Program-made: the position numbers and the translations under genes
DNA from: an uncultured Alistipes sp.
GTDB lineage: Bacteria > Bacteroidota > Bacteroidia > Bacteroidales > Rikenellaceae
NCBI GenBank assembly: GCA_949285535.1
Contig: CASDZP010000002.1
Coordinates: forward strand, 1 to 64,000
Length of the DNA: 64,000 bases
Direction of reading: 5' to 3'
Shown here: piece after piece, positions 1 to 64,000 of the stretch
Numbering within the stretch: the stretch's first letter is position 1
Layout of the letters: each line of letters begins with the position of its first letter
The notes under the pieces: generated by a model
Databases searched by the model: none
What the model was told of the DNA's origin: nothing
What the model saw: the letters and a program-made list of their open reading frames with translations, nothing else

Positions 1-180
1 TTATATTAATATAAATGTCTTTATTATTATATATATTTATGTCTTTATATTAATACATATGTCTTTTTAATTATATTAAAAAATGTCCTTTTAATAATAT
101 TAAAGTCTTTTATATAATATTAGTACTCATGTGTTTTACTTCCCTAAAATTAATATAAATGTCTTTTATATAATAAGTAT
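1..180. repeat. Degenerate AT-rich direct repeats with an ATGTCTTT core
   Basis: An ATGTCT-like core recurs at about 15, 39, 59, 83, 103, 129 and 159, each usually followed by T-runs and separated by TTATATTAATA-like sequence. The spacing alternates around 20-30 bp. Copies are imperfect (ATGTCC at 83, AAGTCT at 103, ATGTGT at 129). No gene is supported here. The left end is cut by the window edge, so the array may be longer. Confidence 0.5.
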
Positions 181-1155
181 ATGCATGTTTGCATTTATAT
201 TTTCATGTATTGTTTAGTCCCTCCTTTAGTCCTTTTTATCTTTTTATTTCCATTTGGATTCTCATTTGTGGATATTATTACACAGGCAGTAATGAGTATT
301 CATGTGTGTATATTGTTGTTACTCAGTAATATATCGTTTGACTCAATCTATTGTTCTGTACAGCTATGTGAATATTAAGATTCGCAGCTGTATTTACTGT
401 TATTAAGTGATGATAGATTGACATGGCAGAACTTAAGATTGTTCGGTTTATATAAGTCTGAGGTTATTTATAAAACTTTAGTATCTCCATGTAAATGGTC
501 TGTTTTTTGGATATAGCCATATATGAGTTGTTTCGCAGATAGAGTAAATATAGTTTGATATTGCTGGGGTGTTAAATAAACAGGCAACTGAAATTATTGT
601 GAAGATTTACCTTTTTTATTGTTTTAGGTGATTTGAAGAGAGAAGTATCGATGTGTTTTTGCGATTTACAAATATACACAAGAGTAGTCAGTGTTTAACT
701 TTTGTAAACATTTATCCTTAAATGATTATTACAAATGTATAATACAAAACTAATGTAAATTTTAGTTACAAGAGTAAATATAAGGCTTTTATAGCATTTT
801 TGATATTTATACTTTTACTTATTTATATACTTTATTTTTGTGATAATCAGTATTTTATATACTATATATTAAAGTTTTTATTTTATGATTTATCAGCATG
901 TATGTTATAATAGTTGTTAAAGACATTTTTGAAGTATAATTTTGTTCATAAAATATAATATATCAATTAATTATAATGTTTATATAAATTAAATAATTAA
1001 CTTCAAAAAATGGTATAAAAATTTTCAATTACATTTGTAAACAGTGTTTTTTGATTGATTTTTTCGTTATATTTGTAAAACAAAATCTGCTTTACAAAGT
1101 TTTTGAAAGCTTTAAAATGAATTTTTACAAAGTTTAACGGTATAATTTTCTCGAC
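181..1155. other. AT-rich intergenic region without a supported gene
   Basis: Nearly 1 kb of very AT-rich DNA upstream of the XRE-type gene. A 65-codon open frame at 181-378 is hydrophobic and low-complexity, with no family resemblance and no promoter or ribosome site I trust, so I do not call it. The only clear structure is a set of TACA-N2-TGTA inverted repeats at 730-739 and 1030-1039, with related TTTGTAAAC/TTTACAAA half-sites around 701, 1068, 1091 and 1125. Confidence 0.5.
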
Positions 1156-3120
1156 ATGAAAGAACGTTTGGAGCAACTGCTCGCGGCAAAAGGATATACT
1201 TCGCAGCGTTTTGCCGAAATTATGGGTGTTCAGCCATCAGGTATATCCCATATACTTGCAGGACGGAATAAGCCCAGATATGACTTTTTAGAGCGTCTTT
1301 TGAGACGATTTCCGGATATTAGTCCGGATTGGTTGCTATTAGGGCGCGGTCCGATGTTCAGGGAGATGGAATTGCCCGGACGTAATGCTGTTGCATCGCT
1401 TCAATTTACAGAACCTGAGGATGTTCCCTTGACTATTGAGAATGCATCGAGAATAGCGGAAATAGAGGCTGCCGAAGACTCTTCCGACAGGGATGAACAG
1501 GGAGAACCGCTTTCTTACAGCAATGAGGAGACTGATGGATATATAGTAAATCAAAGTGCATTCCATTTTGCCGGTAATCAATCCGATATTCCACGTTCCG
1601 ATATCGGAAACGAACCGCAAAAAGATTCTCATGACGTTTTGGAAACCAAAGAGAATCTTTCATCTGAAGTTTCTAATTCAGAGGTAGTTGATATTCAGAA
1701 TATTGGTGCTGTCGATTCAAATCAAGGCGATGCAGTCAACGATTATGCGGAACAGGTGCATTCCGATCCATCAGTTGCGGTTAAAGAAGAGCCTAAAGAG
1801 CTTTATTTCACAGATATCGATGTGCAAAATACTTCAGATGTAGTGAATGATGCGTTTGATGACCAGAATACTCATAAAATAGATGAATCTGTTGATTCAG
1901 AAGTCAATACAGGTTCTGTTTCTACCGTTGATACTGAATTACCTTTTGTCGAACAGCCAAGAGAGAGCGTAGATACTTCAGAACAGCAGAAAACGGAATC
2001 AGGGAATAGTATCGGAACTGTTGAAAATACAGAAAGAGAGAGCGATACGGATAATGTTATAATTGATAATAGCGAACACATGGACAACTATAATTCGGGA
2101 TACGATGCACAAGAAAACCATATAAGCGGGCATGATACATTTGTAAACAACGATACAAGTAATGATTTAACTTCATTTAAATCAGATAATTTTATTATTG
2201 TAAACAAGTCTGAAAATAGCGAATACATGTCTGTTGATGCCTCAAATACATCGGATGAAAGTATTTTGATTGCTAATTCTGAATCAGAACCTGGTTCGCT
2301 TGAAAACATGCTTTTTTCTGAAGAGGATAACACCTCGGATAACGTTGATAATTATGGTAATGTTTCTGGTAATATAGCGTCAGATGATACTTTAAATACT
2401 GAAAATAATATTATAACAGAGGGTGTTGGAGATGAAACTATTGAAAATATGGAGATAACGGCCGATAACGGTGTTATGTCTGATATTCCGTATTATAATG
2501 GTGATGTAATAGTCGGAACGGATGAAACAGGTAATTTTGAGAATGTTTCCGGTGAGGGTGTTATATTTACCGCTGAAGTGGAGCCTGCCGATACTGATTA
2601 CGTGCAAGCGTCGGAAGAGGCTGTCGAAGATGAGAAAACGTTTAATTCGGAGACTGTGGACAATGCTGGATTTGAGTTTGATTTGCCTCATAACGACATG
2701 CAGAATGAGACAGAAAATAATAATATAAATGTCGATACAAATGTAAATACAGATTCTTTTGATGATATTCAATATTCTGATATAAGTGATGTTACGAACG
2801 ACACCGAAAGTAATGGTTTTGGTGACGATATGAGCTGTGATACAAATGTAAACAGCGTTTATTTACAAAATTATACGGACAAAACTGTCGCAGACAAAGA
2901 GCCTGAAAGCATAATGAATAATGATGTTTTTACAGATGTAAACAAAATGTGTGCCGACGTAAAAGCAGATAAACCCACAACTCCCAAGTTAGTGAAAGTA
3001 TTGTTTTTCTACGATGACGGGCATTTTGAGGAATATGTAAATTCTTAAGTGTAACTACTGTAATATCAGTTTGATTTATATTTGTAAAACGTGTTTAAGA
3101 GATTGCTATTTACAAATGTA
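730..3120. promoter_or_regulatory. Cluster of TACA-N2-TGTA inverted repeats around and inside the XRE-type gene
   Basis: Perfect TACA-N2-TGTA sites lie at 730-739, 1030-1039, 2136-2145, 2736-2745, 2841-2850, 2931-2940 and 3111-3120. Several extend towards TTTACAAATGTAAA. One-mismatch forms (TATATTTGTA) occur at 1068-1077 and 3077-3086. The dyad resembles operators of the BlaI/MecI/CopY family (known TACA-TGTA type), but no such repressor is in the window. The protein encoded between the sites is itself an XRE-type DNA-binding protein, so autoregulation is a reasonable inference. The four intragenic copies share one codon phase and encode DTNVN-like peptides. Confidence 0.5.
1156..3048 (+). 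CDS. XRE-type helix-turn-helix protein with a long acidic low-complexity region
   Basis: A 630-residue protein. Residues 2-66 form a lambda-repressor-like helix-turn-helix (QRFAEIMGVQPSGISHILAG, then PDWLLLGRGPMF), a common Bacteroidales form of XRE regulator. From about residue 70 to 605 the sequence is acidic and rich in D, N, S, E, T and V with no recognisable domain, so probably disordered. The last 20 residues (VKVLFFYDDGHFEEYVNS) match a tail often seen at the end of short Bacteroidales regulators of this kind. Relatives with the same ends are usually far shorter, so the middle looks expanded, and its DNA is more AT-rich than the 5' end. DNA binding is likely; target and signal are unknown. 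Confidence 0.85.
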   Translation: MKERLEQLLAAKGYTSQRFAEIMGVQPSGISHILAGRNKPRYDFLERLLRRFPDISPDWLLLGRGPMFREMELPGRNAVASLQFTEPEDVPLTIENASRIAEIEAAEDSSDRDEQGEPLSYSNEETDGYIVNQSAFHFAGNQSDIPRSDIGNEPQKDSHDVLETKENLSSEVSNSEVVDIQNIGAVDSNQGDAVNDYAEQVHSDPSVAVKEEPKELYFTDIDVQNTSDVVNDAFDDQNTHKIDESVDSEVNTGSVSTVDTELPFVEQPRESVDTSEQQKTESGNSIGTVENTERESDTDNVIIDNSEHMDNYNSGYDAQENHISGHDTFVNNDTSNDLTSFKSDNFIIVNKSENSEYMSVDASNTSDESILIANSESEPGSLENMLFSEEDNTSDNVDNYGNVSGNIASDDTLNTENNIITEGVGDETIENMEITADNGVMSDIPYYNGDVIVGTDETGNFENVSGEGVIFTAEVEPADTDYVQASEEAVEDEKTFNSETVDNAGFEFDLPHNDMQNETENNNINVDTNVNTDSFDDIQYSDISDVTNDTESNGFGDDMSCDTNVNSVYLQNYTDKTVADKEPESIMNNDVFTDVNKMCADVKADKPTTPKLVKVLFFYDDGHFEEYVNS

Positions 3121-3136
3121 TCATGTCTAATTCATA

Positions 3137-3164
3137 AAGATGGTTGTTTTCAGCCATCTTTTTT
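3137..3164 (+). terminator. Rho-independent terminator after the XRE-type gene
   Basis: The stem AAAGATGG/CCATCTTT with a short loop is followed by a run of T, about 90 bp downstream of the stop codon at 3048. Confidence 0.7.
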
Positions 3165-3500
3165 TATGCTTATTGATTTTTTGGGGGTAATCTTATTGAA
3201 AAAAATCAGTTTTTTAGGATTAATTTTTTAGAAAAATTTTTATGTTTTTGCCGATAAATTTTTTACTGCTTTTTTATATCTTTTTTGAGAGGAATTATTT
3301 CTAAAATTTTATCTGTTTGTCGGAGTAGTGTTTTTGATTGATTTGCTATTTGTGATTCGAGTGTTTTTCTTGGATTTAATATTCTCGTTTGAGTATTTTA
3401 TTTTTCTGACAGAAAAAATAATTTTTTGTCTGATTTTTTATGCCGTTTTTTTGAGTATAACAAGCCTGTGGGAGAAAACTCGCGGGAATGGTGATATAAT

Positions 3501-3560
3501 TCGTTTTTATGGTTTTATGGCTGTAATATTGGAATATTACGGCATAAAACCATAAAACGA
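3501..3560. repeat. Long near-perfect hairpin with a 2-nt loop
   Basis: The left arm (about 3501-3530) and right arm (3533-3560) are reverse complements over about 27 bp with only one or two mismatches or indels, around a GG loop; the innermost pairs are TAATATT/AATATTA. It lies in the 3049-3623 gap between two convergent genes and could act as a bidirectional transcription barrier, although it lacks a clear T-run. Otherwise the gap holds only AT-rich sequence. A 75-codon hydrophobic frame at 3328-3555 ends inside the hairpin and is not credible. Confidence 0.6.
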
Positions 3561-3623
3561 TATATTGTTTAGATTGGTTACGTACGTGAGGACAGCCTGT
3601 TTGTGTGAGGCTGTGTAGTCGGA

Positions 3624-4400
3624 TTACTTTTTGTCGCCGCAGTTGCAGTGAGCTGTGCTTTTATGGGTTTCGAGTACCGTGTGCGGAACGTCTCCGTGAG
3701 TCACGAGGAGAATCGGACATTCGTATCTGTCAAGATCTTCCTGAGATATGGTGTTGGAATTGTGATAGTGAAGGCATCCGTTCACGCAGGCGATACTTTT
3801 CACGTATGAGGTTATTGTACCGAGGTCGTGGGACACTATGACTATCGCCATCTCTTTGTTTAGTTCTTTGAGCAGTTCGTAAAGCTCGCTCTCAAACTTG
3901 TTATCGACATATGTGTTGGGTTCGTCGAGAATCAGCAGTTGCGGAGACGATACGAGCGCACGGCAAAGCAGAGCCCGTTGTCTTTGACCGCCTGACAGCT
4001 CTCCTATGGTTTTTGCCGCCAAATGAGCTATTCCGCATCGTTTCATTATTTGAGCGACCAATTTGTCGTCTTGGCGGTTATAGCGTCCGAAAATGCCTTT
4101 TTTTGACTGAAGTCCGGATTTGACAACCTCTTTTACGGTTATCGGAAACGCTTTGTCCGTTGCGTCCGCCTGCGGCAGATAGCCTATGCGTTTTAGAGCG
4201 GGAGAATAGGTTACGCTTCCCGAAGTTGGCGCGATTCTCTTCAACAGGAGTTTGGCGAGAGTGGTTTTACCGCCTCCGTTGGGGCCGATTACCCCGATGA
4301 AGTCGTTGGTGCGCACTTCGAAGTCGATGTGTTTCAGGATGTTGACTCCGTCATAACCGGCAGATACATCCTTTAGCGATATGAGTATCTCCTCACTCAT
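3624..4400 (-). CDS. Metal ABC transporter ATP-binding protein (ZnuC/MntB-like)
   Basis: 258 residues, the usual size for the ATPase of a zinc/manganese (family 9 binding protein) importer. It has a Walker A GPNGGGKTT near residue 40, signature LSGGQRQR near 137, Walker B LLILDEP and the switch histidine in IVSHD. It overlaps the preceding binding-protein gene by 8 bp, so the two are co-transcribed and should work together at the inner membrane. The C-terminus ends in a Cys/His cluster (HCNCGDKK) that could bind metal. No membrane permease gene follows, although one would be expected in such an operon. Zn versus Mn cannot be decided from sequence. Confidence 0.88.
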   Translation of the reverse strand: MSEEILISLKDVSAGYDGVNILKHIDFEVRTNDFIGVIGPNGGGKTTLAKLLLKRIAPTSGSVTYSPALKRIGYLPQADATDKAFPITVKEVVKSGLQSKKGIFGRYNRQDDKLVAQIMKRCGIAHLAAKTIGELSGGQRQRALLCRALVSSPQLLILDEPNTYVDNKFESELYELLKELNKEMAIVIVSHDLGTITSYVKSIACVNGCLHYHNSNTISQEDLDRYECPILLVTHGDVPHTVLETHKSTAHCNCGDKK

Positions 4401-5247
4401 ATATTTGATTTAAAATCTTTTCAATGTTTGAAAACCACTCTTTTTCAAGCGGATTGAGTTCCGTCGGAGTGGCGCCGGTCTCTTCCGCGATGGTTTTGAC
4501 GCTCTCGGAATTCAGGTGTGACTGGTAGAAAATGTGTTTTACACCGTTTTTGCGGCCTTTCTCTATCAAATTCCTGATGCCTGAGGCAGACGGCTCTTTA
4601 CCGTCTTTTTCGATGGCTGTTTGCTCGAAACCGCACTCTGCCGCCAGATAAGCCAGCGCAGGATGATATATAAATACATCCGTCGTGCCTTTCGTTTCAG
4701 CTTTCGCTTTTACAGCCGTGCTCAACGAGTCTATGCGAGCCGTGAGTGAATCGCAGTTTTGTCGATATTGGCCGTCCATTTCGGGTTTGAGCTTACAAAG
4801 GGCGTCCGTTATTTTTCGAGCGATTATTTTGCCGTTTTCGAGCGATAACCATATATGAGGGTCGGTACCGTGCGAATGTCCGTGATGTTCGCCTGAAGCG
4901 CAATCTCCTTCTATCAATTCGACGGATTCCGACAGGTTGACAATGTTTACGGACGAGTCGGACTCCAGCATGCGTATTATGTTACGTTCGTTGTCGAGTA
5001 GTCCAATGCCGACAAACAGTTTCGATGTCACGGCGTTTTTTATGTTATCCGCGGTAGGCTCGTAGTTTTCGGCTGACGCGTTACTCGGAATAATTGCGGT
5101 AACCTTGAAATCATCACCCGCAATCGTTTCGACAAAATAGGCTAACGGTTCTATCGACACGACAATGGTGTCGTTTTTGACATTATTGTCACTGCCGCAT
5201 GACCATAAGGCAAGTAACGATATGATTGTGAGTATGTAACGTTTCAT
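4393..5247 (-). CDS. Metal ABC transporter substrate-binding lipoprotein (ZnuA-like)
   Basis: 284 residues if started at the ATG at 5247, which gives a proper lipoprotein signal (MKRYILTIISLLALWSC, acylated Cys17). An upstream in-frame start would put 18 unlikely residues before it. The protein resembles family 9 periplasmic metal-binding proteins: N-terminal VVSIEPLAYFVETIAGD, a His-rich loop GEHHGHSHGTDPH at about 120-131 typical of zinc binders, and the FIYHPALAYLAAECG segment. It likely captures zinc (or manganese) in the periplasm and passes it to the ATPase encoded next. The permease is not nearby. Confidence 0.88.
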   Translation of the reverse strand: MKRYILTIISLLALWSCGSDNNVKNDTIVVSIEPLAYFVETIAGDDFKVTAIIPSNASAENYEPTADNIKNAVTSKLFVGIGLLDNERNIIRMLESDSSVNIVNLSESVELIEGDCASGEHHGHSHGTDPHIWLSLENGKIIARKITDALCKLKPEMDGQYRQNCDSLTARIDSLSTAVKAKAETKGTTDVFIYHPALAYLAAECGFEQTAIEKDGKEPSASGIRNLIEKGRKNGVKHIFYQSHLNSESVKTIAEETGATPTELNPLEKEWFSNIEKILNQIYE

Positions 5248-5369
5248 GTTTTCGTAAAAATAGGGGAGCCCCGCAAAATTGAGATTATCGTTTTCTAACA
5301 TGTCGTTTTATCGTATGTCTTAAACCGTTTAAGCAAACAAATCAGTTTTTTATATGTTTGCATTAAGTG

Positions 5370-5855
5370 TCAGAAACATACGTCACCTATGATGCGACAT
5401 ATCTTTTCAAGCATCTCGGAGTCCGTGGAGTCAAAAAAGCTCTTTTTGTCTGAGTCTATGTCGAGTACTCCGAAAATATCTCCGTTTTTGAATATCGGTA
5501 AGACAATCTCGCTCTTTGAGAGAGAGGAGCAGGCGATGTGTCCGGGGAACAAGTCCACATCATCGACAACAATGGTGCGACCTTCAGCCCAAGCGGTGCC
5601 GCAGACGCCTCGTCCGTACTTTATGCGACTGCACGCAATCGGACCTTGAAACACGTTAAGTACGAGTTCTCCGTTTTTAACCAAATAGAATCCCGTCCAG
5701 AAAAAGCCGAGCGAATGGTGCAATACCGCCACGATGTTTGCCAATGCCGCCGTTCTGTCGGTCTCATGAGCAATCAAAGCAGATACCTGCGGGAGTAGTG
5801 CCTCGTAGGTATCTGCTTTAGTCGCATTTTGGGGAATGAATATCTCTTCTGCCAT
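5370..5855 (-). CDS. msrC: Free methionine-(R)-sulfoxide reductase (GAF domain)
   Basis: 161 residues, a single GAF domain of the fRMsr family, which reduces free methionine-R-sulfoxide in the cytoplasm with thioredoxin. The three conserved cysteines are in place: Cys75 in GPIACSRI, Cys85 in GVCGTAWA and Cys109 in HIACSSLSKSEIV, followed by the VLDIDSD motif. Length fits the family. The gene starts 6 bp after gyrB ends, so it is probably read from the same transcript. A thioredoxin gene lies far away at 57 kb. Confidence 0.9.
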   Translation of the reverse strand: MAEEIFIPQNATKADTYEALLPQVSALIAHETDRTAALANIVAVLHHSLGFFWTGFYLVKNGELVLNVFQGPIACSRIKYGRGVCGTAWAEGRTIVVDDVDLFPGHIACSSLSKSEIVLPIFKNGDIFGVLDIDSDKKSFFDSTDSEMLEKICRIIGDVCF

Positions 5856-5861
5856 TTTTTA

Positions 5862-7829
<1,968 letters not shown>

Positions 7830-7863
7830 TTAATTGTAGGTTCTTTTATTTCTGATTAACGTA

Positions 7864-7894
7864 CAAAAATAGCAAAAATTAATGACAAAAACAA
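7864..7894 (-). promoter_or_regulatory. Candidate promoter of gyrB
   Basis: On the minus strand a TATTTTTG box (plus coordinates 7864-7871) fits the Bacteroidetes -7 consensus TAnnTTTG, with a TTG element about 20 bp upstream (7892-7894). It lies about 35 bp before the gyrB start. Confidence 0.45.
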
Positions 7895-7943
7895 TATCGA
7901 AATACCTTTTGCCCCCTTTTTTCAACGCTTGTTATCTTTGGAG

Positions 7944-9671
7944 TCAATATCTGTCTCTGCCGTAGCCTCCGTTGTTGTTTCCGTAATTGACGTTTCGTCC
8001 GTCCGTGCGGTTATTGTCGTATTGCTCCTCATAGAATGTGCCGTGCGGGTTGCTGTAATAGTTCCCCTGCATGTTTCCGTACGATGATTCGTCAGAATTG
8101 AAACGTGCATCCCGCTCGGGAGCCAATCGTGCGTTGTTCGGAATGTCCGAATATTCGGGATCGTCATCGTTGTCGTACCCGTATTCGTTTTCTCCGTACT
8201 CATCGTACTCATCCTCTTCATGCGGGTCGTAGTTGTCGTATTCTTCGTACTCCTCATATCCGTCGCCGTTTTCGTATCCGTTTTGATACTCGTCGGCCTC
8301 GTCATATTCTTCGTACTCTTCGTTATAACCGTCGTAATCGCCGTAATCTTGTGCGTCGTCATATATGTTGCCTGTCTCTTCAGAGGCCTCTTCGGCGTTC
8401 ACGTAGAATGAATTACGGTTCGAGTTTGCGAATATGTCCGACTCCGGATATATCTGATTGTCAAAAGCGGAATCATCTCCCTGTGAGTTGTTGTATTTGC
8501 CGTTTATATCCTGTCTTGTGAGAGATGCGCCTGCTGCCATAGGCATAGTAACACCGTTTATCTCTCTTTCGACGTCTGACGGATGCCTGTAAAACGACTG
8601 ACCGTGCATAGAGCCGCCGTTTACCGTGTTCACGGGTGTTTCCGAATATATGTTTGCATTGTTTTCGCTATTGCGGCTGTCGGCAGTTGGTGTCGGTCTG
8701 TTGTCGGCAACCGTGCGGTTGCTTACGGGACGGTTTGATGCGGCCGTGAAATTCCTGCGGTCGTTGCGATTGTCATTCATTGGGCTGCCCGCATAGTTTT
8801 GAATACCCGCATGACGATTTGCTGTCGGTTCGTTAGGGAAAGGCGGTGTTGTAGGCGGGGTGTATCTTTGTTGCGGTTGTTGCTGCTGTTGCGGACGCGT
8901 TCTTCGTTCGTTTATATTGTTTTCGGGTCTCCAGCCGTCATAGTATTGTGTCGATTGCGGAGCAGTATTACCGAATACCGCGCTGTGGCTCACCTCTTCG
9001 AGAGAACCGTTGCTGACACGTATTATGCGGGCGGGGTATTGTTCTATCAGTGATATGTTGTGTGTAGCCAAAACCACACTGCACCCGAACGACACAAGCT
9101 CCATGAACAAGTCCATGACGGTATTTGCCGTTTCTGGGTCGAGGTTTCCAGTCGGTTCGTCGGCGAGTATCACGGACGGTCTGTTGAGGAAGGCTCGTCC
9201 TACGGCTATTCGCTGTTGTTCTCCGCCTGAAAGCTGGTGGGGCATGCTGTTGATTTTATGACGCAGACCGACCATGTCGAGAGTCTCCTCGATACGTTTC
9301 CTTATAGCCATTTCATCGCGCCAGCCTGTCGCCAGAAGCACAAAACGAAGATTCTGATATATGTTGCGGTCGTTGAGAAGCTGGAAATCCTGAAAAACCA
9401 TGCCGAGTTTGCGACGCAGCATCGGTATCGTCTCTCGGTTGAGCGAGTCGAGTCTGAAACCTGCAACAACACCGTTGCCGTGTGTCATCGGTATCTCTCC
9501 GTACAGCATTTTGAGCAGGCTGCTCTTGCCGCTGCCCACCTTGCCTATCAGATAGACCAACTCACCTTTGGATACGGTGAGGTTTATGTTACTCAAGATG
9601 ACGCGTCTGCGTCCGCTTGCCGTGCCGACGGTTATGGATGCGCGTCGGATATTTATGTTGCTGTTTTGCAC
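7944..9671 (-). CDS. ftsE: Cell-division ABC ATPase FtsE with a long disordered C-terminal tail
   Basis: 575 residues. Residues 1-228 are an FtsE-type ATPase: Walker A GKVGSGKS (43-50), VFQDFQLL Q-loop, signature LSGGEQQR (147-154), Walker B/DEPTGNLD (171-178) and His204. FtsE pairs with membrane protein FtsX to control wall hydrolases at the division site; FtsX is not in the window. The remaining 345 residues are unlike normal FtsE, which ends near residue 225: a Q/P/N/R-rich stretch, then an acidic Tyr-Glu-Asp region (about 435-520), then an Asn/Tyr/Gly/Arg-rich end. The reading frame is uninterrupted into the tail, so it is probably translated. Confidence 0.85.
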
Positions 9672-9752
9672 GTTTCTGACTTTTATTTTGAGTCGCTTTC
9701 AAAGGTTGTCTTTCAGCTTGTCACGCTTTAGGCATGCCTTGCGTGTCGTTTT

Positions 9753-11309
9753 TTAGAACGGAGCGCCGCCGTTTGAGAAGTCACCGCCCGGGGCGTCGAA
9801 TTCACCGCCGAAAGGCGCCTGTTGCGGGGGGAGTTCGCCTATTCCCGCCGCCGAACCTATCGAACTGCCGTATTCGGTATAGCCGCTGTCGCCGCCCGTT
9901 ATCTGTTCCAATTCGTCGAAGTTGGTAAAGCGTGCCTGTTCCGCCCTAAATTTGAGGTTTATGATGTCTGTGGCGCCGTTACGGTGCTTGGCGACGATAA
10001 ACTCCGCTGTTCCAGGAGGAATGGGTATTCCCGACTCGTCATGCGTCATGCCGTAGTATTCTGGACGGTGTATGAATGCCACGATGTCGGCGTCCTGTTC
10101 AATGGCTCCGGACTCTCGAAGGTCGGAGAGCTGCGGGCGTTTGTTGCCGCCTCGTGTCTCCACTGAACGGTTAAGCTGTGAGAGCGCGATTATCGGTATG
10201 TTCAACTCTTTGGCTATCGCTTTGAGTGAACGAGAGATAGCCGACACTTCCTGCTCACGGTTGCCTTTAGTGTCGGAAGGACCTGTCATCAACTGGAGGT
10301 AGTCGATTATTATCAACTGGATGTTGTATTGTACTTTCAGACGTCTCGCCTTTGAGCGGAACTCGAATATCGAAAGAGCGGGAGTGTCGTCGATGTATAA
10401 CGGAGCGTCTTGAAGCGGAACGATAGCCTTTTCGAGGTGCGCCCATTCTTCTGGAGTGAGTTTGCCGCTCTTGATTGTTGGTGACGATATGCCCGATTCG
10501 GATACGATAAGACGTGTTATAAGCTGTACGGAGCTCATCTCAAGCGAGAATATTGCCACGCCTCGCTGAAAATCTATCGCCATGTTGCGTGCCATACTCA
10601 ACACGAACGCCGTTTTACCCATGGCGGGACGTGCGGCGATGATTACGAGGTCTGACGGTTGCCATCCGAGCGTCAGTTTGTCGAGGTCGTTGAATCCCGT
10701 GGGAACGCCGCTCAATCCGTCGGGTTTGTTTTTCGCCTCCTCAATCTGTTTGAGCGCCTTTTTAACAACGTCGAACGACGACTGTACGTCACGTTTGATG
10801 TTACCCTCAGATACTTTGAATATCTGCGCCTCGGCGTAATCTATAAGGTCGGTAACGTCGAGATCGTCGTTGAACGAGTTGCGCTGTATGTCGATAGAGG
10901 CTTTTATGAGCTCTCGCTGTATGTATTTCTGGGCTATGAGCTGTGCGTGAAACTCAATGTGCGCCGCCGAACCTACCTTTTGAGTCAGAGCGGTAAGATA
11001 TACGATGCCGCCGACCTCCGTGAGCTTCTTTTTGCGACGTAGCATGTCGCTGAGGGTGTAGAGGTCGATAGGTTCATGTTTGGACGACAGGTCTATTGCC
11101 GCCTGATATATAATTTTATGCGCCTCTTTATAAAAAGAGTCGGGACTCAATATCTCTATTACCGAAAAAATGGCGTTGGGCTCGACCATTATCGCACCCA
11201 ATACAGCCTCTTCGAGATCGACAGCCTGAGGCGGAACGTAGCCGCCCTCTTTGCTTAATGCCGATATTATCTGGTCGGTGTTGTTGAAGTCGTTATATTT
11301 TTTTGCCAT
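9753..11309 (-). CDS. dnaB: Replicative DNA helicase DnaB
   Basis: 518 residues from the ATG at 11309 (MAKKYNDFNN); a longer in-frame start exists but adds only ten unlikely residues. The N-terminal domain begins PPQAVDLEEAVLGAIMVEPNAI, and the RecA-like domain has Walker A ARPAMGKTAF, Walker B IIIDYLQLM, and the C-terminal SQLNRSVETRGGNKRPQLSDLRESGAIEQDAD block. The last 50 residues are Gly/Pro-rich, ending FGGEFDAPGGDFSNGGAPF. It unwinds DNA at the replication fork. No intein is present. Confidence 0.96.
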   Translation of the reverse strand: MAKKYNDFNNTDQIISALSKEGGYVPPQAVDLEEAVLGAIMVEPNAIFSVIEILSPDSFYKEAHKIIYQAAIDLSSKHEPIDLYTLSDMLRRKKKLTEVGGIVYLTALTQKVGSAAHIEFHAQLIAQKYIQRELIKASIDIQRNSFNDDLDVTDLIDYAEAQIFKVSEGNIKRDVQSSFDVVKKALKQIEEAKNKPDGLSGVPTGFNDLDKLTLGWQPSDLVIIAARPAMGKTAFVLSMARNMAIDFQRGVAIFSLEMSSVQLITRLIVSESGISSPTIKSGKLTPEEWAHLEKAIVPLQDAPLYIDDTPALSIFEFRSKARRLKVQYNIQLIIIDYLQLMTGPSDTKGNREQEVSAISRSLKAIAKELNIPIIALSQLNRSVETRGGNKRPQLSDLRESGAIEQDADIVAFIHRPEYYGMTHDESGIPIPPGTAEFIVAKHRNGATDIINLKFRAEQARFTNFDELEQITGGDSGYTEYGSSIGSAAGIGELPPQQAPFGGEFDAPGGDFSNGGAPF

Positions 11310-11542
11310 TGTCTCTTGTTTTCGCGAAACGGTTAACAAAAATATTAAAAATAGTTGGGAGCTTAAAATTTTTTACGATTTTTTACGCCTATTGAGATAC
11401 ATCCGTTTTTTACCGTTTCCGATATGATTCGAGTGTTAGAAACGGTTTTCAGGTTTTTATTTGCGGATGTTTGTCGCAGATTGGTGGTTTATCTGCTGTT
11501 GTGGCGTTTTGTATTACGTTTAGTCCCTTTAATTCGATTTTA

Positions 11543-13519
11543 TTACCTGCGACCTTTTTTATTTTTCGATGTGCCTTTTACGTTGGATGAGGAAACGCTG
11601 TCTGTACCTCTGTTGCCTTTATTTTCGGGTCGCATCATTTTCGATTTATCGCCGTTCCCGTTATTTTTGTTGAGACGCGATTTCCTGTCGGATGAAGATG
11701 AAACAGTAGGTTTGTCGTTAAACCCCGTATTTTTATTTCCTGACGGTCGTCTGTTGTTGCCTTGTCGTGGCGTTTTGCCTTGAACATGACGTGATGAATG
11801 GTTCTCGGCAGCGAAGAAAAGGCTTTTTTGCGCCTTTTTTGCTTCGGGGTCGTGTTCCGTAAAGACGGGTTCATCCGTGTATGGGTCTATGCCTGTGCAA
11901 TATATGGTCGAAGAAAGGGTCATTGGTGTCGGGGTGAAATCCTGAACCTGATCGAGCCTTATATGCAGTTTTTTCATCTTCTCGGCAAGACGTTTCATGT
12001 CGTCGAGACGGCAGGCGGGATGAGACGATATAAAATAGGGTATCAGCAGATAGGGGAGACCCTCGCGGGCGCATATCCGCTCGAATTTTTCGTGCAACTT
12101 CTCGAAGAGAGAGAATGACGGCTTACGCATCATTTTCAACACCTTCTCTTCGGTATGTTCGGGCGCGACCTTCAGTTTCCCCGATGTATGGTTTTTGATT
12201 ACCTCACGCAGATATTCGTCTCCGAATTTCTGGTCGAAAAGGTCATATCTTATACCGCTGCCTATGAACGACTTTTTTATGCCGTTCACAGCATCCACTT
12301 TTTTATATAGTTTAAGCAGACGTTCGTGGCTGTTGTCGAGATTGGGACATACGTTGGGATGTATGCACGAGGGGCGTTTGCATACCCGACAAGCCTTTTT
12401 GTTTCTGCCCGACATACCGTACATGTTGGCTGAAGGTCCACCGACATCCGACAGGTATCCCGCAAAACCCTCCATTTCTGTTATCTGTCTGACCTCCTTT
12501 AATATCGACTCTTCGGAACGTGACGAGATGAATTTACCCTGATGTGCCGATATGGTGCAGAAACTGCATCCGCCGAAACAGCCTCTGTGGGTGTTAACGG
12601 AGAATTTTATCATCTCCCAACTCGGTATTGCGCCCTTGTTGCGGTATCTCGGATGCGGCGCCCTCATGAACGGCAGGTCGTATGTGCGGTCTATCTCCTC
12701 GGTAGTGAGGCACGGATAGGGTGCGTTGACCACGACGAAACGTTCGCCGTAGCCCTCGACCAGTCTTTTGGGTTCCATGACGTTGGATTGTGTCTCCGTT
12801 TCGACGAAGTTTTTGCCCAACAACGGTTTTTCACGCAGACACTCCTCGTATGAGTGCAGAAACAGCGTCTCCTCTTTGTCGAGACGTTCGATACCCTCAC
12901 GGTCGGTGATGTATGCCGTCTGTCTTAACGTATGCAACCTTTTGCGGTTGAATCCGTTCTCAATGAATCGTGCCACTTCGGGCATGACCTTGTCGCCGAG
13001 TCCGTAACAGAGCAGGTCGGCGCCACTGTCTATCAATATTGACGGCAAAATCTTATCCAGCCAATAGTCGTAGTGCGCAAGACGCCTGAGCGACGCCTCT
13101 ATGCCGCCGATGACCACGGGAATGTCGGGGTATATCTGTTTCAGTATCTTTGTATAGACGGTTGTGGCGTAGTCGGGACGTGCGCCCGCTCTGCCTCCTG
13201 GGGTGTAGGCGTCGTTCGACCTGAGACGTCGCGCTGCGGTATAGTGGTTGACCATTGAGTCCATGTTACCCGCCGACACGCCGAAAAAGAGTCTCGGCGC
13301 GCCTAACTTGCGGAAATCCCGCAGGTCGTCTTTCCAGTTGGGTTGCGGAACGATAGCGACGCTGTAACCTTCAGCTTCAAGGATGCGGGCGATGACCGCC
13401 ACGCTGAACGAGGGGTGATCGACATAGGCGTCACCGCTGAAAAGGATGATGTCGAACTGCGTTATGCCGCACTCCGCCGCCTCTTTAGCCGAGGTGGGTA
13501 TGAATCTTTTGTCGAACAT
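11543..13519 (-). CDS. YgiQ family radical SAM protein
   Basis: 658 residues from the ATG at 13519 (MFDKRFIPTSAKEAAE); starting further upstream would overlap queA and add an atypical N-terminus. It has the UPF0313/YgiQ N-terminal domain (DIILFSGDAYVDHPSF, PRLFFGVSAGNMDSMVN) and a radical SAM CxxxCxxC cluster at Cys314, Cys318 and Cys321 (RGCFGGCSFC), then the DUF3362-like part with CRVCKRPSCIHPNVCPNLD. The last 80 residues are a basic, Lys/Asn/Ser/Arg-rich tail of low complexity. The substrate of the family is not known to me. Confidence 0.88.
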   Translation of the reverse strand: MFDKRFIPTSAKEAAECGITQFDIILFSGDAYVDHPSFSVAVIARILEAEGYSVAIVPQPNWKDDLRDFRKLGAPRLFFGVSAGNMDSMVNHYTAARRLRSNDAYTPGGRAGARPDYATTVYTKILKQIYPDIPVVIGGIEASLRRLAHYDYWLDKILPSILIDSGADLLCYGLGDKVMPEVARFIENGFNRKRLHTLRQTAYITDREGIERLDKEETLFLHSYEECLREKPLLGKNFVETETQSNVMEPKRLVEGYGERFVVVNAPYPCLTTEEIDRTYDLPFMRAPHPRYRNKGAIPSWEMIKFSVNTHRGCFGGCSFCTISAHQGKFISSRSEESILKEVRQITEMEGFAGYLSDVGGPSANMYGMSGRNKKACRVCKRPSCIHPNVCPNLDNSHERLLKLYKKVDAVNGIKKSFIGSGIRYDLFDQKFGDEYLREVIKNHTSGKLKVAPEHTEEKVLKMMRKPSFSLFEKLHEKFERICAREGLPYLLIPYFISSHPACRLDDMKRLAEKMKKLHIRLDQVQDFTPTPMTLSSTIYCTGIDPYTDEPVFTEHDPEAKKAQKSLFFAAENHSSRHVQGKTPRQGNNRRPSGNKNTGFNDKPTVSSSSDRKSRLNKNNGNGDKSKMMRPENKGNRGTDSVSSSNVKGTSKNKKGRR

Positions 13520-13586
13520 TTGATTTCTGTGTGTGATGCCGTTTTCGATATTGTCTCGGTAAAACGCGTATGTCGTTCCGAAATTG

Positions 13587-14810
13587 TTATTTTGTCTCTT
13601 TCGGGGGTAAAAGCAATGACGAGTCGCCATAGCTTAAAAATCTGAAACCGTTGTCCATGGCGAAACGGTATATATCCCTCCAGCCGTCGCCTATAAGCGC
13701 GCTTACAAGCAGAAGCAGAGTGCTTTGCGGCTGGTGGAAATTGGTAAACATACCCCTTATGACACGCCATATGTAAGGCGGCGTTATCATTATTCTGGTC
13801 GAACATTCGATTTTATCCATGCCGTCGGTGTCCATGCGCTCGTAAAGGGATTCGAGCAGCTCTTTACCGCCAATGTTTTCAGGAATGTCATAGCTTTCCC
13901 ATTGACCGATTGTGCGGTCGTAGTCGGCAGAGCCGTTCTTCATTATGCGATAGCCGAGTGCTGGTAACGATTCGAGTGTCCTCACCGATGTCGTGCCGAC
14001 GGCTATGATGTTGCCGTAACCGTCAATCAGCTTTTTGACAGTCTCTTTACGTACTGAAAAATGTTCGACGTGCATGTGGTGTTCGGCGGCATTCTCGCTT
14101 TTTACGGGCAGGAAAGTGCCTGCGCCCACGTGTAGCGTAACCTCCGCCATGGGGTGACCGTTACGGGAGAGGCGTTCGAGCATCTCGTCCGTGAAGTGCA
14201 GCCCGGCAGTGGGTGCAGCCACCGACCCCTCGAATTTCGAGTAAACGGTCTGATAACGTGTGTTGTCCTCCTCACGGCTCTCTCTGTTGAGATAGGGAGG
14301 GATGGGGATGCGTCCGAGCAGTTCGAGCATCTGACCGAATGTGAGACTTCGGTCGCTCCATGTAAAACGGACTATCTGTTCTTTCTCCGTCGCTCCGACA
14401 CGTTCTGCCGAAAGGGTATGGGTGACGCCCTCATGTGTAAACTCCGTCTTTAGCGCGCCCTCCTTCCATTTGCGCAGATTGCCGACCATACATATCCATT
14501 CTGCGCTGTCTGTGGCGGCAAAGGCACGTTCATAATCGGCGGGTGCATGCGGTTCGAGGCAGAAAATCTCTATCCGCGCGCCGCTATCCTTGAAAAACAT
14601 GAGACGCGCCCTTATAACCTTTGTATTGTTGAATACGAGAGTCGCGCCTTCGGGTAAAAAATCCTCTATATTGTCGAAATGCGAACAGTGGGGAGCGCCG
14701 TCCCAAAAAAGCAACTTCGAGTCGCCGCGCTTTGCGGGCGGAAATTTTGCGATTCGCTCTTCCGGTAACTCGTAGTCATAATCTTTTATATTTATCTCTC
14801 TGTCCGTCAT
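13587..14810 (-). CDS. queA: S-adenosylmethionine:tRNA ribosyltransferase-isomerase QueA
   Basis: 407 residues from the ATG at 14810 (MTDREINIKDYDYELPEERIA). A further open stretch upstream runs antisense to the next gene and is ignored. QueA transfers the ribosyl group of SAM to preQ1 in tRNA to make epoxyqueuosine. Conserved segments include FNNTKVIRARL, SVAAPTAGLHFT, HVGAGTFLPV, GTTSVRTLES and FHQPQSTLLLLVSALIG. It is somewhat longer than the about 350 residues of E. coli QueA. It is followed by the YgiQ gene on the same strand with a 67 bp gap. Confidence 0.93.
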   Translation of the reverse strand: MTDREINIKDYDYELPEERIAKFPPAKRGDSKLLFWDGAPHCSHFDNIEDFLPEGATLVFNNTKVIRARLMFFKDSGARIEIFCLEPHAPADYERAFAATDSAEWICMVGNLRKWKEGALKTEFTHEGVTHTLSAERVGATEKEQIVRFTWSDRSLTFGQMLELLGRIPIPPYLNRESREEDNTRYQTVYSKFEGSVAAPTAGLHFTDEMLERLSRNGHPMAEVTLHVGAGTFLPVKSENAAEHHMHVEHFSVRKETVKKLIDGYGNIIAVGTTSVRTLESLPALGYRIMKNGSADYDRTIGQWESYDIPENIGGKELLESLYERMDTDGMDKIECSTRIMITPPYIWRVIRGMFTNFHQPQSTLLLLVSALIGDGWRDIYRFAMDNGFRFLSYGDSSLLLPPKETK

Positions 14811-14910
14811 TGTGTTGTGTTTGATGTTCCGTTTGTCTGTCTCTTTTTTGAGACGATTTTGACGCAAATGTACTAATTTTGTGCAAAAGAACCTTAAAAA
14901 GCATACCAAT

Positions 14911-15834
14911 ATGATAAAGATAGGAGACAGAGTCAAGTTTCTCAGCGACACGGGTGTCGGGGTGGTTGTTTCGATAAAGGGAACGATTGCCACCGTCGAA
15001 ATGGAGGACGGTTTCGATATTCCCGCGCCTCTTACCGATTTGGTGCCTGTGGACGAGGAGCAGGAGCGCATGGCGAGAGCCATGATAGGCACGGACGACC
15101 CAAAACCCGGCTCTTCACGCCGTAAGAGAGAGGCGGACGGCGAGAAAAAGGCTCCCAAGAAGGTGGCGGCATACAGCCGTTACGGTAAAGTATCGCTTCT
15201 CGACGATGATGATGACGAAGAGGAGCAGATAGACGTGACACAACTGCGTGAAAGCTATCTGAAAAGTGTTGCCGCAGCCACCGCACTCGAAAATGAGGCT
15301 TTTGAGAGAGAGTTTGGCGAAAAACGTAGTGCCGTAAATGAGGAGTCTGTTGAAAGTGAGGTTAAAACGGCGGATGAAGATAATGTTTCGGATGTTGATG
15401 CCGAATCTGAACCGACCGCAAAACCTCGCCGTGTAGCTCTTGAGGATTTGGGTCGTGTTGTCGGTGGAAGCGAGAACGCTTCGTCGCAACAGAAACAGAA
15501 TGTATCCGCACCCAAGACGGCACAGAAAGGCGGCAAACAGAAAAAGGCAAACGAAGAAGAGGTTGTCGATTTGCATGCCGAAGAGGTTTTGGAGTCAACC
15601 GAGGGTATGGCTCCGGGTGAGATACTTGACGCACAACTTTCGCGTTTCGATATGGCTCTCTCGCTGGCTGTGAACAGCGGTTCACACGGAAGAATCGTCT
15701 TTATTCACGGTGTCGGTAAAGGCAAACTCAAATATGAACTCGAAAAGATGCTCCGCAGAAAATATCCGCGTCTCTCATGGCAGGATGCCTCGTTTGCCGA
15801 GTACGGTTACGGAGCGATAATGGTATTTTATTAA
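14911..15834 (+). CDS. DUF2027 and Smr domain protein
   Basis: 307 residues from the ATG at 14911 (MIKIGDRVKFLSD). Residues 1-45 form a small beta-barrel-like DUF2027 region (VGVVVSIKGTIATVEMEDGFD). Residues 50-215 are a charged, poorly conserved linker with an acidic DDDDDEEE run. The C-terminal 85 residues are an Smr domain: VDLHAEEVL, then IVFIHGVGKGKLK. Smr domains are found in nucleic-acid nucleases and MutS2. This architecture is common in Bacteroidetes; its job is unknown. It is divergent from queA, with a roughly 100 bp shared promoter region. Confidence 0.85.
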   Translation: MIKIGDRVKFLSDTGVGVVVSIKGTIATVEMEDGFDIPAPLTDLVPVDEEQERMARAMIGTDDPKPGSSRRKREADGEKKAPKKVAAYSRYGKVSLLDDDDDEEEQIDVTQLRESYLKSVAAATALENEAFEREFGEKRSAVNEESVESEVKTADEDNVSDVDAESEPTAKPRRVALEDLGRVVGGSENASSQQKQNVSAPKTAQKGGKQKKANEEEVVDLHAEEVLESTEGMAPGEILDAQLSRFDMALSLAVNSGSHGRIVFIHGVGKGKLKYELEKMLRRKYPRLSWQDASFAEYGYGAIMVFY

Positions 15835-15929
15835 TCGCTTGTGTGGGCGGTCGATACGGATTCGTCAGTCATAACTGCATATAGCGGTTGTTTTTAAGTA
15901 TCTGTTGTTTTTAGGTATTTGTTGTTTTT

Positions 15930-16243
15930 ATGTATCTGAAAAATATTTTTGATAACAGAAATGGACACAAAGAACTTGTCGAAACGATTTTTCAGGCGAG
16001 GGATTTGTTTTCAACCGCATGATTCTCAACGGAGAGCCTGCGTCGGGCGGTGCATGGATTTCGTCGATGTTCGACGAGATGATTGTCGTTGTGAAAGGAT
16101 ACGCCGAGATAATGTATGACGACATGAGTGTAGATGCCCTTTCGGAGGGGAACTATATTACTATTACCGCGGGTAAACGTTACAGATTTGTAGTGGTTTC
16201 CGAAGAATCTCCGTGTGTTATTTTGTCGTTGCGTAAGATGTAA
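15930..16243 (+). pseudogene. Small cupin protein with a frameshift
   Basis: Two overlapping frames together read as one roughly 105-residue cupin. The first starts at 15930 (MYLKNIFDNRNGHKELVETIF) and stops at 16022. The second gives SGEGFVFNRMILNG before continuing through GAWISSMFDEMIVVVKGYAEI and ends at 16243 with VVVSEESPCVILSLRKM. The family normally has one frame through LEG-GFRIERI-like sequence at this point. The change of frame falls in the T-run at about 15988-15992 and needs a one-base insertion, or a -1 shift. It may be a true pseudogene or an assembly error; a slippery heptamer is not evident. Confidence 0.65.
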
Positions 16244-16304
16244 CGAATTGTGGCTTAATTAATTTATAAAATATTTGACCGTATTATAAATTTGACCGCT
16301 TTAT

Positions 16305-16346
16305 AAAAAACCTCCGCGTCATAATATCATGACGCGGAGGTTTTTT
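16305..16346. terminator. Bidirectional terminator between the cupin and the DUF4834 gene
   Basis: A 12 bp GC-rich stem (CCTCCGCGTCAT/ATGACGCGGAGG) with a 6-nt loop is flanked by AAAAAA and TTTTTT, so it can stop transcription from both convergent genes. Confidence 0.85.
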
Positions 16347-16392
16347 GTGTTATACAATATGTTGTCCGTTAACGATTTATGTTGTATGTTGA

Positions 16393-16692
16393 CTATTTTG
16401 TGTCGTTTATCTCTTCAAATTCGACATACTCTCCGACATTGTCTTTAACTTTCTTCTCCTGTTTGCCGAGGTTGCTTACGCTTATCTCTCCCTCTTTCTT
16501 TTGTTTGTTCTGTCGGTTTCCGCCGAAGAAGTCACCGTTTTGTCCGAATATGTTGAACCCTCCGAATTTTACTTCAGAGTCGGGATTATTCATCTTTTTA
16601 TTAATCAGATAGCGAAACCATAGTTTTACAAGGAAACCTATCAGATAGAAAAACAATATTATGGTAAGCAATACGCTCAAAAATCCTGTCAT
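16393..16692 (-). CDS. DUF4834 family small membrane protein
   Basis: 99 residues with one N-terminal membrane segment (LSVLLTIILFFYLIGFLVKLWF) followed by a polar, Lys/Asn-rich cytoplasmic tail and the FGGFNIFGQNG motif. It matches the short Bacteroidetes DUF4834 family, whose function is unknown. It stands alone, convergent with the cupin and divergent from purB. Confidence 0.75.
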   Translation of the reverse strand: MTGFLSVLLTIILFFYLIGFLVKLWFRYLINKKMNNPDSEVKFGGFNIFGQNGDFFGGNRQNKQKKEGEISVSNLGKQEKKVKDNVGEYVEFEEINDTK

Positions 16693-16879
16693 GATTCTGT
16701 GTCGATTATGTTAGTCGGGTAGTATCGCCCCGTTTCACCCTTTATTTTTGTAATTGTAGCCAAATGTTTTTATCAAGCGTTTTGTCTGCAAATATAACGA
16801 TAAGTTTTCTTATTTATTACAGTTTTGAGGTTCTCAATCTTATTTTATACCTCTGAAAGGCTCTTTGTGGCGATGAACG

Positions 16880-16909
16880 ATTGTTTTAACATAAATTTTA
16901 TTATTTTTG
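16880..16909 (+). promoter_or_regulatory. Promoter of purB
   Basis: The TATTTTTG box at 16902-16909 matches the Bacteroidetes -7 consensus, with ATTG at 16880-16883 as the -33 element, 18 bp apart. The expected start is about 60 bp before the purB ATG. Confidence 0.55.
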
Positions 16910-16973
16910 CATTTCAAAACGATGTCGGACAATTATAAAAATGTTGTCCGTACGAGTTAAATAACTGTTAATT

Positions 16974-18326
16974 ATGAATTTGAATACGTTGTCGGCGATT
17001 TCGCCAATAGATGGCCGTTATCGCAAAAACTGCGAAGAACTGGACGCCTATTTCTCTGAATACGCGTTGATTCGTTACAGGGTTATGGTTGAGATAGAGT
17101 ATTTTATCGCTCTTTGCGAGCTTCCTTTGCCTCAGCTTGCTTCTTTCGATAAAAACAACTATGAAAAACTGCGTGACATATATCGTACTTTCTCGATAGA
17201 CGACGCGTCTGCCGTTAAGGAGATAGAGAAGACCACCAATCACGACGTTAAGGCGGTCGAATATTTCATAAAGGGCAAGATGGACGAAATGGAACTCGGC
17301 AACAGCCGCGAGTTTGTGCATTTCGGTCTTACCTCGCAGGATATCAACAATACGGCTACGCCCTGTATGTTGCGAGACGCCACCAATAATCTCTATTATC
17401 CTTTGTTGCAGGAGTTTATCGATAAGCTAACCTCGCTCGCGTCGGAGTGGGAAGAGGTGCCGATGTTGGCTCACACTCACGGACAGCCCGCTTCACCCAC
17501 ACGTCTGGGTAAGGAGATTATGGTGTTCGTTGAGCGTCTCACCAAGCAGATGACACTCCTTAAACGTATTCCGTGTCCCGCAAAATTCGGTGGCGCTACG
17601 GGTAACTTCAATGCGCATCATGTGGCATATCCCGAAATAGACTGGGTTAAGTTCGGCAATTCGTTTGTTAACGACACTCTCGGTCTCGACCGCTCGCAGA
17701 TAACCACGCAGATTGAGCACTACGACAACATGGCGGCTATCTTCGACGGATTCAAACGTATAAATACCATTCTCATTGACTTGAGCCGCGATATGTGGAC
17801 ATATATCTCTATGGACTACTTCAAGCAGAAAATCAAAGCCGGGGAAGTAGGTTCATCGGCTATGCCCCACAAAGTCAATCCGATAGACTTCGAGAACGGA
17901 GAGGGTAACCTCGGTATGGCTAACGCTCTTTTCGAGCATCTCTCTGCAAAACTTCCCGTTTCCCGCATGCAGCGTGACTTGACAGACTCAACCGTATTGC
18001 GTAACATAGGTGTACCTATGGCTCACACCATTATCGCTATCCGTTCGATTACACGCGGTCTCAATAAGTTGATTATTAACAATGACGCGATAAACAGAGA
18101 CCTCGAAAACAATTGGGCTGTCGTTGCGGAGGGTATTCAGACAATCCTGCGCCGCGAGAACTATCCCAATCCTTACGAGGCGCTCAAGGCTCTCACCCGC
18201 ACAAACAAAGCCATAACCAAAGAGACGATGGCTAACTTCATCGAATCGCTGGATGTCGCAGAGAGTGTGAAAGAGGAGCTTCGCAAACTTACTCCGCAGA
18301 CATATACAGGTGTTAAGATGTATTGA
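16974..18326 (+). CDS. purB: Adenylosuccinate lyase
   Basis: 450 residues. It catalyses two fumarate-releasing steps of purine synthesis (SAICAR to AICAR and adenylosuccinate to AMP) as a cytoplasmic homotetramer. Diagnostic segments are SPIDGRYR, EFVHFGLTSQDINNTATP, AHTHGQPASPTRLGKE and the signature loop GSSAMPHKVNPIDFENGEGN. The last, with FEN after NPID, is the E. coli-type PurB rather than the Bacillus type. It has its own promoter and terminator and looks monocistronic. Confidence 0.96.
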   Translation: MNLNTLSAISPIDGRYRKNCEELDAYFSEYALIRYRVMVEIEYFIALCELPLPQLASFDKNNYEKLRDIYRTFSIDDASAVKEIEKTTNHDVKAVEYFIKGKMDEMELGNSREFVHFGLTSQDINNTATPCMLRDATNNLYYPLLQEFIDKLTSLASEWEEVPMLAHTHGQPASPTRLGKEIMVFVERLTKQMTLLKRIPCPAKFGGATGNFNAHHVAYPEIDWVKFGNSFVNDTLGLDRSQITTQIEHYDNMAAIFDGFKRINTILIDLSRDMWTYISMDYFKQKIKAGEVGSSAMPHKVNPIDFENGEGNLGMANALFEHLSAKLPVSRMQRDLTDSTVLRNIGVPMAHTIIAIRSITRGLNKLIINNDAINRDLENNWAVVAEGIQTILRRENYPNPYEALKALTRTNKAITKETMANFIESLDVAESVKEELRKLTPQTYTGVKMY

Positions 18327-18355
18327 TCTGCGTCCGAGTCTGTGATGGATTTATT

Positions 18356-18392
18356 GACGGATTCGGCAGAACATTGCCCGAATCCGTCTTTT
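18356..18392 (+). terminator. Terminator of purB
   Basis: A stem of GACGGATTCGG paired with CCGAATCCGTC is followed by TTTTGT, about 30 bp after the purB stop. The rest of the gap to 18772 is AT-rich with no other structure I can support. Confidence 0.8.
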
Positions 18393-18772
18393 GTCTGATA
18401 GAATACGGACACTTCGGTTTTGATTCGAAGAAGTTCTGTTTTCTGTGTTGACTCGGAATATATTATAGTATGGAGATTCGTTTTTAACGCTCTTTTTATT
18501 TATGGTTTGAATGACAAAATGTCATGTTTTATGGACGAATGTTTTTCGTAATATTATGTGATTTCCTTTCTTGTCTTTGCATCAAAAGTTGCCTTGTTGT
18601 TTTTAGGTACGATTTTTGTAGTGTAAATCATAAATAAAATTTCTCCAGAAAAGGGGTAGCGGAAGGTTTATGTTTCCATATCCTTTTTTGACAAAAAGAG
18701 AAAAAATGACCGCCGAAGCGGTTGTTTGAATTATAACAGATAGAACTAATTTTTAACAAAAGAACAACGATT

Positions 18773-18934
18773 ATGAAAAAGTACAAATGCACCGTTTGCG
18801 GTTGGGTTTATGACCCCGAAGTCGGCGATCCCGATAATAACATAGCTCCGGGTACTGCTTTTGAAGATCTTCCCGATGATTATGTTTGCCCCCTTTGCGG
18901 AGAGGGTAAAGAGGTGTTCGAAGCGATAGACTAA
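18773..18934 (+). CDS. Rubredoxin
   Basis: A 53-residue protein starting at the ATG at 18773 ([19 protein letters not shown]). The two CxxCG knuckles (CTVCG and CPLCG) are the four cysteines that bind a single iron. Length and the [18 protein letters not shown] segment are typical. It is a small cytoplasmic electron carrier, often serving oxygen and peroxide reductases in anaerobes. The gene is monocistronic with its own terminator. Confidence 0.95.
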
Positions 18935-18950
18935 TCGAACCCGACAATGG

Positions 18951-18980
18951 AAAAAACCACCGTTCAACGGTGGTTTTTTT
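18951..18980 (+). terminator. Terminator of the rubredoxin gene
   Basis: AAAAAACCACCGTT pairs with AACGGTGGTTTTTT around a 2-nt loop, 17 bp after the stop codon. Confidence 0.88.
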
Positions 18981-19604
18981 GTTGTTTTTTTGTTGAAAAC
19001 AGGTTGTTTTTGGTTAGTTTTAATTGTTCGTTATTTATTTATTATAAAATAAATTTAAAAATACATTATTAAATTTTATTAAATGCCTTAAAAGTGGCGT
19101 TTTTGACTTGTTTTGCCTTTTTGAGTCTTTTTCTATATATTTTATCCCGTTTTTGCTCTTCTGAATCTTGTCCGTGGCTTAATGGATAGGTCTGATTTTT
19201 CGTTGTCGCAATAATGTTTTTTGTGGTTGTTTTTCTTTTGGAGAGAAAAGCAGATGTGTCATGAGAGAGTAAAATTTTAGAGAAGTGATGAACTGAATTT
19301 CTTTCAAGAGATGACTGTTCGGCTTTTGTCGGGAATGATAAGTTTATTTTGTCGGAGGATTTTTGATCATGGGAATTTTTTGTTCAAAAAGAGAACTTTT
19401 GCCGATGATTGATTCCTATTGAGCAGGATGTTTTGAAAACATAAAAACAGGTGAAAAACGAGATGGTTTATAGACGTGCTTCTTTTTCTTAAAGCGATAT
19501 GTCAAAAAATATACTTCGTGCAATATTTTTTGGAGCTATTTGGAGTAGTATTGAAACACATCAAACGAACTGGATGTGTGACAAAATGTCAGTCTGAAAA
19601 TATT
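18981..19604. other. AT-rich intergenic region, no gene found
   Basis: About 620 bp upstream of the asnS promoter with no credible frame. A short stretch at about 19171-19190 (GTGGCTTAATGGATAGG) resembles the D-arm of a tRNA, but no anticodon or T-arm follows. Confidence 0.4.
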
Positions 19605-19634
19605 TTTGAAATAGACCGTTTTTTTGTATATTAG
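19605..19634 (+). promoter_or_regulatory. Candidate promoter of asnS
   Basis: TTTG at 19605-19608 and TATATTAG at 19627-19634 are separated by 18 bp, close to the TTTG-N19-TAnnTTTG consensus. This is about 60 bp before the asnS start. Confidence 0.45.
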
Positions 19635-19692
19635 CGGCTTGAAAGAAAACGATTAACGATTAATCAACGATTACAGATATTTTTAATTAATC

Positions 19693-21090
19693 ATGGAACC
19701 AACAAGAAGAACCAAAATCAAAGATTTGCTTGAGACGACAGGCGACGGTCGCTCTGTATTGTGCAAAGGATGGGTGCGTACCAAACGCGGAAACAAAAAT
19801 GTCGCTTTCATCGCTCTCAACGACGGTTCCACCATCAATAACATTCAGATTGTGGTCGATGTGGCGTCTTTCGACGAAAATCTGCTCAAAAACATAACCA
19901 CAGGCGCATCGCTGGCGGTAAAAGGCTCGCTTGTCGTTTCACAGGGTTCAGGTCAGGGTGTCGAGATTCAGGCTTCAGACATCGAAATCTACGGTACTGC
20001 CGACCCCGAAACATATCCCTTGCAGAAAAAGGGTCACACGCTCGAATTCTTGCGTGAGATTGCGCACCTGCGTCCCAGAACGAACACATTCGGAGCCGTG
20101 TTGCGTGTGCGTCACGCGTTGGCTTTCGCGATACACAACTATTTCAACTCAAAAGGATTCGTATATCTGCATACGCCGCTTATCACAGGCTCTGACGCCG
20201 AAGGTGCGGGTGCCATGTTCCAGGTGACGACGCTCGACCTTAAGAACGTACCCATGACAGAGGACGGAAAGGTCGATTACAGCCGTGACTTCTTCGGAAA
20301 ATCATGCAACCTTACCGTTTCGGGTCAGCTCGAAGGTGAGCTCGGCGCTACGGCTCTCTCTGAGATATACACTTTCGGTCCCACATTCCGTGCCGAAAAC
20401 TCAAACACACCCCGTCACCTCGCGGAATTCTGGATGATAGAGCCCGAAATGGCGTTCTATGACATCGAGGACAATATGGATTTGGCGGAAGATTTCCTGA
20501 AATACCTTATAAAGTATGCGTTGGAACATTGCGCCGACGATATCGCTTTCCTCTGCAAAATGTATGACAACGAGCTGATAGACAGACTTAATTTTGTCGT
20601 TAACAACGATTTCGTACGTCTGAGATACAGCGAGGGTATCGAGATACTCGAAAAATCGGGTCACAAGTTCGAGTTCCCCGTAAGCTGGGGTCTCGACCTT
20701 CAGAGCGAGCATGAGCGTTATCTCGTGGAACAGCATTTCAAGAAACCCGTTATCCTTACAGACTATCCGAAGGAGATAAAGGCGTTCTATATGAAACAGA
20801 ACGACGACGGAAAAACCGTTCGTGCCATGGACGTACTCTTCCCGAAAATCGGAGAGATAATCGGCGGTTCACAGCGTGAGGAAAGCTATGACAAACTCGC
20901 AGCGAGAATCGCGGAGTTGGGTATTCCTGAAAAAGACGTATGGTGGTATCTCGATACACGCCGCTTCGGCAGCGTACCCCACAGCGGTTTCGGTCTCGGT
21001 TTCGAAAGACTTGTCCTCTTCGTTACGGGTATGTCGAACATTCGTGACGTGATACCGTTCCCCAGAACCCCGAAGAGCGCGGAATTTTAG
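19693..21090 (+). CDS. asnS: Asparaginyl-tRNA synthetase
   Basis: 465 residues, class IIb. The N-terminal OB-fold anticodon-binding domain ([22 protein letters not shown]) is followed by the catalytic core: motif 2 [22 protein letters not shown] and motif 3 [27 protein letters not shown]. These features and the absence of an aspartate-type insertion identify AsnRS. It charges tRNA-Asn in the cytoplasm. Confidence 0.96.
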
Positions 21091-21152
21091 TCTCGCGCGC
21101 CTTTTACGGGCATAAAATACCATAGGTCGTGCGGAGTTTTCTCCCGTACTGC

Positions 21153-21195
21153 CTGACAGCATAATCCCGACACGTGTCGGGATTATCTGTGTCAG
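21153..21195. repeat. 26-bp perfect palindrome between asnS and ettA
   Basis: ATAATCCCGACAC and its exact reverse complement meet at 21173/21174 without a loop, and the flanks CTGACAG/CTGTGTCAG extend the dyad imperfectly. It lacks a T-run, so a classical terminator is not obvious. It might be a hairpin in the asnS 3' end or a protein-binding dyad. Confidence 0.7.
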
Positions 21196-21267
21196 ATAAA
21201 AGGGCGTTTTGTCGTCCGAGAACGGAACAACACTCAAATCTATAAACAACGAAACAACATAAAACCT

Positions 21268-22956
<1,689 letters not shown>

Positions 22957-22969
22957 AAAATACAGACAG

Positions 22970-24313
22970 ATGAAACCGTCCATACCTAAAGGGATGCGGG
23001 ATTTTTCTCCCGCCGAGACACTGCGACGCAGATATATTTTCGACACGATAAAAAAGGTTTTCGAGCTTCACGGTTTTATGCCCATAGAGACGCCTACAAT
23101 GGAGAATCTCTCGACATTGCTCGGAAAATATGGTGATGAGGGCGACAAACTGCTCTTTAAAGTGCTTAATTCGGGCGATTTCCTCTCTTCGCTCTCGACA
23201 GAGGATATTCAGGAGGGAAACTCAAACAAATCGGCTCTTAAAATTTCGGAAAAGGGTCTCCGTTATGACCTTACCGTTCCGTTTGCCCGCTATGTCGTTC
23301 AGCATCAGAGTGAGATAACCTTTCCGTTCAAGCGTTACCAGATACAGCCCGTATGGCGTGCCGACCGTCCGCAGAAAGGTCGTTACCGTGAGTTCTATCA
23401 GTGTGATGTCGATGTCGTAGGTTCTAACTCTCTCCTTAATGAGGTGGAACTCGTGCAGATAGTGGCGGAGGTTTTTGCCGAGCTCGGTATCTTCGTCGTG
23501 CTGAAAATGAACAACCGAAAAATTCTCTACGGCATAGCCGAGACGATAGGACACCTCGACAAGATGACCGACATAACGGTGGCTATCGACAAGCTCGAAA
23601 AGATTGGTCTCGATGCCGTAAAAGAGGAGTTGAAAGAGAAAGGCTTGGATGATACCGCCATTTCTGCGCTTCAACCCATACTTGAACTTTCGGGCACAAA
23701 CGACGATAAAATTGCGTCGTTGCGCCGTGTCCTCGCCGAATCGCCTACGGGTCTGCTCGGTGTTGATGAGGTTGAGACGATTCTCGGATACTGCAAGTCG
23801 TTGGGTGTGGCTATCGACCTTGAACTCGACCTTTCGTTGGCGCGAGGTTTGAACTACTATACAGGCGCAATATTTGAGGTTAAGGCGAAAGATTACGCTA
23901 TCGGAAGTATCTGCGGAGGCGGTCGTTATGACGACCTGACGGGCATATTCGGTATGAAAGGCGTTTCAGGTGTAGGTATATCATTCGGTGCCGACAGAAT
24001 ATACGATGTATTGCTCAATCTCGACCTTTTCCCGAAAGATCAGGTTGAAGCCACATCGAAAGTTCTGTTCATCAACTTCGGCGGCGAGGATGAGCTTGTA
24101 TCTCTCGAACTTATGAAGAAACTTCGTTTTTCGGGTGTTTCATGCGAGATATATCCCGATGCCGCGAAGATGAAAAAACAGATGGATTACGCCAACCAGA
24201 CCGAACGTGAATCACGTGTCGCATCCGTTAAGCAGATGGAGACAGGACAGCAATGGTCTGTCGCGTTCGACGTCTTGGATTCGATTTTTGAAGAAAATTT
24301 CGATAAACAATAA
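22970..24313 (+). CDS. hisS: Histidyl-tRNA synthetase
   Basis: 447 residues from the ATG at 22970 ([21 protein letters not shown]). Class II core: motif 1 near [11 protein letters not shown], motif 2 [20 protein letters not shown], histidine-specific [14 protein letters not shown], and motif 3 [15 protein letters not shown]. The C-terminal anticodon domain ([21 protein letters not shown]) is present. It follows ettA closely and is ended by a strong terminator. Confidence 0.96.
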
Positions 24314-24335
24314 ATATTCATCGAGATTTTATATA

Positions 24336-24385
24336 GTGAGGCTCCAACGGGGTATGTTTACCAACCTGTCGGAGCCTCATTTTTT
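24336..24385 (+). terminator. Terminator of hisS
   Basis: TGAGGCTCC pairs with GGAGCCTCA, followed by TTTTTTG, 24 bp after the hisS stop. Confidence 0.85.
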
Positions 24386-24469
24386 GCATAGTAATGTTTA
24401 TATATTTGGCAAGTTCATATTCTGTACCGTTAAGCTCCATTATAATCATAGATTACAAACGATTAGGTG

Positions 24470-24600
24470 TTGACTTCGTGAAAGATAATGAGCCAAATGA
24501 GTATGACATGGTCAAAAGGGGCTGTGCCCCCTCGTTTTGTCTTACTTTGTCGAGTGACAAAGTAAGCCCCGCGGGAGCGCCCTCGGAGAGCCCGTCGGGA
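24470..24600. repeat. Dispersed repeat, copy A
   Basis: This stretch matches 36561-36669 in three blocks: GATAATGAGCCAA with TGA-rich sequence after it, AAAAGGGGCTGTGCCCCC, and GAGTGACAAAGTAA. It contains a GGGGC-TGT-GCCCC hairpin (24518-24530) and a perfect 11-bp inverted repeat CTTACTTTGTC/GACAAAGTAAG (24541-24566); copy B lacks the left half of the latter. Beyond it are two CCCTCGGAGAG units. The short frame through it (ending DKVSPAGAPSESPSG) looks non-coding. Its right edge abuts the inverted gene-end copy. Confidence 0.65.
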
Positions 24601-24622
24601 GACCCCTCGGAGAGTTCATAGT

Positions 24623-24774
24623 AAGACCCTGTCGGTAAGGACAGTATGGTTGCCGTTAACGCACAACTGCATCGAAAGTGATAGAGGCTCTATCTTATTA
24701 AGATAAAGCCTCTATCACTTCCTGATGCAATTGTGCGTTAGCGGCAACCATACTATCCTTACCGACAGGGTCTT
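24623..24774. repeat. Inverted duplication of the phosphatase gene's 3' end, locus A
   Basis: Left arm 24623-24697 is an inverted copy of right arm 24698-24774, which is the last 25 codons plus stop of the minus-strand phosphatase gene. The two meet at the stop codon in the palindrome TCTTATTAAGA with no loop. The arms differ at about five positions and one single-base indel; two of the coding changes are synonymous and one is not. The left arm is a non-functional copy and begins right after the dispersed repeat. Confidence 0.85.
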
Positions 24775-25483
24775 TGCCGTAGTAGTCCGTTATGATGCCG
24801 CCTGCGCCTCTGATTATCGGGATTATTGCGGAGCTGTCCCAGATGGAGGTGTGGGGATCGACCATGATGTCTGCTTTGCCTGTGGCAAGGAGGTAGTAGC
24901 CGTAACCGTCACCCCATGTGCGGAAACATTTGGCACGTTGAGTGAGAGACATGAATTTATCCGGGTCACGGTATTTGTAGAAACCGCGAGTGCCAGATGT
25001 CAAAATGGTAGCTTCGGAAATCGAGTTACATTGACGCATCGTGACCTCTTTCCCGTCGAGCAGAGCGACGTTGTTGTCGCCAACGAGCAACTTGTTGAAT
25101 GTCGGCAGATATATCGCGCCGTATTGAGGTATGTCGTCAACGGTGTAGGCGATAAGGGTCGAGTAGAGCGGTACGCCATGAATAAAACTCTGCGTGCCGT
25201 CTATCGGGTCTATAATCCACTTGTATCGACTATCTTTCCTGCCTGAAAGCCCGCTTTCCTCTCCCAGAACGGAACAGAGAGGCATGGATGTGGTTATGTG
25301 CTCGACAAACATGCGCTCAATGGATATGTCTGCCATTGTCACGGGAGACATGTCCTCCTTGAAACGAGGTTGGACAACCGATGAGGTGAAATATTCGGTT
25401 ATGTTTTTTATGTTGACGGAGACGAACTTAACCAAATCGACAAACTGTTCGAAATCAAACTCAAACTTAGTGTTTATCGGCAT
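24698..25483 (-). CDS. Inositol-monophosphatase-family phosphatase, histidinol-phosphatase-like
   Basis: 261 residues from the ATG at 25483 (MPINTKFEFDFEQFVDLV). Metal-binding motifs of the IMPase fold are present: GEESG, then WIIDPIDGTQSFIHG, and late WDSSAIIPIIRGAGGIITDYYG. The stretch GDGYGYYLLATGKADIMVDPHTSIWD is closest to the HisN-type histidinol-phosphatases among IMPase relatives. CysQ-type bisphosphate nucleotidase is the main alternative. The start overlaps the end of the small membrane protein gene by 17 bp. The 3' end has been copied as an inverted repeat just downstream. Confidence 0.8.
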   Translation of the reverse strand: MPINTKFEFDFEQFVDLVKFVSVNIKNITEYFTSSVVQPRFKEDMSPVTMADISIERMFVEHITTSMPLCSVLGEESGLSGRKDSRYKWIIDPIDGTQSFIHGVPLYSTLIAYTVDDIPQYGAIYLPTFNKLLVGDNNVALLDGKEVTMRQCNSISEATILTSGTRGFYKYRDPDKFMSLTQRAKCFRTWGDGYGYYLLATGKADIMVDPHTSIWDSSAIIPIIRGAGGIITDYYGKDPVGKDSMVAANAQLHQEVIEALS

Positions 25484-25676
25484 TCGTCCTCTCTTTTTCT
25501 GCTGTATCATCTGACTGCTTTGTTGAATCGTTACTCTCAAACATGGCGCTGAATGTCGCTTTAAGCTCCGAGGCGATGAAATCACGCCTCAATATTATTC
25601 CGATTGTCAATATTATCGCCAATATAACCATCAGACGGATATTGGTTCGGCTGTTTTTTGCTTCTTCTTCGGTCAT
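25467..25676 (-). CDS. Small single-span membrane protein of unknown function
   Basis: 69 residues (start MTEEEAKNSRTNIR) with one hydrophobic segment (LMVILAIILTIGIIL) followed by a basic patch and a charged C-terminus. Nothing identifies a family. It overlaps the downstream phosphatase gene by 17 bp and follows zupT by 58 bp, so it sits in the same minus-strand transcript. It is kept as a gene because of this tight coupling and the credible topology. Confidence 0.55.
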   Translation of the reverse strand: MTEEEAKNSRTNIRLMVILAIILTIGIILRRDFIASELKATFSAMFESNDSTKQSDDTAEKERTNADKH

Positions 25677-25734
25677 GTTCAATTTTGTGTTGTGTGTCGT
25701 TTATAAATCGTCTTCAAATAGCAGATAACCAGGA

Positions 25735-26532
25735 CTATGATAACATAATCAGACTTACCGCCATTATCGCCATTCCGACAATCACTCCATATATGGAGAT
25801 ATGGTGAAAACCCCATTCGCGGGCGGCGGGCAGCAGCTCGTCGAGAGATATGAACACCATGATGCCTGCCACTATAGCAAATATCGCGCCAAGCAGTGCT
25901 GGCGAGAGAAACGGCATCAATATCAGGAATCCGACCATGGCGCCTATCGGTTCCGCAAATCCCGATAGAAACGACAGTCTGAACGCTTTTTTGCGTGAGC
26001 CTGTCGCCTGATATACGGGCACCGCCACGGCGATACCCTCGGGTATGTTGTGAATGGCTATCGCCACACCTATGGCTATACCGAGCGTGGGGCTGTCCAT
26101 GGCGGCGGTGAATGTGGCGAGACCTTCGGGAAAGTTGTGTATGCCTATCGCCAACGCCGTCAGCACCCCTACACGCATGAGTTTGCTTTTGGGTTGGTGT
26201 TCTTCCATGTTCTCAAGCGAACGCATCTCGTGAGGGTTCTCTTTTGACGGTACGAGCTTGTCTATTAGGGCGATGATTCCTATCCCTACGAAAAAGAAGA
26301 GTACACAAAGCCACTCTCCGTTCTTGCCCATCGTCTCGGTCAGACGTGTGTTGGCATCGGCAAGAATCTCCACGAACGATACGTAAAGCATCACTCCCGC
26401 CGACAGACCGAGAGAGAAAGAGAGAAATTTACGGCTTGTCGATTTTGCCATTATGGCTATCAGACTACCTATACCCGTCGATAGACCTGCGAACAGCGTC
26501 ACTAAAAACGCGAATAAAACGTCGTTCTGCAT
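25735..26532 (-). CDS. zupT: ZIP family metal transporter ZupT
   Basis: 265 residues, eight predicted membrane spans. The signature metal-site helices are HNFPEGLATF and AIHNIPEGIAVAVPVYQATG, with LGLSAGVMLYVSFVEIL in helix 2. ZupT imports zinc and other divalent metals. Its gene starts 9 bp after meaB ends. Together with the zinc-type ABC components at 4 kb it gives the cell two metal uptake routes. Confidence 0.92.
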   Translation of the reverse strand: MQNDVLFAFLVTLFAGLSTGIGSLIAIMAKSTSRKFLSFSLGLSAGVMLYVSFVEILADANTRLTETMGKNGEWLCVLFFFVGIGIIALIDKLVPSKENPHEMRSLENMEEHQPKSKLMRVGVLTALAIGIHNFPEGLATFTAAMDSPTLGIAIGVAIAIHNIPEGIAVAVPVYQATGSRKKAFRLSFLSGFAEPIGAMVGFLILMPFLSPALLGAIFAIVAGIMVFISLDELLPAAREWGFHHISIYGVIVGMAIMAVSLIMLS

Positions 26533-26541
26533 GGCGTTACA

Positions 26542-27648
26542 TTATTGTTCGCGAACCTCTGCGAAATATGCGTTAAGAAGCTCTTTGGCAGCAGTGAACG
26601 AACTTTTTCTGTTCTGTAACACGTCCTGTTCGATACCCGAAATCATCGACTCTACGGCGGGTGAGTGGTAGAATCTCTCGCTCAACGCCTCGTTTATCGT
26701 CTCATACATCCAGTATTTTGACTGACGGTGGCGGTTGAGCTGGAAATATCCGTTCTGACGTGTAAACTTGATGTAATCCTCGATACCGCACCATACGTCA
26801 TGCAACCCGGTACCCTCGTAAGAGGAACATGTATAGACTCTCGGACGCCATTGCGACTCGGGCATGGGGAATAGTTTCAACGCGCTGAGGAAATGCGCTT
26901 TTGTGAGGTTGGCGTGGGGTATGTTGTCGCCGTCCGCCTTTGTTATGGCTACCATGTCAGCCATTTCCATGATGCCTCGTTTTATGCCTTGCAACTCATC
27001 GCCCGCACCTGAAATCTGAAGCATCAGGAACAGGTCGGTCATAGAGTGTACCGCAGTCTCCGACTGTCCTACACCCACCGTCTCGATGAAGACGACGTCA
27101 TAACCTGCCGCCTCCGTTAAAACAACGGTCTCGCGTGTCTTTCGAGCCACACCCCCGAGAGAGCCTGCCGAGGGGCTGGGGCGAATGAACGCCTTGGGAT
27201 TATGCACGAGAGTTTCCATACGGGTTTTATCACCCAAAATTGAGCCTTTGCTTTTTTCAGATGAGGGGTCTATCGCCAAGACAGCCAGTTTGTGTCCGAG
27301 GTTGGTGACCTTGTTGCCTATCGCCTCTATAAAGGTCGATTTGCCCGCTCCGGGAACACCCGTGATGCCTATTCGCATAGAGTCGCATGCGTGAGGGAGA
27401 CATTTCTCGATAATCTCCTGACTCTGTGCGTAATGCTCGGGCAAAAGGCTCTCAATGAGTGTGATTGCCTGACTGAGAATGGTTATGTCACCCTTCAGTA
27501 TCCCTTCTACATAGTCGTTGGTGGTGAGCTGACGACGTTTTTTGCGTACATAGCCGGGGTTGACGATAGGGGGCTGTTCGATACCCGCGTTGATGATGAG
27601 AGCGCTGTCTTCGTGCTCTGCCTTATGTGTGTTTTCGAAATGTTCCAT
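26542..27648 (-). CDS. meaB: Methylmalonyl-CoA mutase-associated GTPase MeaB
   Basis: 368 residues, a G3E-family GTPase. Walker A GVPGAGKSTFIE, DPSSEKSKGSILGDKTRM, RPSPSAGSLGGVARKTRE, switch II ETVGVGQSE and the base-specifying TKADGDN are all there. MeaB protects and reloads B12-dependent methylmalonyl-CoA mutase, used in propionate and succinate metabolism. The mutase genes are not in the window, while in many bacteria they are adjacent. Confidence 0.92.
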   Translation of the reverse strand: MEHFENTHKAEHEDSALIINAGIEQPPIVNPGYVRKKRRQLTTNDYVEGILKGDITILSQAITLIESLLPEHYAQSQEIIEKCLPHACDSMRIGITGVPGAGKSTFIEAIGNKVTNLGHKLAVLAIDPSSEKSKGSILGDKTRMETLVHNPKAFIRPSPSAGSLGGVARKTRETVVLTEAAGYDVVFIETVGVGQSETAVHSMTDLFLMLQISGAGDELQGIKRGIMEMADMVAITKADGDNIPHANLTKAHFLSALKLFPMPESQWRPRVYTCSSYEGTGLHDVWCGIEDYIKFTRQNGYFQLNRHRQSKYWMYETINEALSERFYHSPAVESMISGIEQDVLQNRKSSFTAAKELLNAYFAEVREQ

Positions 27649-27724
27649 AAATTTATACTTTTGTCACACCAAAGATATGAATTATTGTCGGCATATCAAG
27701 CGAAAAAATCATTTTTAACCCTAC

Positions 27725-29041
27725 ATGAACAGACAGATACTCTATTTGACCATTCCCAATATTGTCACCAATCTGACCGTGCCGCTTCTCGGCATGGCGG
27801 ATATTGCCGTGGCGGGGCGTTCGGGTGGCGTGGAGTTTATCGGCGGTGTGGCGATAGGTACGGCGTTGTTCAATTTCATATACTGGAACTTCGGTTTCCT
27901 CAGAATGGGAACGACGGGGTTCACGGCTCAGACATACGGCGCGGATGATAAGGGCGAGACTCTCTCCGTGTTGTTCAGGGCGTTGTTTGTTGCCTTGATT
28001 GTCGGAGTGGCGATAATAGTTTTTCGAGGACCGATAAGACGCTTCTCGCTTTGGATGCTTAACAGCGGAGAACTGAACCGCGAGGCGTCAAGCTATTTCG
28101 AATTCAGGGTGTGGTCGGCTCCCGCGACACTCGCTCTTTATGTATTCAAAGGGTGGTTTATAGGTATACAGAACACCCGTGTGCCGATGTGGGTGTCGAT
28201 TGGCGGAAATGTCTTTAATGTCGTCGCCAGCATATTTTTAGTCTTTGTATGTCACATGGGAGTGGCGGGTATCGCTTTGGGAACAACGCTTGCCGAGTAT
28301 CTCTCTCTGTTGTTTTTCGTTGTCGTGTGGGCGCGTCGTTACAGCCTGCGAGGTGTCTCGCTATCATTGTCGGGAGTCCTCGATTTCAAAAAGATAGCAT
28401 CGTTTTTTGCGGTTAACGGCGATATATTTATCCGTACCCTGTGCCTTGTGGGTGTAACCACATTCTTCGTGTCGAAATCATCGGGTTACGGACAGACGAC
28501 ACTCGCCGTCAACACGTTGCTAATGCAGCTCTTTTCGTTCTTCTCCTATTTTATGGACGGCTTTGCCTATACGGCGGAGGCTATGACGGGACGCTTTACG
28601 GGAGCGGGTGACGGAGTGTCGCTCAAACGGTGTGTAACACTCATTTTGAAATGGGGAGTCGGGCTGTCGTTGTTCTTCTCTCTGCTTTATTGCGGCGCGT
28701 TGCGTCCGATACTGTCGCTTTTTACTTCGGACGAGACGCTGATAGAGTCGGCTCTCGCGGAGAGATGGTGGATTGCCGCTGTGCCTATTGCGGGATTTCT
28801 CGCCTTTATATATGACGGTGTGTTGGGCGGACTTACCCGTAGCGCATTGATGCGTAACACCATGATTGCCGCCTCCGCACTATTTATGCTCGTATGGGTG
28901 GTTTTGGAACACAGTCTGGGTAATGATGCCTTATGGATGGCTTTTATTATCTATCTGGCGGCACGAGGATTTATACAAATGGGTGTTCTGTGGTATGACG
29001 GTACATTCGTGCCTGTCGGCAAGAGATTTAAGGCGAGTTGA
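27725..29041 (+). CDS. MATE family efflux transporter
   Basis: 438 residues with about twelve membrane spans in two halves. The N-terminal IPNIVTNLTVPLLGMADIAVAGRSG and RMGTTGFTAQTYGADDKGE segments are typical of DinF/NorM-type MATE exporters, which expel cationic compounds or metabolites using a sodium or proton gradient. Substrate unknown. It is divergent from meaB, with 76 bp between the starts. Confidence 0.88.
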   Translation: MNRQILYLTIPNIVTNLTVPLLGMADIAVAGRSGGVEFIGGVAIGTALFNFIYWNFGFLRMGTTGFTAQTYGADDKGETLSVLFRALFVALIVGVAIIVFRGPIRRFSLWMLNSGELNREASSYFEFRVWSAPATLALYVFKGWFIGIQNTRVPMWVSIGGNVFNVVASIFLVFVCHMGVAGIALGTTLAEYLSLLFFVVVWARRYSLRGVSLSLSGVLDFKKIASFFAVNGDIFIRTLCLVGVTTFFVSKSSGYGQTTLAVNTLLMQLFSFFSYFMDGFAYTAEAMTGRFTGAGDGVSLKRCVTLILKWGVGLSLFFSLLYCGALRPILSLFTSDETLIESALAERWWIAAVPIAGFLAFIYDGVLGGLTRSALMRNTMIAASALFMLVWVVLEHSLGNDALWMAFIIYLAARGFIQMGVLWYDGTFVPVGKRFKAS

Positions 29042-29180
29042 TTTCAGGGTTGTTAAAAATCATACAAAAACAATACGACACGTTGGGTGTAATTGTCTGC
29101 TTTGTTGTAATGATTTTTAAATCAGTTTATTATTGCATTATTGTTGTTTTGGGTGTAATTTGTCGGCTTTGATTCGGGTA

Positions 29181-29210
29181 TTGATATTCGGTCGATAAAA
29201 GATATGTTTG
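29181..29210 (+). promoter_or_regulatory. Candidate promoter of the leu operon
   Basis: TATGTTTG at 29203-29210 fits TAnnTTTG, with TTGA at 29181-29184 upstream by 18 bp. The leader to the leuA ATG at 29233 would be very short, so there is no room for an attenuator or T-box. Confidence 0.45.
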
Positions 29211-29232
29211 CGTAAAATCAAAAAAACATATC

Positions 29233-30741
29233 ATGGCCGATAAACTTTATATTTTCGACACCACGCTTCGCGACGGAGAGCAGGTTCCGGGCTGTCAGCT
29301 CAACACGATAGAGAAAATCGAGGTAGCCAAAGCTCTTGAAGCCCTAGGCGTCGATATCATAGAGGCGGGTTTCCCCGTGTCGAGCCCGGGTGATTTCAAC
29401 TCGGTGCGCGAGATATCGAAAGCCGTTTCTAATCCGACCATCTGCGCCCTTACGCGTGCAGTCAAAAACGATATAGACGTTGCCGCCGACGCTCTGTCAA
29501 TGGCAAAACGAAAAAGGATACACACGGGGATAGGAGTATCGCCGCAGCATATATACGACAAACTAAAGTCTAACCCCGAAGAGATAATCGAACGTGCCGT
29601 GGAGGCTGTCCGTTACGCCCGTCGCTTTGTCGATGACGTGGAGTTCTATGCCGAAGATGCGGGACGTGCCGACAACGAGTATCTGGCTCGTGTCATAGAG
29701 GCGGTGATAGCCGCAGGCGCGACCGTAGTCAATATCCCCGACACCACGGGATACTGCATGCCGTGGGAATATGGTGCTAAAATCAAATATCTTGTCGATA
29801 ATGTTCCCAATATCGACAAAGCAATCATATCGACACATTGTCACAACGACCTCGGAATGGCGACAGCCAACTCGATAGCGGGCGTTATGAACGGCGCGCG
29901 ACAGGTGGAGGTGACGATAAACGGTATAGGCGAACGTGCCGGCAACACGGCTCTCGAAGAGGTGGTGATGGCGTTCAGATGTCACAAGGGTATCGGTATC
30001 GACACCTCGATAGACTCGACGCTCATCACGCAGACAAGCCGTATGGTCTCAAATCTCATGAACATGCCCGTGCAGGCAAACAAGGCGATTGTCGGACGCA
30101 ACGCTTTCGCCCATTCATCGGGAATACATCAGGACGGCGTTCTGAAAAATCGTGAGAACTATGAAATCATAGACCCCAAAGATGTGGGCGTGAGCGATTC
30201 GTCGATAGTGCTTACCGCACGTAGCGGACGTGCCGCGCTCAGTCATCGTCTCGAACTTTTGGGTCATAAGCGTGAGGGCGCGGAGCTCGACAAGATTTAT
30301 GAGGAGTTTCTCAAACTCGCCGACAGCAAAAAAGACATCCGTGACGAAGATTTGCTCGTATTGCTCGGCGAGAGCGCACAAAACGCCGCTCACGACAAGA
30401 TAAAGGTAAAATACATACAGATACTTACAGGTACGCTTGTGCCTACGGCAACAATAACGATTCAGATAGGCGACAACACCTATACAAACACCCATACGGG
30501 TAACGGTCCCGTCGATGCCGCAATCAGCGCGATAAAAGAGATGCTGACCACTAAGGTTACCATTCAGGAGTTCCTTATCCAGGCGATGACACGCGGTTGC
30601 AACGACGTCGGCAAGGTTCACATGCAGGTCGCTTGTCAGGGTCGCGTGGCGCACGGATTTGCCGCTCACACCGACATAATACGCGCATCTGTGGAGGCTT
30701 ATGTCGATGGCGTGAACAAAATATTCAATCTGATAAAGTAG
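29233..30741 (+). CDS. leuA: 2-isopropylmalate synthase
   Basis: 502 residues. It condenses 2-oxoisovalerate with acetyl-CoA, the first step of leucine synthesis. The catalytic barrel has [30 protein letters not shown], and [18 protein letters not shown]. The C-terminal regulatory domain that senses leucine is present (about 390-502). The downstream gene leuC begins 12 bp after the stop; leuA heads a complete leuACDB operon. Confidence 0.96.
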
Positions 30742-30753
30742 TCAAAAACAAAT

Positions 30754-32154
30754 ATGGCAAAAACACTTTTCGACAAGGTGTGGGATGCCCATGTCGTTCG
30801 CAACATTGCGGGCAGGGATCTTCTCTACATCGACCGTCACTACATACACGAGGTTACATCGCCCGTTGCGTTCAGCGGCATTGAAAGACGCGGTGTCGGC
30901 ATCTTCAGACCGAAGCAGGTCACAGCCATGCCCGACCATAACATACCTACCGAAAACCAGCATCTCCCCCTCAAAGAGGGTGAGTCTAAACAGCAGGTTG
31001 ACACCCTTCTTGCCAACTGTAAGAAGTATGGCATCGAGCTTTTTCCGATAGGTTCGCCCTCACACGGCATCGTGCATGTGGCGGCTCCTGAGGCAGGTCT
31101 TACCCAGCCGGGTATGACTATCGTTTGCGGCGACAGCCATACATCGACTCACGGAGCATTCGGCGCGGTGGCTTTCGGTATCGGAACATCGGAGGTCGAG
31201 ATGGTATTCGCTTCGCAGACGATAATTCAGCCAAAGCCCAAGAAGATGCGTATAACGGTTGACGGTACGCTCGGTAAGGGTGTGGAGGCGAAAGATATTA
31301 TTCTCTACATAATATCTCAGATTTCATCGTCAGGCGGTACAGGCTATTTCATAGAGTTTGCGGGCAGCGCAATACGTTCGCTCTCAATGGAGGGTCGAAT
31401 GACCGTATGCAATATGAGTATCGAGTGCGGTGCGCGCGGAGGCATGATTGCTCCCGACAAGGTTACGTTCGACTATCTGAAAGGTCGTGACGCCGCTCCC
31501 AAAGGTGAAGATTGGGACAGAGCCGTGGCACAGTGGAAAGAGTTATGCACCGACAAAGGAGCGACATTTGACAAAGAATACTTCTTCAACGCCGAGGATA
31601 TCGAGCCGATGATTACATACGGTACCAATCCGGGTATGGGTATGTCGGTGACAGATTCGATTCCTTCGTCAGCACCTCTCACCGAGAGCGACAGATTGAG
31701 TTTCGACAAGGCTCTCTCTTATATGGGTTTCAACGAGGGTGACAAACTCGAAGGTCATAAGATAGATTATGTCTTTCTCGGTAGCTGCACAGGCGGCAGA
31801 ATAGAGGATATACGACGCTTTGCGCACGCGGTCAAAGGTCGTCGCAAAGCCGACGGTGTGACCGCATGGATTGTTCCCGGGTCGAAGCGTGTGGAGACAA
31901 TGGCTCGTGAAGAGGGACTTGTCGAGATACTTGAAGAGGCGGGTTTCTCGTTGCGTGAGCCAGGATGTTCAGCCTGTCTTGCCATGAATGACGACAAAGT
32001 GCCTTCGGGTGCCTATTGCGTCTCTACCTCGAACCGCAATTTCGAGGGACGACAGGGTCAGGGTGCCAGAACATTGCTCGCGGGCGCGCTTACGGCTGCA
32101 GCGGCTGCCGTTACGGGTGTAGTGAGCGATCCGCGTAAAGTTTTTAACCTCTAA
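30754..32154 (+). CDS. leuC: 3-isopropylmalate dehydratase large subunit
   Basis: 466 residues, an aconitase-family protein. The 4Fe-4S cluster ligands are in [13 protein letters not shown] and [36 protein letters not shown] and the start [15 protein letters not shown] are diagnostic. With LeuD it isomerises 2- to 3-isopropylmalate. It is nine bases upstream of leuD. Confidence 0.97.
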
Positions 32155-32163
32155 AGAAAACCA

Positions 32164-32760
32164 ATGGAAAAGTTTACGATATTGAAATCGACCGCCGTGC
32201 CTCTCTCTACGGAGAATGTCGATACGGACCAGATAATTCCCGCACGTTTCCTTAAAACGACGGAGCGAAAAGGTTTCGGCGACAACCTTTTCAGAGACCA
32301 GCGATATGACGCCGAGACAGGCAAGCCGATAGAGTCGTTCCCGCTTAACGACAGCCGTTACGGCGGAAAAATCCTTTTGGCGGGTAAGAACTTCGGTTGC
32401 GGCTCGTCGAGAGAGCATGCCGCGTGGGCACTCTATGACTACGGCTTCCGTGCCGTCGTGTCGGACTCTTTCGCCGACATATTTGCCAATAACGCTCTCA
32501 ACAACGGTCTTTTGCCCGTCAGAGTCTCTATGAGATTTATATCTGAGTGCTTCGCAGAGGTTGCCTCCAATCCGAACGCCACTTTCACGATAGACCTCGA
32601 AAGGGAGACCATAACGATAGACTCTTCGTCGCTGGAGGAACACTTCCCGATAGACGCTTACAAGAAAGAGTGCCTGATGAACGGTTATGACGATGTCGAT
32701 TACCTCGTCTCTTTGCGTGACGAGATTGCCGAATATGAAAAAAGAGGTAAAAGAATATGA
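32164..32760 (+). CDS. leuD: 3-isopropylmalate dehydratase small subunit
   Basis: 198 residues, the swivel domain of the isomerase. [13 protein letters not shown] and the substrate loop [17 protein letters not shown] are present. The stop overlaps the leuB ATG by 4 bp (ATGA), indicating translational coupling. Normal length. Confidence 0.96.
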
Positions 32761-33830
32761 AAAGTTACAAGATAGCCAGATTGGCGGGTGACGGTATCGG
32801 ACCCGAGATTATGCGTGAAGCGGTAAAAGTCCTTGACGCCGTTCAGGAACGGTTCGAATGCCACTTCGAATATACTGACGGAGTTGTAGGCGCGGCTGCG
32901 ATAGACGCTTGCGGCGACCCGTATCCCGATGCCACACATAAAGTGTGCGTGGAGTCGGACGCCGTACTTTTCGGTGCGATAGGCGACCCCCGATTCGATA
33001 ACGACCCTTCGGCTAAGGTGCGCCCCGAGCAGGGCCTCCTGCGTATGCGCAAATCGCTCGGTCTTTTTGCCAACATTCGTCCGTTGGTGCTTTTCCCTGC
33101 GCTCGCCGAACGCTCTCCGTTGAGACGTGAACGTGTCGAGGGTGTGGATTTTGTCTGCGTGCGGGAATTGACTGGCGGAATCTATTTCGGACGCCCCAGA
33201 GGCCGTTCTGAAGACGGTTCGCAGGCTTTCGATACATGCGTCTATGAGCGTCGCGAGATAGAGCGTGTCGTTCGTAAGGCTTTCGAAATGGCTCTTATGC
33301 GCCGTAAACACCTTACTGTCGTCGATAAAGCCAACGTTTTGGCGACATCACGCCTGTGGCGAGAGGTGGCTACCGAGATAGCTGCCGAATATCCGACGGT
33401 CAAAACCGACTTCATGTTTGTAGATAACGCCGCAATGCAGCTGATACAGCAGCCTTCGTTCTTCGACGTGATGGTTACCGAAAACATGTTCGGAGATATA
33501 CTCACCGACGAGGCGAGCGTGATAAGCGGTTCTCTCGGACTTCTTCCGTCGGCATCTTTGGGTGAGGGCGTGGCGTTGTTCGAACCCATACACGGTTCAT
33601 ATCCGCAGGCGGCGGGTCGTAACATCGCCAACCCGATGGCGATGATTCTCTCGGCTGCCATGATGCTCGACCATCTCGGTCTGCAAGCAGAGGCGGCAGC
33701 CGTGCGTAAAGGTGTCGAAAAGGCGATAAACGACGGGGTAGTGACAGCCGATTTGAGCCACGGCGAAAAGAGTGCCTCAACGTCAGAAGTGGGTGACTAT
33801 ATAGCCGCTTTCGTAAAAACGGACAAATAG
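32757..33830 (+). CDS. leuB: 3-isopropylmalate dehydrogenase
   Basis: 357 residues. It oxidises and decarboxylates 3-isopropylmalate with NAD. Motifs: [11 protein letters not shown], the arginine-rich substrate site ([16 protein letters not shown] and [10 protein letters not shown]), VDKANVL, and the metal-binding [26 protein letters not shown]. It closes the leu operon. Confidence 0.96.
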
Positions 33831-33963
33831 AAGATAGTTTAACGATTCTTACATAAAGTGTTTCGACAAACCTCTTTTCGTGTTATTTGCTATTAAACTG
33901 TTTAGGTTATATTTTGGTATGATTCCTGTTGTGAAACAGTAATCGGGTTGTCGAAACTTGTCG

Positions 33964-34000
33964 AAAGGAGGTGTGAGCATCAGGCTTCGCCTCCTTTTTG
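33964..34000 (+). terminator. Terminator downstream of leuB
   Basis: AAAGGAGG pairs with CCTCCTTTTT across a partly paired loop. It lies about 130 bp after the leuB stop and before the tRNA-Glu promoter. Confidence 0.65.
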
Positions 34001-34052
34001 TATGCTTTTGCAGGTTGAATTGATGAAAAAATGAGATAAAATCAATTTCAGA

Positions 34053-34083
34053 TTTGGAAAAATAAAAATTATTTGTACCTTTG
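34053..34083 (+). promoter_or_regulatory. Promoter of tRNA-Glu
   Basis: TTTG (34053-34056), 19 bp spacer, TACCTTTG (34076-34083): a full match to the Bacteroidetes housekeeping promoter, 19 bp before the tRNA. Confidence 0.8.
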
Positions 34084-34102
34084 CATCGCAAACGAGAGAA
34101 AT

Positions 34103-34174
34103 GGTCCGTTCGTCTAGGGGTTAGGACTCAAGATTTTCATTCTTGCAACAGGGGTTCGATTCCCCTACGGACTA
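34103..34174 (+). tRNA. tRNA-Glu (anticodon TTC)
   Basis: A 72-nt cloverleaf: acceptor GGTCCGT/ACGGACT, D-arm GTCTAGGGGTTAGGAC, anticodon stem CAAGA/TCTTG with loop TTTTCAT (anticodon TTC), T-arm AGGGGTTCGATTCCCCT. CCA is not encoded. It has its own promoter and terminator. Confidence 0.95.
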
Positions 34175-34182
34175 CAAGATTG

Positions 34183-34216
34183 AAGCCGATACTTTCTAAA
34201 AGTGTCGGCTTTTTTC
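34183..34216 (+). terminator. Terminator of tRNA-Glu
   Basis: AAGCCGATACTTT pairs with AAGTGTCGGCTT, followed by T's; it starts about 8 bp after the tRNA. Confidence 0.85.
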
Positions 34217-34436
34217 GTATATTTGTATGTTATCTCCTCCTAATGAGGAGATTTTTCAAAAAGGCAGTACTTCGCATGCGCAACATGGTGAAAATATTTT
34301 ATGAAACGGTTGAATTACAATAAAAAGCCGTAATAAAAGTTTTTATTATGTGAGCTGCGTTGGCTGAAAAGTCAAAATTGCGTGCCGCTTGAGACATGTC
34401 GCGTCGTTTTGACATTAAATGTGATTGTGTTCATAT

Positions 34437-35426
34437 ATGAAGATATGTGTTTATCCGTTGCAGCGCAGAGGCGAATATGACAACGGTTATATAGAAGATT
34501 TCTGCAACTCGTTGAAAGATGCAGGGGTCACGATAGTCAATAAGCCGTCGCGAAACCCGTTATTGTCACTTTTCAGACAGGGACGGGGTGCCGATTGCTA
34601 TGTTTTCCATTGGATTGAGAATGTTCCAAACTATAAACACGGACTGATTCAGAGCTTTCTTGCATGGCTCCTTATATGCAAGATAAAGCTCGGGTGGGCA
34701 AAGATAGTGTGGTTTCTACACAATAAATCGCCTCATTCGGGCAGACACAGGAGATTGTCGCGGGCTATTATGAGAATGATGGCTGCCGCTTCAGACCTGA
34801 TTGTCACACACAGCAGAGAGGGTGTGGGATTTATGGCTGAACGTTATCCGCACCGACTTCATAAGGTCGTCTTTCTCGACCACCCGACAAAAAACAGACT
34901 TTGCGCTATCGAGGATAGCGGAGATTTGGATTGCGATTTGTTGATATGGGGAACTGTCGCTCCGTATAAAAATGTGGATAAGTTTCTGGATTACGCATCC
35001 AAGGAGATGCCGGAGTGCAGGGTGCGTGTTGTAGGTCGATGCAATGACACTTTGAGAGAAAAACTGCTTGAGTATGAGAACGAACGGATAACTATAGAGC
35101 CTCGTTCGGTATCGTTTGAAGAGCTCGGCGACATTGTCTCTCGGAGCCGTTATGTGCTTGTGCCTTATTCATCGGAGACGTTGCTCAGTTCTGGAACACT
35201 TATGGACAGCCTCTCTTTGGGGGCAAAGGTGATAGGTCCCGATACAGGGTCGTTTGCCGATTATAAGAGCGAGCGCAGGGTAGTCGTACGCACCTATTCC
35301 GATTATGGAGACATAAAGAGGATTCTCGATGACGGAAAAGCCGATACGGAGTGCGATTACGCCGATTTTCTGAATGAAAAAAGCTGGCCGCGTTTTGCGG
35401 AACGTTTTTTGAATTGTCTGCAATAA
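34437..35426 (+). CDS. Glycosyltransferase (GT4-like)
   Basis: 329 residues from the ATG at 34437 (MKICVYPLQRRGEYDNGY). The fold looks like GT-B: an N-terminal half with YVFHWIENVPN and WAKIVWFLHNKSPH, a linking DLIVTHSREGV, then a C-terminal nucleotide-sugar half beginning DLLIWGTVAPYKNVDKFLDYA and ending in VPYSSETLLSSGTLMDSLSLGAKVIGP. The E-x7-E-like donor site is changed to SSETLLSSGTLMD. It probably adds a sugar to a surface glycan; donor and acceptor are unknown. It stands alone between two tRNA genes, a typical spot for acquired DNA. Confidence 0.78.
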   Translation: MKICVYPLQRRGEYDNGYIEDFCNSLKDAGVTIVNKPSRNPLLSLFRQGRGADCYVFHWIENVPNYKHGLIQSFLAWLLICKIKLGWAKIVWFLHNKSPHSGRHRRLSRAIMRMMAAASDLIVTHSREGVGFMAERYPHRLHKVVFLDHPTKNRLCAIEDSGDLDCDLLIWGTVAPYKNVDKFLDYASKEMPECRVRVVGRCNDTLREKLLEYENERITIEPRSVSFEELGDIVSRSRYVLVPYSSETLLSSGTLMDSLSLGAKVIGPDTGSFADYKSERRVVVRTYSDYGDIKRILDDGKADTECDYADFLNEKSWPRFAERFLNCLQ

Positions 35427-35499
35427 TTTGTTTTGCAGATAGTTAGTTTGTGGCTGTTTTTAGGTATAGAGTGTTTAAATAAAAAATATCCGAAATAAT

Positions 35500-35530
35500 T
35501 TTGCATACAACGATAATAAGTGTAAATTTG
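35500..35530 (+). promoter_or_regulatory. Promoter of tRNA-Thr
   Basis: TTTG (35500-35503), 19 bp, TAAATTTG (35523-35530), 12 bp before the tRNA: a full consensus match. Confidence 0.8.
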
Positions 35531-35542
35531 CAGTACCAAAAT

Positions 35543-35615
35543 GCCACTTTAGCTCAGTCGGTAGAGCAACGCATTCGTAACGCGTAGGTCGCGAGTTCGA
35601 GCCTCGTGAGTGGCT
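35543..35615 (+). tRNA. tRNA-Thr (anticodon CGT)
   Basis: A 73-nt cloverleaf: acceptor GCCACTT/GAGTGGC, D-arm GCTCAGTCGGTAGAGC, anticodon loop TTCGTAA (CGT), T-arm GCGAGTTCGAGCCTCGT. The pair closing the anticodon loop is A-C rather than a Watson-Crick pair. CCA is not encoded. Confidence 0.93.
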
Positions 35616-35618
35616 CAC

Positions 35619-35654
35619 AAAAAAAGCCGAATCCTCGAAGGATTCGGCTTTTTT
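35619..35654. terminator. Terminator between tRNA-Thr and the DUF2807 gene
   Basis: AAAAGCCGAATCCT pairs with AGGATTCGGCTTTT around CGA, with A-run and T-run flanks; it can serve both convergent genes. Confidence 0.9.
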
Positions 35655-35673
35655 ATTTATTTGTGATTTCTTG

Positions 35674-36363
35674 TTATTCTATTTTGCTGATGCTGCCCAT
35701 TGTGGTGGTAGTCTCTTTGAGTATTTCAGGGTCTTTTTTGTAGTACACTTTTCCGCGAGTGGCGGCTTTTGCCTCGAGGCGGACATCGGCATCCACATAA
35801 CATTCCGATGCGGTGTTTGAAGTTACATTTACATTATGCGATGTCAGACCGAGCGTGTTTATGGATGAACCTGCCATTGCCTTGATGTTCAGATATTCTG
35901 TGTCGCCTCCGAGTGTAATCGTGCTGTTTGTCGATTCAATCTCGACGTCTCTTGTGGCTACATTCAGGTTTATGTTGCCTTCACCTATGGCGGTAAGCAC
36001 TATCACGTTCTCTTCAACTATGCCCGGAGAGAGTATTGTCGCTCCGTCGGAGGTTATGCGGCTCAACGAACGGTATGTTATAGTGATTTCGGCTCTTCCT
36101 TTGAGTCCGTTAGACAGAGACATGGGCTGTTTCAGTCTGACATGTAACTCGTTGTCTTTTACGAAGAACTCGAATTTGTCAGCCATTGTGTCATATAAAG
36201 TGGCGCTGATATAAGGCTTTTCTCCTCTGACAAGTGTAGCCGTGATGTTTCCAACGATGTTGATGTCTTTGAATTCCGATATTTCGGTTTCCAAGAGACT
36301 TTGTGCCGACAATGTATTGCATAAAGCGGTCAGCGAGAGTAATAAAAGTGCTATTTTTCTCAT
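35674..36363 (-). CDS. Secreted GIN-domain protein (DUF2807)
   Basis: 229 residues from the ATG at 36363, giving a signal peptide (MRKIALLLLSLTALCNTLSAQ). The rest is beta-rich with repeated alternation (ITSDGATILSPGIVEENVIVLTAIGEGNINLNV, IESTNSTITLGGDTEYLNIKAMAGSSI), matching the head GIN domain family common in Bacteroidetes exported proteins. It is predicted periplasmic or outer-membrane associated. Function is not known. No partner gene is adjacent. Confidence 0.8.
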   Translation of the reverse strand: MRKIALLLLSLTALCNTLSAQSLLETEISEFKDINIVGNITATLVRGEKPYISATLYDTMADKFEFFVKDNELHVRLKQPMSLSNGLKGRAEITITYRSLSRITSDGATILSPGIVEENVIVLTAIGEGNINLNVATRDVEIESTNSTITLGGDTEYLNIKAMAGSSINTLGLTSHNVNVTSNTASECYVDADVRLEAKAATRGKVYYKKDPEILKETTTTMGSISKIE

Positions 36364-36560
36364 AAAAACTCTTTTTATTCCTGCAAATATAAGCATTTAC
36401 AGACAAAAGATTCTTTTACGACACCTTAATTTTACACATTTCCATCAAAAATATTATTTTTCACTTTGGTTTTCTTTCAATCAATAATCTTTCGTCACAA
36501 ACATATATCCATTTCTCTTTATTGACCTTGTCATATCGGCGCAAATACACGCTTAATATG

Positions 36561-36669
36561 CTGACTTTATGTGAGATAATGAGCCAACTGAATGTGATAT
36601 GGATAAAAGGGGCTGTGCCCCCGAGTGACAAAGTAATGCCGTCGGCAGACCCGTCAGAGACACCAGACA
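36561..36669. repeat. Dispersed repeat, copy B
   Basis: The sequence follows copy A at 24470-24600: TGACTT, GATAATGAGCCAA, a TGA-rich part, AAAAGGGGCTGTGCCCCC and GAGTGACAAAGTAA, then a diverged GTCGGCAGACCCGTCAGAGAC part. The GGGGC-TGT-GCCCC hairpin is at 36609-36621. The second hairpin of copy A is reduced to its right half. It abuts the inverted gene-end copy at 36670. The remainder of the 36364-36814 gap shows nothing else. Confidence 0.65.
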
Positions 36670-36886
36670 GGAAGAGACCCTACATGATTTTCCCCGTGAA
36701 AGTGAAAGTCATGCCGACAAACAGGTAACTGTTCTTTAACAAGCCGTAAAGCAAATAAAAAGAGTGTTGTACCTAAACAGGCACAACACTCTTTTTTATC
36801 TGTTTTACGGCTTGTTAAAGAACAGTTACCTGTTTGCCGTGCATGACTTTCACTTTCACGGGGAAAATCATGTAGGGGTCTCTTCC
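36670..36886. repeat. Inverted duplication of the hydrolase gene's 3' end, locus B
   Basis: Left arm 36670-36775 is an inverted copy of right arm 36778-36886. The right arm holds the last 23 or so codons of the hydrolase gene, its stop and the first half of its terminator. The terminator hairpin is the centre of the palindrome. The arms differ by a lost C, a short indel near ATGCACGGCAAACAG versus ATGCCGACAAACAG, and a few substitutions. The left copy still reads RPYMIFPVKVKVM in one frame. Confidence 0.85.
36757..36797 (-). terminator. Terminator of the secreted hydrolase gene
   Basis: On the minus strand AAAAAGAGTGTTGTGCC pairs with GGTACAACACTCTTTTT; one A-C mismatch interrupts the stem. 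It starts about 18 bp after the stop codon and forms the core of the larger palindrome. Confidence 0.85.
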
Positions 36887-37966
36887 TGCGTCCACGTCCG
36901 CTTTTATTGATTTGAGAGAACGGGGAAGAACCTTTTTGTAAATCGTTTCGCCCTGATACTGTATTGTTACAGGTTTGTCGAGGTCCATCATGTTGTCGTT
37001 CAAACCGAAAATTACAGAGGGAGAGTCCGCATAGATTATGTTTACGGTGTTGTTTTCGCCGTCATATTCGGCAACCACCTTGCAGTCTTCGTTTCTGCCG
37101 TTGGGAGAGGCATAGAGCCAATAGAAACTGTCTCTTATCACATCGTCCTGTACCCATGAAACCTTGTTGGGATAGGGGTTACGGGTGAATTTAGGCATCC
37201 ATGACATCGCTACCGAGTCCTGACGGTTCATCCAGTGACCGCATTCCTCATATATGTGAGAGTCAGAGATAAAACCGCCTTCGGCATTGTGAAGCGAGTC
37301 GAGACGCGCAATCCACTCGCGAGCCAGACCGTTACGGTTGTATGCCGCGTCTTTGCCACCCATAAAGATAGAGAACGGCAGGTTTCTCAGGTTCTCGATT
37401 TTTGCGTTGTTGGGGTGTCCTGCCATCATTGATGCAGCAGCCCAGTGGTCAGCCAGACGGGGAGCAAGCTGGAAAGTACCGTCACCGCCGGCAGAGTAAC
37501 CCATAACATATACCTTATTGGGGTTTACATCCTCGTATATGCCTGCAAGCTGAATGATTTTATCCACAAAGCCGTCCATATAGAACTGATGCCACATGTT
37601 CCATGTGTCGGTCGGAGAGCGGGGAACAAAATAGAGCCCTTCCTGGGGAGTGTAGAGCTTTTTCTGATTTTCCCACTGCTGGTCGTTGACCTCCGCGGGA
37701 GCTCCGCCACCACCGTGCATGGATATATAAAGAGCGCGACCGTCAGCAGGCTTTTCACCTACCACGCGGTATATGAACTTCATCTTGTAGTCACCGTTGG
37801 TGAGTTCACCCTCTTTCCATTCATGACCGTATTCGGCTTTTATTTTTGCTTCGCGCTCAGCCAAAAGCTCTGACGTAGCCTTCTCGGCTTCCTCTTTGCT
37901 CAACTTCTGAGCCTGAACAGATGTCAGCAACGCGAAACAGAAAAGTGATAAAAACAACTTTTTCAT
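36815..37966 (-). CDS. Secreted alpha/beta hydrolase (esterase-like)
   Basis: 383 residues with a signal peptide (MKKLFLSLFCFALLTSVQAQ). The alpha/beta-hydrolase fold is supported by an oxyanion motif MHGGGG (83-88), nucleophile elbow GYSAGG (Ser158), Asp206 in GGKDAAYN and His244 in EECGHWMN. The spacing of the triad fits PHB-depolymerase/acetyl-xylan-esterase-like secreted enzymes. A 130-residue C-terminal domain of beta character follows (VVAEYDGENNTVNIIYADSPSVIFGL). Substrate unknown; an ester of a polysaccharide or peptide is possible. The 3' end is copied in inverted form just downstream. Confidence 0.8.
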   Translation of the reverse strand: MKKLFLSLFCFALLTSVQAQKLSKEEAEKATSELLAEREAKIKAEYGHEWKEGELTNGDYKMKFIYRVVGEKPADGRALYISMHGGGGAPAEVNDQQWENQKKLYTPQEGLYFVPRSPTDTWNMWHQFYMDGFVDKIIQLAGIYEDVNPNKVYVMGYSAGGDGTFQLAPRLADHWAAASMMAGHPNNAKIENLRNLPFSIFMGGKDAAYNRNGLAREWIARLDSLHNAEGGFISDSHIYEECGHWMNRQDSVAMSWMPKFTRNPYPNKVSWVQDDVIRDSFYWLYASPNGRNEDCKVVAEYDGENNTVNIIYADSPSVIFGLNDNMMDLDKPVTIQYQGETIYKKVLPRSLKSIKADVDAGRDPYMIFPVKVKVMHGKQVTVL

Positions 37967-38209
37967 TTTCGGAGAATTGTTTTAATGTTTTTTATGTTTA
38001 TTGTGCAAAATAAACTAAAATAAAAGGAATAAGCAAGAAAAAATGTGCCGATTGTTAGTGTGAATCCATGTTTTTGCCCGAAGTTTACGTTTGAGAACGA
38101 CAGAAAGAGCGTGCAGGTTGTCCAATCAAGTGTAACAACCTTTTCAGAGGCGTTTCATTTTGTCGGATAAGAGTGTTATATTTGTGGATGTTTGAGAAAA
38201 ATCAATGTA

Positions 38210-39097
38210 ATGAAGAAAGTAATTCTTGCTGTGCTTTTGACAGCCTCTTTTATTAGTGTCAAAGCTCAAAAAACGTTTGATATTGTGAATGCGGGTACAT
38301 TCTCGTCAAAAGAGAGCGGTATCGCGACAGATAAACGCAAAAATATTTACGGTAGCGGCTATAACGGTGATCCGAGTGCGATAGGACGTATAAACTTCAA
38401 GGGCAAACATTCTCTTTTCCATAAGTTCGGAGAGGGTAGCCGAGTGGCTGCCATAGTGGTAGATGCCGAAGACGCAATGTATGTCGCCGATGCAGGGCAT
38501 AAGAAAATATATATGAAAGGCCGCAAGGACGATACTTTCAGAGATATTGTCGATTGTTCTCCGATTGACAGTATCTGTCAGATGGTAATTTCTCCGAAAA
38601 ACGGCGTCTTTTATGTGGCGGACAGCGATTTTGAAGCCAATCGTTCTAAGATATGGATGGTTGTACGTGACTCGGACGGAGGAGAGGTAGAGGTCGTGGC
38701 AAATGCACTTCCCGCTATCGGAGGACTTGAAATCAGCCCCGACGGTCGTCGTCTCTATGTAGGTGAGCGTGAAAACGGTGTGGTATGGATATATGATATT
38801 TTGGACAGCGGACGACTCGATAACAAAAGGGTTTTCAGAACGTTCCCGGGCAGTGGTATAGCCGGTATCACCAGCGACACATATGGTAACCTGTTTATCG
38901 CGAGAAAAGATATAGGCAGGATAATCGTTACAACCTCGGGTGGTGTCATACTCAAAGAGGTGACCACATTCGGCAAGAAACCAGCCGAAATGTCGGTCAA
39001 CATGAACGATACCGTATGTTTCATATACATGCCCGACAGAAAGACAATAGAATACGTGCAGTTGGTTGATATATTCGGAGAACCTAAATACATGTAG
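38210..39097 (+). CDS. Secreted beta-propeller protein (NHL/SMP-30-like)
   Basis: 295 residues from the ATG at 38210, giving a signal peptide (MKKVILAVLLTASFISVKAQ). The rest has repeating blades with aspartate-containing turns (VVDAEDAMYVADAGHKKIYMKG, PKNGVFYVADSDFEANRSKIWMV, SPDGRRLYVGERENGVVWIYDI, SDTYGNLFIARKDIGRIIVTT), as in NHL or SMP-30 propellers. Which enzymatic or binding role it has is not visible. It is divergent from the secreted hydrolase, with a 243-bp gap. Confidence 0.7.
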   Translation: MKKVILAVLLTASFISVKAQKTFDIVNAGTFSSKESGIATDKRKNIYGSGYNGDPSAIGRINFKGKHSLFHKFGEGSRVAAIVVDAEDAMYVADAGHKKIYMKGRKDDTFRDIVDCSPIDSICQMVISPKNGVFYVADSDFEANRSKIWMVVRDSDGGEVEVVANALPAIGGLEISPDGRRLYVGERENGVVWIYDILDSGRLDNKRVFRTFPGSGIAGITSDTYGNLFIARKDIGRIIVTTSGGVILKEVTTFGKKPAEMSVNMNDTVCFIYMPDRKTIEYVQLVDIFGEPKYM

Positions 39098-39123
39098 CAC
39101 ATTGTCGGTTCGATAGAACAATA

Positions 39124-39157
39124 AAAAACTCCCCGCAACCGAGCGGGGAGTTTTTTT
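39124..39157. terminator. Bidirectional terminator, propeller gene and SH3 protein gene
   Basis: AAAAAACTCCCCGC pairs with GCGGGGAGTTTTTTT; A and T runs on both sides serve the two convergent genes. Confidence 0.9.
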
Positions 39158-39174
39158 ATGCTTTGTCAACAGAT

Positions 39175-40146
39175 TTATTTTCCGAAGGCTTCGTTTTGGT
39201 ATTTTTCACGTTTTTTCAGGTAGAAAGGATAGTTTTTCAGATACTGAACTATCGCGTAAAACGGTGTGAGCCATACGAACAGAACACCCATGATTATTGA
39301 GAATATAGCCAAAGAGAACGTTTCGCCCAGTCTGAACTGTTCTTCGTTTATGTCTTTCTGCATCTCGGATATTCTGTTGTCTATATTCTCACGTTCCTTT
39401 TCAGAGGCATTCAGTCTGTCGTTTTTCAGTCTGTTGATGTTCTGATTGAGCAGGTCTATTCTTGCCTGATCGGTTTTCCTGTTCTCAAGATCGAACCACA
39501 TACCCGCAAGTATCTGGAACATGTTTTTTGATGGAACTCCGTCAACGATAATCTTGCTTGCGGGGCGCATATAGGCATAATAAGAGAATGCACTTATAAC
39601 GATGGCGGCTATTGACTGTATTATCTTCCAGCCGGCAGTGTCATTCGATAAAAATACAACTAAAAACATCATTACCGCAAAAAGTACCACACGCGGGGTT
39701 GAACCGACAAAAATACGCTTTTCGTTATCTTTGTTTTTTGTGATGAATATCATGTGTATCAGTCCCGCCAAAAATATTAATATCACCGTTATGGCAGTGA
39801 GCACATTCATGACTGACTCTTTTGTCTGAGTTGAGCTTGCCATCTCTTTTGCGTCAAACACTTCGGTGACTGTGACAGTCTGCCCGCCAGGATAGTCTAT
39901 TGCACCCAAATCGACGTAACCTATTGTTCCGTCAGACAGCATGACACGTGCCCAATAGTTCTGTTTGTCCAAAGCAATCACGTTGACATCATCACCGACG
40001 GGTATTGTCGTTATGACAGGCTTGGACGCGTCGGGACTTTCATACACCGCGGCATCGAATACCGTTCCGAATGTCTGTCCCCCTTCGGCAAATGTCGATA
40101 ACGGCAGGAATAGGGAAATCAGAATCGCGAAAAGTAGCTTTTTCAT
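39175..40146 (-). CDS. Membrane protein with an N-terminal SH3-like domain
   Basis: 323 residues. A signal peptide (MKKLLFAILISLFLPLSTFAE) is followed by an extracytoplasmic bacterial SH3 domain (VYESPDASKPVITTIPVGDDVNVIALDKQNYWARVMLSDGTIGYVD pattern, residues 30-80). Next are three or four membrane spans (about 113-135, 150-168, 172-195), a helical stretch with coiled-coil character (DLLNQNINRLKNDRLNASEKERENIDNRI, about 230-265) and a last span near 285. It may sense or bind the cell wall. No family name can be assigned with confidence. Confidence 0.65.
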   Translation of the reverse strand: MKKLLFAILISLFLPLSTFAEGGQTFGTVFDAAVYESPDASKPVITTIPVGDDVNVIALDKQNYWARVMLSDGTIGYVDLGAIDYPGGQTVTVTEVFDAKEMASSTQTKESVMNVLTAITVILIFLAGLIHMIFITKNKDNEKRIFVGSTPRVVLFAVMMFLVVFLSNDTAGWKIIQSIAAIVISAFSYYAYMRPASKIIVDGVPSKNMFQILAGMWFDLENRKTDQARIDLLNQNINRLKNDRLNASEKERENIDNRISEMQKDINEEQFRLGETFSLAIFSIIMGVLFVWLTPFYAIVQYLKNYPFYLKKREKYQNEAFGK

Positions 40147-40344
40147 GACATCTCTGTTTTATGGTTAGTAATCCGTAAATTGGTCAAGATTATATGTTGT
40201 TTTAATTGTTGTTGTAAATTTATGTAAAATAAGGTAAAAAACATACTTCTTATTGTAATTTATTGTTTGTAGCTGTATTATAATTGTGTTTTTTTATATG
40301 TGCTGTTTGTGTGCGGTTGCGGTGGGACGATTACAGGCATAATA

Positions 40345-40385
40345 CAAAAAACGGCGTACCGAAATATACGGTACGCCGTTTTTTA
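40345..40385 (-). terminator. Terminator of the phospho-sugar mutase gene
   Basis: AAACGGCGTACCG pairs with CGGTACGCCGTTT around a 7-nt loop, with T's in both directions. Confidence 0.9.
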
Positions 40386-40400
40386 GTGGTTGAATAATTT

Positions 40401-42125
40401 TTAGATTCCCAAATCTTTTTTGATAGCCTCTATTTTTGCTGTCGCAGCCTTGTCGGCGTCTTTTACAGAGCCGTTGAGAGGTTCGCGAACACCGAAATAG
40501 AATTTGATTTTGGGCTCCGTTCCTGAAGGACGTACAGAAACCTTGCTGCCGTCTTCCGTGAAGAACTGGAGAACGTTCGATTTCGGAAGGTCTATTGTCG
40601 AAACTTCTCCCGTTACCATGTTGCGAACCTGGCTTGTCTTGTAGTCTTTCAAAACGACTACTTTAGAACCTCCGAGCGATGCGGGGGTTTTTTCGCGCAT
40701 GTCGCTCATCATTTTCGCAATGGCTTCCGAGCCGTCTTTACCCTGTTTTACGATATATACCATGCTTTCTTTATAGAAACCGTACTCCTGATATATCTTG
40801 TTGAGAAGCTGGTATAAAGACAAACCCTGTTCTTTCGCCCATGCAAATGTTTCGGCTATGAGCACAGAGGCAGAGACAGCGTCTTTGTCACGAACGAAAT
40901 CGCCTGCCAAATAGCCGTAGCTTTCTTCGCCGCCGCCAATGTACTGTTTTTTGCCCTCGTTGTCGCGTATTATGCCCGCGATGAACTTGAAGCCGGTCAG
41001 AACATCATAGTATTCAACGCCGAACGATTTGGCAATATCCACAAACAATTCTGTCGTAACGATTGTTTTGACGATGAACTCTTTGCCTTTGAGCTTTCCG
41101 AGCTCTTTCCATCTGCGCAACAGATAGTATGTGAGCAAAGCACCTGTCTGATTACCGTTGAGCAGTACCATTTCGCCCTCATCGTTGCGTACCGCTATAC
41201 CTATTCGGTCGGCGTCGGGGTCAGTTGCGATAACCAAATCGGCTTTTATCTTTTCCGCACGTTCCAACGCCAATTTAAGCGCCGAAGCCTCTTCGGGGTT
41301 GGGTGATACCACTGTCGGGAAATTACCGTCTGGAGTAGCCTGTTCCTCAATTACAGTAACATTGGTGAATCCGCACTCTTTCAATGCTCTCGGAACGAGT
41401 GTAATACCGGTACCGTGAATGGGAGTGTAAACAATAGACGCGTTTCCGTGTTTTTTAACCGCTTCGGGCGATAGGGTGAGCGAAGCCACCTTTTCGAGGT
41501 AAACCTTGTCGACATCTTCGCCTATCATGACGATTTTGCCTTCACCGCCTTTCCACTGCACCTGATCGACAGATTCAATCTTGTTGACTTCGTCGATAAT
41601 GTTGGTGTCGTGGGGAGCGATTACCTGTGCGCCGTCATCCCAATATGCCTTGTAGCCGTTATACTCTTTGGGGTTGTGTGATGCCGTTATCACGACACCG
41701 CTCTGACAGCCCAAATGACGTATCGCGAACGAAAGTTCGGGAGTGGGACGCAACGATTCGAACAGATATACGGTGAAACCGTTGGCAGCGAATATTTCAG
41801 CAGTGGTTTTGGCGAACAATTCGCTGTTGTTACGGCTGTCATGAGCTACTGCAACGCTTATCGGTTTGCCCGCAAACTCTTTTTTAAGGTAGTTCGCAAG
41901 CCCCTGTGTAGCCATACCGACCGTATATATGTTCATTCGATTCGTTCCGACACCCATTATACCGCGAAGACCGCCGGTTCCGAATTCGAGCGTCTGGTAG
42001 AACGCTTCGTTCAGCTCTTTGGGAGCGCTTTCCATCATTCTTTTAACTTCGTCCTTGGTTGCCTGGTCGAAGTTGCCGTCGAGCCATTTTTGAGCTCTTT
42101 CAAGTGTGCTTTTTTCTATCTCCAT
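40401..42125 (-). CDS. Phosphoglucomutase/phosphomannomutase (phospho-sugar mutase)
   Basis: 574 residues, the long form of the alpha-D-phosphohexomutase family. The phosphoserine site is Ser149 in TASHNPKEYNG, the magnesium loop is DPDADRIG (Asp302, 304, 306), the sugar-specificity loop is GGEESYGY and the phosphate loop RPSGTEPKIKFY. It interconverts hexose 1- and 6-phosphates. Whether glucose or mannose is preferred is not decided by these motifs; the GEESYGY loop suits phosphoglucomutase. Confidence 0.9.
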   Translation of the reverse strand: MEIEKSTLERAQKWLDGNFDQATKDEVKRMMESAPKELNEAFYQTLEFGTGGLRGIMGVGTNRMNIYTVGMATQGLANYLKKEFAGKPISVAVAHDSRNNSELFAKTTAEIFAANGFTVYLFESLRPTPELSFAIRHLGCQSGVVITASHNPKEYNGYKAYWDDGAQVIAPHDTNIIDEVNKIESVDQVQWKGGEGKIVMIGEDVDKVYLEKVASLTLSPEAVKKHGNASIVYTPIHGTGITLVPRALKECGFTNVTVIEEQATPDGNFPTVVSPNPEEASALKLALERAEKIKADLVIATDPDADRIGIAVRNDEGEMVLLNGNQTGALLTYYLLRRWKELGKLKGKEFIVKTIVTTELFVDIAKSFGVEYYDVLTGFKFIAGIIRDNEGKKQYIGGGEESYGYLAGDFVRDKDAVSASVLIAETFAWAKEQGLSLYQLLNKIYQEYGFYKESMVYIVKQGKDGSEAIAKMMSDMREKTPASLGGSKVVVLKDYKTSQVRNMVTGEVSTIDLPKSNVLQFFTEDGSKVSVRPSGTEPKIKFYFGVREPLNGSVKDADKAATAKIEAIKKDLGI

Positions 42126-42767
42126 ATATTTATGTGTTTTTATTTTTCAAACAGTTTTGATTTCTTAAATCATTTTATACAAATATAGCTTTTTTTTCCG
42201 AGAATATCTTATTTCGGCTCTCTTTTTTTATCCCTTTTCCGACCTTGTTTCGGATTGTGAAAATTTTGTCCGAAAGTAGGGTAGTCGACTCCGTTTTTTC
42301 TCCCTCTGTCCTTGTCTTGTTTTTGCATGACGCATGCCCGTGAAACAGCGGTCTCGGTTTGTTTTTTCGTGGAACAATATGAGTTAAAGTACTGTTTAAT
42401 AGTGTCTTATCTCTAAAATTACTTGTTGATAACTTTTGTAATTGCATACTAAAAATTAGTATAAAAATTTTTAATCGTCTAAAATCGTGATATTGTTAGT
42501 GTTGTAATTTCGGATAAAAATTATGGATAAAAACAACCGAAAAATGATTTTTTTTTCACATTTTATTTTTCATATTTGCAGAGAAAACCAAACCAATCCA
42601 CCTTACCATATCGAAGGCGAATTGCTCCTTTTTATTGTCAAAAAAACTTTTGTCGAAAAAGAGGAGGTGGCGATGATTCGGCTTTATCGGAAAGGTAGGT
42701 TCAGGGTGTTTAACTGAATGTCGCAACATCGAATTTAAAGGTTAATATATAGATAATTGTACTAAAA
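42126..42767. other. Intergenic region upstream of dnaA, possible replication-origin segment
   Basis: 642 bp, AT-rich, between the mutase gene and dnaA. It contains near-match DnaA boxes on one strand, TGTTGATAA at 42424-42432 and TATGGATAA at 42522-42530 (one mismatch each to TGTGGATAA), and a 17-bp dyad at 42446-42462. This is too few boxes to call an origin, but the location next to dnaA is the usual one in many bacteria. A 64-codon frame at 42523-42717 is not convincing. Confidence 0.25.
42446..42462. promoter_or_regulatory. Dyad ATACTAA-N3-TTAGTAT upstream of dnaA
   Basis: A perfect 7-bp inverted repeat with a 3-bp spacer, about 305 bp before the dnaA start. It could be an operator or part of an AT-rich unwinding element; nothing decides between these. 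Confidence 0.4.
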
Positions 42768-44147
42768 ATGCAGACGAATCAAAATAGTAAATGGCAGAAT
42801 TGCCTCTTAACGATAAAAGAGCTTATCCCGCGAGATGAGTTCGTTAAGTGGTTTAAGCCTACTGTGGTTCACGCTTTCGACGGTGAGACACTCCGTTTGC
42901 GTGTTCCCAACAAAGATTTCGTCGATCACATCAACAATAACTATATCATGATGTTGCGTCCGATTCTCTATAACGAGTTCGGAGCCAACATAACGTTGAA
43001 ATACGCCGTTCCCAATCCCGACGCTTCGGGTAGCGAAATGGCGCCTATCAAAAACTTCCTCAACAGCAATAACACCCAGAACATAAAGAATCCCTTTGTG
43101 ATACCTGGTGTCAAGAGGGTGGTTGTCGATCCTCAGCTCAATTTCGATTATACGTTCGAAAACTTTGTAGAGGGCGACTGCAACCAGCTGGCGAGAACCG
43201 CAGGCATGAAGATAGCGGCGGAACCAGGAACAACCGCTTTCAACCCCATATTCATATATGGTGATTCGGGTCTCGGTAAAACGCATCTTGCGCAGGCGAT
43301 AGGCATAGAGGTGAAAAAACGTTTCCCCGACAAATATGTCCTCTATGTGAGTGCGCAGAAGTTTCAGGCGCAGTACACCAGCGCGATGCAGCGTAAGGAG
43401 ATAAACGACTTCATACATTTCTACCAGATGATAGACGTGTTGATAGTCGATGACATACAGGAGTTTTCAGGTAACAAGCCCGGTACTCAAAACACATTCT
43501 TCAATATATTCAACCACCTTCACCTCTCAAAGAAACAGCTGATTCTCACCTCGGACAAACCTCCCGTTGAGCTCAGCGACATTGAGGAGCGTCTCCTGAC
43601 ACGTTTCAAGTGGGGTCTCTCGGTCGAGCTTAAAACACCCGACTATCAGACAAAGGTCAAGATAATAAAGAATAAATGCAACCGTCTCGGGGTGGAGCTT
43701 TCGGACGAGATTGTCGATTTCCTCGCCGAGAACATAAAAGCCAATATACGTGAGATAGAGGGCGCGATTTCCGCTTTCATAGCCAACGCCACACTCCTGG
43801 GACGTCCCGCGACAATATCGCTCGCACGCGAGATATTGAAGGCGTACGTAAGTTTCCAGCAGAAAGAGATTACGGCGGAAGCCATTTGCGACATCGTCTA
43901 TTCTTTTTATAACGTATCCAAAGAGGACTTCTATTCAAAGAAACGTACACGTGAGATTGTGCAGGCACGTCAGGTGTCGATGTATCTCTGTAAAAAGCAT
44001 ACGAACCTATCTCTCAAAAGTATAGGTGAGGCTTTGGCACGAGACCACGCCACGGTGGTTCACGCAATCAAGACGGTGACAAACCTGCTCGAAATAGACA
44101 AGTCGTTGAGAGCTCATATCGAACAGATTGAAAAACAGATACGATAA
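42768..44147 (+). CDS. dnaA: Chromosomal replication initiator DnaA
   Basis: 459 residues. Domain I (about 1-80) has WQNCLLTIKELIPRDEFVKWF; a short variable domain II follows. The AAA+ domain III has Walker A GDSGLGKT (165-172), Walker B LIVDDIQ (225-231) and LTSDKPPVELSDIEERLLTRF. Domain IV has the DNA-binding signature ARDHATVVHAIKTV. DnaA binds 9-mer boxes at the origin and opens DNA. A terminator follows and the next gene is convergent. Confidence 0.97.
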   Translation: MQTNQNSKWQNCLLTIKELIPRDEFVKWFKPTVVHAFDGETLRLRVPNKDFVDHINNNYIMMLRPILYNEFGANITLKYAVPNPDASGSEMAPIKNFLNSNNTQNIKNPFVIPGVKRVVVDPQLNFDYTFENFVEGDCNQLARTAGMKIAAEPGTTAFNPIFIYGDSGLGKTHLAQAIGIEVKKRFPDKYVLYVSAQKFQAQYTSAMQRKEINDFIHFYQMIDVLIVDDIQEFSGNKPGTQNTFFNIFNHLHLSKKQLILTSDKPPVELSDIEERLLTRFKWGLSVELKTPDYQTKVKIIKNKCNRLGVELSDEIVDFLAENIKANIREIEGAISAFIANATLLGRPATISLAREILKAYVSFQQKEITAEAICDIVYSFYNVSKEDFYSKKRTREIVQARQVSMYLCKKHTNLSLKSIGEALARDHATVVHAIKTVTNLLEIDKSLRAHIEQIEKQIR

Positions 44148-44152
44148 AAATA

Positions 44153-44187
44153 AAACAGGAGAGGGTAGTCCCGCTCCTGTTTTTTTA
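44153..44187. terminator. Terminator between dnaA and the DUF2148 gene
   Basis: AAACAGGAG pairs with CTCCTGTTT, with inner GGG/CCC pairs and a T-run, so it can serve both convergent genes. Confidence 0.8.
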
Positions 44188-44205
44188 TTGTCTTGTTCTG
44201 TCTGT

Positions 44206-44742
44206 TTATCTGGTCGATTGTCTGTCGAAGAACGGACTTTTACCGGTACAGCTGATTGGTATGCCTATTATCTGGGTGCATTCGCGCATCACACCGAGAC
44301 TTTTTACCGCTTCACCTATTGAATACATGACACGTGAATCGACACGTGAGTCTGCGGCGTATGACACGGCGGAGCCTATCGCTATACCGAGGTCTATGCT
44401 GTTGAACGAGCAGGGTACTTCGCTCAGTTCGCCTTTTGACGCGCAGGTGGCAAATCCGCAATATCCGCAGTTTAGTCCGGCGGGTTTTATTTTCGCTCCG
44501 ATAAGGATAACGGCTCCCGCCTGAAGAATATTTTCGGCGTCACGTATGAAAAACATCTTCTGGAGCGGCTCGGCAAGCTCTTTCATCTTTTTTGAGAGGT
44601 GTCTTATGTCGTCACTTTCAAACATGGCTATCTGCAAGACATCCACGCCTTTAGATTTGGGAGCGGTACGTGCCGCAGCCATCATCCCGAGCGCGACATC
44701 ATGAAGTCTGTCTGTGCGTACGATTTCTTCTCGAATAATCAT
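44206..44742 (-). CDS. DUF2148 ferredoxin-domain protein
   Basis: 178 residues. The Cys-rich stretch CGYCGFATCASKGELSEVPC (about 102-121) could bind an iron-sulfur cluster, and the family is annotated as a ferredoxin-like domain protein; here a further Cys lies in RECTQIIGIPISCTG. Found mainly in anaerobes. No reaction is known. It stands alone and convergent with dnaA. Confidence 0.75.
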   Translation of the reverse strand: MIIREEIVRTDRLHDVALGMMAAARTAPKSKGVDVLQIAMFESDDIRHLSKKMKELAEPLQKMFFIRDAENILQAGAVILIGAKIKPAGLNCGYCGFATCASKGELSEVPCSFNSIDLGIAIGSAVSYAADSRVDSRVMYSIGEAVKSLGVMRECTQIIGIPISCTGKSPFFDRQSTR

Positions 44743-44911
44743 ATCTCGAACGTTTGATTATGTTAAATAGGAATGGTTCTTTATGACAAAGATACTAAAT
44801 ATTTACCTATTTTTATAATAGTGGCGCAGAGTGTACTTTGTTTTTAAAATTTGCTTTAAAAAAACATTGTTCGGGTATTTACAAATAATGTTTTGTTTTA
44901 TAAGATGCGGG

Positions 44912-45138
44912 ATGGGTGACTATCTGTTGAACAGAAGAAAACAAGGTGATGTTGAACTTTTCAAGATACAGTATTGTATTTCTCTCGTTTTAATGATATC
45001 GGTTATGAGTCTATCTTTAATGAAGCGAAAAGCGACCATATTGAACAAGGTTATGTGAATGCTATTAAAGAGAAATACAATTTGGAATATTTTTGCTACA
45101 ATGACGATTCTTATAATAATATCTGGTCATATGTATAA
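44912..45138 (+). pseudogene. Remnant of an unidentified small gene, frameshifted
   Basis: One frame from 44912 gives MGDYLLNRRKQGDVELFKIQ and then drifts into hydrophobic nonsense. Another frame then gives a natural-looking polar C-terminus (RFNDIGYESIFNEAKSDHI, continuing to NDDSYNNIWSYV), stopping at 45138. The switch falls at about 44975-44990 and needs a single-base change. Codon use in both halves is coherent, so this looks like a decayed or misassembled gene. I recognise no family. Confidence 0.4.
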
Positions 45139-45175
45139 CGCCTTGTTTGCCTAAGATAAAAATATGCCTTGTAAT

Positions 45176-45197
45176 GCGTCATGGAGCTCCGTGACGC
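45176..45197. repeat. 22-bp near-perfect palindrome
   Basis: GCGTCA-T-GGAGCTCC-G-TGACGC is a dyad with one mismatched pair, followed by TTATTTTT. It sits just after the gene remnant and may be its terminator. The rest of the 45139-45435 gap holds AT-rich sequence plus the pfk terminator. Confidence 0.5.
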
Positions 45198-45359
45198 TTA
45201 TTTTTATATAAAAACACATTTGAATTATAATATACATTATGTTAAATAAAGTGTATTATAAAATACCTCCGCTCACATTCGCTCAAAATTTCGCTCGTTC
45301 GCGGGAAAAAGTCTTATATGTACAACGGGGAAATTTTACGGTTACCTAAAGCGCAAAAA

Positions 45360-45397
45360 ATCAGCGTCTTTACTGATAAACGGTAAAAACGCTGACT
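45360..45397 (-). terminator. Terminator of the phosphofructokinase gene
   Basis: On the minus strand TCAGCGTTTTTAC pairs with GTAAAGACGCTGA, followed by TTTTTT. It begins about 40 bp after the stop codon. Confidence 0.8.
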
Positions 45398-45435
45398 TGA
45401 AGTTAAAGTTAAGGGATGCTCCCCTATCTTTTATC

Positions 45436-46656
45436 CTATTCCCATTCGAGAATTTTCTTGAAGTCGAATTCTTCGGGATTGTCCACGTACTTCGATGCTT
45501 CGCGATAATCTTCGGGAGTTATGTAATGGAGGTTGTTTTCGTATATGATTTTAACTTTGTCCGAATTGATGTCAACAAGACGCGGTTTAACTTTTCCGTT
45601 TTCGTCCGTTACATCCTTCAGATAAAGGGGTTCAGGTTTACCCTCACGGCTGACAGTCACGACGCAACCTGTGATACCCTGTTTGAAGAGCGTATATACA
45701 CCCAAACCGAGCTGTGTCGCGTATGAGAGGTCATATGCGATGGGACGGCAGCAACGAAGCTCATACCCCATTTCGTTGGGACGGCTTTTTACCTTTATGC
45801 GCATTTCCTGTAATTTTTTCTGCACGAGAATGTTGAAAATGTGCGATTTGCTGACGTTACCGAGTTCGGGATGACCGTGGTCGTCATATGTGAACTGCAC
45901 ACCCGTACCGATAATCTCCTCGTCATCCATGAAATGGAATACACCTTCGCTTATGATGGCCACACCGTAAGGAATACCCATTATACGACGTTTCACCATT
46001 GACGAAATGACAAGACGTGTAATCTTATCGAATGTAATCGGCGTCTTGTTGAACATTTCGGGGATGATAATCATCGGATAGTGGCATGCGGAACCGATAC
46101 CGAAAGCGAGGTGACCCGCCTCACGACCCATTGCAGAGACAACGAACCAGTTGCCGCTGGTGCGCGCGTCCTCATAGAGTGTTGTGGCAAGTTTGACACC
46201 CTCCTCTTTCGCCGAGTTATAACCGAATGTCGGGTAACCTGCGGGCAAGGGAAGGTCGTTATCTATCGTTTTGGGTACGTGGATGTTGGCTACATTCAGG
46301 TTTCTCTCTTTGAGGTATTTAGAGAGACGGTTTGCGGTGGTTGCCGTGTCGTCGCCGCCGATTGTCACCAACAGTTTGACATTGTATTTTTCGAAAAAGT
46401 CGGGTTTAAACTCCTTGTCGGAAGGTTTATATCTGCTCATCACAAGCCATGAACCTCCACGGGAATAGATGTTGTCGGCTATCTCGAAATTGAGGTATGT
46501 GAAATCGGGTTCATCGGCAAAAAGGCTTTTATAACCGCCGTTGAGACCGATTACCGTATATCCGTTGCTTATGAATATTTTTGTAACGGAGCTTATGACC
46601 GTATTGATACCGGGAGCGGGACCTCCCGCGCACAAAATTGCAACAGCGTCTTTCAT
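45436..46656 (-). CDS. 6-phosphofructokinase, pyrophosphate-type
   Basis: 406 residues. The PFK fold shows GGPAPGINTVI at the phosphate loop, GGDDT (100-104) and PKTIDNDLP (128-136), and MGREAGHLA. Family knowledge: GGDD in place of GGDG, where the extra Asp blocks ATP, marks pyrophosphate-dependent enzymes. So it likely phosphorylates fructose 6-phosphate with PPi, reversibly. Alternative ATP use is possible, since some relatives with mixed motifs exist. A class II aldolase gene lies just upstream on the same strand. Confidence 0.85.
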   Translation of the reverse strand: MKDAVAILCAGGPAPGINTVISSVTKIFISNGYTVIGLNGGYKSLFADEPDFTYLNFEIADNIYSRGGSWLVMSRYKPSDKEFKPDFFEKYNVKLLVTIGGDDTATTANRLSKYLKERNLNVANIHVPKTIDNDLPLPAGYPTFGYNSAKEEGVKLATTLYEDARTSGNWFVVSAMGREAGHLAFGIGSACHYPMIIIPEMFNKTPITFDKITRLVISSMVKRRIMGIPYGVAIISEGVFHFMDDEEIIGTGVQFTYDDHGHPELGNVSKSHIFNILVQKKLQEMRIKVKSRPNEMGYELRCCRPIAYDLSYATQLGLGVYTLFKQGITGCVVTVSREGKPEPLYLKDVTDENGKVKPRLVDINSDKVKIIYENNLHYITPEDYREASKYVDNPEEFDFKKILEWE

Positions 46657-46730
46657 ATCTTGTCTTCTTTTGGTGATTCAATGTCCGTCGTATGCACTGC
46701 ACGACGACCTGCATAAAAAGAAAATGTATT

Positions 46731-46755
46731 AAAAAAGCCCCCGTTCGGGGGCTTT
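46731..46755 (-). terminator. Terminator of the aldolase gene
   Basis: AAAGCCCCC pairs with GGGGGCTTT around a 4-nt loop, followed by T's on the minus strand, 8 bp after the stop codon. Confidence 0.9.
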
Positions 46756-46762
46756 GCTCAAA

Positions 46763-47839
46763 CTATTTGCCCAACACATTCATCGCATTGAGGTCTTTGT
46801 AAGAGATTTTCAAACGTTCTACGATTGATTCTTCTCCCTTACGCAACCAAGTGCGGGGGTCATAGTATTTCTTGTTGGGAGCGTCGGGACCTTCGGGGTT
46901 ACCGAGCTGTGACTGGAGATAAGCCTCTTTTGAGAGGTAGTAGTTACGGATACCGTTCCAGAACGCCCACTGCATATCGGTGTCGAGGTTCATCTTGATT
47001 ACACCGTAGCTGATAGCTTCCTGAATTTTTTCAAGCTCTGAACCTGAACCGCCGTGGAACACGAAGTTTACGGGTTTGGCGCAGGTATTGTGTTTTTTGC
47101 TGATGTACTCCTGTGAGTTTTTGAGTATCTCGGGGCTCAAAACGACATTACCAGGTTTGTAAACGCCGTGAACGTTACCGAATGATGCGGCGATTGTGAA
47201 GTTGGGGCTGATTTTGCTCAACTCTGTGTAAGCGTAATCGACATCTTCGGGCTGTGTGTAGAGTTTTGAAGAGTCAACGTGTGAGTTGTCAACGCCGTCT
47301 TCTTCACCACCGGTGATACCGAGCTCGATTTCGAGTGTCATACCCATTTTGCTCATGCGAGTCAGGTATTTTTTGCATATCTCGATGTTCTCTTTCAAAG
47401 GTTCTTCAGAGAGGTCGAGCATGTGTGAGCTGAAGAGAGGTTTGCCTGTTTTTGCAAAGTGCTCTTCGCTCGCGTCGAGAAGACCATCGATCCAGGGAAG
47501 GAGTTTTTTTGCGGCATGGTCCGTGTGAAGGATAACGGGGATACCATAAGCGGCTGCAACGGTGTGAACATGGTGAGCGCACGCGATTGCACCCATTATA
47601 GAGGCTTTCTGACCGTCGTTAGAGATGCTTTTGCCTGCGAAGAACGAAGCACCGCCGTTAGAAAGCTGGATGATTACGGGGCTGTTCACAGCAGCAGCTG
47701 TTTCGAGAACGGCGTTTACGGTGTCAGTACCTGTAACGTTAACGGCAGGAATTGCAAAACCGTGTTCTTTCGCGTATGCGAAAAGCTCCTGAACGGTAGA
47801 GCCGGTTATTACGCCGGCAGGAAATTTAGAATGGCTCAT
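46763..47839 (-). CDS. Class II fructose-bisphosphate aldolase
   Basis: 358 residues. Zinc ligands are in VILHTDHAAKK (His-x-Asp-His) and later in GNVHGVYKPGNV and FHGGSGS; YVSK-like loops and NLDTDMQWAFWNGIRNYY at the C-terminal end mark the E. coli FbaA type. It splits fructose 1,6-bisphosphate to triose phosphates. It is near PFK, two consecutive steps of glycolysis. Both have their own terminators. Confidence 0.93.
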   Translation of the reverse strand: MSHSKFPAGVITGSTVQELFAYAKEHGFAIPAVNVTGTDTVNAVLETAAAVNSPVIIQLSNGGASFFAGKSISNDGQKASIMGAIACAHHVHTVAAAYGIPVILHTDHAAKKLLPWIDGLLDASEEHFAKTGKPLFSSHMLDLSEEPLKENIEICKKYLTRMSKMGMTLEIELGITGGEEDGVDNSHVDSSKLYTQPEDVDYAYTELSKISPNFTIAASFGNVHGVYKPGNVVLSPEILKNSQEYISKKHNTCAKPVNFVFHGGSGSELEKIQEAISYGVIKMNLDTDMQWAFWNGIRNYYLSKEAYLQSQLGNPEGPDAPNKKYYDPRTWLRKGEESIVERLKISYKDLNAMNVLGK

Positions 47840-47967
47840 TTCTGATAATTATTTAAAAAAGTATTGTTTACTTCAAAAAGAATTGTTTCAACATCCAAAT
47901 TTAATAAAAAATATCTAAAGAAGCACAAAAACGCCCTATTTTCTTGCGTATGTTACGTATTCTTTTA

Positions 47968-49044
47968 TCAGAATCCGTACTCTTTGCATTCAATTTTGCC
48001 CGAAAGCAGCAACATGGCGTTTTCAGCAAGGGCGTACATCTCGTCCTCGCCGCCGTATATGGTCACGGGAGCGATGAAAGAGACCTTCTTGCTTATCCTC
48101 TCGCACACATAGTCGCTGTATGCCACACCACCCGTCAATATTATGGCGTCAACCTTTCCTTCACACACCACCGACATGGCACCTATCGCCTTTGCGATGT
48201 TGTATGTGAAAGCGTCGATTACTATACGGCTTTTGGCGTCGCCCGCAATGGCATCTTCAACGGCTTTTTTCATATCTCCGTGTCCGAGGTGGGCTACCAC
48301 TCCCCCACCGCCGCATATTATGCGTCTTATCTCCTTCTCGGTATAGTTACCCGAAAAGCACATGTCGGCGAGAGTTCCCGCCGCTATACCGCCGCTTCGG
48401 TCTATCGAGAAAGGTCCGTCGCCGATAAGGGCGTTATTGACATCCTCGACACGTCCTTTTATGTGAGCGCCGACAGAGACACCGCCGCCTATGTGCGCCA
48501 CGATAAGGTTGAGTTTTTCATAGCTCGTGCCGTTCTCTTTGGCGTAGCGTCGTGCCACCGCTTTCTGGTTGAGAGCGTGAAATATGGAGTATCTCGGAGT
48601 GAGCGGATGTCCGCCGACGTGCGCCACGTCGCTCATCTCGTCCACAACCACGGGGTCGGCGATATAAGCCGGTATTCCGGCTTTTTCGGCAATGGCGTTG
48701 GCGAGTATTCCGCCGAGGTTGCAGGCGTGTTGCCCCATGATACCCATTTTCAGGTCGGCTATCATTGCCTCGTTGACGGGATATATACCCGACTCTATCG
48801 GTCTCAACAATCCTCCCCTACCCATTACCAGGCTCAAATCGCCGAGCGATATGCCTGCCTCGTCGAGGGCTTTGCATACGAGTTCGAGACGGAACTCAAA
48901 CTGGTCGTTTATTGTGGCGAACTCTTTGAGTTCGAGAGCCGAATGACGGATTGTCTTTTCAAAAAAGGTATCCGTACCCTTTGTGACGGCAATTTTGGTG
49001 CTCGTCGAACCGGGGTTTATTATCAGAATTAACGGCTTTTCCAT
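47968..49044 (-). CDS. buk: Butyrate kinase
   Basis: 358 residues, an acetokinase-family enzyme. ILIINPGSTSTKIA, VVVDEMSDVAHVGGHP, LIVAHIGGGVSVGAH, DRSGGIAAGTLADMCFSG and ILTGGVAYSDYV identify butyrate kinase rather than acetate kinase. It makes butyrate and ATP from butyryl phosphate, or works on branched acyl phosphates. It follows ptb by 10 bp, forming the operon ptb-buk. Confidence 0.93.
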   Translation of the reverse strand: MEKPLILIINPGSTSTKIAVTKGTDTFFEKTIRHSALELKEFATINDQFEFRLELVCKALDEAGISLGDLSLVMGRGGLLRPIESGIYPVNEAMIADLKMGIMGQHACNLGGILANAIAEKAGIPAYIADPVVVDEMSDVAHVGGHPLTPRYSIFHALNQKAVARRYAKENGTSYEKLNLIVAHIGGGVSVGAHIKGRVEDVNNALIGDGPFSIDRSGGIAAGTLADMCFSGNYTEKEIRRIICGGGGVVAHLGHGDMKKAVEDAIAGDAKSRIVIDAFTYNIAKAIGAMSVVCEGKVDAIILTGGVAYSDYVCERISKKVSFIAPVTIYGGEDEMYALAENAMLLLSGKIECKEYGF

Positions 49045-49054
49045 AATTCGGTCG

Positions 49055-49960
49055 TTATGCCATCAGTGAGGCGAGTGCTATCGAATAGAGTTTTGTCGCC
49101 GCGCTGTCACCGCGTGAAGTGAGCACGCAGGGCACTTTGGCTCCAACAACGATTGCCGCAATTTCCGCATGAGCGATTTTGGTACAGCATTTGAAAAAGA
49201 CGTTCGCCGATTCGATATTCGGGAAGACGAGCGAATCCGCCTCTCCCGCGACTTCACTTTCGAGACCTTTGATTCGTGCCGATTCGGGGTCTATCGCCAC
49301 ATCGAGAGCGAGCGGTCCTTCCAGAACGGCACCTTTGGCAAGCTGACCGCGTCTGTTCATCATGGTCAGTATCGCCGCCTCCGCGCTCGACGGTATATTC
49401 GGCAACACTTGTTCGCTCGGCGCAATCAATGCCATGCGGGGCTTTTCTATGCCGAGACGTCTTGCCACATCGAAACAATATCCTACAATAGCTTTTTTGG
49501 TATTCAGGTCGGGAAGAGGTATGACCGCCACGTCGCTTACCACCAGCAATTTTTCATAGTGCGGCAGGTCTATCACCGACACATGGCTCAATATGCCTTT
49601 GGGCGGAACAAGTCCTGCCTCTTTTGAGAGAATGCCTCTCATATATTTGTCCGTCGAGAGCAGTCCTTTCATCAATATGTCGCCCTTACCCTGCGACACC
49701 ATTTCGACCGCCTTGTTGATAGCGGATGTTTCGTCCTTGCAGTCAACCACCTCGAACATCGACTTATGGATGCCGAGCGAGTCGCATACATCAACGATGA
49801 TTTCCACATCGCCAACAAGTGTAACTTTCGCTATACCCTCTCTTACGGCGTCGGCACACGCTTCTATTGTGTGAGCGTCGTTTGCCCATGCCGCAATCAG
49901 ACGTTTTTTGGGCGCTCTCTCCTTCACATGAGTGAGAAGCTCGTTCAAATTTTTAATCAT
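49055..49960 (-). CDS. ptb: Phosphate butyryltransferase
   Basis: 301 residues, a Pta/Ptb-family enzyme. GDILMKGLLSTDKYMRGIL, LLVVSDVAVIPLPDL, and LVFPNIESANVFFKCCTKIAHAE are diagnostic; length matches Ptb. It converts butyryl-CoA to butyryl phosphate. Operon with buk. Branched-chain acyl-CoA substrates are also possible. Confidence 0.92.
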   Translation of the reverse strand: MIKNLNELLTHVKERAPKKRLIAAWANDAHTIEACADAVREGIAKVTLVGDVEIIVDVCDSLGIHKSMFEVVDCKDETSAINKAVEMVSQGKGDILMKGLLSTDKYMRGILSKEAGLVPPKGILSHVSVIDLPHYEKLLVVSDVAVIPLPDLNTKKAIVGYCFDVARRLGIEKPRMALIAPSEQVLPNIPSSAEAAILTMMNRRGQLAKGAVLEGPLALDVAIDPESARIKGLESEVAGEADSLVFPNIESANVFFKCCTKIAHAEIAAIVVGAKVPCVLTSRGDSAATKLYSIALASLMA

Positions 49961-50130
49961 ACGGTTATCTTTTCGTGTTTTGCTATTAACGACAAATATA
50001 TGAAAAATATGAAAGCTACAAATTTTTTGTCGTGTTACTTTATTCTTTTTGCGAAAAAAAGAACATTATTACCGACTTTTGGACAAGACAAATAGTATGC
50101 CGAGGTGAGGTTTAGAAACAGGGCAAAAAC

Positions 50131-50169
50131 AAAAAAGAGAAACGGTATATCACCGTTTCTCTTTTTTTT
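50131..50169 (-). terminator. Terminator of the pta-ackA operon
   Basis: AAAGAGAAACGGT pairs with ACCGTTTCTCTTT around ATATC, with A/T runs in both directions. It lies about 40 bp after the ackA stop. Confidence 0.88.
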
Positions 50170-50210
50170 ATTCAAAGTTATAGTCGGAACTATAACATGG
50201 TGTCGATTTG

Positions 50211-51416
50211 TTAGAAAAGCAATCTGTAAGTGTCTGAAGCGATTACGAGCTCTTCGTTTGTTGTCGCAACCACCACTTTCACTTTCGAGTTTTCGGCTGA
50301 TATCACAGCGTCGTTTCCGTAGGCTTTTTTGTTGGCTTCGTCATCAACCGTTACACCCATGAATTCGAGTCCTTCGGTAGCGCCTTTACGCACGACAGCC
50401 GTATGCTCGCCGATTCCGCCGGTGAACACAATCATGTCAACGCCGCCCATTTCAGCCGCATAAGTACCGATAAATCGTTTGATGCGGTTGTTGAATATCT
50501 TGAGCGCGAGAGCCGCTTTTTCATTGCCGCTGTCAGCCGCCGCCATTACGTCACGCATATCCGAACTTACTTCGCTCAAACCCTGCAACCCGCATTTCTT
50601 GTTTATGAAAGAGTTCATCTGATCAGCGGTAAGCTCTTCACGTTCGGCGATGAAAGTAAGGATGCTCGGGTCAATCGAACCGCATCGCGTACCCATCATA
50701 AGACCGTCAACGGGAGTGAAGCCCATTGATGTATCGAATGATTTTCCGTTTACGATTGCGGTCACTGACGCGCCGTTACCGATATGGCAAGTGATTATTT
50801 TCGACTCATCAAGTTTCAGACCCGCCATTTTGCAGGCTTTTGCCGCCACATACTTGTGACTTGTGCCGTGGAAACCGTATCTGCGGATTCGATACTGCTC
50901 ATAGTATTTATAAGGTATCGGATAGATATAGTTTTCTTTGGGCATTGTCTGGTGGAACGATGTGTCGAACACCGTAACCTGCGGAACGTTCGGCATAAGG
51001 CTTTCGACTGCCTCTACCCCTTTCATGTTGGCGGGGTTGTGCAACGGTGCCAACTCGAAACAGCTTTCGATCTGTTTTTTGACTTCTGGAGTTACGACAA
51101 CGCTGTCAGAGAAATATTCGCCGCCGTGAGCCACCCTGTGACCTACCGCCTCGATTTTCGAGAGAGAGTCGATTACGCCGTGTTCGGGATCGACTATCGC
51201 TTCGAGAATCATGTTTATCGCAACCGTATGGTCGGGAATCGGAGCTGTACGCTCAAACTCGCTTTTACCTGCGGGTTTGTGTTTCAATACGCCCTCGGGT
51301 AATCCGATACGCTCTACCACACCTTTTGCCAAAACATCGGCGTTACCTTCGCTCTTCATGTCGAGAACCTGATATTTGGCTGAAGAACTTCCGCAGTTGA
51401 GAACTAATATTATCAT
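50211..51416 (-). CDS. ackA: Acetate kinase
   Basis: 401 residues from the ATG at 51416 (MIILVLNCGSSSAKYQ). Signatures: VLNCGSSSAKY, FDTSFHQTMP, RRYGFHGTSHKYV, IITCHIGNGASVTAI, GLMMGTRCGSIDPSI and IVFTGGIGEH. It makes acetate and ATP from acetyl phosphate. It follows pta by 49 bp in one operon. Confidence 0.96.
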   Translation of the reverse strand: MIILVLNCGSSSAKYQVLDMKSEGNADVLAKGVVERIGLPEGVLKHKPAGKSEFERTAPIPDHTVAINMILEAIVDPEHGVIDSLSKIEAVGHRVAHGGEYFSDSVVVTPEVKKQIESCFELAPLHNPANMKGVEAVESLMPNVPQVTVFDTSFHQTMPKENYIYPIPYKYYEQYRIRRYGFHGTSHKYVAAKACKMAGLKLDESKIITCHIGNGASVTAIVNGKSFDTSMGFTPVDGLMMGTRCGSIDPSILTFIAEREELTADQMNSFINKKCGLQGLSEVSSDMRDVMAAADSGNEKAALALKIFNNRIKRFIGTYAAEMGGVDMIVFTGGIGEHTAVVRKGATEGLEFMGVTVDDEANKKAYGNDAVISAENSKVKVVVATTNEELVIASDTYRLLF

Positions 51417-51465
51417 TATCTGCAATGAGTGTTTTAAGTGAAGAAGATTTATTCGTTACATGGGA

Positions 51466-52467
51466 CTATTTGAGACCCTGTGCCTGACAAGCGGTAATTG
51501 CGACCAGATTCACGATGTCGCTCACAGAGCATCCGCGAGAGAGGTCGTTGATAGGAGCCGCCATACCCTGCAAAACGGGACCGATAGCTTCCGCTTTTGC
51601 CATGCGCTGAACGAGTTTGTAGGCGATGTTGCCGACTTCGAGTGTCGGGAATACCAATACATTGGCTCTACCAGCTGTTTTGCTGCCGGGAGCTTTTTTC
51701 GCGCCTATTTCGGGAATGATTGCCGCGTCAGCCTGGAGTTCACCCTCTATTTCGAGTGAGGGGTCCATCTGTTTTGCAAGAGCCGTAGCCTGAACGACTT
51801 TATCCACCATTTCATGTTTTGCTGAACCTTTGGTTGAGAAGCTGAGCATAGCGATTCTCGGCTCCATGCCTGCGATTACACGTGTGGTGCGACCTGTTTC
51901 AACAGCTATCTGCGCGAGTTCTTCAGCTGTGGGGTTGGGGTGAACCGCGCAGTCGGCGAATACCATGAGTCCGTTGTCACCGAACTCTTTGGGAACCATC
52001 ATCAGAAACGCGCCTGAAACCACGCTGACGCCCGGTTTGGTCTTCACATACTGGAAAGCGGGACGAAGAACGTCGCCTGTCGCGTTGTTGGCGCCCGCTA
52101 CCTCACCGTCAGCGTCACCCGCCTTAATCATCATTACCGCGAGGTAAAGAGGGTCTTTTATGAGTTTTTCAGCCTGTTCGCGAGTCAGACCTTTTGCGGC
52201 TCTGAGCTGGAGCATAAGCTCAATGTAACGCTCTTTGTCGGGATTGTTCTCGGGGTCGATGACTTTTGCTTTAGCCACGTTGCTGAGCGAGAATTTAGCT
52301 GCTTGTGACGCTATTGTCGCGGGGTTACCGATAAGGATGATTTCGGCAAGCGATTCGGCGATGCACTGGTCAGCGGCACGCAATGTTCTCTCCTCTTCCG
52401 CTTCGGGAAGAATGATTCGTTTCAGATCTTTGGCTGCGGCAGCCTTAATCTTTTCGATTAGTTCCAT
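51466..52467 (-). CDS. pta: Phosphate acetyltransferase
   Basis: 333 residues, the short form without the regulatory N-terminal domain. RIILPEAEEERTLRAADQC, GDADGEVAGANNATGDVLRPA, GLMVFADCAVHPNPTAEELA and the ANVLVFPTLEVGNIAYKLVQRM block. It converts acetyl-CoA to acetyl phosphate for ackA. The signature segments favour Pta over Ptb. Confidence 0.95.
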   Translation of the reverse strand: MELIEKIKAAAAKDLKRIILPEAEEERTLRAADQCIAESLAEIILIGNPATIASQAAKFSLSNVAKAKVIDPENNPDKERYIELMLQLRAAKGLTREQAEKLIKDPLYLAVMMIKAGDADGEVAGANNATGDVLRPAFQYVKTKPGVSVVSGAFLMMVPKEFGDNGLMVFADCAVHPNPTAEELAQIAVETGRTTRVIAGMEPRIAMLSFSTKGSAKHEMVDKVVQATALAKQMDPSLEIEGELQADAAIIPEIGAKKAPGSKTAGRANVLVFPTLEVGNIAYKLVQRMAKAEAIGPVLQGMAAPINDLSRGCSVSDIVNLVAITACQAQGLK

Positions 52468-52583
52468 TTTTATGTGTTTTTATTTTAATATGTTTCTATA
52501 TATGTAAAAACAGGTGTTATCTGTCGGTTTTATGAAAAACCGAACAAAGTTAATAAAAAAACGGCCGCAACGGTTATGTTTTG

Positions 52584-52829
52584 TTATTTTATTTCGTTTT
52601 TATCGAATTCCGCCGCCAGCAATGCTTCTATTTTTGCCACATCCTCACCTTTGGCAAGGAGTTCGATACCGAAATCTGGAATCGTGCTGTTCGGGAAAAG
52701 AGACGCTGACTCCTCTCCTATGAGTTCGGTCTCGAAACCGTAAGAGTCGAGAAGTGATTTAACGATATGCGCTTCGTTGAGACGTGAGAACTTTCTTATT
52801 ACGACGAATTTATTATCACTGGTAGTCAT
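52584..52829 (-). CDS. DUF2007 putative signal-transducing protein
   Basis: 81 residues with FSRLNEAHIVKSLLDSYGFETELIGEE and DFGIELLAKGEDVAKIEALL, matching the small DUF2007 family of GlnB-like fold. Function unknown. It stands alone after pta, with a probable minus-strand promoter upstream: a TATCTTTA box at plus 52878-52885 and a TTTG element at 52906-52909. Confidence 0.75.
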   Translation of the reverse strand: MTTSDNKFVVIRKFSRLNEAHIVKSLLDSYGFETELIGEESASLFPNSTIPDFGIELLAKGEDVAKIEALLAAEFDKNEIK

Positions 52830-53080
52830 GACGGTAGATTTTGAGGTTAAACAAAAGGCAATATCGCCTTTACGATATAAAGATAAGTATTTTTTGTCAA
52901 TTTTACAAACGATTTGTCAGATAGCCCGCTCTATTGCCGCCGATTGGAATATTGAAGACGCCGGTGTTGAAAATATTTTTAAAAAAGTGTCGCGGTATGC
53001 TTTTTTTAGGCACACTCTTTTTTGTATCTTTGCTGACGTCACGTATGCGGTACATAAAACATATAGTATTTAGTGTCAAT

Positions 53081-53181
53081 AATATCACTTTATGCAATAT
53101 CACTTTATATAAGATATGCCATACGTATATTATAAGATTAATATCACTTATTATAAGATTAATATCACTAAGATAATATCA
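53081..53181. repeat. Repeated AATATCAC units upstream of dnaE
   Basis: AATATCAC (or a close form) occurs at about 53081, 53096, 53140, 53161 and 53176. Two of these lie in a near-exact 20-21 bp tandem repeat (TTATAAGATTAATATCACT, 53130-53170). A similar ATAATATCACGATG occurs upstream of pyrD near 58637. The remaining 52830-53280 gap includes a TATCTTTG box at 53025-53032 that may be a plus-strand promoter. Confidence 0.5.
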
Positions 53182-53280
53182 CAGATGTGAAAATATTATA
53201 CCACAGTAGTGACATGTTTTAAGTGACGGTATTTGAAAATATCGGCACAAACGATTTAAACGATACAAAAACAAACGCAA

Positions 53281-56200
53281 ATGCCACAGTTCGTACACTT
53301 ACACGTACATACTCAATATTCGATTCTCGACGGAGCTTCCGACATAAAGGACATAATCTGCCGTGCGAAAGAGTTGGGACAGCCTGCTTTGGCGATAACC
53401 GACCACGGTAATATGTTTGGCGTAAAGCTCTTTCACGAGACTGCCATGAAAGAGGGGATAAAACCGATTCTCGGCTCGGAGGTGTATGTGGCGGCGAACA
53501 GCCGTCATGACCATTCGGGCAAGGAGAACCTTTCGGGTTATCACCTTATTCTGTTGGCTAAAAATCTTGTCGGCTATCATAACCTCGCAAAACTCGCCTC
53601 GTATGCCTATACGGAGGGTTTTTACGGAAAACCTCGTGTCGATTTCGAGCTGCTCGAAAAATACAACGAGGGGATAATCTGTTGTTCCGCGTGTCTTGGC
53701 GGCCATATTCCGCAGGCGATTATGAAAGGTAACATCGAAGATGCGGAAGAGCATGTGCGTCATTTCAAGAATATATACGGGGATGATTTCTATCTGGAGA
53801 TGCAGCTGCATCCGTCAGGTGATCCGAGAATCGACCAGAATGTCTTTGAGAATCAAAAGATTGTCAATGCCGAAATTTTGAAGCTGGCGGCAAAGTACAA
53901 TGTAAAATATATCGTCAGCAATGACGTCCATTTCGTTCGTGCCGATGATGCGGAGGCGCACGATAACCTTATCTGCCTCAACACCCGCGCCGATTTGGAC
54001 GACCCCAACCGAATGAGATATACCCGTCAGGAGTATCTGAAAAGCTATGAGGAGATGGCGGAGCTTTTCCCCGATCATCTTGAGGCGCTCGACGCAACCG
54101 TGGAGGTAGCCGATAAGGTTGAGACCTATTCGCTATCGCACAAGGCGTTCATGCCCAACTTTCCGTTGCCTGACGACTTCGTGATAGAACTTGACCAACT
54201 TAAAAAGGTATATAAAAACAGTTTTGCCACCACCGCCTCAACGGTTAAGGATGATGAGGTCAAAGCACGTCTCGGCGCGGCTCTCGAAAAGATAAACGCC
54301 GCGATAGACGCCGCCTCTTCGATTGAGGATATTGACGCTCTTTCTAAAGAGGCGTTCATCGACAAGGAATTTGACGCCGAAGTAAAACTGACGACTTCAA
54401 AACAGTTTATCTATCTTCGTCACCTTACCTATGCAGGAGCGAAAGAGCGATGGGGCGATCCCCTACCCGACTCCACCCGTGAGCGTCTCGAATTCGAGCT
54501 CTCGACAATAGAGCGAATGGGTTTCCCCGGATACTTCCTTATTGTGTGGGACTTTATCAGGGCAGCCCGTCAAATGGGTGTGGCAGTAGGGCCTGGACGT
54601 GGTTCGGCGGCCGGTTCCGCCGTAGCATACTGCTTGACCATTACCAATATAGACCCTATCAAGTATGACCTTCTGTTCGAGCGTTTCCTCAATCCCGAAC
54701 GTATTTCGATGCCTGATGTCGATATTGACTTCGACGAGGACGGCCGTGAGGAGGTTATGAAATATGTGGTCGGTAAATACGGAGCCAAAAGGGTCGCGCA
54801 TATCATCACTTTCGGTACAATGGCCGCCAAATTGGCAATCCGTGACGTGGCACGAATACAGAAACTTCCGCTTCCCGAGGCGGACAGACTTGCCAAGATG
54901 GTGCCTGAGCGTCCGGGTATAAAGCTGAAAGACGCTTTCAAGGAGGTACCAGAGCTTAACGCCGAACGCGAGAGCACGAATCCTCTTGTCCGTACGACCC
55001 TAAATCTTGCCGAAAAGCTCGAAGGTGCGGTACGTCAGACGGGTGTGCATGCCTGCGGTATCATCATCGCCAAAGACGACCTCGAAAATTTCATCCCCAT
55101 ATCGGTAAACAAGGATGCTGCCCTCTTTGTGGTTCAATATGACGGTCATTTCGTCGAGGATGTGGGATTGCTGAAAATGGACTTTCTCGGTCTTAAGACT
55201 CTCTCCATAATAAAAGATGCGCTCGACAATATAGAGATGTCGCACGGCATAAGATTGGAGATAGATAAAATTCCGCTCGACGACAGCGAGACGTTTGCCC
55301 TTTACAGCCGCGGAGACACAACGGGTCTGTTCCAGTTCGAGTCTCCAGGTATGAAAAAATATCTCCGAGAGCTTCAGCCCAACCGTTTTGAGGACCTCAT
55401 AGCCATGAACGCCCTCTATCGTCCGGGACCCTTGGAGTACATACCCAACTTTATTGCACGTAAACACGGACGTGAGCCGATTAGCTACGACCTCGCCGAT
55501 ATGGAGGAATACCTGCATGACACATACGGCGTTACGGTCTATCAGGAGCAGGTGATGCTTTTGTCGCAGAAGCTGGCTGGCTTCACCAAAGGTCAGGCGG
55601 ACACCCTGCGTAAGGCTATGGGTAAGAAACAGCGTGCCGTCCTCGACAAGATGAAGGGTGACTTTATCGGCGGGGCGACAGAGCGCGGTCACGATCCCAA
55701 GGTGTGCGAGAAGATATGGACCGACTGGGAGGCGTTCGCGTCATACGCCTTCAACAAGTCGCACGCGACATGCTACGCATACGTGTCATATCAGACAGCC
55801 TATCTGAAGGCTCACTACCCGGCAGAGTTCATGGCGGCGCTTTTGAGCCGTAACCTTTCCGACATAAAGAAAATCAGCTTCTTTATGGATGAATGCCGAC
55901 GTATAGGCGCGCCCGTGAAAGGCCCCGACGTAAACCGAAGTATGTCTCGTTTCTCTGTCGACAGCGAGGGTAATATTCGTTTCGGACTCGCCGCAATCAA
56001 AGGCGTGGGCGAGAGCGCGGTGATGAACATCATAGAGGAACGTAAGGCAAACGGACCGTATAAGGATTTGTTCGACTTTGTGGAGCGAATAAATATACAG
56101 TCGGTCAACCGCAAGACATTTGAGTCGTTGGCTTTGGCGGGAGCGTTCGATTCCATTTCTGGTTTCCATAGGAGCCGTTTCATCGGCGAAGACGGTAAAG

Positions 56201-56979
56201 AGAGCTATGTCGAGATGTTGCTCAAATACGGCAACATGTTCCAGACGAGCAAGAATCAGTCGGGCAACTCGCTTTTCGGCGACATAATGGAGTCTGTGGA
56301 GATTCAGAAGCCGCAACTTCCGCCCGGTGAGGAGTGGAGTCAGTTCAAGACGCTCGGCAAAGAGCGTGAACTGGTGGGTATTTATCTCTCCGCCCACCCT
56401 CTCGACAACCATAAGGTCATCATCGACAAGATGTGTACCAACAGTCTCGACCAGCTCACCAATACTGACCAGATGAAAGGTCGTGAGTTTGTGGTTGCGG
56501 GAATGGTTACTTCGGTTACTCACTCTACAACCAAGAAAGGCGACCCTTACGGACGTTTCACGATTGAGGATTTTAACGGTTCATACGAGTTTGCCCTTTT
56601 CAGAAACGACTACGAGGCTTTCCGTCCGTTCATGTTCACAGACTATCAGCTTTTGATAAGAGGCAAGTTCATACAGCGATATGACGGTGCGGAGTTTACC
56701 CCGAAAATAACCTCGATAATGACTCTCCGCGAGGCTCACGAGAAATTGGTTAAAGAGGTTGTCGTGAACATAGACGTCACCGACGTTACACCCGAAACCG
56801 TATCGGAAATGAAGCGTCTTTTCGAGGATAACAAGGGTAACGCCAATCTCAAACTAAAGGTTTTCGATACTTCGGCGGGAGTGGTTTTACCTATGGTTTC
56901 CAAAAACATAAAGGTCGATGTGACTCCGCAGTTGGCTGACTTTTTCGACAAAATGGGATTCGGATACGAACTGCATTAA
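53281..56979 (+). CDS. dnaE: DNA polymerase III alpha subunit
   Basis: 1232 residues, typical DnaE. The N-terminal PHP domain (FVHLHVHTQYSILDGASDIKD, ALAITDHGNMFG) is intact. The C-family polymerase core has GPGRGSAAGSAVAYCLTITNIDP, the catalytic MPDVDIDFDEDGR and FEDLIAMNALYRPGPLEYIP. Further on are the helix-hairpin-helix region, an OB-fold (VVAGMVTSVTHSTTKKGDPYGRFTIEDFNG) and the C-terminal tail. No split or intein. It is the main replicative polymerase. Confidence 0.96.
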   Translation: MPQFVHLHVHTQYSILDGASDIKDIICRAKELGQPALAITDHGNMFGVKLFHETAMKEGIKPILGSEVYVAANSRHDHSGKENLSGYHLILLAKNLVGYHNLAKLASYAYTEGFYGKPRVDFELLEKYNEGIICCSACLGGHIPQAIMKGNIEDAEEHVRHFKNIYGDDFYLEMQLHPSGDPRIDQNVFENQKIVNAEILKLAAKYNVKYIVSNDVHFVRADDAEAHDNLICLNTRADLDDPNRMRYTRQEYLKSYEEMAELFPDHLEALDATVEVADKVETYSLSHKAFMPNFPLPDDFVIELDQLKKVYKNSFATTASTVKDDEVKARLGAALEKINAAIDAASSIEDIDALSKEAFIDKEFDAEVKLTTSKQFIYLRHLTYAGAKERWGDPLPDSTRERLEFELSTIERMGFPGYFLIVWDFIRAARQMGVAVGPGRGSAAGSAVAYCLTITNIDPIKYDLLFERFLNPERISMPDVDIDFDEDGREEVMKYVVGKYGAKRVAHIITFGTMAAKLAIRDVARIQKLPLPEADRLAKMVPERPGIKLKDAFKEVPELNAERESTNPLVRTTLNLAEKLEGAVRQTGVHACGIIIAKDDLENFIPISVNKDAALFVVQYDGHFVEDVGLLKMDFLGLKTLSIIKDALDNIEMSHGIRLEIDKIPLDDSETFALYSRGDTTGLFQFESPGMKKYLRELQPNRFEDLIAMNALYRPGPLEYIPNFIARKHGREPISYDLADMEEYLHDTYGVTVYQEQVMLLSQKLAGFTKGQADTLRKAMGKKQRAVLDKMKGDFIGGATERGHDPKVCEKIWTDWEAFASYAFNKSHATCYAYVSYQTAYLKAHYPAEFMAALLSRNLSDIKKISFFMDECRRIGAPVKGPDVNRSMSRFSVDSEGNIRFGLAAIKGVGESAVMNIIEERKANGPYKDLFDFVERINIQSVNRKTFESLALAGAFDSISGFHRSRFIGEDGKESYVEMLLKYGNMFQTSKNQSGNSLFGDIMESVEIQKPQLPPGEEWSQFKTLGKERELVGIYLSAHPLDNHKVIIDKMCTNSLDQLTNTDQMKGREFVVAGMVTSVTHSTTKKGDPYGRFTIEDFNGSYEFALFRNDYEAFRPFMFTDYQLLIRGKFIQRYDGAEFTPKITSIMTLREAHEKLVKEVVVNIDVTDVTPETVSEMKRLFEDNKGNANLKLKVFDTSAGVVLPMVSKNIKVDVTPQLADFFDKMGFGYELH

Positions 56980-57050
56980 TTGTCGGTCGCCGCAATCGTT
57001 TGAGGTATAATGTTTTGAGACAAAACGGATAAAAAACAGTTGAAAATAGT

Positions 57051-57080
57051 TTTGTTTACACCTTTTTTGATATATCTTTA
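57051..57080 (+). promoter_or_regulatory. Promoter of trxA
   Basis: TTTG (57051-57054), 18 bp, TATCTTTA (57073-57080), about 75 bp before the trxA ATG. One mismatch to the consensus. Confidence 0.55.
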
Positions 57081-57155
57081 CATTCAAAAGGGGACAAACA
57101 ATTAACAGATTAAAGTAGTTTAAATCAAATATATAAAGTTTAAATTTTAGGAGTT

Positions 57156-57470
57156 ATGGCACTTGAAATCACTTCGCAGAACTACAAAGAGCTCATCGAA
57201 TCGGGCAAACCTCTTGTAATCGACTTTTGGGCAGAATGGTGCGGTCCCTGCCGTATGGTGGCTCCCATCATCGACGAGTTGGCTCACGAGTTCGAAGGTA
57301 AAGTTTCGATTGGCAAATGTGATGTTGACAACAACGATGAAGTTTCTATCGAGTTCGGCGTTCGCAACATTCCCACCATTATCTTTATCAAAGGTGGTAA
57401 AGTGGTTGACAAACAGGTAGGCGCCACTACAAAAGCCGTGTTGACTGAAAAAATCAACGCGCTTCTCTAA
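57156..57470 (+). CDS. trxA: Thioredoxin
   Basis: 104 residues. The active site WAEWCGPCRMVAP has the standard WCGPC, cis-Pro is in FGVRNIPTIIFIKGG, and the length is typical. A cytoplasmic disulfide reductant; it may feed the methionine sulfoxide reductase at 5.4 kb. An AGGAG element lies about 10 bp before the ATG, rare in this window. Confidence 0.95.
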   Translation: MALEITSQNYKELIESGKPLVIDFWAEWCGPCRMVAPIIDELAHEFEGKVSIGKCDVDNNDEVSIEFGVRNIPTIIFIKGGKVVDKQVGATTKAVLTEKINALL

Positions 57471-57494
57471 AAAAGTCCTACGAGAAGGTCTCCG

Positions 57495-57528
57495 ACGGCT
57501 TGATTGCGGGTCAATCAAGCCGTTTTTT
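57495..57528 (+). terminator. Terminator of trxA
   Basis: ACGGCTTGATTG pairs with CAATCAAGCCGT, followed by T's; it lies 24 bp after the stop and before pdxB. Confidence 0.88.
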
Positions 57529-57562
57529 AATCTTTTGACCTGAAAAACGATACGGTTTTCTG

Positions 57563-58579
57563 ATGAAAATAGTCATAGACAAAAACATACCTTTTGTGGC
57601 GGGAGTGTTCGAGCCATACGCCGAGATACTCTATAAAAAAGGTGGCGACATCACGGCGGAAGATGTGCGCGATGCCGACGCGCTTATGATAAGGACACGT
57701 ACACGCTGTGACGAGAAGCTGCTCGACGGTAGCAATGTAAAAATGATTGCCACCGCCACCATAGGTTTTGACCATATAGACATCGACTATTGCGCGCGAC
57801 ATGGTATAGAGGTGTCGCGTGCCGTCGGTTGCAACGCTTACGGCGTGGTGCAGTATGTCTGCGCCGCCCTATTGCACGAAGGTGTCATGCCGCCCGCAAA
57901 AATAGCTGTTGTGGGTGTGGGTGCCGTCGGAGGTGCGCTATCCGAGACGCTCACCTCTTTCGGCTTTGAAGTTATGCCCGTGGACCCGCCGAGAGCCGAG
58001 CGTGAGGGTAAAGAGCATTTTTCTACACTTGAAGAGGCTTTGAGTCGTGCCGATGTGGTAACTCTGCACGTTCCTTTGGAGAGAGGCGGCGACTACCCCA
58101 CCATAGGAATGGCGGACAGCACGTTTTTCTGTATGATGAAAAAAGATGCGCTCTTTATAAATTCCTCTCGCGGCGAGGTTGTCGTTCAGAAGGCTTTGAA
58201 TGAGGCTCTGAAAGAGAAAAAAATCGCTTCGGCTGTGATAGACGTATGGAACGGCGAGCCTGCGATAGACAAGGATACTCTGAAAATGGTATCGCTCGGA
58301 ACACCGCATATCGCAGGATACTCTCTGCAAGGCAAGGCGGCGGGTAGCTCTATGAGTGTCAGGGTGTTGGCTCGATATTTCGGTATCGACGACTTGAAAG
58401 GATGGTGGCCCGAAGAGGTTAAATCCGTTAGCCATGAACACAACCTTTCATGGCACGAGGTCTCTTTGATGATGAAGAATTTTTACGACATAGAGAAAGA
58501 GTCGGAGACGCTCAAGGCACACCCTGAAGAGTTTGAGAACCTAAGAAACGAATATCGTTACAGAGAGGAGTTTTTCTGA
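57563..58579 (+). CDS. pdxB: Erythronate-4-phosphate dehydrogenase
   Basis: 338 residues. A D-2-hydroxyacid dehydrogenase with NAD motif GVGAVGGAL, and family-typical MKIVIDKNIPF, IATATIGFDHID, GCNAYGVVQYVCAAL, and FINSSRGEVV. The pdxB C-terminal domain is present (GWWPEEV to EFENLRNEYRYREEFF). It makes 2-oxo-3-hydroxy-4-phosphobutanoate for pyridoxal phosphate synthesis. No other pdx gene is nearby. Confidence 0.9.
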   Translation: MKIVIDKNIPFVAGVFEPYAEILYKKGGDITAEDVRDADALMIRTRTRCDEKLLDGSNVKMIATATIGFDHIDIDYCARHGIEVSRAVGCNAYGVVQYVCAALLHEGVMPPAKIAVVGVGAVGGALSETLTSFGFEVMPVDPPRAEREGKEHFSTLEEALSRADVVTLHVPLERGGDYPTIGMADSTFFCMMKKDALFINSSRGEVVVQKALNEALKEKKIASAVIDVWNGEPAIDKDTLKMVSLGTPHIAGYSLQGKAAGSSMSVRVLARYFGIDDLKGWWPEEVKSVSHEHNLSWHEVSLMMKNFYDIEKESETLKAHPEEFENLRNEYRYREEFF

Positions 58580-58727
58580 TTGTGCGGCAGTAGTGTCATG
58601 TGATACGGTTTCGGTCATATTACATCCTTATATAATATCACGATGTATGACATCACGTAACAGGAGCTGATATGTCGGAACAAATGTGAAACTTTTGTGA
58701 AAATTATTCGTAAAAGATTCAGATTAC

Positions 58728-58757
58728 TTTATAGTGTCGTATAAATGCGTATATTTG
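58728..58757 (+). promoter_or_regulatory. Candidate promoter of pyrD
   Basis: TATATTTG at 58750-58757 fits TAnnTTTG, with TTTA at 58728-58731 in place of TTTG. The pyrD ATG is 22 bp downstream. Confidence 0.5.
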
Positions 58758-58778
58758 CATAAAAGAAGCTGTAATAAG

Positions 58779-59834
58779 ATGTATAAACATTTGATTAGAC
58801 CGTTGCTTTTCTGTCTCTCGGCGGAAAAGGCGCACAACGTCACCATGTTCATGTTGAGGGCGGCACGTTTCGTTCCCTTTTATCGCTCTATCTCAAAGGC
58901 GCTTTTCTCAATGGAGCATTCCGCTTTGGAGCGAGAGGTATTCGGCATGAAGTTCCCCAACCCGATAGGTTTGGCGGCGGGTCTTGACAAAAATGCCGTC
59001 GCATATAACGAACTTTCGGCTCTCGGATTCGGCTTTATCGAAGTTGGTACAATTACCCCCAAACCGCAGCCTGGTAATCCGAAACCGAGACTGTTCCGTC
59101 TCATCGGAGACAGGGCCATAATTAATCGCATGGGTTTCAACAACAAAGGTGTCGAGGCGGCAATCAAAAATCTGAAACACAAGCATAAAACCATTGTAGG
59201 CGGAAATTTGGGCAAGAATACCCTTACGCCTAACGATAAAGCTCCTGCGGACTATCTAAAACTGTTTCGTCTGCTCTATGAGCATGTCGATTATTTTGTC
59301 ATAAACGTAAGCTGTCCCAATGTCGCCAATCTCGGCAAATTGCAGTCGAGTGAGGCGCTCAAAGAGATTGTGGACGGCGTGACCGATTTCCGCAGAGGAC
59401 AGACGGCATATCGCCCCATTCTTCTGAAAATATCGCCCGATTTGAGTCACGAACAGATTGACGACGCCATAAACGTGATGCGTGAATGCGGTCTCGACGG
59501 TATCGTCGCCACCAACACCACCATTTCGCGTGACGGACTTTCCACTCCGTCGGATGTAGTCGCCTCAATAGGTAACGGCGGTTTAAGCGGTGCTCCCCTT
59601 ACCAAACGGTCTCTGGAGATTGTTCGATATGTTCATGAGAAGACAGAGGGCAAATATCCTATTATCGGTGTGGGCGGTATTCTTACCGAGGATGACGCCG
59701 TGAACATGATAAAGGCGGGCGCGTCGCTGATTCAGATATATTCGGGATTCATCTACAACGGTCCCGGATTCATCAAGCGCATTTGTCGCCGTCTTGTCGA
59801 GGAGTACGAGAAAGAAAACGGAGCAAAACAATGA
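58779..59834 (+). CDS. pyrD: Dihydroorotate dehydrogenase (quinone)
   Basis: 351 residues from the ATG at 58779 (MYKHLIRPLLFCLSAEKAHN). The N-terminal amphipathic membrane-binding extension marks the class 2 enzyme. FGMKFPNPIGLAAGLDKN, FVINVSCPNVANLGKLQS (Ser base of class 2), ANTTISRDGL and IIGVGGILTEDDA are seen. It oxidises dihydroorotate with FMN and quinone. The stop overlaps the cinA ATG by 4 bp. Confidence 0.94.
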   Translation: MYKHLIRPLLFCLSAEKAHNVTMFMLRAARFVPFYRSISKALFSMEHSALEREVFGMKFPNPIGLAAGLDKNAVAYNELSALGFGFIEVGTITPKPQPGNPKPRLFRLIGDRAIINRMGFNNKGVEAAIKNLKHKHKTIVGGNLGKNTLTPNDKAPADYLKLFRLLYEHVDYFVINVSCPNVANLGKLQSSEALKEIVDGVTDFRRGQTAYRPILLKISPDLSHEQIDDAINVMRECGLDGIVATNTTISRDGLSTPSDVVASIGNGGLSGAPLTKRSLEIVRYVHEKTEGKYPIIGVGGILTEDDAVNMIKAGASLIQIYSGFIYNGPGFIKRICRRLVEEYEKENGAKQ

Positions 59835-61090
59835 AAGCCAAAATTATAACTATCGGCGATGAGATACTGATAGGCCAGATTGTCGATACCAATTCGGCAT
59901 GGATGGCAACGGAGCTTAACAAAGCGGGTATCGCCGTGGATGAGATATTGTCGATATCAGATGATGAGCGTACAATCATAGATACCCTCTCCGAATCGCT
60001 GGAGAGCCATAAGCTCACGTTGGTTACGGGCGGTCTCGGTCCGACAAAGGACGACATAACCAAACGCGCGTTGTGCAAACTGTTCGACTGCGACATGAAA
60101 AACGATGTCCGAAGCTATGAGCATAACGAAAAGATGCTCACGGAAAGAGGTATCGGATTTACGGAGCTTAACAAAGAGCAGTCTCTCGTTCCGAGCGTAT
60201 GCCGAGTACTTTTTAACAGAAACGGTACCGCTCCGGGTATGCTTTTTGAACGTAACGGTCATTTCTTGGCGTCGATGCCGGGGGTACCTTATGAGATGAA
60301 GGCGATATTCTCCGAGGAGCTGTCACCTTTGTTTGCGGAGATGACAGAGGGCGGATGCGTGATGCACAGAACGATGATAACCACTGGTATCGCCGAGTCT
60401 ATTCTCGCTCAAAAGATTGAGGCGTGGGAAAACGCTCTGCCCGAGGGAATAAAATTGGCGTATCTTCCCAATCCCAACGGGGTGCGACTGCGTTTGAGCA
60501 GCTATACCCTACCCGCGGAACAGGCGTCCGCATATATAGAACAGGCTTTCGCCTCTCTCGGTGAGCTTATTCCCGAATATATAATAGGCTATGAGGATGC
60601 AACTGTCGAAAAGGTTGTCGCGGCGATGCTGACCGAAAGCGGACGTACCCTTTCGGTGGCGGAGTCATGCACAGGCGGACGCATATCGTCACGCTTTACG
60701 GCTATGGCTGGAGCGTCGGCGTACTATCTCGGCGGTGTCACCTCCTATTCCAACGATGTGAAAGCGGAAGTGTTGGGTGTCAGTCGTGACGACCTTGAAA
60801 AATTCGGCGCTGTCAGCGAACCTGTGGCAAGAGCCATGGCGGAAGGAGTGAGACGACTCACGGGAAGCGATTACGCTCTCTCGACGACGGGGATAGCGGG
60901 TCCGGACGGCGGAACAGCGGAAAAACCTGTCGGAACGGTTTGGATGGCTGTCGCCACTCCGCACGGTACTATTGCAGAAAAACGTGTTTTCAACGCTGAA
61001 AGAGCCGTGACTATAGAGCGTGCCTCCGCTTTTGTCATAGACATGTTGCGGAAAGAATTGTTGAATGAGAAAAACGGTTCCGAAAGATAG
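59831..61090 (+). CDS. cinA: CinA family protein (nicotinamide-nucleotide amidase)
   Basis: 419 residues from the ATG at 59831 (MKAKIITIGDEILIGQIVDTNS), overlapping the pyrD stop by ATGA. The N-terminal MoCF-like (COG1058) domain has TGGLGPTKDDITKRAL and MPGVPYEMKAIF. The C-terminal PncC-type amidohydrolase domain has VAESCTGGRISSRFTAMAGASAYYLGG and STTGIAGPDGGTAEKPVGTVWMA. The pair is known to recycle NMN and remove ADP-ribose. Both halves look intact. Confidence 0.92.
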   Translation: MKAKIITIGDEILIGQIVDTNSAWMATELNKAGIAVDEILSISDDERTIIDTLSESLESHKLTLVTGGLGPTKDDITKRALCKLFDCDMKNDVRSYEHNEKMLTERGIGFTELNKEQSLVPSVCRVLFNRNGTAPGMLFERNGHFLASMPGVPYEMKAIFSEELSPLFAEMTEGGCVMHRTMITTGIAESILAQKIEAWENALPEGIKLAYLPNPNGVRLRLSSYTLPAEQASAYIEQAFASLGELIPEYIIGYEDATVEKVVAAMLTESGRTLSVAESCTGGRISSRFTAMAGASAYYLGGVTSYSNDVKAEVLGVSRDDLEKFGAVSEPVARAMAEGVRRLTGSDYALSTTGIAGPDGGTAEKPVGTVWMAVATPHGTIAEKRVFNAERAVTIERASAFVIDMLRKELLNEKNGSER

Positions 61091-61148
61091 AAATCGGAGA
61101 AAATAATCACAAAATAATGGTTTTATGCGATAAAAAAGCGTGAGACTA

Positions 61149-61179
61149 TTGTTTTTTTATGTGATAAACATTATCTTCG
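61149..61179 (+). promoter_or_regulatory. Candidate promoter of rpmB-rpmG
   Basis: TATCTTCG at 61172-61179 with TTG at 61149-61151, about 20 bp apart. The ATG of rpmB is about 115 bp downstream, leaving a leader in which I see no named structure. Confidence 0.4.
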
Positions 61180-61293
61180 CACCCGAGTTGAAGTGTATTT
61201 CGGTATGTCTCATGGTGTTAACTCATTGTTTGACCGATTGTTATACACATTCCGCTCGAAAAATTTTTAATTAATTAATAACGGTTTTTTCAG

Positions 61294-61527
61294 ATGAAAG
61301 TTTGTCAGATTACCGGTAAAACGGCTCAGGTGGGTCACAACGTGTCTCACTCGAACAAGAAGACCAAAAAAATCTTCAGCCCCAACTTGAAGGTGAAAAG
61401 ATTTTATTGGGAAGAAGAAAACAGATGGATTACCCTCAAGGTTTCAGCCAAAGGTATCCGCACCATCAACAAAAAAGGTCTTGACGCGGCTCTCAGAGAA
61501 GCTTGCGCTCTCGGCATCATTTACTAA
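61294..61527 (+). CDS. rpmB: 50S ribosomal protein L28
   Basis: 77 residues (MKVCQITGKTAQVGHNVSHSNKKTKKIF), the usual length. HSNKKTKKIFSPNLK and WITLKVSAKGIRTINKKG are conserved. It starts the operon with L33 and the DUF4295 protein, in the Bacteroidetes order. Confidence 0.95.
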   Translation: MKVCQITGKTAQVGHNVSHSNKKTKKIFSPNLKVKRFYWEEENRWITLKVSAKGIRTINKKGLDAALREACALGIIY

Positions 61528-61547
61528 TTAAGTTTCAATAATCAGTT

Positions 61548-61730
61548 ATGGCAAAAAAAGGTAACAGAGTTCAGGTTATCTTGGAGTGTACTGAACACAA
61601 AGAGAGCGGTATGCCCGGTATGTCGAGGTATATCACAACCAAAAACAAGAAAAACACTCCCGACAGAATGGAGCGTAAGAAATACAACCCCATCCTCAAG
61701 AGAGTAACAATTCACAGAGAGATTAAATAA
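61548..61730 (+). CDS. rpmG: 50S ribosomal protein L33
   Basis: 60 residues ([20 protein letters not shown]), 20 bp after rpm[22 protein letters not shown] is typical. It lacks the CxxC pairs, so this is the zinc-free form. Confidence 0.94.
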
Positions 61731-61738
61731 CACGAACC

Positions 61739-61894
61739 ATGGCAAAGAAAGTAGTCGCAACACTCAAAACGGGTACAGGTAAAAGCAGAACCAAATGCAT
61801 CAAAATGGTTAAGTCTGAAAAGACAGGTGCTTACACTTTCAAAACCGAAGTTGTGCCCAACGAAGAGATAAAAGATTTCTTCAACCGTAAATAA
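61739..61894 (+). CDS. DUF4295 family small basic protein
   Basis: 51 residues (MAKKVVATLKTGTGKSRTKC), starting 8 bp after rpmG. It is strongly basic, ends EVVPNEEIKDFFNRK, and matches the DUF4295 family found after rpmG in Bacteroidetes. A ribosome-associated role is likely from context only. Confidence 0.88.
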   Translation: MAKKVVATLKTGTGKSRTKCIKMVKSEKTGAYTFKTEVVPNEEIKDFFNRK

Positions 61895-61928
61895 TTTATG
61901 TTTTAAGCGGGTTTATGCCCCTTAATAC

Positions 61929-61960
61929 AAAAAGCGTCTTGTTTTACACAGACGCTTTTT
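61929..61960 (+). terminator. Terminator of the rpmB-rpmG operon
   Basis: AAAAAGCGTCT pairs with AGACGCTTTTT around a 10-nt loop, 34 bp after the DUF4295 stop. The ftsY -33 element lies in its loop. Confidence 0.85.
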
Positions 61961-61969
61961 GTATTTTTG
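61939..61969 (+). promoter_or_regulatory. Promoter of ftsY, overlapping the upstream terminator
   Basis: TATTTTTG (61962-61969) with TTG (61939-61941) 20 bp upstream; the start of ftsY is at 61996. The -33 part lies inside the terminator stem-loop of the ribosomal-protein operon. Confidence 0.5.
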
Positions 61970-61995
61970 TAGCGTACGTACATAAATTTTAGCGC

Positions 61996-62967
61996 ATGGG
62001 ATTCTTCTCCATATTCAAAAAAAACGATACAGAGCAGAAAAACGAGGCTCTGGATCTCGAAAAAGGACTCGCCAAGAGCAAAGAGTCCATCTTCTCAAAA
62101 ATATCGCGAGCGGTCGCGGGTAAATCAAAGGTTGACGATGAGGTTTTGGACTCTCTCGAAGAGAGTCTCATCAGCTCGGATGTGGGTGTCGATACCACGG
62201 TCAAAATCATAGAACGCATCGAAAAAAGGGTGGCTAAAGACAAATACATGTCCACCGACGAGCTTGACACAATCCTGCGTACGGAGATTGCGTCGCTTCT
62301 CTCTGAACGTGGCGACGGGTCGTCTATCGACGGTTATCACAAAATCGACGGCATGCCTTATGTGGTTATGGTTGTCGGCGTAAACGGCGTGGGCAAGACC
62401 ACAACCATAGGCAAGATTGCGGCACGACTGACCGCATCGGGTAAAAAGGTTTTTCTCGGCGCGGCGGATACATTCAGGGCTGCAGCGATAGACCAGCTCT
62501 GTGTATGGGGTGAGCGTGCGGGTGCCACGGTCATAAAACAGACAATGGGCGCCGACCCCGCGTCCGTGGCTTTCGATACGCTGAAATCGGCTGTCGCGCA
62601 GGGTGCCGATGTGGTTATCATCGATACGGCGGGACGTCTGCACAATAAGATTAACCTCATGAACGAGTTGACGAAGATACGCAATGTCATGTCAAAAGTT
62701 GTGCCCGACGCTCCGCACGAAGTGTTGCTCGTTCTCGACGGCTCTACGGGACAGAACGCCATTGAACAGGCGCGTCAGTTCACCGAGGCGACAAAAGTTA
62801 CCGCTTTGGCTGTCACCAAGCTCGACGGAACGGCAAAAGGCGGTGTGGTGATAGGTATAAGCGACCGTTTCTCTGTACCCGTACGCTTCATCGGTGTAGG
62901 CGAGGGAGTGGAACATCTTCAGGAATTCGACAGCAAACTGTTTGTCGATACGTTGTTTAAGAAATAG
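61996..62967 (+). CDS. ftsY: Signal recognition particle receptor FtsY
   Basis: 323 residues, the compact form with a short acidic N-terminal region (about 1-40) then N and G domains. G1 GVNGVGKTTTIGKIA, ADTFRAAAIDQL, DTAGRLHNKINLMNEL and TKLDGTAKGG. It docks ribosome-SRP complexes to the membrane translocon by GTP-driven pairing with Ffh. rimO follows 2 bp downstream. Confidence 0.96.
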   Translation: MGFFSIFKKNDTEQKNEALDLEKGLAKSKESIFSKISRAVAGKSKVDDEVLDSLEESLISSDVGVDTTVKIIERIEKRVAKDKYMSTDELDTILRTEIASLLSERGDGSSIDGYHKIDGMPYVVMVVGVNGVGKTTTIGKIAARLTASGKKVFLGAADTFRAAAIDQLCVWGERAGATVIKQTMGADPASVAFDTLKSAVAQGADVVIIDTAGRLHNKINLMNELTKIRNVMSKVVPDAPHEVLLVLDGSTGQNAIEQARQFTEATKVTALAVTKLDGTAKGGVVIGISDRFSVPVRFIGVGEGVEHLQEFDSKLFVDTLFKK

Positions 62968-62969
62968 TG

Positions 62970-64000
62970 ATGAAAAGCAAGAAAATAAATATAATAACGC
63001 TCGGATGCTCGAAAAACACCGTCGATTCGGAACGTCTGCTGGGGCATTTCGCGCTGGCGGGCTTCAGTGTCGTTCATGACGCAGACGCCGATGCGGCGGA
63101 TACGGTGGTGATTAACACTTGCGGTTTTACGGCGGACGCTAAAGACGAGTCGATAGAGATGATTTTGCGTATGGCTTATGCCAAACGTGAGGGAATCATA
63201 AAGAGACTCTATGTAGTCGGATGTCTATCGGAGCGTTACAGAGACGAATTGCGAGAGGAGCTTCCCGAAGTTGACGCCTTCTTCGGTGTGAACGACATGA
63301 GGCAGATAATCGAGGAGGTGTACGGCAAGACGGTGCCTTTGAGAACGGAACGACGTCTCACTACCCCGCCCCATTATGCTTATCTGAAAATTTCGGAGGG
63401 ATGTAACTGGGGGTGCGGTTACTGTGCGATACCCCTTATAAGGGGCAAACATGTCTCTGTTCCCATGGAAGAGCTGCTGGAAGAGGCGGAATCGCTTGCG
63501 GCAAAAGGCGTAAAGGAGCTTATGGTGATAGCGCAGGACACCACCTATTACGGTCTCGACCTTTACGGGGAGCGTAAGCTCGGAGAGCTGTTGCGAAAAC
63601 TATGCCGTATAAACGGTATAGAGTGGATAAGACTTCACTATGCCTACCCCACTCATTTTCCCGAAGATGTGATTGAGGTTATGGCTTCGGAGCCGAAAAT
63701 ATGCAAATATCTCGACATACCATTTCAGCATATCTCTGACAGAATGCTCTCCTCTATGCGCAGAGGGCTCACCAAACAGCAGACTCTCGAACTGATAGAC
63801 AAGTTGCGTGAGAAAGTGCCGGGTATCGTGTTAAGAACAACCCTTATTGTCGGTTATCCCGGCGAAAGCAAAGACGATTTCAACGAGTTGCTCGAATTTG
63901 TCGAGAAAGAGCGTTTTGACAGGCTCGGAGTGTTTACCTATTCTGAAGAAGAGGGAACATATTCTGCAAAGAACCTGAAAGACGACGTTTCTCCGAAAGA
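62970..64000 (+). CDS. rimO: Ribosomal protein S12 methylthiotransferase RimO (cut by window end)
   Basis: Starts at the ATG at 62970 (MKSKKINIITLGCSKNTVDS) and is open to the last base, so the C-terminal TRAM domain is missing here. The UPF0004 domain has TLGCSKN, VINTCGFTADAKDESIE and VGCLSERYR. The radical SAM cluster is GCNWGCGYCAIP (Cx3Cx2C). DIPFQHISDRML and RTTLIVGYPGES favour RimO over MiaB, as does the early SKNTVDSE. It adds methylthio to Asp of ribosomal protein S12. Translationally linked to ftsY by the 2-bp gap. Confidence 0.93.
   Translation, partial: MKSKKINIITLGCSKNTVDSERLLGHFALAGFSVVHDADADAADTVVINTCGFTADAKDESIEMILRMAYAKREGIIKRLYVVGCLSERYRDELREELPEVDAFFGVNDMRQIIEEVYGKTVPLRTERRLTTPPHYAYLKISEGCNWGCGYCAIPLIRGKHVSVPMEELLEEAESLAAKGVKELMVIAQDTTYYGLDLYGERKLGELLRKLCRINGIEWIRLHYAYPTHFPEDVIEVMASEPKICKYLDIPFQHISDRMLSSMRRGLTKQQTLELIDKLREKVPGIVLRTTLIVGYPGESKDDFNELLEFVEKERFDRLGVFTYSEEEGTYSAKNLKDDVSPK

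Follow-up and report, generated by a model that had tools for sequence, protein, structure and literature searches.

A dispersed repeat element in an uncultured Alistipes genome is joined at one end to palindromic copies of neighboring gene ends

Two palindromes and their companion element

The window, a stretch of 64,000 nucleotides at the start of contig CASDZP010000002.1 (assembly GCA_949285535.1) of an uncultured Alistipes sp., contains two long palindromes, A and B, each of which duplicates the 3' end of a gene in inverted orientation and lies beside a copy of a short repeat designated element E. Such a palindrome is the constant companion of this dispersed element at about 130 gene ends of the genome, which is the main fact that the purely local reading of the earlier note misses. 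We propose, as a reading that we favor with some reserve, that fold-back (template-switch) synthesis at a gene-end hairpin, coupled to the joining of E, left each palindrome as a scar at the junction. The features of the two loci are as follows.

24466–24614, plus strand: element E copy A, common to copy B and 130 genomic copies
24615–24622, no strand: linker TTCATAGT between the E array and palindrome A, matching neither arm
24623–24697, plus strand: outer arm of palindrome A, a sense copy in which the last ~25 phosphatase codons are duplicated in inversion
24699–24774, minus strand: inner arm of palindrome A, the genuine 3' end of the phosphatase coding sequence
24698–25483, minus strand: gene of the inositol monophosphatase family (PF00459), whose C terminus is at the center of palindrome A
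36557–36661, plus strand: element E copy B, of a subtype without the left half of the second hairpin
36668–36888, no strand: palindrome B, 221 bp, 92% identity
36815–37966, minus strand: open reading frame for a secreted-looking protein, with its 3' end duplicated in palindrome B

Palindrome A (24623–24774) is 152 bp in length and loop-free, and its arms are 91.5% complementary. It is centered, as the earlier note had described, on the TAA stop codon of the phosphatase gene (24698–24700), and the duplicate has diverged as reported there, the two arms differing by ~6 substitutions and one single-base indel that shifts the reading frame of the outer arm. The inner arm is the coding end that is conserved in congeners, from which the duplicate is absent. 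The C terminus of the phosphatase in the window is ~6–14 residues shorter than those of the congener proteins, which run past the palindrome center. The suggestion that the mRNA 3' end can fold back on itself agrees with the predicted folding energy of the gene-strand RNA, −132.3 kcal/mol as compared with −37.6 ± 3.9 kcal/mol for dinucleotide shuffles (z = −24), and the palindrome is far beyond chance. The second locus implied by the same note is real, and palindrome B is as extreme in its folding (z = −26). Its center is a bidirectional terminator hairpin (AAAAAGAGTGTTGT...ACAACACTCTTTTT) located 37 bp beyond the stop codon of the gene at 36815–37966, for whose product no Pfam family was matched; at locus A, the fold center is a small repeat at the stop codon. 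Each palindrome is on the same side of its E copy, and E lies outside the palindrome, away from the gene.

Structure and copies of element E

Element E is a dispersed repeat of ~145 bp. Copy A comprises, in order, a GACTTCG box, the segment AATGAGCC...GACATGG, a GGGGCTGTGCCCC hairpin, a second hairpin, TTACTTTGTC-GAGT-GACAAAGTAA (in general form, TTACTTTGTC-GAGK-GACAAAGTAA), and a GC-rich array of mini-hairpins, namely CGCGGGAGCG, CTCGGAGAG, GTCGGGAGAC, and again CTCGGAGAG. The mini-hairpins have three-base stems (CTC/GAG, GTC/GAC, CGC/GCG, CAC/GTG, and TGC/GCA) and loops of GGA, GGGA, or GGCA. The deletion that characterizes copy B recurs in two other copies (L039 and L058). The 5' edge of E was set by the loss of column conservation, and its exact position is uncertain because, in half of the copies, shared sequence of two or more kinds continues upstream. 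About 130 copies are present in the genome of the window (G000; 2.05 Mb in 59 contigs), distributed 64:66 between the two strands, and the reversed E pattern gave no matches in the same scan.

In copies from both this genome and a sister species, the second hairpin covaries, with the pair types TA, GC, AT, and CG at one position and two pair types at the next. From this covariation, E may act as an RNA or as single-stranded DNA, and template-switch correction could also yield the pattern. The folding of E alone shows a modest gain over shuffles (z = −2.6). Rfam scans of E loci identified no known structured RNA and no group II family; matches to microRNA precursors were rejected as spurious products of the hairpins themselves. 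The idea that E is a coding repeat was discarded on inspection, since copies differ from one another at the first and second coding positions and not solely at the third.

Palindromes joined to E

Directly 3' of E, a loop-free palindrome of 44–337 bp with 80–99% identity is present at 61 of 62 copies in G000, and the sole exception is cut by a contig end. A second count in the same genome found a palindrome at 63/63 readable copies, and an unbiased 403-kb sample found one at 21/22; these counts derive from an incomplete metagenome-assembled genome (MAG), as do those for the sister species below, and full reading covered roughly half of the 130 copies. The association is one-sided, since the palindrome is at the 3' end of E at every copy that bears one. 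The sequence of the palindrome differs at every locus, where it repeats, in inversion, the 3' end of whichever gene points at E. The stop codon of this gene is 0–87 bp from the palindrome center in nearly all loci and often ~35–45 bp from it, which is the distance at which terminators lie; the central hairpin is usually terminator-like, with a T-run in 38/61 loci.

That palindrome A is not an assembly fold-back, as the earlier note had argued, is upheld by these data. In these MAGs, some contigs break off at E or inside a palindrome, as a chimera of assembly or amplification might produce, but the arms have diverged with a codon-position structure, the palindrome accompanies 63 of 63 copies, and the same arrangement occurs in an independently assembled MAG, so that we regard a chimeric origin as exceedingly improbable.

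The junctions between E and the palindromes are varied. Some share 3–6 nt, others carry 5–25 nt of AT-rich filler, and linkers of 0–25 nt, or microhomology, occupy the position of the linker of copy A in other copies. At several loci, gene bases complete the last mini-hairpin of E (among them L048, GGAGCG, six bases; L030, AGCA, four; L019, GAG, three; L018, three). The array itself is variably truncated at the junction. Four loci (L002, L005, L009, and L017) contain inverted pairs of E with spacers of 285–638 bp that are homologous between several of them. In such double-E loci, each E copy has its own palindrome, and the identities within a locus can be unequal (98 and 82% in L017; 98 and 86% in L002). 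Long loop-free palindromes with no recognizable E nearby were seen in G000 at L121:9904–10005 and L126:9301–9378.

Divergence of the palindrome arms

Over 3489 aligned coding sites, mismatches between the arms amount to 4.3, 5.0, and 8.3% at codon positions 1, 2, and 3 (p = 1e-4), and 79% are transitions. The mismatches behave as neutral decay, which in the outer arm affects every codon position. This pattern fits a history in which both arms drifted after one duplication, with purifying selection on the real gene arm only. In an mRNA hairpin, 80 mismatches would leave a G-U pair, as compared with 83 transitions that would not; the counts are equal and there is therefore no sign of selection for a paired hairpin.

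These numbers bear on the possibility that the palindrome and E together form a maintained functional structure, a strong bidirectional terminator, RNA stabilizer, or antisense device under selection. The very large folding energies of palindromes A and B, the covariation of the second E hairpin in two species, and the gene-end position of E would all be expected of such a structure. However, wobble-preserving mismatches are not in excess in the palindromes, the outer arm decays freely to identities as low as 80%, and the covariation is in E, outside the palindromes, and we consider this explanation unlikely. The roles proposed in the earlier note, termination, protection, or silencing of the transcript, are thus unsupported as the reason for the palindromes, although the palindromes may play some part in termination or silencing.

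Divergence is highest at the palindrome center (14.6%) and lowest distally, at the junction (~5%). The high central value may be attributed partly to the non-coding nature of the center and partly to what is expected if an imperfect pre-existing hairpin received a faithful extension. As a clock, arm identity did not correlate with the divergence of E (rho −0.11, p 0.42).

Distribution in relatives

No E was detected in the congeners G031 and G011, and the orthologous hisS/phosphatase intergenic regions of both contain neither E nor a palindrome. At other orthologous gene ends with readable 3' flanks in G031, there is an ordinary terminator or none that is obvious, and no palindrome. A strict scan for long palindromes found 16 over 403 kb of G000, as against 1 over 399 kb of G031. 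The earlier note had named relatives with no trace of the palindrome, together with an assembly join, as grounds for discarding it. The relatives do lack it at this locus; an assembly join is excluded by the overall pattern, and the lack of any trace in G031 and G011 is explained by a lineage-specific gain.

The sister species (G042, a congeneric Rikenellaceae MAG) has 29 E copies, with palindromes at 9 of 11 readable copies and at 8 of 10 in a second, partly overlapping set; copies L088 and L090 have none. The 5' half of E is uniform within each species and differs between G000 and G042, so the copies spread, or were homogenized, after the species split. One gene, which we take to be methylmalonyl-CoA-mutase-like, is accompanied by E and a palindrome in G000 as well as in G042, but the central hairpin and the length of the arms are not the same in the two. 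The orthologous gene ends L021 and L094, one from each species, have E and palindromes with non-homologous central hairpins, and either repeated targeting or the rebuilding of an old shared site could account for them. No E was found in 264 other genomes of the family, in about 390 genomes of the order, or in plasmids, phages, and viral contigs.

In another phylum, a repeated hairpin, GTTTTGGTTACTTTGTC...GACAAAGTAACCCGCGCCGGAGCGCGG, that occurs with GC mini-hairpins (L072 and L079–L083, from Clostridia/Oscillospiraceae MAGs, and L070) is close to the second hairpin of E and is unaccompanied by gene-end palindromes. The GTTACTTTGTC hairpins of Clostridia and Chitinispirillaceae were rejected as members of the same system; they are similar hairpins with no loop-free gene-end palindrome.

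Candidate enzymes and known systems

A Y1 transposase was rejected as the engine of E, since Y1_Tnp (PF01797) was found in none of five genomes, including G000 (88% complete), G042, G011, and G031, in a search with positive controls. Loss of the hairpin nuclease SbcCD was likewise rejected as a permissive cause. G000 and its congeners each encode an SbcD homologue, and the palindromes therefore persist despite a hairpin-nuclease gene. SbcD homologues scored above the cut-off in G000, G011, G031, and G042 and below it in the other eleven family members tested.

The only reverse transcriptase (RT) detected in G000 is of the type found in diversity-generating retroelements (DGRs) and has an Avd-like partner. 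This DGR, at L062:10818–16928, comprises an RT of 456 residues, an Avd-like four-helix protein, and direct repeats of ~350 nt. DGR targeting requires a hairpin with a GRNA loop just after the coding end (PMC3240598). Mobilization of E by this resident DGR would accord with these target requirements, with the RT being the sole one found, and with the frequency of GGGA or GGCA loops in the E mini-hairpins. Against it, the RT and E are distributed differently among congeners (in G011 the same RT occurs without E, and in G042, 82% complete, E occurs with no RT detected), E is not near the DGR, and fold-backs are not a known product of DGR homing. We judge this route very unlikely.

For each of four known classes, REPs, MITEs, group IIC introns, and DGRs, E was found to lack one or more of the defining features examined. 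Like E, REP/BIME/REPIN repeats with their RAYT transposases are short non-coding hairpin repeats with 100 or more intergenic copies near gene 3' ends, but the cognate Y1 (RAYT) transposase was not found in the E-bearing genomes or congeners. We know of no REPs that are fused to an inverted duplicate of the neighboring gene, as E is. MITEs resemble E in being small, high-copy, and non-autonomous, with bursts limited to lineages. In contrast to MITEs, however, single E copies have no terminal inverted repeats, no inverted pair joins the ends of E, and only one end of E is joined to the palindrome, which is derived from the target; the double-E loci are two whole copies in inversion. Group IIC introns insert beside intrinsic terminator hairpins (PMC3240598). 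E is likewise found at terminators, which form the palindrome center at most loci, but it is only ~145 bp in length, matches no group II family in Rfam, and is accompanied by no intron RT. To our knowledge, group IIC insertion does not duplicate the gene end.

Quasi-palindromes arise by a template switch in which the nascent strand is copied on itself, yielding near-perfect inverted repeats (PMC8794818, PMC7202029). The palindromes described here are likewise near-perfect inverted copies beside their template, centered on a pre-existing inverted repeat. We know of no case in which a repeat element accompanies quasi-palindromes at some 130 gene ends, and in the open-access literature we found no report of a systematic coupling of template-switch palindromes to a dispersed element at gene ends. 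Many long loop-free palindromes in or at coding sequence have been reported from nematomorph mitochondria (PMC6649704); those are inside genes of an animal organelle and are not known to be tied to a dispersed element.

Proposed mechanism

In the scheme that we favor, the strand carrying the 3' end of the gene would fold upon itself at an inverted repeat. This repeat would usually be the intrinsic terminator hairpin; at locus A it would be the small repeat by the stop codon. A polymerase primed by the folded end would copy ~20–170 nt of the gene back-to-front. Synthesis would then switch between the gene and the GC-rich array at the 3' end of E, in one direction or the other, by way of a few microhomologous bases or a short filler, after which both arms would drift. 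Observed directly are the one-sided and nearly constant pairing of E with a palindrome, the palindrome centers at gene ends, the inverted gene copies, the empty sites in orthologous positions, and the neutral decay of the arms. The fold-back step is well supported; its priming by the folded end, the template switch, the timing at the arrival of E, the polymerase, the mobilizing enzyme, and the order of events are what we infer around it. An RNA intermediate would suit the polarity of the joining (at the 3' end of E), the variable end of the array, and the use of transcript ends, but the one RT detected, of the DGR type, also occurs in G011, which lacks E, and was not detected in G042; a DNA route is equally plausible. 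A bolder version, which we consider doubtful, casts E as a SINE-like retroelement of bacteria. Its RNA would have a fixed 5' side and a variable hairpin array at the 3' end, and reverse transcription of this RNA would be coupled to self-primed reverse transcription of the host mRNA 3' end at the terminator hairpin. Each new insertion would then carry an inverted cDNA copy of the adjoining gene end.

Several observations count against a scar formed when E arrives. Arm identity is uncorrelated with E divergence, a few long palindromes in G000 have no recognizable E, and the searches identified no enzyme that would mobilize E. The unequal identities at double-E loci indicate that palindromes may form or re-homogenize after the arrival of E, and the two G042 copies without palindromes indicate that fold-back is not obligatory there. 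Growth in situ after the arrival of E is consequently a serious rival, possible though not probable in our estimation. It holds that E arrives first by an unrelated route, that its hairpin array stalls replication or repair, and that snap-back synthesis extends the neighboring terminator hairpin stepwise as far as E by quasi-palindrome template switching. Apart from the absence of a correlation, the unequal palindrome ages, and the bare G042 copies, it gains from the variable truncation of the array at the junction and from the known ability of template switching to create and mend hairpin stems (PMC8794818). However, the palindrome is already present at 63/63 copies in G000, near-consensus ones included, and ordinary strong terminators elsewhere in that genome remain unextended.

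If the scar reading is right, a bacterial mobile repeat joins at the 3' ends of transcription units and leaves a fold-back copy of the gene, which would be a new signature of insertion. Very long terminator hairpins would arise naturally by this process, which could also shorten or rewrite protein C termini, as at locus A. The ~130 scars of graded age in one genome would provide a large natural series on the origin, survival, and decay of long palindromes in bacteria.

Other repeats

Another dispersed repeat, TTGGCAAGCGTACCCCGTCA-like and often palindromic, has the core GTACCCC and is present in the window at 24329–24384 and 13741–13776 and elsewhere at L127:10950–11037, L131:1126–1204, and L134:1568–1639. 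One arm of this repeat falls within the hisS terminator loop, and the repeat forms the upstream flank of some E copies. G031, which has no E, contains unrelated palindromic repeats in which CCCCGTTTTGAGATATTGAGG is followed by a ~60-bp palindrome with locus-specific arms (L103:6348–6404, L103:7058–7118, L104:5768–5901, L105:18851–18914, and L118:2598–2661).
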